A DNA stretch of 30,571 nucleotides, from positions 1 through 30,571 of the IMG/VR virus record IMGVR_UViG_3300032897_000022. One strand, written 5' to 3'. Below are positions 1 to 30,571 of this stretch, in pieces (the stretch's first letter is position 1; each line of letters starts with the position of its first letter). Below the pieces are notes generated by a model, which searched no databases, was not told where the DNA came from, and saw only the letters and a program-made list of their open reading frames with translations. The stretch comes from a virus. The position numbers and the translations under genes were made by a program.

Positions 1-700
1 TCGGAACGCCGTACCATGTGACGGCTGAAGTCAGATAGCACCCTCCCGGAGGCTTGGGAAAATAGAGCACTGCCGCCGTGGTCCTGCCGGAAGCCAGAGC
101 CAGCGCAGCAGTCTGTGCCGCAGCAATCGCGTCGTGGTCATCGGTTGAGCAATCGCCTTTAGCTTTGTAGGGCGGAGCCATCACGTTGATTTGCGTGTTG
201 ACGCTCAGATTGATCGAACTCGACCCAAGGACGCTGCTGCCATCCGAAGGATAGATGGCAACCTGATTGGTGGTTCCTGCTCCGACCGCACCGCCGCCTC
301 CATTTCCGACCTGGAACGGAAACGGCCCCGCAGGACCGTAAGGCCCGGTAACCACATAGGCGTAGGTTCCGGGCGGTATCCATGCGCCCATGTTGCCGGA
401 TGGCTCTGCCTGATTCGTGCAGGTGCCTCCAAGCGCCGGAGTCAGCTGCTTCGAGGTCGAACATGCTACCGAGCCTGTTGAATTGCTATAGGTGGTCGCA
501 AGCGTGGTACAGGCCTTGACTCCTACCGTCCATGTGGCGCATATCTGCACAGTGGAAAAGGGAATGGCAATAACGGGCGGCATCTGGCCGGGTGCGGGAT
601 AGCGGACGTTGGTGGTATAGACAGGCCAGTCCCAGCGCACCACGGTGGTCTGGGCGCTCAGGACGGCGGAAGATAACAGAAGCAGAGCAAGGCGTCTCAT
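1..700 (-). CDS. Tailspike/pectate-lyase-fold fibre protein, partial (C-terminus beyond the window)
   Basis: The frame is open from an ATG at 700 to the left edge, about 233 codons with no stop. Residues 1-17 look like a Sec signal peptide (MRRL, a Leu-rich core, then LSAQ). Residues 18-130 repeat the N-terminal domain of the neighbouring tailspike, including VVRWD, PFSTVQICATW, the LTPALGG-C-TNQ block and GAW. A Gly/Ser linker follows. Around residues 180-222 the pattern KGDCSTDDHDAI...VLYFPKPPGGCYLTS matches the start of pectate-lyase-superfamily beta-helix proteins, common in phage tailspikes that bind or degrade surface polysaccharide. The start lies directly after the stop of the upstream gene, so it is the last visible gene of the late operon. 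The family call is good. Enzymatic activity cannot be judged because the catalytic part is missing. Confidence 0.8.
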   Translation of the reverse strand, partial: MRRLALLLLSSAVLSAQTTVVRWDWPVYTTNVRYPAPGQMPPVIAIPFSTVQICATWTVGVKACTTLATTYSNSTGSVACSTSKQLTPALGGTCTNQAEPSGNMGAWIPPGTYAYVVTGPYGPAGPFPFQVGNGGGGAVGAGTTNQVAIYPSDGSSVLGSSSINLSVNTQINVMAPPYKAKGDCSTDDHDAIAAAQTAALALASGRTTAAVLYFPKPPGGCYLTSAVTWYGVP

Positions 701-2839
701 CTAGTCCACCACCCAGTTCGTCCCATTACAGTAGGCTCGAACGTGATAAGTGCTGCTACCCGCAGTGATCGTCGCTCCCCATGTCCCGGTGTTGGAATCG
801 GTAAGGTTAACGATCAATCCTTCTGTACCCGCATTGCAGGTCGGCAAGGCAGTAAAGATGTTCAGGCCAGCCTGTGAGCCATTGTAGGAACCAGACTGCA
901 CGATCAGCCCCGAATTGGTCAGATTGGCATTCGCGTCATAGACAGGTGCATGGTTCTGGGTGCCGGTGTTGTCGCTCATCTGCGCATAGGCGGCATTGCC
1001 ATGGGGAGCGGGGCCGTTGGTCACGTTGCCATTGCCATCGAAGACGCTGAAGTTGCCGCTGGTTCCTGTGTTATCGCTGGCCTGAACATTAGCAGCGTTG
1101 CCATGAACGCCAGTCAGGGCTTGGCTGGCTCCCAGTTTCAGCGCACTCAATGCCGCGCCTGCCCCGGTCCAGGTCATATAGTCACTGGAATCGCGGCCTA
1201 TCTGGTCCCATCCCGTCCCGGCGTTATTCTTCCAGCCGAGCAGACTGGAGCCGTTCATATACGTGCTGGTAACCCCGGAGACAAAGTTGTATATCTCAAT
1301 CCCGGCACTGCTCGTATTGGAAATCTGGTTGAGGTTGTCGGAATAGATGTCGTGAACCGTCAGGTAACTGAATGCTGTGTTTGAGAAAAACGCCGAGCCT
1401 GAACCAACCCCGGTGATGTACATATTGGAAAATGAAGCCATGGTGTCCGAGTTTGCCGTATTCATCACCGAAGCATTGGTGGCCCCGTTCATGTTGACGT
1501 AGCCTCCGGTCCACGCGATATTTCGCGCCTTGTTCGCAGTGTTTGGAACAGAAATAATTGTGGACCCAGTGCTATTCAGTTCCGTATAGACATCGGTCAG
1601 GAATATGGACTGGGCGCTATTGATGAGGAAACTAGGCCCGGAGCCCTGATCCTGCTCGACGTTACCTCCCTGAAACTTGGCTACATTGACGCTCCCAAGA
1701 CCCACTGCGCCAAGTTGGACGTTGGTGGTCGAAGAGTTATAGATGTGGCAGTCATTGCATTCAATCGTATTCGCGCTGATCGCGTCCAGCCCGATTACCT
1801 GATATGCAATGCGAACATCTTCAAGGGTTGTATCGATGACCACCGACCCGCTCGCTCCAAGGCGCACACCCGCCACCGAGAACGGTGATTCCATGACAAT
1901 ATGGCGAAGTACGATATTGTACTGGCCGTTGTAGATGTCGATGCCTACTGTGCCGGTTCCCGTGTTTGTCAGCGAGAAGTTCTCCAATATTGAATGGCTG
2001 GATGCGCCGTTCGTACCGACTCCGTTTACGGCGATTGCCGCAGATGCGCCTCCTGTCCACTGCAAACAGGTTCCCGCCCCGCTGAAGCCGGAATTGCTGC
2101 CGCTCAGATGTATTGGGCGGTCAATCACGATCTGCGTGTGGTACGAATAGCACCCGGACACGGATTGCGGAATGAAGATCGCGCCGCCGGTAGAGGGCAG
2201 CGCCTGAACTGCTGCATTCACCCATGCGCCCATGTCGGAACCCGAACACCACGATGGAGCGGACGGTCCCGCACACTGGGCAGGGTTATAGACGCCATTG
2301 ACACTACCGGCGCTGATCGATGTCCAGTTGCCGATGTCGCCTCCCGCCCCTACCTCGAATGGATACGGCCCGAAGACGCCGTAACTGGTCGTCAGCACAT
2401 AGGCATACGCACCAGCATCGATCCACACTCCCATGCTTCCCGCGCTGTCTACCTGATTGGTGCAGGCTCCTCCCAAGGCAGGCGTCAGTTGCGTGTCAGT
2501 CGAGCATGGAGTCCCGCCGGTGGAGTCGGTATAGGTCGTGGCCAGCGTATTGCACGCTGCTACACCGGTGGTCCATGTGGCGCAGATTTGCACCGTCGAG
2601 AACGGCAGAGCGAGTACCGGCACCATCTGTCCCGGCTGGGGAGAAGCGTTATTGGTGGTATAGGCTCCGAGATCCCAGCGCACCACGGTCTGCCCGAAGG
2701 CTGACCCGCAAAGAAAGAGAAGCGCAATGGCGATAGCGAGACCGCGCCATGTGCGTCGGGGCCAGTCATGCTCGAAATATATTTCGGCCAGCGAATAGAG
2801 AACGCGAAGCAATACCAGCGCCAGTGCAAGAAGGATCAT
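701..2839 (-). CDS. Tailspike-like protein with beta-helix body and N-terminal membrane/Sec leader
   Basis: 712 residues. The start overlaps the previous stop as ATGA at 2836-2839. Residues 1-19 and 33-46 are two hydrophobic stretches, the second ending in GSAFGQ like a signal-peptide cleavage site. Residues 51-165 are the domain shared with the next gene. From about 170 to 560 the sequence is Gly/Asn/Ser/Thr-rich with short strand-turn repeats and a GGAIFIPQ signature, typical of a right-handed beta-helix. Two tandem 34-residue repeats (HGNAA..Q.SDNTGT...DxNxN.TN) lie at 579-612 and 613-646. The last 48 residues (LPTCNAGTEG...WVVD) resemble C-terminal domains of phage tail fibres. The likely role is host recognition or glycan degradation. 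The export-type leader is unusual for a virion protein. No catalytic residues are assigned. Confidence 0.8.
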   Translation of the reverse strand: MILLALALVLLRVLYSLAEIYFEHDWPRRTWRGLAIAIALLFLCGSAFGQTVVRWDLGAYTTNNASPQPGQMVPVLALPFSTVQICATWTTGVAACNTLATTYTDSTGGTPCSTDTQLTPALGGACTNQVDSAGSMGVWIDAGAYAYVLTTSYGVFGPYPFEVGAGGDIGNWTSISAGSVNGVYNPAQCAGPSAPSWCSGSDMGAWVNAAVQALPSTGGAIFIPQSVSGCYSYHTQIVIDRPIHLSGSNSGFSGAGTCLQWTGGASAAIAVNGVGTNGASSHSILENFSLTNTGTGTVGIDIYNGQYNIVLRHIVMESPFSVAGVRLGASGSVVIDTTLEDVRIAYQVIGLDAISANTIECNDCHIYNSSTTNVQLGAVGLGSVNVAKFQGGNVEQDQGSGPSFLINSAQSIFLTDVYTELNSTGSTIISVPNTANKARNIAWTGGYVNMNGATNASVMNTANSDTMASFSNMYITGVGSGSAFFSNTAFSYLTVHDIYSDNLNQISNTSSAGIEIYNFVSGVTSTYMNGSSLLGWKNNAGTGWDQIGRDSSDYMTWTGAGAALSALKLGASQALTGVHGNAANVQASDNTGTSGNFSVFDGNGNVTNGPAPHGNAAYAQMSDNTGTQNHAPVYDANANLTNSGLIVQSGSYNGSQAGLNIFTALPTCNAGTEGLIVNLTDSNTGTWGATITAGSSTYHVRAYCNGTNWVVD

Positions 2840-4494
2840 TGCTCTTCCTCATCTCGCTTTCTATTCAGTTGCAGCGCCGGAGCAACCAGAGGACGCAATC
2901 CCTGAGCCTTGTTGAATCCGCGAGCCAGCCCCATCTGGCCTTCCGGGGAAGCGATCAGTTCAGGAGCCAACACGCCCGTTACCCCGCCAGCAATCGCGCC
3001 GGGAACGCCGCCCTCGCGGTATCCTCCGGCGGCTCCAATTCCGCCAAGAGTGAGAGCGCCAGTGTGAGCACCGAAGCGGCCTAGTATCCTTTGGCCTGTA
3101 GGTGCCATGCGGCTTTCGCGGTCAGCGTTGCGCAGAACTTCGATCAGGCTTGAAATCTTCTGATTTGTGTGAGCAGCAGAAGGAACCAGCCTGTCAAGTT
3201 CTCGGTCAAGCGCTCCATAAGCCCCACGCCCAGCGCGAGTTGCTTCCTCGTGAATGTTCGGATTCCAGTTCAAATGCTCATCGCTGAATCCGCGCTTCAA
3301 ATCAAGCAACCGTCGCGGCGTCACGTTTTCGGGAATCGGTTCCCCGGAGACGCGGCCACGATGCAAGAAATCGCTCATCTCCCCAAGCTGTCCATGAAGC
3401 GTTCCGGCTTCCTCATTAGCCGCTTTGCCCATCGCACCGGCGATCACGTTGCGGGCAGGGCGAAGTGAAGCATTAGGATTGGCTTCTGTCGTGGGAGGGA
3501 TGGATGCACTCATCTCAGGGCGGCGCAGCAGCGTTCCCATCCTCGTAGTGACCTGTTGAGGCTTCTGAAGCGGCGTAACCCTGCCCGATAGTTCCGGGTG
3601 CTCTGAGCCGCTGAGATAGTGCGGATTGACGCCAGGGTATTCGGAAATCGGGGCCATCGGATTCCCTGAACGAGGCTCCATCGGCTCTTCCGGCTTGACT
3701 TCGGCATTAAATGCCATGGGACGCATCTGTGGATTACGAGGAGGCGGAGCCGCATGGAGCGGAATCTCTTCTCTCGGCGGCTGGAGGAATCCGGCAATGC
3801 GCGGAGCAGGACGGACGCTGGCCTCATTCACATGGCTTTCGAGATCGTTCATCAACCCACCCATGCTCTCGCGTCCACTTGAAAGAACCGACTCAGGCCG
3901 TACGCCGCTGGTCAGATCAAGCGCCGCCCGCCCCGGCGTCTTCCCGAATCCTCTTTGCGGTGCTCCGATGTGCAGCGCCGATTCAGCCAACTTGGGTGCA
4001 GCCGCCCGCATCCCTGCCCCCACTGCTTCTCCAGCCGCACCGCCCGCCGCGCCAACACCCGGAGTGCCGCCCTGTGCCTGATTGACTTCCTCCGCCATCA
4101 GCGACCGCACGGCTGGCTTGATCAGGGGTGTGAGGCGACCGATATTGCCCACCTTTTCCGCCACGCCTTCCTCTGCACCGCCGGGAAGGAAGAATTCCCC
4201 AACCTGTTCGGCTCCCTTGCCGATACTCTCGGCTGTGTTCTTGGGCTTGAAATAGGATTGCTGCTGCTCTTCAGTTGGCACAGGCATGTGCAGAGCCCGC
4301 GCAGCCGCGTCGGGAAACATCATCTTACCGATATTGTTGGCTGTCGAGGCGAACCCCTTGCCGACGCCCGTAAACGTGTCGAGTGCCGCGTTGCCCGCCT
4401 TCTGAAGCAGAGACGGTTCCTGCGTATCCGTAGTCGGTAGAGCGCCAGGAGCAGAAGCCAGATCAGCGTCGGTGAATTTGCCCTTAGTTGGCAT
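2836..4494 (-). CDS. Putative internal virion (ejection-type) protein
   Basis: 552 residues from the ATG at 4494 (MPTKGKFTD). That start has GGGAG five bases upstream and an 11-base overlap with the preceding gene, so the 16 in-frame codons further upstream are probably not translated. The protein is Ala/Gly/Pro-rich. It has amphipathic N-terminal stretches, a proline-rich centre with repeated PxxRxAGFL/PPREE-type segments, and a Gly/Ala-rich hydrophobic stretch near the C-terminus (residues about 485-520) that could interact with membrane. No enzyme motif is seen. Its position between tail-hub and tailspike genes, next to two other low-complexity Ala/Gln-rich proteins, is where podoviruses encode proteins ejected with the DNA. 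The function is inferred from context and composition only. Confidence 0.55.
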   Translation of the reverse strand: MPTKGKFTDADLASAPGALPTTDTQEPSLLQKAGNAALDTFTGVGKGFASTANNIGKMMFPDAAARALHMPVPTEEQQQSYFKPKNTAESIGKGAEQVGEFFLPGGAEEGVAEKVGNIGRLTPLIKPAVRSLMAEEVNQAQGGTPGVGAAGGAAGEAVGAGMRAAAPKLAESALHIGAPQRGFGKTPGRAALDLTSGVRPESVLSSGRESMGGLMNDLESHVNEASVRPAPRIAGFLQPPREEIPLHAAPPPRNPQMRPMAFNAEVKPEEPMEPRSGNPMAPISEYPGVNPHYLSGSEHPELSGRVTPLQKPQQVTTRMGTLLRRPEMSASIPPTTEANPNASLRPARNVIAGAMGKAANEEAGTLHGQLGEMSDFLHRGRVSGEPIPENVTPRRLLDLKRGFSDEHLNWNPNIHEEATRAGRGAYGALDRELDRLVPSAAHTNQKISSLIEVLRNADRESRMAPTGQRILGRFGAHTGALTLGGIGAAGGYREGGVPGAIAGGVTGVLAPELIASPEGQMGLARGFNKAQGLRPLVAPALQLNRKRDEEEQ

Positions 4495-5941
4495 CAAAGC
4501 TCCCGTCCGGGTGGATTGCGCTGATGACCTTTTGCGAACCATCCTTCAATGTGACCGTCTGGCCAACATAATGCCCGGTGCGTTCAAGTTGCGTCAGCTT
4601 TTGCCGCGCTTCCTGCTCCGCCCTGATGACTTCGCCCCGGTCGGTTGCGCCGTTGATCTTGTCCAGTGCCTCGTTGCTGATGTTCAGCTTCTCCTGTAGG
4701 CGCGTCTTGGCATCCTGAATGATTCCAACCAGCTGTTGCTGCTGGGTCTTGGTTAGCGAGCCCTGACCCTCTATCTTGCGGACGAATCCCTCAAAATCAC
4801 CCTGCACGCCACGGGCTCTGGCAATCAACTGCAACTCCGGCATGGTGATACGGACGCCTGTGCCCTGACCGGACACGAGAGCAGTCAGCGTCTTAGGAAT
4901 ACCGAGAGCCTGAGCTTCGGCATTGCCCTTCACCAACTCCATCGCCTCATCCATCTTGTCGAGTTGGTTATTGCCCTGAGTGACCGAGGTTTCGAATGGC
5001 TTCGCGAGACGGGCGGCAACCTTGTCTGCCTCGTTGAGACCGGCATTCACGTTGACCGTGGGAGCCTTCTCATAGGGAATGGGGTTCGTTATCTGCTTGC
5101 CGGTCGCATCGAAGTATTGCTTGGTATTGGGATCAAAGGTCGCAGCGTAGGGCTTGCCCTTGGCATCCATCAGACTGACGTGCTCCGCTCCCTTTTCCGC
5201 TGCAGCCTTTTCGTGAGGCTGCAATGGTTGCCCTTGGAATGTGAGAGGCAGCAATTCATGGGTACGCGGATTCAGCGCGAATATTCCCTGATCGGTTTCG
5301 ATATGCTGCCATGAATCCTTGGGATTTTCGAGCGCTTCGGCGCGAGCATTCGCTTCCCCTGTCTGAGCCTTGCGAAGCTCTACCTCCGAAGGAACCGCCG
5401 CAGCCTGTGCGGTTTCAAGCGCCCCCTGTGCCTGTTTCTGCTGATTCTCTGTCTCGCCTTTAACGGCACCCTGGAGCGCTCCCATCCTCAAACCATGCTG
5501 TACGGTAGATCCCGGCACCAGTGCGCCGATTCGCGGAGCCGCAGCGCTCAGACCGATGTCAGCCGCAGTTGCGGGAATCTGGGCCAGAGCGCCCAGCACC
5601 CGTCCCGCTACCGGATGAGCCTGCCCAAAGCCTGATTCATGAATCTTCGAGTACACCGATTCAAGCGCCGGTTTCTTCGCTGCTTCCTGCTGCAATGCCT
5701 GCTGATCCCCGGCGAGCGTTCCGCGAGGCTGGGGCGGATTGGTCACCTTGGGCTGCGCGGTACTCATTCCTGGCACTGCAGGGGCGGCAGAAGGCGCTTG
5801 CATCGATGGCGGAGGGGGTGCCATCGTGGGCGGAGTCTGAGACGCCTGATGGAACTGCATCAGCGCTTGTTTGGCGTGCGGAGATAACGAGTTCAACTCA
5901 TCGACTACCGGATTAGTGAGTGCTCCAACGAGTGCTCCCAT
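4484..5941 (-). CDS. Putative internal virion (ejection-type) protein, Ala/Gln-rich
   Basis: 485 residues, starting one base after the stop of the upstream gene (TGATATG arrangement). The first 90 residues contain a Pro/Met/Gln-rich linker (PPTMAPPPPSMQAPS). The middle is Ala/Gln/Glu-rich and probably coiled-coil (KQAQGALETAQAAA, then VELRKAQTGEANARAEAL). A folded segment follows around residues 200-280 (GIFALNPRTHELLPLTF, then KQYFDATGKQITNPIPY). The C-terminal 200 residues are predicted helical. No catalytic motif is visible. Composition and position in the tail/ejection block suggest a virion protein delivered with the genome or a tail-interior component. I do not recognise a named family. 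Confidence 0.55.
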   Translation of the reverse strand: MGALVGALTNPVVDELNSLSPHAKQALMQFHQASQTPPTMAPPPPSMQAPSAAPAVPGMSTAQPKVTNPPQPRGTLAGDQQALQQEAAKKPALESVYSKIHESGFGQAHPVAGRVLGALAQIPATAADIGLSAAAPRIGALVPGSTVQHGLRMGALQGAVKGETENQQKQAQGALETAQAAAVPSEVELRKAQTGEANARAEALENPKDSWQHIETDQGIFALNPRTHELLPLTFQGQPLQPHEKAAAEKGAEHVSLMDAKGKPYAATFDPNTKQYFDATGKQITNPIPYEKAPTVNVNAGLNEADKVAARLAKPFETSVTQGNNQLDKMDEAMELVKGNAEAQALGIPKTLTALVSGQGTGVRITMPELQLIARARGVQGDFEGFVRKIEGQGSLTKTQQQQLVGIIQDAKTRLQEKLNISNEALDKINGATDRGEVIRAEQEARQKLTQLERTGHYVGQTVTLKDGSQKVISAIHPDGSFDAN

Positions 5942-5942
5942 A

Positions 5943-6515
5943 TCATGCGAACCATGGTGCTGAAGTAACGGCCTTGGCCCCTACGCCAAGGGTTGCGTTG
6001 GCGGCATTCGAAGCAAGCTGCTGCCAGAAGGAAGGCTGGGCGTTGCTGGCGATATTGAGTGCCTGATTCGAGAGACCCAACGCATTCTCGCCTTCGCCAA
6101 GTTCGGTGCCGTAGAGTCCCTGCAATCCATGCAGGCCAGCCTGCTGCTGCTGGTTCTGGAGAGCGGCATTCTTAACTTCAGTGCCGACCGCCGCATTCGA
6201 CAGGTTCTCTCCAGCCGAGCGCACCCCCTGCCCGATAGCAGCCTTGGCTCCGCCAGCATTCTTGGTCCGCGTGGCATACAGTCGTCCCTGCCCTACCGCA
6301 CCAGCAGTAGAGCCACCGGCAGACTGCTGGCCAGCCGTATTGATGACGGCCTTGGCCTGCGGAGTGAAGCCCATGGGATGAGCGGCTTCGGCTTGTAAGG
6401 TGGGTTCGAGACCGCCGTAGATATTCGAGGCTTGCGCGGTTAGCTGATTGGAGAGATTCTGGCCGATTCCGTAATTCTTGAAAGCGTCCTTCTTAACTCC
6501 CGTCCCTGATGCCAT
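5943..6515 (-). CDS. Small Ala/Gln/Gly-rich virion protein, putative
   Basis: 190 residues; the ATG at 6515 abuts the stop of the GNAT-like gene and GGGAGGG lies upstream. The protein is almost free of charged clusters and rich in Ala, Gln, Asn and Gly (SNQLTAQASNIYGGL, NQQQQAGLHGLQGLYGTEL). This alternating small-residue/helical character is typical of ejected internal proteins and of membrane-inserting virion peptides. No enzyme motif or signal peptide is present. It sits between the GNAT-like gene and two larger proteins of similar composition, so the three may form one internal complex. That is inference from context, not a family match. Confidence 0.5.
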   Translation of the reverse strand: MASGTGVKKDAFKNYGIGQNLSNQLTAQASNIYGGLEPTLQAEAAHPMGFTPQAKAVINTAGQQSAGGSTAGAVGQGRLYATRTKNAGGAKAAIGQGVRSAGENLSNAAVGTEVKNAALQNQQQQAGLHGLQGLYGTELGEGENALGLSNQALNIASNAQPSFWQQLASNAANATLGVGAKAVTSAPWFA

Positions 6516-6911
6516 TTAACCACCCTCCCAGTCATCGCGAATCCTGAATGCTTTCCAGGACTCGCGCCATCCAAAATGGCGCTGTAGGTGGCGCTGATAC
6601 GCTACAAGTGACGGCGGAACAGACGCTATAGCTTCATGGAATCCCTTGCGTGTGAGTGTACCCCGTAATTCCTCGTGAAGCAATGCAATCCCTTTCAGTT
6701 TCAACAGCGGGTGCGTATCCCCGCCGGGTGCGCAGATCAGCGTAATCTCAGGAATCAGGGCCGCGCCTGCCGCCATGATGACCTCGCCTGTCCCGTCCTC
6801 GACTACGTAATAGCTCTTGAGATTCTTCGGAAACGTGAATCCATACCCAGCCCGCTTGTGAATCGCCTTGAGCGCCTTTCTGTCCTTCGGAGTGTATTTC
6901 CGTACCTTCAT
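6516..6911 (-). CDS. GNAT-fold protein in the tail/internal-protein block
   Basis: 131 residues. The ATG at 6911 overlaps the preceding stop as ATGA. The order of elements resembles a GNAT acetyltransferase: an N-terminal KVRKYTPKDRKALKAIHKRAG strand-helix, a YYVVEDGTGEVIMAAG hairpin, an EITLICAP strand, a long helix and a C-terminal strand (GWRESWKAFRIRDD). The acetyl-CoA pyrophosphate loop (Q/RxxGxG/A) is not recognisable; the corresponding stretch reads LLKLKGIALLHEELR. The protein may therefore be catalytically dead or structural. Its place among virion genes recalls the small internal virion protein gp13 of T7-type phages, which I recall being compared to the GNAT fold. Acetyltransferase activity is not claimed. 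Confidence 0.6.
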   Translation of the reverse strand: MKVRKYTPKDRKALKAIHKRAGYGFTFPKNLKSYYVVEDGTGEVIMAAGAALIPEITLICAPGGDTHPLLKLKGIALLHEELRGTLTRKGFHEAIASVPPSLVAYQRHLQRHFGWRESWKAFRIRDDWEGG

Positions 6912-7468
6912 TTCGCGCTCCGGGTGGGAGGAACGTTGCCGACATACGGCGGCTGAAGATGGGGAGGCTGGCCCGCCGGCGCAGTGCCGCAGCCTTTCGC
7001 GGGAAGCAGCGCAGCCGAGTTCGAACCGCCACGAACCCGGAGCGGCGTCGAGCCTCCATGGGCTACCGGGACGGTGGAATCCGAGTTCGCATACTTGGCT
7101 CTGACCTGATAGAAAAATGGGCGCGTACCGACCGGAATGACCCCATTCCTGTTCTCCCCCACGTGTTCGGTACGCGCTCCCCGAAAAGCCGCATTGTCCG
7201 CATAATCAACGAAATACTCGCATCCCCTGTAAAGTGGCCCGGTATGGTCGATGGCAAACTCCACGCCGTTCTCATGAGGCTGAACCGTAAATTTCTGAAT
7301 CGGCGGCGGAGGCGTTGGAGAGCCCTTGAGATTGAAGTTGCCTTGCTGGGCCATGGTGTTCTGGTTGGTCACCATGTCGGACAACGCTTCATAGAGCCGC
7401 GCTCCAAAGTCAGGAAACTCCGGCAGCGATACCTTGCGCAGCAGATCGAGATTGCGGATATCACTCAC
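6908..7468 (-). CDS. Putative tail protein with fibronectin-III-like domain
   Basis: 186 residues from a GTG at 7468, chosen because GTGA overlaps the upstream stop exactly and GAGAGG lies nine bases before it. An in-frame ATG at 7510 would give a 46-base overlap. The N-terminal 50 residues are helical (IRNLDLLRKVSLPEFPDFGARLY). A PPPPIQKFTV linker leads into a beta-sandwich-like region of about 95 residues (GVEFAIDHTGPLYRGCEYFVDYAD, then RPFFYQVRAKYANSD) with the spacing of a fibronectin type III domain. The C-terminus is Pro/Gly-rich. It directly follows the tail hub gene, so a small tail or fibre-attachment role is likely. The fold call is by eye. Confidence 0.6.
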   Translation of the reverse strand: MSDIRNLDLLRKVSLPEFPDFGARLYEALSDMVTNQNTMAQQGNFNLKGSPTPPPPIQKFTVQPHENGVEFAIDHTGPLYRGCEYFVDYADNAAFRGARTEHVGENRNGVIPVGTRPFFYQVRAKYANSDSTVPVAHGGSTPLRVRGGSNSAALLPAKGCGTAPAGQPPHLQPPYVGNVPPTRSAK

Positions 7469-10400
7469 TGGGCCGCGCCTCTCAGAGCAAGTTTGGCCTT
7501 CTTCCACCATGGCTGAATGCGCTGGAGGTTGAAGCCGTTATCGGTTCCCGTGGCGGGCGAAGAGGCGATCTTGATGGCAATGCGGTTTCCCATGGCAGAT
7601 CCTCCCGCCATCTCCTGATCGAAGTTCGCCGTCGAAGACAGCGTTCTGACTGTGTTCAGCGGCCATACATTCCCCAGACGGTTGACGAGATAGGAGTACG
7701 TCACATTGCCGGTGCCGGTGATGTAGCAGTTGATGTAAGCCAAGAGAATCCGCACTGAGAACAACCCAAGAGCCTGCGCTTTCTCGGCATCCAAAAAGAA
7801 GCAGGTAACGTAGTAGGGATTGATCTGGCCGTAGTCGTCGTCCGTCAGTTTCGTCGGATCGAGGGTATAGGTATTGCCGAAGCCGCTCGATATGCCGGGA
7901 GCCAGCCCGTTGCCGCCAAAGAATATGGTCTGAAGTTTCCCGCTCAACGACACATACATTCTCGCCGCGCCGTTCATGGCAAGGTTCCAGCGCGTCCACT
8001 TGCGGGTATTGTCGGTGGCAATCAGACGGCCTGAAAGAGAAGGATGGAAGGGCGGGGAATTGGCGATGGCATACGCGCCGTTGAGTTCGCGGTAGCTCAG
8101 GGGATAGATCAGGGTCGGAGCACTGGCGAAGGTCGGGCCAAAACGTGTCTCCACGGTTCCCACAGGTAGGAAGAAATAGATGACCCGCTCCACCGGATCG
8201 TTAAGCGTCGTAATCGCGGTAGCAAAGCCCATGTTGATCTGGGCCAGCAAATTCGAGGAAAACGGCTCATTCCAGTTAGGCTGGATCTCCTGCGAAACTT
8301 TCTTCGGCTCAGAGCCGTCAAAGACCATGGCCCCGCCTTCAGACGCCCACGCAGTCCAGTCCTCGCCTCCCGATGCGCTCTGATCGTCGGCCTGCGAGTG
8401 GGTAACGCAGAAAGCGGAAAGAACCCCGCAGTTGGCAGCGATCTCTTTGACTTCCCATCCAATCGGTTCAGAGGTTGGGTTGGGCAGTACTTCATGGATC
8501 TTGCCTGAGGGGTCTTGGGTATGAAGATAGAGTGTTCCACGTAGAACACTGAAGTCCATCACCTTGCGCGAGTCTTCAGTAGGCTGGAGGTTTCCAGTCT
8601 CTCCGTCAAACGCCATGGGGTTATTGACATAGCTCAGATAGGCGTCGGTATCGAGATAAGGGTTTTCGGAATCGATCAGGCTCCATTCGGAAGTCTGGAA
8701 GGTAATGATTCCCGAACTCGATACCGCGTAGAAGCCGAATACCAAATCATTCGGAATCTGGGCGGGAAGGCGGTTCGAGAATGTTGCCTCAAAGTATCCA
8801 AAGTGATCTGCCTGCCATGTCGTGAGAGACGATCCCGCAATCGAAGCCGTATAGGTGAAGCTGGCTGATGCGCTGCTCAGGTAAAACACCAGCGTGAGAT
8901 TCGCCAATGTTCCGATCACGCCGCCGATCTGGGCGCGGATCTTGTAGAGCGTCTTCGGTTCGCAGATGGGAACCCCATACGCATCTTCAAATGCCCCTTG
9001 ATAGAGATTCCCTGACGTTCCGAGCGTATCGAGAGCGCTAGCCGAGACCGCCCATGCCCCGCCCCAGTTCGAAGGGCTGTACGTACCCCCAACGGAGGTG
9101 CTGGGAACCGTCCAGCCCAGCGGCTGATCTATACCTGATAAATTCCCGCCGCCGAAATGCATTCCAAGAAGGTTCTGTACAGCATTGCGCTGCCCCCAGG
9201 TAATGAGACGGGAATCCGAGTAGGCGAATCCTAGCGCTCCATCCAAAACAATCTGATTGACGGGCTGGTTGCCCGTAATGCTGATTCCGATGGCTGCGAA
9301 TAGAGTGTTGTCGGAAAAGTCGAGCAGCGCCGAAGTGATGCCGTTGGTGACGGTGGTGGACGTAGAGACGGTCAGTCCTTCAACCTGTGCCGGGACAGGG
9401 ATATAGAAGAACGGAGGCAGTTCCCCTTGTACATTGGGCTGCGCTCCGGTAAAGGCCAGAATGACCTCGACCACGTTAGTTGGCGCAAGCGGGATGCTGG
9501 TGATCGACAGATACTGTCCGCCATTGGCCTCGAACCTGATGGGCGGACTGGGAGCGGTTACCAATCCCTGCCGTGTCTGCCACAGAATCTGGCACAGGTG
9601 AATCCCCGGAGCGCACTGGCCATAAGGCGTCACCGTTCCGACATTCGAGGTGGTGGCGTTTGGCCCGTACTGCTGGTAGACGAATGACGTTGACGACAGT
9701 ATCTGGGTAACGTAGAAAATGCCGTCCCAGCCGAAGTAGATGCTGCCGGTAGACCATGTGCCGTTGGTGTAGGTGACCTGAATGTAGAAGGTCGTTGCGG
9801 ACGGAGCCGACAACACCGTGAAATAGGTGGGAGTCGGTGTATCGTCCGGGACCGGCCACGTAATCGATACCGTGCCTCCGGTTCCCGCAATCACGTCGGG
9901 ATCAGCCGAGCCCAGAGCCTGCGCATAGACCAGTTCGACCGGAGATGGGGTCTGCGCCACCGTAAACGTGCCATTGAAGCTGAAGGCCGTGCTTCCTGTC
10001 GTGGTAGTCACACCGGAAATCTGGACCTGCGCACCCGGCACCAGACCATGAGCCGCCGAAGTCGTAAGAGTCACGATTCCAGACGAACATGACGCCGTGG
10101 TGATGGTTCCGACGTTGGCAGGATTGACGCCGAGAATCGTCACATCAAGCCCCGGAGAGAGTCCGTGAGCCGCCGAGGTCGTAACCAGTGCCTGTCCGGG
10201 AATGTCCTCATTTTTGATGGTGATGGCGGTAGCGGTTGCGGCAAGCGTCGTCGGCATCTTTGAAATCTGTACCTGATAGCCGACCTGGAGATTATGCGCG
10301 GAAGCGGTAGATACGGTGACGGCGTTATTGTTCCGCACCAGTGTGGTAGCGGTGCCGATAGTCATGGTGCCGCCGGTTCCTGTGGTGCTGGTGGTAGTCG

Positions 10401-11157
10401 AATACCACAACTGCACCTGCGTAGGCCCGAGCACTGCTTCAACGCCAAACGTCCCGTTCCACAGCGTATTACCGGCAATCGTCACGCTCTGCCCGGTCGA
10501 GATTCCGGCAGTGCTGGTGACGGTCGCCAAGAGTCCGAGGTAGATGGTGTAGGAATAGGGCGGATGCCCGATCACCGTGGCATTATTAGGAATCACGCTG
10601 GTAACCGGCGTCGAGGTCGTTCCTGCCGCCACCATCGCGACCGAGGGCAGGGCAATCGAGGTAATTGAAGGTGGCTGGCCGGGGCCATCCTGGGTCACGC
10701 GGTCTAGGTTGGTGCCGTCCCACACATAGGCAATATCCGATCCGTGTAAACCGTCGGAGATGGCGAACCATTCGCTCCCGAAGGCGGTAATCGATTTGCA
10801 GAAACTCCCAGGAGTGGACTGAAACAACTGCGTATAGGTGCGGGGCGTCAGGTTGACGTTCTCGTACCACATCACCCCGTTCGAATCGAAGTAGAGGTTA
10901 TAGATCGTCCCGACAGGCGTGACAAAGGATTTGCCGTATACCAGTGTGGGAACAGCGTTATTGGGACCGCCCGCAGGGAATGGGGTGCTGAAATAGCGGA
11001 CGGCTCCGGGACGGGAGAAGACGCTGCCGGGAAGGTAGGAAACATCTTGGTTGTCGGGAGAGACGCCTTCCGGCAGGCTCACAGGGTCCATCTCGGTCAC
11101 CCATGAGCCGAACACACTGAGCGGTGCCGGAACTGCCCCCGACGTGTTGAACGCCAT
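7465..11157 (-). CDS. Large tail hub/nozzle-type structural protein
   Basis: 1230 residues, with AAGG six or seven bases before the ATG at 11157. The N-terminal signature NQDVSYLPGSVFSRPGAVRY (residues 36-55) is of the kind seen in podovirus tail tube, nozzle or DNA-stabilisation proteins, where a ligand strand precedes a beta-propeller. Residues about 285-385 hold at least three copies of a beta module (SA-H-x-L-xxG-xxVxI-S/LG), with a diverged copy near 218-229. A central region near 690-860 reads like a carbohydrate-binding jelly roll (GWTVPSTSVGGTYSPSNWGG, then GIITFQTSEWSLID). The rest resembles propeller repeats ending in YPLSYRELNGAYAIANSPPF. It is longer than the T7 gp12 or P22 gp10 types, apparently because of these insertions. 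Confidence 0.65.
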   Translation of the reverse strand: MAFNTSGAVPAPLSVFGSWVTEMDPVSLPEGVSPDNQDVSYLPGSVFSRPGAVRYFSTPFPAGGPNNAVPTLVYGKSFVTPVGTIYNLYFDSNGVMWYENVNLTPRTYTQLFQSTPGSFCKSITAFGSEWFAISDGLHGSDIAYVWDGTNLDRVTQDGPGQPPSITSIALPSVAMVAAGTTSTPVTSVIPNNATVIGHPPYSYTIYLGLLATVTSTAGISTGQSVTIAGNTLWNGTFGVEAVLGPTQVQLWYSTTTSTTGTGGTMTIGTATTLVRNNNAVTVSTASAHNLQVGYQVQISKMPTTLAATATAITIKNEDIPGQALVTTSAAHGLSPGLDVTILGVNPANVGTITTASCSSGIVTLTTSAAHGLVPGAQVQISGVTTTTGSTAFSFNGTFTVAQTPSPVELVYAQALGSADPDVIAGTGGTVSITWPVPDDTPTPTYFTVLSAPSATTFYIQVTYTNGTWSTGSIYFGWDGIFYVTQILSSTSFVYQQYGPNATTSNVGTVTPYGQCAPGIHLCQILWQTRQGLVTAPSPPIRFEANGGQYLSITSIPLAPTNVVEVILAFTGAQPNVQGELPPFFYIPVPAQVEGLTVSTSTTVTNGITSALLDFSDNTLFAAIGISITGNQPVNQIVLDGALGFAYSDSRLITWGQRNAVQNLLGMHFGGGNLSGIDQPLGWTVPSTSVGGTYSPSNWGGAWAVSASALDTLGTSGNLYQGAFEDAYGVPICEPKTLYKIRAQIGGVIGTLANLTLVFYLSSASASFTYTASIAGSSLTTWQADHFGYFEATFSNRLPAQIPNDLVFGFYAVSSSGIITFQTSEWSLIDSENPYLDTDAYLSYVNNPMAFDGETGNLQPTEDSRKVMDFSVLRGTLYLHTQDPSGKIHEVLPNPTSEPIGWEVKEIAANCGVLSAFCVTHSQADDQSASGGEDWTAWASEGGAMVFDGSEPKKVSQEIQPNWNEPFSSNLLAQINMGFATAITTLNDPVERVIYFFLPVGTVETRFGPTFASAPTLIYPLSYRELNGAYAIANSPPFHPSLSGRLIATDNTRKWTRWNLAMNGAARMYVSLSGKLQTIFFGGNGLAPGISSGFGNTYTLDPTKLTDDDYGQINPYYVTCFFLDAEKAQALGLFSVRILLAYINCYITGTGNVTYSYLVNRLGNVWPLNTVRTLSSTANFDQEMAGGSAMGNRIAIKIASSPATGTDNGFNLQRIQPWWKKAKLALRGAAQ

Positions 11158-11165
11158 CGGTCACC

Positions 11166-11540
11166 TTACACAAACGTCGAGAAGACTGCTTCAAATACCC
11201 ATGTCGCCGTAGAGATTGCGCCCGCATAGGCGCTTCCCTGCGTGTACTCGGTGCCTGCCAGCGAGAAGTTGACAGCGCCATTGGCGATAGTCGTTCCCTT
11301 CTGGTAGACAGCCGAATAGAAGCTTGGCGCTGTTCCCGCCGGAGGCTGCTCGTAGATAAATACACGAAGCGGCGTCGAGTGGGACTGAATGCCGTAGAGA
11401 CTGGCGAAACTTACGGTGTCGCCGTGGCTTGAGCCTGTCCCGTAATTGCCGGAAAGCGTGAGGGTGCCACGGACAATCTGGGTTGCCGAGGTCACATCGT
11501 TCTGCGCGTAGCTGGAAGTTGTCGCTACCGTGATTGCCAT
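11166..11540 (-). CDS. Small beta-rich virion protein
   Basis: 124 residues from the ATG at 11540, which has a perfect AGGAGG with four bases between. Ten codons of upstream extension are rejected because they overlap the previous gene and lack such a site. The protein is Ser/Thr/Ala-rich with few charges (ITVATTSSYAQND, QIVRGTLTLSGNYGTG, STATWVFEAVFSTFV) and looks like a single beta-sandwich, as in small tail or decoration proteins. The strong ribosome site suggests it is made in quantity. It lies between the connector-type protein and the tail hub. No family is recognised. Confidence 0.6.
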   Translation of the reverse strand: MAITVATTSSYAQNDVTSATQIVRGTLTLSGNYGTGSSHGDTVSFASLYGIQSHSTPLRVFIYEQPPAGTAPSFYSAVYQKGTTIANGAVNFSLAGTEYTQGSAYAGAISTATWVFEAVFSTFV

Positions 11541-11548
11541 TATTCCTC

Positions 11549-12367
11549 CTAGTACCGAAGTGTTCCCCAACCTAGACCGCGCTGCCGACCGGCATAGGCC
11601 TGCCGCTGTACGGGATGCCGCTGCTTCAATTTGACATCCGAGTTATTCATCATCAGTTTGGCGTCATCCTGCGCGGCCTGCACAAAGGCGTTCATGTCCA
11701 CATCGTCACGCCCCAGCGCAACCTCCGCGCATAGGTAATTCGCCAGGGCCGACTGCGAGCGCACAATCGGCACATAAGTAGTGGTGGGATTGATGATCTG
11801 GTTCGAGCCGTTAACCTGAAAGTCGGCATCGAAGGCCGCGTACTCTACCTCGAAGTCCATCGAATAGGTCGAACCGGGCAAATAGATGGAATTGTTCTTC
11901 CACTCAAACCATCCATTCCACGGGCGCTTGTAGCCTTCAGGCAAACCATCTGGTGCCGAGCGCATGGGCTGGAATGGCTGATTGGTTCCGGTCTGGCGCT
12001 CCTTCATGACCAGCGGGGCAATCATGTCCTGCGGACAGACCCCAACCAGGGGCGGAGCCCAGTAAGCCGCGCCATCATAGTAATATTGCCAGTTCCAGAT
12101 GCACTCGCTTGACGGATCGGTAGAGGCCACCACGGGAAAGGCATAGGCCCAGAATTTGCGCTTATAGGTTGAGTAGCCGAGGTTCGAGAGATAGGCCTGC
12201 AGCTTCCGGTAAGCCGAATTGAACATCGCCCCGGTAAATGGCTGGGTATCGGTCAGGATGTCTCCGCCCAGGGAAGCGATGGCGTCATTCAGACGGGTAC
12301 GCGCCACGTTAAGCACGCTTTCAACCGTGTCGTAGGGCGGAGCGATGACCGGAGGCGGTATGGGCAT
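11549..12367 (-). CDS. Putative head-tail connector/adaptor protein
   Basis: 272 residues, starting immediately after the stop of the zinc-ribbon gene. After a Pro-rich start, the N-terminal third is helical (VESVLNVARTRLNDAIASLGG, then FNSAYRKLQAYLSNLGY). A beta-rich middle follows (FWAYAFPVVAS, WFEWKNNSIYLPGST, SMDFEVEYAAFDADF), then a helical C-terminus that includes ALANYLCAEVALGRDDVD. This layout and its place between capsid genes and the tail hub fit the adaptor ring between portal and tail tube in podoviruses (P22 gp4 or T7 gp11 positions). The ring role is inferred from gene order. No diagnostic motif was identified. Confidence 0.55.
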   Translation of the reverse strand: MPIPPPVIAPPYDTVESVLNVARTRLNDAIASLGGDILTDTQPFTGAMFNSAYRKLQAYLSNLGYSTYKRKFWAYAFPVVASTDPSSECIWNWQYYYDGAAYWAPPLVGVCPQDMIAPLVMKERQTGTNQPFQPMRSAPDGLPEGYKRPWNGWFEWKNNSIYLPGSTYSMDFEVEYAAFDADFQVNGSNQIINPTTTYVPIVRSQSALANYLCAEVALGRDDVDMNAFVQAAQDDAKLMMNNSDVKLKQRHPVQRQAYAGRQRGLGWGTLRY

Positions 12368-13216
12368 CTATTTCGCTTTCTTCGGCGCGACTGCGGCCTG
12401 CAGTTCTTCCTCTTCAGCCTTCATTTCCAAGTACTTATCTCTGTTGACCACGTTCTTGCAGTTGTGGCAGATCGGCGCATTGGGATCGACCGGTTCCTGG
12501 CACCATCTGCAGTTGACCTTGTTCGATGGCGTACCCTGTGTAAGCCAGCCCTTCTCCTTGCCCGACAATCCCATCACCCGCGCATAGGCACCGAAGGTCT
12601 CTGGCCGGAATACCTCGTAGGCCAGCTTGCGGTCGCGGTCCCAGATGGTGTCCATGAAGAGAATCTGTTTTGCCGCTGTCTTCCTCAATTCTTCCCGAGC
12701 GGCTTCGAGTTCCTTCGCAGTAGGGCGTTCCCCGGCGGCAATGAATACCCCGACACTGCGCTTCGAGTTGCGCTTGTCCTGATTGCGCCCTTCACCCAGA
12801 ATCTCAACGGCAAACTTCCTGCCTTCCTCGTACAAACGCTTCGGTTCGGAGTTCCGCGTCCGGGGATAGATTTCATCGACCAGTTCAAACAGCGGCGTTG
12901 CCATCTCGATGTATTCCTTGCCTTCGGGACAGGCCGGAATATAGAACGTCCCGGTTGAGCCGGTATTGATGAAGTGCGCGAATGGCCCGACATTGAAGAT
13001 GTGGACGGGGATACGCTTGCGCTCCTTGAACATCTCAAGCTCTGGCGCTACCAGATTATGGGCGGCGCGTCCCTTGCGTCGTGCATCGATATAGCCTTTG
13101 GTTTGGAACAGGTCGGGATTCCAGTTCTCCGACTGGTGGCCGGAAGCGTTCAGGATGTCCGCAGGCATGGTGGCTGCGGCTTTGTCGGCTGTCATGGTGG
13201 GGTCAAATACTGGCAT
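12368..13216 (-). CDS. Virion-operon protein with C-terminal zinc ribbon
   Basis: 282 residues; the start overlaps the preceding gene by 14 bases. Residues 1-235 are a mixed, charged domain without a recognised motif (PVHIFNVGPFAHFINTGSTG, YEVFRPETFGAYARVMGLSG). Near residue 235 a treble-clef or rubredoxin-like ribbon begins: CRWC, 10 residues, then CHNC. A Glu/Lys-rich helical tail ends the protein. Similar C-terminal ribbons occur in phage head-completion proteins of unknown function. The position after the capsid and 225-residue genes suggests a head or neck component. The zinc ribbon is seen directly; the role is unknown. Confidence 0.6.
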   Translation of the reverse strand: MPVFDPTMTADKAAATMPADILNASGHQSENWNPDLFQTKGYIDARRKGRAAHNLVAPELEMFKERKRIPVHIFNVGPFAHFINTGSTGTFYIPACPEGKEYIEMATPLFELVDEIYPRTRNSEPKRLYEEGRKFAVEILGEGRNQDKRNSKRSVGVFIAAGERPTAKELEAAREELRKTAAKQILFMDTIWDRDRKLAYEVFRPETFGAYARVMGLSGKEKGWLTQGTPSNKVNCRWCQEPVDPNAPICHNCKNVVNRDKYLEMKAEEEELQAAVAPKKAK

Positions 13217-13880
13217 TGATTGTCGGTCCTCTCAGTGAAACCACCGATCCTCTCCGAGCCGAGAACGGAAGCTCGTTCGCAGAGACCGGTGTCCTCTGCG
13301 ATTTGTGGTTGGCCCGCTTGGGAGCGCCCGCAAAGTTTGCAGGACGGATTCCGTAGAGCGGTTCAGTTTCCCGGACCCTCATAAAGCGGCGTTCCCTGTC
13401 TTCCTTTTCCGCTTTTTCATCAAGCATCCGGTTATTGGCCCTGATCTCGTTCAGGCTGCGTTTCGCTCCATGCTCGATCAGCCTGATGACCTTCTCAATC
13501 GAGCCCGGTTCAGGATTTTCGCCTTCAAAGGTCCAGCAATGGCAATAAATGCCATGAGAGGGATACGGACCCTCCAAAAGCATTCCCGACTGAGGGTCGC
13601 GTGGCCCGTAGTCCTCGTATTCCTTCGGCGTCATCTTGGTAGCGGCCCATGGAGAGAGCCATTTCTCGATGATCCACTTCTGCCCCAGATGGCGGTAGGC
13701 GGGCCGTTTGTGAGCGCCCACCTTGCCTTTCGAATCTGTCCCGAAGATCAGCTTGAAGACCGTGGGGGCGAAGACCACGCGATACAGAGCCTCGCCCTCC
13801 GGGGTGGTGCCGAAGCGTTTCATGTCAATCGGCCAGGATGACGGCTTCGGCAGATCAAGCGATTCCGAGACGGTCAGCAT
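13203..13880 (-). CDS. Conserved-type hypothetical protein after the capsid gene
   Basis: 225 residues. The ATG at 13880 overlaps the capsid stop as TGATG. The protein is soluble and basic overall. It contains LYRVVFAPTVFKLIFGTDSKGKVG and a long Trp-rich stretch (HLGQKWIIEKWLSPWAATKMTPKEYEDYG), then a helical Lys/Arg/Glu region (EKAEKEDRERRFMRVRE) and a disordered basic C-terminus. No enzyme motif is seen. Tight coupling to the capsid gene suggests a head-associated or assembly role. No family is recognised. Confidence 0.55.
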   Translation of the reverse strand: MLTVSESLDLPKPSSWPIDMKRFGTTPEGEALYRVVFAPTVFKLIFGTDSKGKVGAHKRPAYRHLGQKWIIEKWLSPWAATKMTPKEYEDYGPRDPQSGMLLEGPYPSHGIYCHCWTFEGENPEPGSIEKVIRLIEHGAKRSLNEIRANNRMLDEKAEKEDRERRFMRVRETEPLYGIRPANFAGAPKRANHKSQRTPVSANELPFSARRGSVVSLRGPTINASI

Positions 13881-15151
13881 CAGGCCACTACACCCGTGGG
13901 CAGCGTGATACCGGACAGATACGCGCCTTCGCGCGACTGCACGATAGCAAGCTGGCCTTGCCAGATGAGGTAAAACACGAGGCTTGCGGCAATTCCGCCC
14001 GAAGATCCATAGAGCGGGAAAAGGGTCTGTCCAGCCACATCGTAGAAGTCGGTTGGGACGGTCTCGATGCGGAACAGGTTCTTCTCTCTCAGGATGTCGA
14101 GATAGCCGGGGAGCGCACGGGGATTGACCACCATTTCACGGCCACCGATGGTCGTTGCCGCCTTGCGTTTCAGCATGTCTTCGGAAGTGTCGCCCTTGGT
14201 TGCGTTGTAGTCGATGCGCTGCACCAGAAGCGCGTTCTGCTCCCAGGCATCGCGCACATCGACGTTGCAGTGGCCGAACATGCCTTCCCCATCGACCGCC
14301 TCTTCGCCTTTCGACAATTCGATCAGCGAAAAGATGGCTCGCACCACCTGTGGGGTCAGAGCGCCGTTGACGGCCAGCGTGGGAACCAGGTATTTTCCCG
14401 GCCATGCCGTCCGCTGGATGCCCAGCCAGTTTCCGGTGTTGGTTCCGACCTGATAGTAGCGGAGGCCGAAGACGCCGGTATTCGACTGTCCCGGAGAGCC
14501 TGAAACCAGGAGCTTCGAACCCGTGGTCACGCCTGTGGACGTGGGAATAGGGTTCGCAAGCCAGATGGTGTTGTTCAGGATGTCCGAGGATTCGATGGTG
14601 AAGGATGCCTGAAGGGTTCCGCCCAGAGCCGACCAAGCATCGATGTCCTGGTCGTCAAGGAAGAAGTTGGCGTTGTTGACCACAAGACCGGTGATGTTGG
14701 AGCCGGAGGTCGTGGTCGATACCACGGTGTCGAGGGTGTTTGAGCCGTCTCCCTGAATCACCGTATCCATGAAATCGGCAAAGGCCTTGGGAGCGATGGA
14801 CTTGGTGAGGGTGGCAAAATCCTCGATAGCCTTTTCGTCGGAATCTGTGGCGTACTCGGTTTCCTTGGTGTAGCTCCATGCCATCACAAGGGTAGTCGTG
14901 GTGACCTGCCCCGGAATCGTGGTTGGACCGGAGCCGAGGCCCAGATCGCCGCCGTCCAGATTGCCGACACGCGGCTTGCCGCCGCGCGATGGCATCGTGG
15001 GGATGCGGGCGAGACGGTTAGATGCCTTCTTCGATTGTGTGGTTTTGAACCGCTTCCAGAGTACGGAAGCACTCAGGGCAAGATCCTCAAGATCAGGCCT
15101 CACCCATTCCTGTTGCAGCGCAAGTGATTGGTCTACTGACGCAATACCCAA
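13880..15151 (-). CDS. Major capsid protein (HK97-fold, P22-like operon position)
   Basis: 423 residues. The only in-frame initiator is TTG at 15151: an in-frame TGA lies five codons upstream and AGAGG is six bases before the TTG. The next good candidate would be an internal GTG at codon 17. Features are a helical N-terminal arm (SLALQQEWVRPDLEDLALSASVLWKRF), a Gly-rich loop, a long backbone-helix region (SDEKAIEDFATLTKSIAPKAFADFMDTVIQG), Thr/Ser/Gly-rich strands, and a segment rich in conserved acids (LIELSKGEEAVDGEGMFGHCNVDVRDAWEQNALL). It directly follows the scaffold and portal, as in P22-type head operons. The identification rests on gene order, length and these blocks. Confidence 0.85.
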   Translation of the reverse strand: MGIASVDQSLALQQEWVRPDLEDLALSASVLWKRFKTTQSKKASNRLARIPTMPSRGGKPRVGNLDGGDLGLGSGPTTIPGQVTTTTLVMAWSYTKETEYATDSDEKAIEDFATLTKSIAPKAFADFMDTVIQGDGSNTLDTVVSTTTSGSNITGLVVNNANFFLDDQDIDAWSALGGTLQASFTIESSDILNNTIWLANPIPTSTGVTTGSKLLVSGSPGQSNTGVFGLRYYQVGTNTGNWLGIQRTAWPGKYLVPTLAVNGALTPQVVRAIFSLIELSKGEEAVDGEGMFGHCNVDVRDAWEQNALLVQRIDYNATKGDTSEDMLKRKAATTIGGREMVVNPRALPGYLDILREKNLFRIETVPTDFYDVAGQTLFPLYGSSGGIAASLVFYLIWQGQLAIVQSREGAYLSGITLPTGVVA

Positions 15152-15357
15152 AGCACACCTCTGGTGTCAGAGATCGCCATGGGTTCACCTGATTTAAACC
15201 ACTCTTCAGTGGCGGCGCTCAGGCTTGCCGGTTCCTATGGGAACCATAGCGTACAGCGGATTCATTCGGTAAAGCCACCATATACAGGATTTTCCGAATC
15301 CAGAAACGTTTGGTGATCTGTACCGGCCTGAATCTGCGTTGGATTATACACCAAGTT
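15152..15357 (-). promoter_or_regulatory. Capsid-gene leader: candidate promoter and hairpins
   Basis: This 206-bp stretch is the only sizeable gap in the late operon and holds no credible gene. On the minus strand a perfect TATAAT hexamer lies at 15348-15343, with TG immediately before it, but no good -35 is seen. The leader that follows contains a six-bp hairpin (GGTTCC/GGAACC, 15230-15245), a smaller CCACT/AGTGG hairpin, and a five-bp hairpin (ACACC-AGA-GGTGT, 15167-15155) that includes the capsid Shine-Dalgarno. It could give extra capsid transcription or control its translation. This is motif evidence only. Confidence 0.4.
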
Positions 15358-16656
15358 TCAAGAAATCCTAGGTTTCCAGCGATGCACGCCATCCTTGCCT
15401 TTGATGTAGGCGCGGTTGTCGAGCATCATTCTCTGTGTGGTGCGTCCGTAATCGACCTGCAACCCCAGACTCGCGGGAGATCCTGAAAGCCATGTCTCGT
15501 TCCCGCTGGTTCTGGTCTGCACCGCCGGTTTTGCCGTTGCCGCTGGTTTTGTCGTTCCGTTTCCCTTGGGGCGCTTGTCGAGAATGGCGTTGGTATGCCG
15601 CTCGACGATGGCCGGGAGCAGGAGTTTGGCTTTCGAGGTTGCGGTATCGACGTAAGCTCTCCGGTTGCCTGCACGGATGTAGGCCTGCATCGATTCCCCG
15701 TACCGCCGGTCGGCCTGGAGGCGGGTATTGTATTCCTCGCGCACAGCAGAGGAGATATCCTGCTTTTCCTTGTCTGTGAGGGTCGCTTTGCGGTTGGCTG
15801 CAATCTTCTGCATCTCGGAATCGCGGATTTGGGCGGTTTTCGGTCCCGCTTCGAGGTTCCACTCCCGCCGCGTCACATCGACCTGCTTCAAATCCTGGTC
15901 CTGACCGCTCTGGGTCTGATTTTCAGCGGTTTTGGGCTTGGGAAGGTCGATTTTCTTTGCCGCCATCTGGCTGATGCCGTTATAGGCCGATTCAATGGCC
16001 TTGAACGCATCAATCACAGCCTGAGTGCCGATGTCCTGTGAGGATTCCGGCAAAAACCGCTTGGCAAGCGTGATGTGAAGCGGCAAATCCGCGCTTTTCA
16101 GGTAATTCAGCGTGCTTTGCGCCACGTAGGTTGAAAAGGCCTCGTTATTGACCTCCGCCATCTTGTCCATGGCCGCGATAGCAAGGTTCTGGAACGAGGC
16201 AGGGTTGTTTTCAACCATCATGGAGATGATTTCGGGGCTTCCTTCCTCGAATTTCGAGTCGAAGTTATCCCAGAATTGGATTTTGTCCCTGACCGCCTCG
16301 ACAACCTGCTCCGGGGTGTAGCCTTCCATATCCGGGGTCTGGAGTTGCTGGTAGGCAGCGCGTTCCCGCTCGAAGGCTCCGAGGTCTCCGCCGGTTGCGG
16401 CATCGGCTTTGCCCGCAATATAGATGGCGTTGCGCATGGATTTGATTTCCTGCGCACTCAGGCCTGCCGCTTTGAGCTTTTCCTTGACCGCGCGGAAGAG
16501 TTCCGCGCCTCTCAGATGCCCGGTTTCCCCCTCCTGCGGGGTATCGCCCTGATCAACAGATTCGCTGGTTTCGGTTTCGGTTGATTCGACGCTGGTTTCT
16601 GGTTCGGTTTCTACCGCCCCGGTGTCGGGCGCTGTCATCACCATTTCTTCCGGCAT
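15358..16656 (-). CDS. Putative scaffold protein
   Basis: 432 residues. The ATG at 16656 follows an AGGAGAG site four bases away. The first 45 residues are acidic and Thr/Ser/Glu-rich (VETEPETSVESTETETSES). Residues about 55-120 and 255-330 are strongly helical and charged, probably coiled-coil. The last 100 residues are basic (KPKGNGTTKPAATAKPAVQ, then KGKDGVHRWKPRIS). An acidic N-terminus, a long helical body and a basic C-terminus, encoded between portal and major capsid, is the usual profile of a P22-type scaffold. There is no protease signature. Identification is from composition and gene order. Confidence 0.7.
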   Translation of the reverse strand: MPEEMVMTAPDTGAVETEPETSVESTETETSESVDQGDTPQEGETGHLRGAELFRAVKEKLKAAGLSAQEIKSMRNAIYIAGKADAATGGDLGAFERERAAYQQLQTPDMEGYTPEQVVEAVRDKIQFWDNFDSKFEEGSPEIISMMVENNPASFQNLAIAAMDKMAEVNNEAFSTYVAQSTLNYLKSADLPLHITLAKRFLPESSQDIGTQAVIDAFKAIESAYNGISQMAAKKIDLPKPKTAENQTQSGQDQDLKQVDVTRREWNLEAGPKTAQIRDSEMQKIAANRKATLTDKEKQDISSAVREEYNTRLQADRRYGESMQAYIRAGNRRAYVDTATSKAKLLLPAIVERHTNAILDKRPKGNGTTKPAATAKPAVQTRTSGNETWLSGSPASLGLQVDYGRTTQRMMLDNRAYIKGKDGVHRWKPRIS

Positions 16657-16664
16657 TTTCTCTC

Positions 16665-19061
16665 CTAAAGCGTTGGCTGATTGGGCGCACCCGGAGGTTG
16701 GGCCTGCCCTTGAACCTTTGCTGCGGCCTGCGGTGCCTGCGCATTGCCTTTGGCTGGAGGCATCGCTACGGGAGGCGCTGCGGCCATGGCCTGCATCTGC
16801 ATCATCTGCTCGTGGATGTCGGCATGAAGTTCGACGTTCCTGACATGGGGGTTATCCGAATACCCCGGCATCGGCGACGGACTCGCTGATTCCCCGGCCT
16901 CTAACTGTTCACCCTGCACTTCAAGCCTCCAGCAGGACTCGCTCGACAGCCATCGCGCACATTCGGCTAGTTCCCACTGGTGGTAATCGCGCTTGCGGGG
17001 CATGATTGATGGCATTTCGGCAGGCGGCGGCGTATAAGGTGGCGGGGGAAGTCCCGCTTCTGCTGCCTGCATGGTCATGGCGGCGTGCTGCACCTGATAT
17101 TGCTGGAACTGCGGATTCGGAATTGGAGCCTGTTCCGCCAGCAACTCGATTTCCCTGATTTGTTTCTTGGCGGCTTCGGCAGGGATCAGGGTGAAGTCGT
17201 TCATGCCCTTGACGCGGAGGATTTCCTCCCAGTTCTGCGGCGTCTGCAGCATTTCCATCCCGATAGGCGTAACCGCAATCTGAGGCAAGGTCTGGTCGAG
17301 CATCGCCCGCTGTGCCGCCGTTGAGTCAGGGAACGAAGAGTCAGTGTCGGGCTTGGCATGGAAGCGTCCACGAGAGAGTTTTTCGAGCACGATGACGGCG
17401 GTTGTTCCATCGGTAGTCGTCACCGTGATCTGCTCGCCATGATCGGGGTTCCTTGAAGCCAAGAGAGCGGCCTTCTTGTAGATTCCGGCAAAGATGCGCT
17501 GCACCCGGCTCCAGGTCGGCCCGAGAATGCCGATGGACTGGGTTTTGTCCATGGCACGCTGCGATGCGGTCTCTTCCTTTGGCCCCGCCACGCCTTCAAG
17601 AGCCGGAGATGCGCCGGTCACATCCTGAGACAGCGCGGTACGGTATTCCTCCATGCACTGCACAAAGGATTCAGGCGCGGTCATGTCGGGCTCGCGGAAG
17701 AAGCTGTTGGCGAGTGGCACTTCCGGTCCTCCGACAGCGTTCTTGACGAGATTGAACTGAGCGGGCTTCGAGGCTTGGCCGACAATGGTGTCGTAATCCT
17801 CCTGATCCCCCTTGAAGTGGGTCATCGGCCAGCCTTTTTCGTAATACTCCCGCTCCGCGTTCTTGAAATCGTTGTAGCCGTCCTGAATGATCTTCATCGG
17901 CTCCATCAGAGCCCCGCCGGTCAGCGAATCCCGCTTCTCGCTCATCACGATGTCAATGGCATCGTCCATCGATTCGGCGGTAGCCTCTGAATAGGCTTTC
18001 CCCACATATTTGATATGGACGCCCTCCGGGAAGAGCTTTTTCAGCATTTCGCCAACGGTCTGCGGCTCCCCCGGCTCTTCGGTATCGGGACCGGAGGGTC
18101 CTACATAGGGCTCATCGCACTTGTCCGTGGTAAAGGATTCAGGGCGAAGGAAACAGTGCATTTCAGTGGTGATGTGGGCAATGGCCTGACCTATTAATTG
18201 CGTGCCTTTGGCCGATTGCTTTACGCCAAGACGGGCGTAGCGCTTCCAGTCCGATTCTCCCGGACCTGATTCCCCGCCCTTGAATTTCCATGTCCCGTCC
18301 TCGTCCTGCAAGTGGGGATTCTCGGCGCGGAGCTTCAGGTAATGAAGGTCCCGGTAGAGGAAGCAGTAAAGCGCATCGTCCTGATCGCGGGCAAGGATCG
18401 GAACCGTGGTTTCGAGCGTCCCTCCAACCCACGCCGTCTCCATCTGCTTCGGCTCTCCCGCATCGTTCAGACCCCACTTCTGGCGGTTGGTATCGCTGTG
18501 GGTCCATGCCACGCAGCGCCCTGAGAGTTCAAAGAACCGCGTCACCGACTGCTGGAGGTCGAAGACATCGTTGTTCTGGTCAAAGACGTGGCGGTAGCCT
18601 TCAGCGGTTTCCGCTGCCTGAATGTCTTCGGACCGGTCGGGACGGACAGGCTGAAAATCGATGCCGGGAGGGTTCTGGGTCAGGACTGAATCGATGGTTC
18701 GCCGTCGGGCGCGGAAGATGTTGTAGGCTCCCATGTAATCGCCGCATGTGAACCCGTCGCCATCCTGCACGTCGATGTAGGCTCCGGTTGCGCCGATCTG
18801 GTAGGCTCCGGTGCCGACGTTGTAGTAGAAGTGCTGGACGCCATCGTCGTAGAAGCGCATACAGCGGTCGATGATGTCCTCGTAGCGCCGGTTATAGAGG
18901 TCTTCCCTCTGATAGCACTCCACCATGTCCTTGAGAACGTCTTGAAGGGATTTAGGAAGATCACGGTTCTTTTCCCCAAAGGTAATGGGTTCCTGTGGTT
19001 CCGGCGCTTCCTCTACCGGAGCATTGCCGGTTTCGGTCGGATTGGGCATGGTGGTTGCCAT
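16665..19061 (-). CDS. Portal protein, P22-like
   Basis: 798 residues, with TGATG coupling to the gene upstream. It forms the dodecameric gate through which DNA enters and leaves the head. The size is near the P22 portal. After a Pro/Glu-rich leader, residues 35-160 give the portal entry pattern (LKDMVECYQREDLYNRRYEDIIDRCMRFYDDG, then FRARRRTIDSVLTQNPPGIDFQP). Later come a DYDTIVGQASKPAQF segment and ALSQDVTGASPALEGVAGPKEETASQRAMDKTQS, which match the stem and tunnel-loop region of such portals. The C-terminus is long and rich in Pro, Gln, Ala and Met (EQMMQMQAMAAAPPVAMPP) and could form the barrel or a disordered tail. It lies just before scaffold and capsid. Confidence 0.85.
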   Translation of the reverse strand: MATTMPNPTETGNAPVEEAPEPQEPITFGEKNRDLPKSLQDVLKDMVECYQREDLYNRRYEDIIDRCMRFYDDGVQHFYYNVGTGAYQIGATGAYIDVQDGDGFTCGDYMGAYNIFRARRRTIDSVLTQNPPGIDFQPVRPDRSEDIQAAETAEGYRHVFDQNNDVFDLQQSVTRFFELSGRCVAWTHSDTNRQKWGLNDAGEPKQMETAWVGGTLETTVPILARDQDDALYCFLYRDLHYLKLRAENPHLQDEDGTWKFKGGESGPGESDWKRYARLGVKQSAKGTQLIGQAIAHITTEMHCFLRPESFTTDKCDEPYVGPSGPDTEEPGEPQTVGEMLKKLFPEGVHIKYVGKAYSEATAESMDDAIDIVMSEKRDSLTGGALMEPMKIIQDGYNDFKNAEREYYEKGWPMTHFKGDQEDYDTIVGQASKPAQFNLVKNAVGGPEVPLANSFFREPDMTAPESFVQCMEEYRTALSQDVTGASPALEGVAGPKEETASQRAMDKTQSIGILGPTWSRVQRIFAGIYKKAALLASRNPDHGEQITVTTTDGTTAVIVLEKLSRGRFHAKPDTDSSFPDSTAAQRAMLDQTLPQIAVTPIGMEMLQTPQNWEEILRVKGMNDFTLIPAEAAKKQIREIELLAEQAPIPNPQFQQYQVQHAAMTMQAAEAGLPPPPYTPPPAEMPSIMPRKRDYHQWELAECARWLSSESCWRLEVQGEQLEAGESASPSPMPGYSDNPHVRNVELHADIHEQMMQMQAMAAAPPVAMPPAKGNAQAPQAAAKVQGQAQPPGAPNQPTL

Positions 19062-19369
19062 CAGTTTTCCACCGCTTTCATGACCCGCACTATCGTCCTC
19101 GCCGCAGCCGCCGCCTTGTCCACTTCGTCCTGCCGGTCAAGGATGGCCTTCAAAGCCCGCGCGAAGGTGTCGCAGCAGAATTTCGGAGCGCCATAGAAGT
19201 TTCGCCGCATCACTTCCCCGGCCTTGCAGTAAGGACAGCGCAGATATCGCTGCTTGCCGTTACGCACCCGCCAGTATTCGGCCTGCATGAATTCGAGCTT
19301 CTTCTGCGATGCCGCTTTCAGATCATTCAATGATGCCCAGCTTTCTGCCTGAACCGTCGTTCCACTCAT
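19061..19369 (-). CDS. Small zinc-binding protein before the portal gene
   Basis: 102 residues from the ATG at 19369; the ribosome site is weak and the start overlaps the upstream gene by 47 bases. An ATG at 19288 is an alternative that would shorten it by 27 residues. A helical N-terminus precedes RYLRCPYCKAGEVMRRNFYGAPKFCCDTFARAL, where CPYC and a later CC pair could bind one metal. The C-terminus is helical and Ala-rich. Its stop overlaps the portal start. Small Cys-rich proteins at this place in phage operons have no settled function. Confidence 0.6.
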   Translation of the reverse strand: MSGTTVQAESWASLNDLKAASQKKLEFMQAEYWRVRNGKQRYLRCPYCKAGEVMRRNFYGAPKFCCDTFARALKAILDRQDEVDKAAAAARTIVRVMKAVEN

Positions 19370-19559
19370 GAATCTGCCCTGAAGGGAATTCCACCCAGAA
19401 GCAGGGCTTGTTCTCCTTGTCCGTCACTGCGGCGTCATAGAACGTCGAGCCCCACGCATTGCGGAAGGCCACATCGTGATACAGCACTTCAGGCGTCCCA
19501 TCCCCTGAGTCAACCGAGCAGGGAAGATCGTTGTGCTTGTTGAAGTAGAGCCTTAGCAT
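19323..19559 (-). CDS. Small hypothetical protein
   Basis: 78 residues; the ATG at 19559 abuts the stop of the upstream gene and AAGGGC precedes it. The sequence is compact and probably beta-rich (LRLYFNKHNDLPCSVDSGD, VAFRNAWGSTFYDAAVTDKEN, PCFWVEFPSGQIHEWNDGSG). No motif is recognised. It overlaps the next gene by 47 bases unless that gene uses its internal start. The operon position between small conserved phage proteins and the portal supports it being real. Confidence 0.55.
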   Translation of the reverse strand: MLRLYFNKHNDLPCSVDSGDGTPEVLYHDVAFRNAWGSTFYDAAVTDKENKPCFWVEFPSGQIHEWNDGSGRKLGIIE

Positions 19560-19766
19560 TCAGCCCTTCCTCATTGCTGCATAACCCTTTGCGGCTCGTG
19601 CATCGCGCCGGGTCTGAGGATTGGGGCTGTTCAGTGCCGCCGAGATGCGGGCCTCCCCGAGCTTCTGGCCTTCAGGCACGCCGAGTTCGCGGTGCAGCCG
19701 TCCGGGGTGCGAGGTCCAGCTTCCCTTCTTGCCGAGATCGACAGTCTTGGTTTTGTAGAGTCCCAT
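19560..19766 (-). CDS. Small conserved-type phage protein (LGVPEGQKL motif)
   Basis: 68 residues from the second of two adjacent ATGs (19766), which overlaps the upstream stop as TGATG with AGGGGG before it. The core HPGRLHRELGVPEGQKLGEARISAALNSPNPQTRRDARAAKGY follows a pattern I recognise from many small phage and bacterial proteins (GxLHxxLGVPxGxKIxxxxLxxAxxSxxPxxRxxAxxAxxxx). No biochemical function is known to me. It is basic and helical and is adjacent to another tiny conserved protein. Genes of this type often lie near portal or terminase genes. Confidence 0.65.
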   Translation of the reverse strand: MGLYKTKTVDLGKKGSWTSHPGRLHRELGVPEGQKLGEARISAALNSPNPQTRRDARAAKGYAAMRKG

Positions 19767-19933
19767 CATTTCCCCCTGTAGAGCTTGCCCTGATATTCCT
19801 TCTTGCCTGCCTCGCCCTTGCGCTTTTCACTCAGCATGATGGCGACTGCCTGCTTCTGACTGTGCACTGGCGTGGAACCACCGGACTTGAGCTTGCCAGC
19901 CTTCCACTTCGACATGACCTCATTCCACGGCAT
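19766..19933 (-). CDS. Tiny DUF6496-like protein
   Basis: 55 residues, read by hand from the ATG at 19933, which overlaps the glycosyltransferase stop as TGATG. Its own stop overlaps the next start in the same way. The sequence pattern VMSKWKAGKLKSG...PVHSQKQAVAIMLSEKRKG matches the small basic family I know as DUF6496 (VMHEFK.G.LKSG....V.SRKQAIAIALSEA). The function of the family is unknown; it is short, basic and helical. The double overlap with both neighbours is strong evidence that the gene is translated. Confidence 0.7.
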   Translation of the reverse strand: MPWNEVMSKWKAGKLKSGGSTPVHSQKQAVAIMLSEKRKGEAGKKEYQGKLYRGK

Positions 19934-20619
19934 CAGGCCACCTTCATCGGAAAGGTTGAGGGATCAAGGCCGTAGGCTTTGCCTTCTGAGTCAACGTGAA
20001 TCGGCAATACCCCGCCATGGGCCACGATGCGGTAACCCGCAGAGAGCACCTTCTGGCAGAAATACAGATCCTCTGTCCCGCCGCGATGGGAGATGGGAAT
20101 CACTTTCTCCCCGATCATGGCCGTCTCCCCGACCGGAGCCTCGTTCGGTTCCAAAAACCACGGCTTCGGCAGTTTCCCGAATATTTCGGTCTTGATCAGC
20201 ATTGCGCCCGTACCGAGACCTGCACAGTCGAAGACCTCGCCCATCTTCCAATTCCAGAACGCGCCGTCTCCGATCTTCTTGAAGACAATCGGCACCGATG
20301 GCAGTTCCTTGGTGCAATAGATCCCGCCGCAGACCATGATCATCGGGTCTTTCTCGATCTCGTAAGCGAGATATTTGAGCGTGGTGTTAGGACAGATGGT
20401 GTCGTCATCGAGGAAGAACAGGTATTTCGCGTTCGCCTCCACCGCTTTTTCAGCCAGCCGTTCGCGATTCCCTGCGCGGTCTAATCCGGTCTCAACCATC
20501 CACGTCACAAACGAACCCATCGGGGCGTTCAGCCCGAGATTAAGCAGCGAGAGGGACCAGCCGATATTGACAGGCCTGCCGCTCGATGCAATGCCGATCA
20601 GGATGCCGGGTACGCTCAT
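19933..20619 (-). CDS. Glycosyltransferase, GT2-like (GT-A fold)
   Basis: 228 residues from the ATG at 20619, chosen because ATGA overlaps the upstream stop. The longer in-frame extension to 20694 runs far into that gene. The GT-A core is visible: ILIGIASSGRPVN at the start, RAGNRERLAEKAVEANAKYLFFLDDDTICP with the metal-binding DDD at 71-73, CGGIY near 98-101, an acceptor-side GTGAMLIK near 136-143, and GGTEDLYFCQKVLSAGYRI near 180-198. It would transfer a sugar from a nucleotide-sugar donor in the cytoplasm. It is coupled to a second glycosyltransferase and, through it, to a virion-type gene. The acceptor is unknown; a phage structural protein is one candidate. Confidence 0.8.
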   Translation of the reverse strand: MSVPGILIGIASSGRPVNIGWSLSLLNLGLNAPMGSFVTWMVETGLDRAGNRERLAEKAVEANAKYLFFLDDDTICPNTTLKYLAYEIEKDPMIMVCGGIYCTKELPSVPIVFKKIGDGAFWNWKMGEVFDCAGLGTGAMLIKTEIFGKLPKPWFLEPNEAPVGETAMIGEKVIPISHRGGTEDLYFCQKVLSAGYRIVAHGGVLPIHVDSEGKAYGLDPSTFPMKVA

Positions 20620-21278
20620 GCGATGCTTGCCTCGTACTTCTGAAACAACTGATCCGTCGGCCAGTGGCCGTTGGCATGGATGAACAGCGGCCATGTCTGG
20701 TGAATGGTGTTGTAGGGACGGCCATGCCGGAACTCTAGTTCCTCGTAGCCTTTGAAGAGGCAGAAGAACAGGCTGGTGAGCGAATCAATGCAGAAGAAAT
20801 CCGCGCCTTCAGCCAACAGATAATTCATGAATCCCTGGTCCACATAGTCGGGGTTATAAAGAGGATGGGCTTCAATCAGCTTGCACATGGCTAGAAACGA
20901 ATCCGGGGTTCCGGCCAATAACCCGCCATTGACGAAGCGCCACGGGCCACGGTCAGGTATAGCTGGACTGATATCGGGGTCAGGCCAGCAGTTCTTCTCC
21001 GCCGCCCATACCACCCTGCCTCTCGGAATGCTGGCAATCAGTTCAGCCTTGGTGCCATAAAACAGCACGTCCCAGCCATCGCTGATGAGCAGGAACTCGT
21101 AGTCCATGAACTGGTTGGCGAGCCTGCGAATCCACCTCAGCTTGTTCGCTAAGGTAAAGGATTGTCCATCGATGCTTTCAAGGTTGACGGTGATGCCTTC
21201 GGAGGATAGCCGACGGATGTTCTCCGTCAGCATCCCCTCAACCCGAGAGACCGCCATCGATACCACAACATCCTTCAT
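20616..21278 (-). CDS. Glycosyltransferase resembling the PLOD/procollagen-type GT domain
   Basis: 220 residues from the ATG at 21278, where TAATG overlaps the upstream stop. Motifs in order are LLISDGWDVLF (metal-binding D67 and D70), VVWAAEKNCWPDPD (residues 89-102), WRFVNGGLLAGTPDSFLAM (113-131), VDQGFMNYLL (146-155), FFCIDSLTSLFFCL and PLFIHANG (197-204). This series matches the glycosyltransferase domain known from procollagen galactosyl/glucosyl transferases and its bacterial and viral relatives. It probably works in the cytoplasm as there is no signal peptide. Being directly coupled to a virion-type protein upstream and a GT2 enzyme downstream suggests sequential sugar addition to one acceptor. 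The acceptor is inference only. Confidence 0.8.
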   Translation of the reverse strand: MKDVVVSMAVSRVEGMLTENIRRLSSEGITVNLESIDGQSFTLANKLRWIRRLANQFMDYEFLLISDGWDVLFYGTKAELIASIPRGRVVWAAEKNCWPDPDISPAIPDRGPWRFVNGGLLAGTPDSFLAMCKLIEAHPLYNPDYVDQGFMNYLLAEGADFFCIDSLTSLFFCLFKGYEELEFRHGRPYNTIHQTWPLFIHANGHWPTDQLFQKYEASIA

Positions 21279-22180
21279 TAGCTGAGTCCCGAGATCACCT
21301 TGTAGTTCACTGCAATATTGCCCGAACACCCCGTACCACCCGCAAAGGCCGCAGTTGCGTTGGTATAGTAAATGGCCTTGTTCAGGTAATTCGAGGCCGT
21401 CGAAGCCGCAGCCGCGCCCGCCACCTTCTGAATCGTGTTTGCGGCAAGTCCCGTATAGACCGAGGCTGCGATGGTGGCCGTGGCCGGGTAAGTGGTCGCC
21501 GTCCCGTAGGACAACTGGGCCGCTCCGCCCGCTGTGAAGGCGTTGGTGCCGAAAATCAGATCGACAACCGCATCCTGAATGTCGATGATGGTTCCCGTAC
21601 CTGCCGCCGCCACGATCTGCACCGCCGTGGTGTAGGCATTCTGGATCTGCGCCAGCGTCAACGGAACAACCAGACTCTGCACCGGGCCGACAGCAACGCG
21701 GTTATCGAGGATCGATACTCCCACCGGAACCGTCGCGGCATTGAGGATGGTGGTTGTCCCGCCGAGCAGCGTCCAGTAGGCATCGACGATGACCGTTCCC
21801 CCGCCATAGGTGCTGGCATAGTTCAGCGCTTCCTGAAGGCCGACCGTGGCGGAGCGAATCTGGTCGCCATTGCCATGGAGGTAAGTGAAGGTCGCGGTGA
21901 CGGTCGTGGTTCCGTACTGGGTCGGAGTCGAAGCCGAGACCGCGCTCGGAGTGACCGCCTCCCAGTATGCTCCAGCGCCCACTTCAATCTTGGCATTGGT
22001 GTTGAGGGGGTTGACCACGGTGCCGTCGCCAAGGGTGATGTAGCCGAAGGCGACTGTCAGGGTGCCAGACCCGGTGGCGTTGGGACCATTGGTCGCAACC
22101 ATGGCTGATACGGATTTGTTGATTCCGTAGGCAAAGTCTGCGGCGTTGAACTGCCCAGCAAAACGAGAGGGGTAAGCCAT
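21278..22180 (-). CDS. Putative virion surface or decoration protein
   Basis: 300 residues; AGGAG lies seven bases before the ATG at 22180. The composition is typical of exposed phage proteins: Ala, Thr, Gly and Ser dominate and charges are rare. The N-terminal half includes a beta-rich region and the stretch SATVGLQEALNYASTYGGGTVIVDAYWTLLGG (residues 110-141), which resembles the first rung of beta-helix fibre proteins. A C-terminal domain with Ala-rich helices ends in TGCSGNIAVNYKVIS. It lies upstream of, and is coupled to, the two glycosyltransferases, so it may be their target. A head decoration or fibre role is likely but not proven. Confidence 0.55.
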   Translation of the reverse strand: MAYPSRFAGQFNAADFAYGINKSVSAMVATNGPNATGSGTLTVAFGYITLGDGTVVNPLNTNAKIEVGAGAYWEAVTPSAVSASTPTQYGTTTVTATFTYLHGNGDQIRSATVGLQEALNYASTYGGGTVIVDAYWTLLGGTTTILNAATVPVGVSILDNRVAVGPVQSLVVPLTLAQIQNAYTTAVQIVAAAGTGTIIDIQDAVVDLIFGTNAFTAGGAAQLSYGTATTYPATATIAASVYTGLAANTIQKVAGAAAASTASNYLNKAIYYTNATAAFAGGTGCSGNIAVNYKVISGLS

Positions 22181-22200
22181 TGCTGTCTCCTGGAAGACGG

Positions 22201-22485
22201 TTATAACTGCGTGGGACTACATTCGAGCGCGATAAGGTCGCCGCGTCTTACTTCCTTCGGCAGCGGTTCAGTAAATATCAGTTCATTGGTAAAATCGCCG
22301 TGCTCATCAAGACAAACCTCTTTCACCTCAAGATGAGCCAGTATTTTCCAATCCTTGCCGCCTGTGCCGCAGGGTCTCTTCACAACAATTTTCGTCTCGG
22401 GGAGAAAGAAAGCAGAGACATTTACTTTCGGTCTCTTGCCAATCTTCGTAAATGAATCCAGAATTCCAGCGCCGGGATCAATCAT
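22201..22485 (-). CDS. Small hypothetical protein
   Basis: 94 residues from the ATG at 22485 (TGATG overlap). A GTG three bases upstream (22488) would give a GTGA overlap and one more residue, so both starts fit the local rule. The sequence is beta-rich (KVNVSAFFLPETKIVVKRPCG, WKILAHLEVKEVCLDEHGDF, VRRGDLIALECSPTQ). No motif or signal peptide is seen. It lies between the histidine-rich protein and the decoration-type protein. Function is unknown. Confidence 0.55.
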   Translation of the reverse strand: MIDPGAGILDSFTKIGKRPKVNVSAFFLPETKIVVKRPCGTGGKDWKILAHLEVKEVCLDEHGDFTNELIFTEPLPKEVRRGDLIALECSPTQL

Positions 22486-22931
22486 CACATGGCTCCATAA
22501 GCGCCTTCATGTTCCGGTTCCGGCTGCTGCTGATGGGCGGGTTCTGATGCCTCTTCGCCCAGAAACTTGTCGAGCGCCATCTTCGCGTCCTCGGCGGAGT
22601 TGTGCTCGCCATGCTCTTCGTGCTGGCCATCCTCATGAATCGAGTGGCTGCGGGCGCTCATGCCGTCGTGGTGCACCATGTGATGCTTGTCACCGCCCGA
22701 CAGGTGATGGCCCATATGGGTCAGCAGATGCATGTGGTCGGGGTGTTCCGAATGCGTGCCGTCATGCATGTGGGATTCGAAATGCCCATCGGGGTGCTCT
22801 TCGACGGTATGCGTCTTGACGCCCGTCTCGTCTCCGCCCTGTGGCGCTTCCTCTTTCTTGGGAGCGGGTTTGGACTCGTATTTCGAGCCCATCTTCGAGA
22901 ATCCCTTCAAGCCCTTCTGTTCGTCAGCCAT
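22485..22931 (-). CDS. Histidine-rich protein
   Basis: 148 residues with AAGGAG seven bases before the ATG. About 23 histidines are present, nearly all in residues 40-112, in patterns such as HMHDGTHSEHPDHMH, MGHHLSGGDKHHMVHHD and HEDGQHEEHGEH. Asp and Glu are also abundant. A Lys-rich start and a Pro/Glu/Gln-rich end flank this block. No fold is obvious. Such a segment could bind Ni, Cu, Zn or Co ions, respond to pH, or act as a flexible linker. It is in the virion operon between terL and the decoration-type gene, so it may be carried in the particle. Function is unknown. Confidence 0.65.
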   Translation of the reverse strand: MADEQKGLKGFSKMGSKYESKPAPKKEEAPQGGDETGVKTHTVEEHPDGHFESHMHDGTHSEHPDHMHLLTHMGHHLSGGDKHHMVHHDGMSARSHSIHEDGQHEEHGEHNSAEDAKMALDKFLGEEASEPAHQQQPEPEHEGAYGAM

Positions 22932-23235
22932 TCGATTGCTCCTTCAATACTTCGGAATTCGGTATCCGCTTTTCGGCGGAGAAATAGGGTGCGTTGGCCT
23001 GTTCGACCATGCGGCGGGCCTGGGATGAGGAGACGCGTTTCTGCGCTTTCACTGGTTCAGGCATGGAAAGAGGCGTCACCGTCGTTTTCTTCTCTTCCCA
23101 GAGGCGCTTGTAGTGATCGCGGTCAACCGTCAGGTCGTCAACGAGTTGCGAGTAGCGGACGTTCGAGCGGAAAAACAGGTAGCAGATGATGGCTTCGATG
23201 AATACCAGGGCCAGCAGTGCATCCAACGCGCCCAT
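22924..23235 (-). CDS. Single-pass membrane protein
   Basis: 103 residues; TAATG couples the ATG at 23235 to the upstream stop, with GAGGT seven bases away. Residues 4-22 (LDALLALVFIEAIICYLFF) form one membrane helix followed directly by basic residues (RSNVR), so the C-terminal 80 residues probably stay in the cytoplasm. They are charged and helical (LTVDRDHYKRLWEEKK) and end in a basic tail. The topology argues against a spanin. No lysis genes are nearby. Function is unknown. Confidence 0.55.
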   Translation of the reverse strand: MGALDALLALVFIEAIICYLFFRSNVRYSQLVDDLTVDRDHYKRLWEEKKTTVTPLSMPEPVKAQKRVSSSQARRMVEQANAPYFSAEKRIPNSEVLKEQSNG

Positions 23236-23459
23236 TATCTATACCTCGGATAACTGTAGATCATAAATTGCCAGTAGACATTGGGGCCTGAAAAGAAAGG
23301 TTCCGCTTCAAGCACCGGGAAAACTCGCTTCCTGAATGGATAAAGACGAAATGCTCCCTGCTCACAGCGAACGAAAACAGGCCAATCTGCGCAATCAAAC
23401 ACTCCATCTTTCCCGTAACTATGGAATGTTCTTAGCAGATCACGCATTATCTCGCCCAT
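23235..23459 (-). CDS. Small hypothetical protein after terL
   Basis: 74 residues. The ATG at 23459 is preferred because AGGAG lies six to seven bases before it, although it overlaps the terL stop by 13 bases. An in-frame ATG at 23447 would give the TAATG overlap seen elsewhere. The sequence is aromatic and basic (WPVFVRCEQGAFRLYPFRKRVFPVL, NVYWQFMIYSYPRYR) and beta-rich. No family is recognised. It shares coupling with terL and the membrane protein gene. Confidence 0.5.
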   Translation of the reverse strand: MGEIMRDLLRTFHSYGKDGVFDCADWPVFVRCEQGAFRLYPFRKRVFPVLEAEPFFSGPNVYWQFMIYSYPRYR

Positions 23460-25201
23460 CGTGATCTCCTGTGACCGTAGTGACGGTTGGCTGTCTCGAT
23501 CTTCCTCATCTGGATGGCTACTTCCGTCATACTAAGCCCTTTTTGCTCCATTTCCACTCTTTTTTCTGCCGCCTCGATGGGAAACGGCATCTTGCGGGGA
23601 TTCAGCATCGACTTCAAAAGGTAACGAACCATGTCGTTTACGTCGTCGGCCTTTGAGCCCGGCTGTTTCAATACGTCCTCATGCCTGCCAATATGCTTGT
23701 CGTCAGAAATCGCCAATGGCACTGCCTCGATGATCTCCGAACACCGGCCTGAAATGAATAAAAGCGGCGTGTGCAGTGAATATCCAGAGTCTTCTTTCTC
23801 GTAATCTTCGTCTTCGCGGGTCGGATTCATCTTGCCGTCCATCACGTCGCAGGTCTTCTTCATCATGGCGTACATGAACCGCCAGCCGCCGATGCGGTTG
23901 TTATCGGCCCGCTCGGGCTCGGGCCAGGTCATGACCAGGTTGTCTCTCACTTTTTCGGTCCTGCGGCATTCCTTCGCGATGTTCTCAGCCACTGAGTTAC
24001 CATGCGAGTCCTTTTCCCAGGCATCGAGGCTCAGAAAGTACCGCGTAAGTGTTTTGGTCTCCTCCATACTCGTCATCTTCCGCGCCGTCCTGACCAGCGC
24101 TCCCTGCTCCATGCCCTGAATGGCCAGATCGCGATAGACCACAACAACCGTGACCGGCATCGGTATGTCAACGCCGAATACGTCCAGAAACACCTTGGGC
24201 TGGACTTTGCCGACCGTGGCCCACCCCATAGCGGCATGGTGGACGAACCCGTCGTCATGCGCCACCCAGCGGGACCACCACGGCTGAATCAGTTTCGCTT
24301 CCTGAGATGCGGTCAGGATCAGCTTGCTCTCGTCCCATACCCCGGCAAAATACTGGCCTGCAAACGAATCAAATGACCCCAGCAAATGCCCTGCCCGTAA
24401 CGTCTTCGGAAGAGCATTCAGCTTCCTGCCTTCAGCCGTGCGGTGAATAAACAGATGGAACCGGCAGCACATGTAGTCAGGAGCGGCCCCGGCGTCACCG
24501 GCAGGGCATTCCTCGGTAATTCCGCAGGGCAATCCGTAGACCTGATGCGGGGTAAGTCCAAGCGGCTCGAACCAGACATAGTTGTCCCAGCCGAACATAT
24601 GAATGAACGTAAAATCCTGTCCCTGCTCGTTGTCGTGGAATTTCTTCTGCCAGTAGATGCGTCTCAGGTATTCGGTCCCGATCCCGCCGGGATTGAAGAA
24701 GTGGCCTGTCTTGCATACACCTACCCCGGCACCGGGCCAGCGGTTCGAGGTCTTCATGGTCACGAGTTCCTTTTCCGAAAACTGTTCTGCCTGATCGATC
24801 ATCAGGTCGAAGAACTCCGGCCCCCAGAACTTCTGGTCCACTTCCTGCTGGTTTTCCGCGAACATGCAATGAATCTCGGACCTGTTGGGCAAAATGAATT
24901 TTTTCTTGCCCTCATGCCAGTAATCCCGCATCTCTGGGAATTCGAGGAAATAGCGCTGTACGTGGTTTCTGTCGAGATCGGGCCATGTCCTGCGGACAAT
25001 CGCCCCGAAGGTGCCGGGGAACTGCTGTCTGCGGTCGAGCATGATGCGCCTCAGACCGCCCGACTTTCCCCCGGAACGAGCGCCCCCGGCGCCGATGGTA
25101 GTAGCGGCCTCAAGGCCTTTGCGGTAGAACAGTTCCCCCACAGTCTGCTGCTTGGGCTGGAAGATCAGCTTGATCTGTTTGGCTATCGCTTTCCTCCACA
25201 C
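23447..25201 (-). CDS. terL: Terminase large subunit (packaging ATPase/nuclease)
   Basis: The motor that pumps DNA through the portal and cuts the concatemer. The body includes Walker A GGARSGGKS (about residues 39-47 from a GTG at 25201), a Walker B-like DLMIDQAEQF (132-141) with Gln where Glu is usual, a first nuclease acid in AHDDGFVHHAAMGWA (D317), and a C-terminal acidic motif ADDVNDMVRYLL (about 518-529). The start is uncertain. The open frame extends to an ATG at 25393, but those codons overlap two small genes. The GTG at 25201 has no Shine-Dalgarno, and the best-placed GGAGG points to an ATA at 25186. The catalytic identification is firm; only the N-terminal 10-70 residues are in doubt. 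Confidence 0.88.
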   Translation of the reverse strand: MWRKAIAKQIKLIFQPKQQTVGELFYRKGLEAATTIGAGGARSGGKSGGLRRIMLDRRQQFPGTFGAIVRRTWPDLDRNHVQRYFLEFPEMRDYWHEGKKKFILPNRSEIHCMFAENQQEVDQKFWGPEFFDLMIDQAEQFSEKELVTMKTSNRWPGAGVGVCKTGHFFNPGGIGTEYLRRIYWQKKFHDNEQGQDFTFIHMFGWDNYVWFEPLGLTPHQVYGLPCGITEECPAGDAGAAPDYMCCRFHLFIHRTAEGRKLNALPKTLRAGHLLGSFDSFAGQYFAGVWDESKLILTASQEAKLIQPWWSRWVAHDDGFVHHAAMGWATVGKVQPKVFLDVFGVDIPMPVTVVVVYRDLAIQGMEQGALVRTARKMTSMEETKTLTRYFLSLDAWEKDSHGNSVAENIAKECRRTEKVRDNLVMTWPEPERADNNRIGGWRFMYAMMKKTCDVMDGKMNPTREDEDYEKEDSGYSLHTPLLFISGRCSEIIEAVPLAISDDKHIGRHEDVLKQPGSKADDVNDMVRYLLKSMLNPRKMPFPIEAAEKRVEMEQKGLSMTEVAIQMRKIETANRHYGHRRSRWAR

Positions 25202-25365
25202 CCGCACGAGCGGCTTAATCCCGTCCTGAGATTCGTAGTCAGCACCTCCCGCACCGTTCCGCAGCGGCAACGGCAGAGCCAGCGGGTTTTGCGGTGGATC
25301 GGGGAGGCAGGGGAGACGACCACCCAGCAGCCGAATTGCTCTCCGTAGAGGTCGAGAAATCTCAT
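25183..25365 (-). CDS. Small zinc-finger protein (CxCxCG...SCGC type)
   Basis: 60 residues from the ATG at 25365, which overlaps the previous stop as ATGA and has GGGAG five bases upstream. The pattern LDLYGEQFGCWVVVSPA...WLCRCRCGTVREVLTTNLRTGLSRSCGCGGKR matches a small zinc-binding family common in phages (GxxFGxLxVxxxxx..W.CxCxCG..xxVxxxxLxxGxxxSCGC). It is also found next to or fused to HNH-type nucleases. It probably binds nucleic acid. Its last codons (GGA GGA AAG CGA TAG) double as the best ribosome site for terL. Confidence 0.75.
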   Translation of the reverse strand: MRFLDLYGEQFGCWVVVSPASPIHRKTRWLCRCRCGTVREVLTTNLRTGLSRSCGCGGKR

Positions 25366-25547
25366 GGCTTCTCCCACCGTTCCAGAAATTCATAGGCCTT
25401 CATATTCCAACAGGCATCAGCAAGCGCGTTGTGCTCCCCTTTTCCTTGTTCAGGAAGCTTTGGATTGCCTTTCTCATCACACAACTGTTTCAGGTCGCGG
25501 GACGGGACAGAGCGGAGAATCTGCCAGGGACGAATGTGGTGCATCAT
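25362..25547 (-). CDS. Short protein resembling the C-terminus of a DEDD 3'-5' exonuclease
   Basis: 61 residues from the ATG at 25547, chosen because ATGA overlaps the stop of the membrane-protein gene and GAGG lies five bases before it. RPWQILRSVPSRDLKQL and then EHNALADACWNMKAYEFLERW resemble motif II/III of DnaQ-like exonucleases (pW...s.RDl..l...HNALADA..q). The motif I DxE that is essential for activity is absent from this reading frame. A longer in-frame extension to 25745 exists but overlaps the upstream gene and also lacks DxE. It is probably a truncated, inactive remnant or a reduced domain with another role. Confidence 0.5.
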   Translation of the reverse strand: MMHHIRPWQILRSVPSRDLKQLCDEKGNPKLPEQGKGEHNALADACWNMKAYEFLERWEKP

Positions 25548-25783
25548 GACTTCCTCGCGTTCCATGCTGCGAACAGCTTGGCCTCTGGTCCAAACGATTG
25601 AAATATTGGGCCGAACAGTCTCAAATAGCACCCACGAGTGTGCCTGATAAGCATGCCTTGCCTCTTTTCCAAAGCCTCGGCGATACGCTGGAGTTCGAGT
25701 TTGATGGCATATAGCTGTAAACTTAGCCCAAAAGAGCACCCACATAAAACGCTAGCCACTATAAAAATTACCATCACTACCAT
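25544..25783 (-). CDS. Small membrane-anchored protein
   Basis: 79 residues with a strong GGGAGG site six bases before the ATG at 25783. Residues 1-21 (VVMVIFIVASVLCGCSFGL) are one hydrophobic helix with two cysteines. A charged amphipathic helix (LQLYAIKLELQRIAEALEKRQ) and a basic C-terminus follow. It overlaps the zinc-ribbon gene upstream by seven bases and is coupled to the exonuclease-like gene downstream. It could be a holin-like or membrane regulatory peptide, but no family is recognised. The ribosome site and coupling are the main evidence that it is real. Confidence 0.55.
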   Translation of the reverse strand: MVVMVIFIVASVLCGCSFGLSLQLYAIKLELQRIAEALEKRQGMLIRHTRGCYLRLFGPIFQSFGPEAKLFAAWNARKS

Positions 25784-26049
25784 CGATTACCTCCCTGTAC
25801 GATTCCATAGAATCCGCAACTTGGGTCATTGCAGGCCCACTTGCCGCCTTTGCCTTGCGAGAGGGGCGCGTCGCACGAACGGCAGCATCTAACGTTATCT
25901 TGAAGCTCAACATCATCGGCGGGCATTGCTCGTTCAACTGCAAGGCCAGAATCACCCACTCTCCGTGAGTCCACAACACCGTTGGCGTGACTGTCCTGCA
26001 CTGGCTCCCCGCAGCAGGCGCACGTTAGCCTTAGTTCCTCCACCTTCAT
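25777..26049 (-). CDS. Double zinc-ribbon protein
   Basis: 90 residues; GAGG lies six bases before the ATG at 26049. Two metal-binding clusters are visible: LTCACCGEPV with nearby His, and VRCCRSCDAPLSQGKGGKWACNDPSCGFYG, which has the CxxC...CxxxxC spacing of a ribbon reading a nucleic acid. There is no catalytic motif. It overlaps the upstream zinc-ribbon gene by 98 bases in a different frame, so one of the two ends may be overextended. It is part of a cluster of zinc proteins between the terminase subunits. Function is unknown. Confidence 0.55.
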   Translation of the reverse strand: MKVEELRLTCACCGEPVQDSHANGVVDSRRVGDSGLAVERAMPADDVELQDNVRCCRSCDAPLSQGKGGKWACNDPSCGFYGIVQGGNRW

Positions 26050-26173
26050 CTAAGCCTCGATTCCATGAGCGAGAGCGACAGCCAGGACACCGCAGCGGAT
26101 TGCGACCGGCAATCTTCAGCCATTCATAGCCGCATTTGTCGCAACGCCATGCCTTGAGGTCCACAACACCCAT
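25952..26173 (-). CDS. Small zinc-ribbon protein beside the palindrome array
   Basis: 73 residues from the ATG at 26173; a GTG two codons upstream is also in frame. The core WRCDKCGYEWLKIAGRNPLRCPGCRSRSWNRG has two CxxC pairs 14 residues apart, as in the small C4 ribbon proteins common in phages and bacteria (CxxCGxxWxxR...P..CPxCxs..W). The C-terminal half is basic and probably disordered. No Shine-Dalgarno is visible, because the start codon directly follows the first of three palindromes. This suggests that expression is controlled there or that the gene depends on coupling to upstream translation. Confidence 0.6.
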   Translation of the reverse strand: MGVVDLKAWRCDKCGYEWLKIAGRNPLRCPGCRSRSWNRGLDEGGGTKANVRLLRGASAGQSRQRCCGLTESG

Positions 26174-26231
26174 GGACACATTATGTCCGACCGGACACGT
26201 TATGTCCAGAAGAATCGGACACGTTATGTCC
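26174..26231. repeat. Three tandem copies of a 15-bp palindromic repeat
   Basis: Copies at 26174-26188 (GGACACATTATGTCC), 26193-26207 and 26217-26231 (both GGACACGTTATGTCC). Each has perfect GGACA/TGTCC arms and a five-base core. Start-to-start spacing is 19 and 24 bp, so they lie on roughly the same helical face only in part. They fill the gap between two minus-strand genes and touch the start codon of the zinc-ribbon gene. They could be operators for a dimeric regulator, or the multi-repeat end of a lost IS21-type element. No transposase is seen. Confidence 0.7.
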
Positions 26232-26236
26232 AGCTG

Positions 26237-26608
26237 TTATCTGGATACGATAAGCGAACCGTTGGTGGGAGCAGGCGAGAATGTGAAGCAGATCCAGCCG
26301 CCACTGAGGTTGTAGGGCAACGTAGCGCCTGCGGGAATAATGCATCCATTCAATGGCTCATAAGTCGGCGATGATGCGGAACTGCCATATAATGTTTCAG
26401 TTGCGGCCCAATTGCCGGTGGCCTGCTGGTTGGTCGAGTTATATATGGATAGCGTAGCTGTCGAATTGCCGGGAACCGGCCCTATAGCGAGCTGCAGCGT
26501 CTTGGTAATGCCGGTATCGGTTGAAGCGTCGTTGACTAAGGCAATGCTGTTGCCAGGGTAAATCGCTGATACCTGAGAACTTTGCGGCTTTGAGATGTAG
26601 CTAGGCAT
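26237..26608 (-). CDS. Small beta-rich protein, possibly virion-associated
   Basis: 123 residues from the ATG at 26608, with GGGAG seven to eight bases upstream; it overlaps the preceding gene by eight bases. Codons further upstream lack a ribosome site. The protein is Ser/Thr/Asn/Pro-rich with few charges (YISKPQSSQVSAIYPGNSIALVND, KTLQLAIGPVPGNSTATLSIYN, SGGWICFTFSPAPTNGSLIVS), like a single beta-sandwich decoration or fibre domain. Its position right after the small terminase is unusual for a structural gene. No family is recognised. Confidence 0.55.
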   Translation of the reverse strand: MPSYISKPQSSQVSAIYPGNSIALVNDASTDTGITKTLQLAIGPVPGNSTATLSIYNSTNQQATGNWAATETLYGSSASSPTYEPLNGCIIPAGATLPYNLSGGWICFTFSPAPTNGSLIVSR

Positions 26609-26786
26609 TGATCGCTCCCTTGCAAAACAGAGTCCAGCCATTCCCTACAATGCGAGTATAGTCCCCGTCTCGTTCGAACAACACTTCAGGAATACGTTCG
26701 ATGATTGAATCTATCTTAGCCCGCTGCTCGTAAGGGTTTGAAACTACGTAATATGCACCGGGATATATAGCGCGTTCGCGTTCCAT
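26601..26786 (-). CDS. Small hypothetical protein after terS
   Basis: 61 residues; AAGGA lies six bases before the ATG at 26786, two bases after the terS stop. It is soluble and acidic/basic mixed (YYVVSNPYEQRAKIDSIIERIPEVLFERDGDYTRIVGNGWTLF). No motif is recognised. Good ribosome site and tight packing between terS and the next gene support it. Confidence 0.55.
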   Translation of the reverse strand: MERERAIYPGAYYVVSNPYEQRAKIDSIIERIPEVLFERDGDYTRIVGNGWTLFCKGAINA

Positions 26787-26788
26787 TG

Positions 26789-27166
26789 CTATTCCTTATC
26801 CAGAATCGACTTCGATACAAACGAGACCTCACCGCTAAGTTCAGTCTGCAGCTTGTCACCGTATTTCTTGGGCTTGCGCTTCCCTGCTTCCCACTGGTAA
26901 GTCCTTATTCTTAACTGAGCTACCTGCCAGTCATCAGCCTTGGCATTCATAGCCTCAATGCGGCATCGCTCAATGTCCCGCTCAGTTCTGGTTTCCATCG
27001 CGCGCGCGATAACACTCGCGAACTCGAGATCCTTTGCATAATGCCGCCAGAATGTAGATTCAGGGTGCGGAAACAGATCGGAACCGCATATAGAAGCTAT
27101 GGATTGTCCGTCTACGATTGCAGATTCAATAGTCTCTACGAGTTCCGGAGTCCATTTGAGAGCCAT
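26789..27166 (-). CDS. terS: Terminase small subunit (DNA-recognition subunit)
   Basis: 125 residues from the ATG at 27166, with AAGG six bases upstream. The frame is open for 40 more codons but those lie in the divergent control region without a good site. The N-terminus has a helix-turn-helix character (WTPELVETIESAIVDGQSIASICGSDLFPHPESTFWRHYAKD). The C-terminal part (FASVIARAMETRTERDIERCRIEA, then RIRTYQWEAGKRKPKKYGDK) matches Sf6-type small terminases, in which A.AR helices lead to W.a.k..PKKYGDK. It binds the packaging site and recruits TerL. It is the first gene of the minus-strand late operon. Confidence 0.85.
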   Translation of the reverse strand: MALKWTPELVETIESAIVDGQSIASICGSDLFPHPESTFWRHYAKDLEFASVIARAMETRTERDIERCRIEAMNAKADDWQVAQLRIRTYQWEAGKRKPKKYGDKLQTELSGEVSFVSKSILDKE

Positions 27167-27270
27167 GATTTGCCTTGGATTGTAGCATTCCATAGAAGAT
27201 TTGCACAGATATTCTCCATTCATTACCAAAGTTATCTTGCATAGTTCAGTAATGAGAGTAAGCTGTTTAC
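27167..27270. promoter_or_regulatory. Divergent control region between late and early arms, with candidate operator
   Basis: The 104-bp gap between terS (minus) and the ribbon-helix-helix gene (plus) must hold the promoters for both arms. It is visibly AT-richer than the structural genes. No convincing -35/-10 pair could be assigned by eye; TACAAT on the minus strand near 27183 is the best -10-like hexamer. At 27258-27270 the 13-bp near-palindrome GTAAGCTGTTTAC directly touches the plus-strand start codon and is a plausible operator for the regulator it precedes. Confidence 0.45.
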
Positions 27271-27402
27271 ATGAAGACGTTCCCAATCAAGATTGAAGAT
27301 GATCTGCACAAAGCGTTAAGGTTTGCAGCCATCAATGCTGGTAAGACTCTCAGACAGTTTGTGCTCGATGTGCTGACTGAGGCTGTGAAGGAGAAGAAAT
27401 GA
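27271..27402 (+). CDS. Ribbon-helix-helix (Arc/CopG-type) DNA-binding protein
   Basis: 43 residues read by hand from the ATG at 27271. FPIKIEDDLHKALRFAAINAGKTLRQFVLDVLTEAVKEKK has the complete RHH layout: a short DNA-contacting strand (FPIKI), helix A (EDDLHKALRFAAINAG), a turn, and helix B (TLRQFVLDVLTEAVK). Such proteins dimerise and bind operators as tandem pairs. It is the first plus-strand gene after the divergent region, so it may control its own arm, the late arm, or both. No Shine-Dalgarno is evident. The stop overlaps the next start as ATGA. Confidence 0.75.
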   Translation: MKTFPIKIEDDLHKALRFAAINAGKTLRQFVLDVLTEAVKEKK

Positions 27403-27623
27403 TCACCCATCTTATCAGCGATCCGATTCAGATCCTTAGTCCGTCTCGTAACGGCAAAGTTGTAATTGAATACGCTTCAGGGCGCCGCGCCATTGTGGAC
27501 ACAACAGAACTAGACGCAACGTGCGGAATCAGCGAGATCAATCAGGCTATCGGATCACATAACAATTCATGGGATTACTCGACTTGGGTTGATCCCGAGA
27601 AGTGGACGAATAATTTGCTGTAG
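27399..27623 (+). CDS. Small hypothetical early protein
   Basis: 74 residues; the ATG overlaps the preceding stop (ATGA) and AAGGAG lies six bases before it. The first 40 residues are beta-rich (HLISDPIQILSPSRNGKVVIEYASGRRAIVDT) and the rest is acidic and helical. There are no Cys clusters and no membrane segment. Its stop codon TAG is followed after four bases by the hairpin at 27628. It is co-translated with the RHH gene, so it may be an antitoxin-like or accessory partner, but no family match supports that. Confidence 0.55.
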   Translation: MITHLISDPIQILSPSRNGKVVIEYASGRRAIVDTTELDATCGISEINQAIGSHNNSWDYSTWVDPEKWTNNLL

Positions 27624-27626
27624 CTG

Positions 27627-27666
27627 TACGTCCCAAATAGGACGTTACCAGGCTAACCAAAGCCTG
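27627..27666 (+). promoter_or_regulatory. Leader hairpins upstream of 27686
   Basis: Two adjacent stem-loops follow the TAG stop. The first, ACGTCC-CAAATA-GGACGT, is at 27628-27645; the second, CAGGCT-AACCAA-AGCCTG, is at 27649-27666. The first is followed by TTACCA and recurs in improved form at 29567. They lack a U-run, so they do not look like intrinsic terminators. An RNA-level role (processing, stability, translation control) is more likely. Confidence 0.55.
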
Positions 27667-27685
27667 AGAAATGGAGATAAACGCA

Positions 27686-27889
27686 ATGATTACCACGTTT
27701 GCACGGAAAACCGGATTCTCGAATGGACACAAATGGGAGATCGGAATTGGCAATGCAAAGCGCTATATGACGCGCGGTATCCGGCTGTCAAAAGGTGGAT
27801 ACAAGTTCAGTTCCCCAATTCTCCGCTATCCCCGGATTTTCTACCTGCAGTTGTTCCCATACACGCTGTGCATTCTTTGGCAGCGGTGA
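27686..27889 (+). CDS. Small hypothetical early protein
   Basis: 67 residues from the ATG at 27686; an in-frame ATG at 27671 is an alternative. GGAG is nine bases before the chosen start. The sequence is basic and aromatic (FARKTGFSNGHKWEIGIGNAKRYMTRG, then YKFSSPILRYPRIFYLQLFPYTLCILW) with a hydrophobic C-terminus that might associate with membrane. No family is recognised. The gene is preceded by two hairpins. Moderate confidence because the ribosome site is not optimal. Confidence 0.45.
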   Translation: MITTFARKTGFSNGHKWEIGIGNAKRYMTRGIRLSKGGYKFSSPILRYPRIFYLQLFPYTLCILWQR

Positions 27890-27980
27890 CCTCTGCTCCT
27901 GTCTCCATTGGAGCCTAGAGCCTCCGGGCCGGTAACCCGGTTCTGAATAGGCAAAGTCAGACAGTGGGATGCGCATACTG

Positions 27981-27997
27981 AGAACATCACGCATATA
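27981..27997 (+). repeat. 17-bp leader repeat, copy 1
   Basis: The sequence AGAACATCACGCATATA begins 40 bases before the start codon of the Cys-rich gene at 28021 and recurs exactly at 28585. It lies in a 131-bp stretch without a gene (27890-28020), which also holds a small CCGGG/CCCGG hairpin near 27925. Identical position relative to two genes suggests a promoter element or an RNA leader element. Confidence 0.65.
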
Positions 27998-28020
27998 TCA
28001 GCAAGTGAGGAGAGGATGAG

Positions 28021-28566
28021 ATGGCAACATGTAAGCTACACAATGATTCGCATGAATATACACGACACATCTGTGGACACGAGTACTGCTCCATCGTTTG
28101 GCACCAATGTCCACGTTGCGCTACAGCTCCTGCTGTCCGCCAGAAGCTACATGCTCCGATGGGAACACTTGAAGTTACAGAGCAGCGTTGCCCGACAGGA
28201 TCATTCTGGAGAGATCACCATGAAGGCCGATGCAATTGCATGCACGCCAAAGAGAAGTGGTCTGTTCAGCGATCCACAATAGCTGGAAAAGCCGTTGTCT
28301 CTCTCAGTGCTCGCGCTCACATCCTGATGGAAGCTGCCCTTGAAGTTTGCGGCTATTGCAAAGGAACTCCAGGACACGACCCAAATCCAGTCAAGACAGA
28401 CGAGGGATGGTTTCATTTGTTCACGATTGGCAACGGTAGCAATCGGTGTACCGCTGGACCGATTTGGAGTCTCATCGAACAATGCTGTAAGGCGATGGGA
28501 CTGCAGTACATCGAACAATGCCCCAGTTGTCTCGCTGATATTCGCGACTGCACATGCCGCCTATGA
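28021..28566 (+). CDS. Cys/His-rich zinc-binding early protein
   Basis: 181 residues, with GAGGAGAGG before the ATG at 28021. Several metal-site candidates are visible: CKLH...HICGHEYC...CPRC in residues 4-33, CPTG...HHEGRCNC near 57-73, VCGYCKGTPGHD near 109-119, and a C-terminal CPSC...CTC. The middle segment WFHLFTIGNGSNRCTAGPIWSLIEQCCKAMG is helical. There is no catalytic motif. Many Cys in CxxC pairs suggest three or four zinc sites, as in phage proteins that bind host factors or nucleic acid. It has its own leader with the 17-bp repeat. Confidence 0.65.
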   Translation: MATCKLHNDSHEYTRHICGHEYCSIVWHQCPRCATAPAVRQKLHAPMGTLEVTEQRCPTGSFWRDHHEGRCNCMHAKEKWSVQRSTIAGKAVVSLSARAHILMEAALEVCGYCKGTPGHDPNPVKTDEGWFHLFTIGNGSNRCTAGPIWSLIEQCCKAMGLQYIEQCPSCLADIRDCTCRL

Positions 28567-28584
28567 ACGGCCCTCACTGCGGTA

Positions 28585-28601
28585 AGAACATCACGCATAT
28601 A
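28585..28601 (+). repeat. 17-bp leader repeat, copy 2
   Basis: Exact second copy of AGAACATCACGCATATA, 37 bases before the start at 28622. Between repeat and start is a purine-rich stretch ending in GGAGGAGTT-ATG, a ribosome-site cassette that also precedes the gene at 29612. The context upstream of the repeat differs from copy 1, so the shared part is limited to the leader. Confidence 0.65.
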
Positions 28602-28621
28602 CCAAAGGAAATGGAGGAGTT

Positions 28622-28876
28622 ATGAAACTCGATATTCCCGGAATCGATGGCAGTTTAGGTGAATGCGTTCTCTGTGGTGAGTCGTTCCTGAAAGAGATCA
28701 TGCTTAACCAGACAGTGGCCACAATCCACCTCGATGGATTCAATGCGGCGTTGCCTATTCACAAGGAAACCTGCTTGCCAGCATTAGAGAAGAACGGGCC
28801 TGATTGGAAAACACTGCCTGACGGGCCATTGCGTCGTGAATTCGCCAAACATTTCAGCGAGGCGGTGCAATCATGA
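28622..28876 (+). CDS. Small early protein with CxxC/HxxxC zinc site
   Basis: 84 residues with GGAGGAG directly upstream of the ATG. CVLCGESF near residues 15-22 and HKETC near 46-51 could make one CCHC metal site. The rest is mixed (KTLPDGPLRREFAKHFSEAVQS). The stop overlaps the next start in a GGTGCAATCATGA junction that recurs at 29926. Function is unknown. Confidence 0.6.
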   Translation: MKLDIPGIDGSLGECVLCGESFLKEIMLNQTVATIHLDGFNAALPIHKETCLPALEKNGPDWKTLPDGPLRREFAKHFSEAVQS

Positions 28877-29043
28877 CCATCGACCCTCAAATCCTGACCA
28901 ACCTCGCCAAACGCCTCAACGAGCGTGCTGAGAGGTATTACTTCAGGCATGAACTCGTCGGCCCCACCAGCGTCACACTCAAACTCGAAGCTATGAGCCT
29001 GAAGTATCAACAGGCTGCAAAGGATTGCGGAAATGAAAAGTGA
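28873..29043 (+). CDS. Tiny helical early protein
   Basis: 56 residues, read by hand from the ATG at 28873, which overlaps the previous stop (ATGA). It is helical and charged (QILTNLAKRLNERAERYYFRHELVG, then LKLEAMSLKYQQAAKDCGNEK). Its C-terminal coding sequence, encoding KYQQAA, is nearly repeated at the end of the next gene. It overlaps that gene by 11 bases. Function is unknown. Confidence 0.55.
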   Translation: MTIDPQILTNLAKRLNERAERYYFRHELVGPTSVTLKLEAMSLKYQQAAKDCGNEK

Positions 29044-29260
29044 GCCCACTACCATTCAACTCATCGTCCGAGTTAGCGATGGCAGCTTTGAAAGCAGTCT
29101 TTCGATCCCAGTAGCCAGTACCGAAAAACAACGCAATGAGTTTGCGAAGATGTGGACCGATGCCATGGCAACAGCGTTCAAGGGAACGTGGATTTCGGAA
29201 AATGCAATAGAGCAGGCAGAGGCAGCGAAGTATCAGCAGGCTGCGGAGGAACAGAAATGA
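29033..29260 (+). CDS. Small hypothetical early protein
   Basis: 75 residues from the ATG at 29033, overlapping the previous gene. The N-terminal half is beta-rich (TIQLIVRVSDGSFESSLSIPVA) and the rest helical (QRNEFAKMWTDAMATAF, then NAIEQAEAAKYQQAAEEQK). The final KYQQAAEEQK resembles the end of the previous protein, and its coding DNA supplies the GGAGGA site for the next gene. Function is unknown. Confidence 0.55.
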   Translation: MKSEPTTIQLIVRVSDGSFESSLSIPVASTEKQRNEFAKMWTDAMATAFKGTWISENAIEQAEAAKYQQAAEEQK

Positions 29261-29442
29261 CGAAGAAAAGAAAGGTAATTTGCGCTCACTGTGGACGATG
29301 TCTTAAGCCAGACCAAGGTAATGGCTGGATGCACTCATCTACTGGACGCTATGGCTGCACCAAGGACGGCAAGAAGCGCAGGTCCTACCACGACCAGTAC
29401 ACAGGCACAATGGCAGAGCCGAAGAAAGGCAAGCAGCAATGA
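29257..29442 (+). CDS. Small basic zinc-finger early protein
   Basis: 61 residues from the ATG at 29257 (ATGA overlap, GGAGGA upstream). TKKRKVICAHCGRCLKPDQGNGWMHSSTGRYGC has a CxxC pair with a later His and Cys that could complete one zinc site. Flanking regions are rich in Lys and Arg (KDGKKRRSYHDQY, EPKKGKQQ), which suggests nucleic-acid binding. The upstream in-frame extension is rejected because it reads through the previous gene. Function is unknown. Confidence 0.6.
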   Translation: MTKKRKVICAHCGRCLKPDQGNGWMHSSTGRYGCTKDGKKRRSYHDQYTGTMAEPKKGKQQ

Positions 29443-29564
29443 ACCCCTACCTGATGCCCATCGAACAGCGCAAACTGCGCGAATTCCTCACCTTCGCACG
29501 ACTCGTCGCCATTGCCCTGTTCCTGGGCCTGTGCCTCGTGCCGTTTATCTTTCCCATCGATTAG
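29439..29564 (+). CDS. Tiny membrane protein
   Basis: 41 residues, read by hand; the ATG at 29439 overlaps the previous stop (ATGA). A basic N-terminal half (LMPIEQRKLREFLTFARL) precedes one hydrophobic helix (VAIALFLGLCLVPFIF) and the chain ends in PID. The positive-inside rule places the N-terminus in the cytoplasm. It is too short for most known holins. Its stop codon is followed after two bases by the perfect hairpin at 29567. Confidence 0.5.
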   Translation: MNPYLMPIEQRKLREFLTFARLVAIALFLGLCLVPFIFPID

Positions 29565-29566
29565 CT

Positions 29567-29584
29567 ACGTCCCATGTGGGACGT
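29567..29584 (+). promoter_or_regulatory. Perfect leader hairpin upstream of 29612
   Basis: ACGTCCCATGTGGGACGT is a perfect 18-bp palindrome (eight-bp stem with two-base centre), followed by TTTACCA. The stop-codon context TAGCT and the trailing TTACCA also occur around the hairpin at 27628, where the loop differs. There is no U-run for termination. A GGAGGAGTT ribosome site follows 18 bases later. It is probably an RNA control or processing element. Confidence 0.6.
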
Positions 29585-29611
29585 TTACCAAGTAGTAAAT
29601 ACGGAGGAGTT

Positions 29612-29938
29612 ATGGCAAGCGACGAAAAACACGCAGCAATGTACCGAAGCATAGGAAGAGATGCGGCAATCGCTCTCTTTGAATCGGGATGGTGGAAAAC
29701 TAAAACTCCGAAGGAAATAGTTGATTTTCAGTTATTTGTTGATGAGTTGTGCATGGAGTTTTCCGACTTTCACGGTGCAGTCGAGAAGGTTCTCAATCGC
29801 CCTATATGGACACATGAGTTTGCTTTCCGTGACAGCCTCGTCGATGAACTGCTAGGCGATAAACCTGCCCCCACCTTTCAGCAAATCCTTGACCTGATCC
29901 CGGAAGAAAAACGCATTATTGTGGTGGTGCAATCATGA
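29612..29938 (+). CDS. Hypothetical early protein
   Basis: 108 residues from the ATG at 29612, which has GGAGGAG five bases upstream; the in-frame extension to 29291 is rejected as it overlaps two genes. The protein is mostly helical, with many acidic and aromatic residues (KHAAMYRSIGRDAAIALFESGWWKTKTPKEIVDFQLFVDELCMEF, then FQQILDLIPEEKRIIVVVQS). No motif is recognised. Its stop overlaps the next start in the repeated GGTGCAATCATGA junction. Confidence 0.6.
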   Translation: MASDEKHAAMYRSIGRDAAIALFESGWWKTKTPKEIVDFQLFVDELCMEFSDFHGAVEKVLNRPIWTHEFAFRDSLVDELLGDKPAPTFQQILDLIPEEKRIIVVVQS

Positions 29939-30120
29939 TTGACACCAGCCCACCCAAATCCATCCTCGAAATGGCCGTAGACGTGGCCTTTTCGAACGTG
30001 GAACGCGAGATGGCACGAGAGCACCAGACCCACGTTGACCAGATGATCCGGCGCTTGGAGGATCTGAAACGGGAAATAGCCCTGCTCTACCAATGCGAGG
30101 TAAGCCATGAACCAAAATAG
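29935..30120 (+). CDS. Small coiled-coil early protein
   Basis: 61 residues; ATG overlaps the previous stop (ATGA). After a short leader it is one long amphipathic helix (LEMAVDVAFSNVEREMAREHQTHVDQMIRRLEDLKREIALLYQ) with heptad-like spacing, probably a dimeric coiled coil. The C-terminal codons contain the GAGG site of the next gene. Function is unknown. Confidence 0.55.
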   Translation: MIDTSPPKSILEMAVDVAFSNVEREMAREHQTHVDQMIRRLEDLKREIALLYQCEVSHEPK

Positions 30121-30274
30121 TAAACCCGCACCCCTCACCCGCAAACAGCAGAAGGAAATCGAGGACTCCAACCGCGATTGGGTCGAATCCATCGAAAGGA
30201 TCAACAATGAAAAACGCCAGGAAGCAGAACAGCGACTCTCCGACGACCTTGAACGCATCTTCGGAGTCAGGTAA
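30107..30274 (+). CDS. Tiny helical early protein
   Basis: 55 residues, read by hand; GAGG lies six bases before the ATG at 30107, overlapping the previous gene by 14 bases. It is highly charged and helical (LTRKQQKEIEDSNRDWVESIERINNEKRQEAEQRLSDDLERIFG). Its 3' part overlaps a second reading frame for 68 bases. Function is unknown. Confidence 0.5.
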   Translation: MNQNSKPAPLTRKQQKEIEDSNRDWVESIERINNEKRQEAEQRLSDDLERIFGVR

Positions 30275-30368
30275 GGAATGCCCCGTAATCGCACCGCAGG
30301 GCATCAAGGCGCTCGCCAGAGAGGTTCTGATGTTCATACCATCGTTCAGGGAAAGGAAGGGGATGTAA
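30207..30368 (+). CDS. Tiny overlapping early protein
   Basis: 53 residues, read by hand. AAGGA lies six bases before the ATG at 30207, and the stop overlaps the next start as TAATG. A Ser/Asn-rich start leads to a basic helical end (QGIKALAREVLMFIPSFRERKGM). It overlaps the preceding gene by 68 bases in a different frame. Ribosome site and downstream coupling are the evidence; the composition is less convincing than that of its neighbours. Confidence 0.45.
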   Translation: MKNARKQNSDSPTTLNASSESGKECPVIAPQGIKALAREVLMFIPSFRERKGM

Positions 30369-30571
30369 TGAGCACAGAATGCATTCATGGACTGAATAGA
30401 GTTTTGTTCTGTTTTATAGGAATTATAGGCAGCACGTTCAGCTATCTTCTGGGGGTCCGGGTCCTCCAAGGGAGGTGTAAATATCGGAATCCCAGAATCG
30501 AGGTGATAATGGGGTGGGTCATGATCTTCGCGGTTATGCTCGTCGGACAATTGAGCGCATTCCTAGTATTC
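30368..30571 (+). CDS. Membrane protein, partial (C-terminus beyond the window)
   Basis: 68 codons from the ATG at 30368 to the right edge, with no stop. Coupling is TAATG, and a GGAAGGGG-type site lies upstream. Two hydrophobic stretches (about residues 12-30, VLFCFIGIIGSTFSYLLG, and 48-68, MGWVMIFAVMLVGQLSAFLVF) are separated by a basic loop (RGRCKYRNPR). An internal ATG at residue 48 with GAGG before it is an alternative start. It could be holin-like, but the end is missing. Confidence 0.5.
   Translation, partial: MSTECIHGLNRVLFCFIGIIGSTFSYLLGVRVLQGRCKYRNPRIEVIMGWVMIFAVMLVGQLSAFLVF

Follow-up and report, generated by a model that had tools for sequence, protein, structure and literature searches.

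Tailed phages are assumed to mount their spikes on the particle inside the cytoplasm, and the known podophage tailspikes assemble from there. Two adjacent tailspike-type genes that both open with a hydrophobic, signal-peptide-like leader therefore raise the question of whether such proteins may be exported and, if so, how they would still meet the virion. The genes, here called spikes A and B (table 1), lie in a window that spans the entire record of an uncultured virus (30,571 bases, 56% GC), in which minus-strand podovirus-like genes include matches to terminase, portal and capsid proteins, and in which Rfam and tRNA scans were empty. The stretch between portal and terminase (19933-21329) also weakly matches a glycosyltransferase and a 2OG-Fe(II) oxygenase in PHROG.

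Table 1. Positions of the spike genes, their parts and related features (positions without a contig handle are those of the window).
Feature	Position	Strand	Remarks
Spike A precursor	701..2839	minus	712 aa; open reading frame, ribosome-binding site GAGGAAGAG, syntenic with the spikes of relatives
Spike A leader, residues 1-49	2693..2839	minus	two hydrophobic segments, predicted cleavage AFG/Q
Spike A shared domain	2345..2692	minus	four Cys; predicted mature N-terminus Q50
Spike A variable body	701..2344	minus	8 Cys; without family match
Spike B precursor	2..700	minus	233 aa within the window, which ends inside the gene; follows the spike A stop directly
Spike B leader, residues 1-16	653..700	minus	MRRLALLLLSSAVLSA followed by Q; predicted site LSA/Q
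Spike B shared domain	305..652	minus	four Cys
Start of spike B body	2..304	minus	about 100 aa visible; weak pectate-lyase-like match
568-aa upstream gene	2836..4542	minus	overlaps the spike A start; marks the syntenic place
Leader-bearing FAYG-motif members	L021:1762-2460, L026:1471-2763, L030:751-2394, L055:6886-8148		even mature Cys numbers
Standalone miniprotein genes	L059:3995-4150, L053:3998-4150, L054:4001-4153, L055:4001-4153, L057:3989-4129, L058:3989-4129		directly before distal tail genes

Leaders across the spike family

Relatives were reached by way of the terminase, a tail gene and growing domain profiles, direct scans with spike B alone or with A and B together having returned none. 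By way of terminase relatives (62-64% identity), a 44.7-kb phage was reached that carries the shared domain at the corresponding position, and the resulting set comprises 23 distinct spikes with the shared domain on 20 viral contigs, all of them metagenomic. The phages form an uncultured family, the source of which is probably soil. Searches of named phages by tblastn with the domain, the portal and the spike bodies gave nothing or weak matches; the sialidase match in HCTV-5 has no leader.

Gene order is constant across the contigs wherever they are long enough to check, the spikes being syntenic with terminase, portal, capsid and nozzle-like genes. The spike is the last gene of the tail module and, in relatives, stands ahead of the lysis genes, being followed by a leaderless phage lysozyme (PF00959) in G006 and by cell-wall hydrolases in G005 and G007; in all three, no spike-like gene besides the leader-bearing one was seen where the tail module ends. 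Several more leader-bearing genes are found downstream of the spikes in relatives. Two further genes deserve mention: a leader-bearing distal gene (L045:3930-6146) that has a GDSL esterase domain and also weakly matches the tailspike C-terminal domain PF24146, and a small head-module gene (L024:5533-5829) opening with a textbook Tat-like motif, MNRRSFLK.

The preliminary description had placed hydrophobic leaders on both spikes, and both are indeed present with their AFG/Q and LSA/Q sites. Signal peptides were judged by rule (an n-h-c leader with a small residue at -1), and a leader with a hydrophobic core is found in 23 of the 23 spikes that have the shared domain, with Gln at +1 of the predicted cut in every one of them and Ala or Gly at -1 in 22, the residue being Thr in G018. 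The short leaders differ in sequence (mean identity 35%, versus 47% in the domain), as expected if selection acts only on the general character of the leader. Among 175 orthologues of other structural genes, the hydrophobicity threshold was passed by six, five of them narrowly and one by virtue of a genuine leader, which belongs to the second protein family considered below. As for the start of spike A itself, its ATG overlaps the stop of the upstream gene as ATGA, with a good ribosome-binding site ahead.

Export by the Tat route was considered and rejected, the RR of spike A being KK in G006 and the short leaders having no RRxFLK; the same holds for a lipoprotein reading, as there is no lipobox and the LFLC ahead of the Cys in the spike A leader does not qualify as one. 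From these sequence features, Sec export of the spikes and their cleavage by signal peptidase are strongly implied.

The shared domain, its bodies and its cysteines

The two spikes were thought to have in common a Cys-containing domain of roughly 110 residues, and this is borne out by 67% identity over 111 residues with four Cys in each. The suggestion that it serves as a swappable adaptor also finds support in relatives, where the body behind it is pectate-lyase-like in G005 (PF12708, E 2e-15) and sialidase-like in G007 (BNR_2, E 4e-18), so that a swappable N-terminal module preceding unrelated bodies is supported at the level of sequence comparison. The bodies of spikes A and B had been taken for unrelated beta-helices; that they are exchanged is confirmed, but the beta-helix is unproven for spike A, the body of which has no Pfam or PHROG match, and the PF12708 match in the body of spike B (E 0.0084) falls below the curated cut-off. 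A C-terminal beta-barrel translocator, which would mark an autotransporter, was not found in spike A by Pfam.

An AlphaFold2 model of the spike A domain built from 23 sequences (pLDDT 82.7, pTM 0.77), which supersedes an earlier AlphaFold model from 9 sequences (pLDDT 64), predicts a beta sandwich. In a fold search of a viral library, carried out with the 9-sequence model, phage tail spikes, fibres and pectate lyases made up most of the named matches. In the PDB, a sequence search with the shared domain detected no similarity, and the fold search gave Z scores of 6.2 and 5.9 for the podophage tail proteins of Pan3 and Pam1, which rank among the top matches, and of 5.0 for those of P22 and Sf6, CnaB-/transthyretin-like domains scoring about the same. 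The modelled fold is, in other words, compatible with a virion anchor, its scores being tied with those of CnaB-like domains of secreted proteins.

The distribution of cysteines bears on the compartment in which the spikes would fold. Four Cys are found in the shared domain of 22 of the 23 spikes; two of the Cys columns are invariant, and L049 is without both Cys of the other pair. Of the 17 complete mature spikes, 15 have an even Cys total (binomial P 0.0012, in a test that treats related spikes as independent) and two an odd one; among portal, terminase, nozzle and tail282 orthologues, totals are even in 16 of 40. Just upstream of the spikes, three gene families (568, 485 and 190 aa; window 2836-6515), possibly ejected internal virion proteins, contain at most one Cys in each of 39 proteins, the 568-aa gene being cysteine-free in 13 of 13 orthologues. 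A second protein family, recognized by a FAYG motif (window 21278-22180), exists in both leaderless and Sec-leader forms, the eleven leaderless members having 0-3 Cys and the four leader-bearing ones 4, 2, 8 and at least 4 mature Cys. Likewise, Cys are absent from the leaderless adaptors of L053-L055, and four occur in the homologous, leader-bearing domain of L057. Host-facing proteins of these phages are not exported without exception, since L053-L055 have such a leaderless adaptor-like protein in their distal tail region; in a profile comparison, the shared domain and this adaptor family gave a probability of 7%, which is not significant. The four-Cys domain, the even totals and the near-cysteine-free upstream families support the folding expected of exported spikes. 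Disulfide-bonded folding outside the cytoplasm, which would follow from spike export, can be considered likely on this pattern.

A two-segment leader and its standalone counterpart

The leaders of spikes A and B had been counted as two independent ones. Both are real, but that of spike A is a 49-residue, two-segment unit, of which only the second segment aligns with the 16-residue leader of spike B; the preliminary description, right about there being a leader, did not recognize in it a fused two-segment membrane miniprotein. Its layout comprises a first hydrophobic segment, a charged loop (EHDWPRRTWRG) and a second hydrophobic segment with a Cys. The same type of leader recurs in G006, G012, G013, G015, G021, L048 and L049, with conserved loop positions Y, E, E, P and T and a conserved Cys in the second segment, and it is under purifying selection (pN/pS 0.18-0.43 over 32 codons, with synonymous sites near saturation).

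When spike A is compared with G012, G013 and G021, the leaders are 63-71% identical and the domains 32-39%, and the domain of spike A is closer to that of the short-leader spike B than to theirs. This contrast in identity indicates that leader and spike act like two distinct modules that meet at the cleavage site. Indeed, the two-segment unit is found as a separate gene of 46-51 codons in L053, L054, L055, L057, L058 and G008, and there this gene and the stop codon of the 568-aa orthologue overlap. Of the four distinct standalone forms, three have their last residue precisely where the fused form has its -1 position (15 residues after TWxGL), which points to a boundary there, and the fourth is four residues shorter.

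On the simplest reading of the fusion, the second segment doubles as the signal peptide of the spike, and one cut would yield a small membrane protein and a spike, so that spike A may be a two-product precursor. Being encoded beside the spike, the miniprotein may take part in export, holding or exclusion.

Fate of the exported spikes

The reading that we favour, with a probability of somewhat under 0.6, is that the spikes are Sec-exported, signal-peptidase-cleaved and disulfide-bonded proteins, composed of an adaptor and an exchangeable body, which join virions at lysis. Spikes A and B would be tailspike-type proteins made as Sec pre-proteins; the leader would take each of them across the inner membrane, signal peptidase I would cut before Gln, and the spike would fold in the periplasm with disulfides, two pairs of which, expected to be C37-C47 and C63-C77 in domain numbering, would lie in the shared domain, the presumed N-terminal adaptor, behind which enzyme or receptor-binding bodies can be exchanged. 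Exported spikes would have to meet the virions after lysis; most likely, they would wait outside the cytoplasm and attach once the phage lysis enzymes open the cell. P22 tailspikes can join finished heads in vitro, which makes late spike addition mechanically possible. Given export, the chance that the mature spike binds virions at lysis is about two in three. In spike A, the leader would in addition be the two-segment membrane miniprotein, and one cut by the host signal peptidase would release two products; the full proposal of a precursor for a 49-residue membrane protein and a disulfide-bonded tailspike added post-lysis, with particles finished outside the cytoplasm, is put forward tentatively and should be regarded as doubtful.

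The same evidence of export would also be seen if the spikes were not virion proteins and acted as secreted or surface-held depolymerases, or as exclusion factors, which would strip glycan, at or before lysis, from the infected cell or from neighbouring ones. There is precedent for this in WceF, a bacterial tailspike-fold enzyme with a Tat signal peptide (PMC7949094), and in phages of Porphyromonas gingivalis, genes of unknown function are already known to encode Q-rule signal peptides (PMC10367356); the further leader-bearing genes downstream in relatives and the CnaB-like rows of the fold search fit as well. However, no spike-like gene other than the leader-bearing one is seen at the end of the tail module in G005, G006 and G007, a conserved N-terminal domain followed by an exchanged body is the pattern of virion-anchored receptor-binding proteins, and the FAYG-motif family has both leaderless and leader-bearing forms, all of which makes a role away from the particle possible but rather unlikely.

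Capture of a host secreted protein had been suggested earlier; that the spikes are such cargo, the N-terminal domain being a CnaB-like host domain with its own signal peptide, is improbable. The predicted fold is indeed close to CnaB-like domains, and the habit of placing Gln at +1 recurs in a candidate host lineage. This Gln following the signal peptidase I site is known as the Q-rule of Bacteroidetes (PMC5837995, without mention of Acidobacteria). On the plasmid pACIX901 of Granulicella tundricola (L061-L065), most signal peptides have it too, about 28 of 33 by hand count over five stretches, although the habit has been described as Bacteroidetes-specific. Acidobacteriota thus fit as well as Bacteroidota as the host, the 56% GC is presumably compatible with Acidobacteriota also, and the host is probably a member of that phylum. 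Against capture, 84,980 genomes of bacteria and archaea were scanned with patterns, at limited sensitivity, and yielded neither a relative of the domain nor one of the capsid protein, nor a host genome with a related phage; the spikes, unlike a cargo gene, also occupy a constant syntenic position in those contigs that extend to it.

It is still a little less probable that the leader stays uncut, tethering the spike to the inner membrane or riding with it into the virion: the two hydrophobic segments of spike A could form a stable hairpin, but a cleavage-like site followed by Gln is kept throughout the family, and the standalone miniproteins, in three of four distinct forms, stop where the cut would fall. 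Finally, a start-site error, already judged unlikely in the preliminary description, is excluded by the presence of the leader in 23 of 23 spikes and its rarity among the 175 other orthologues, and it has, together with a chance hydrophobic N-terminus, a negligible probability, given that homologues starting downstream of the leader were looked for and amounted to none of 23 and that the spike A leader is under purifying selection.

With Sec leaders throughout the family and matching Cys patterns, late assembly outside the cytoplasm, or depolymerases that are secreted and free, can be tested directly. If the proposal is true, disulfides and a cut N-terminus, possibly a pyroglutamate, are to be expected in the receptor-binding proteins of such phages, features that matter for structure prediction and recombinant production, and with the fused miniprotein a host processing enzyme would divide a phage precursor in two.

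Searches of an open-access library found no description of a Sec signal peptide on a phage tailspike. The closest known systems are the podovirus tailspikes (P22 gp9, Sf6 gp14 and those of the cyanopodophages Pam1 and Pan3), which are likewise encoded by the last gene of the tail module and have an N-terminal beta-sandwich, a fold predicted for the spikes described here, before a large exchangeable body; to our knowledge, they have neither a signal peptide nor conserved Cys pairs in the N-terminal domain, whereas the present spikes carry a leader in every case. WceF of Pantoea stewartii (PMC7949094) combines a tailspike fold with an export signal, as is proposed for our spikes, but it is the product of a bacterial gene with a Tat signal and no phage tail module, the present spikes being of Sec type. 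Bacteroidetes Q-rule proteins (PMC5837995, PMC10367356) also have Gln as the first residue behind the signal peptidase I site, although the phage genes among them have not been described as tailspikes and the host in our case is probably acidobacterial. Finally, Lys44 of fOg44 and the SAR endolysins (PMC6116005) are, like the proposed pre-spikes, tailed-phage proteins that use the host Sec system, but they are lysis enzymes, neither structural nor receptor-binding.
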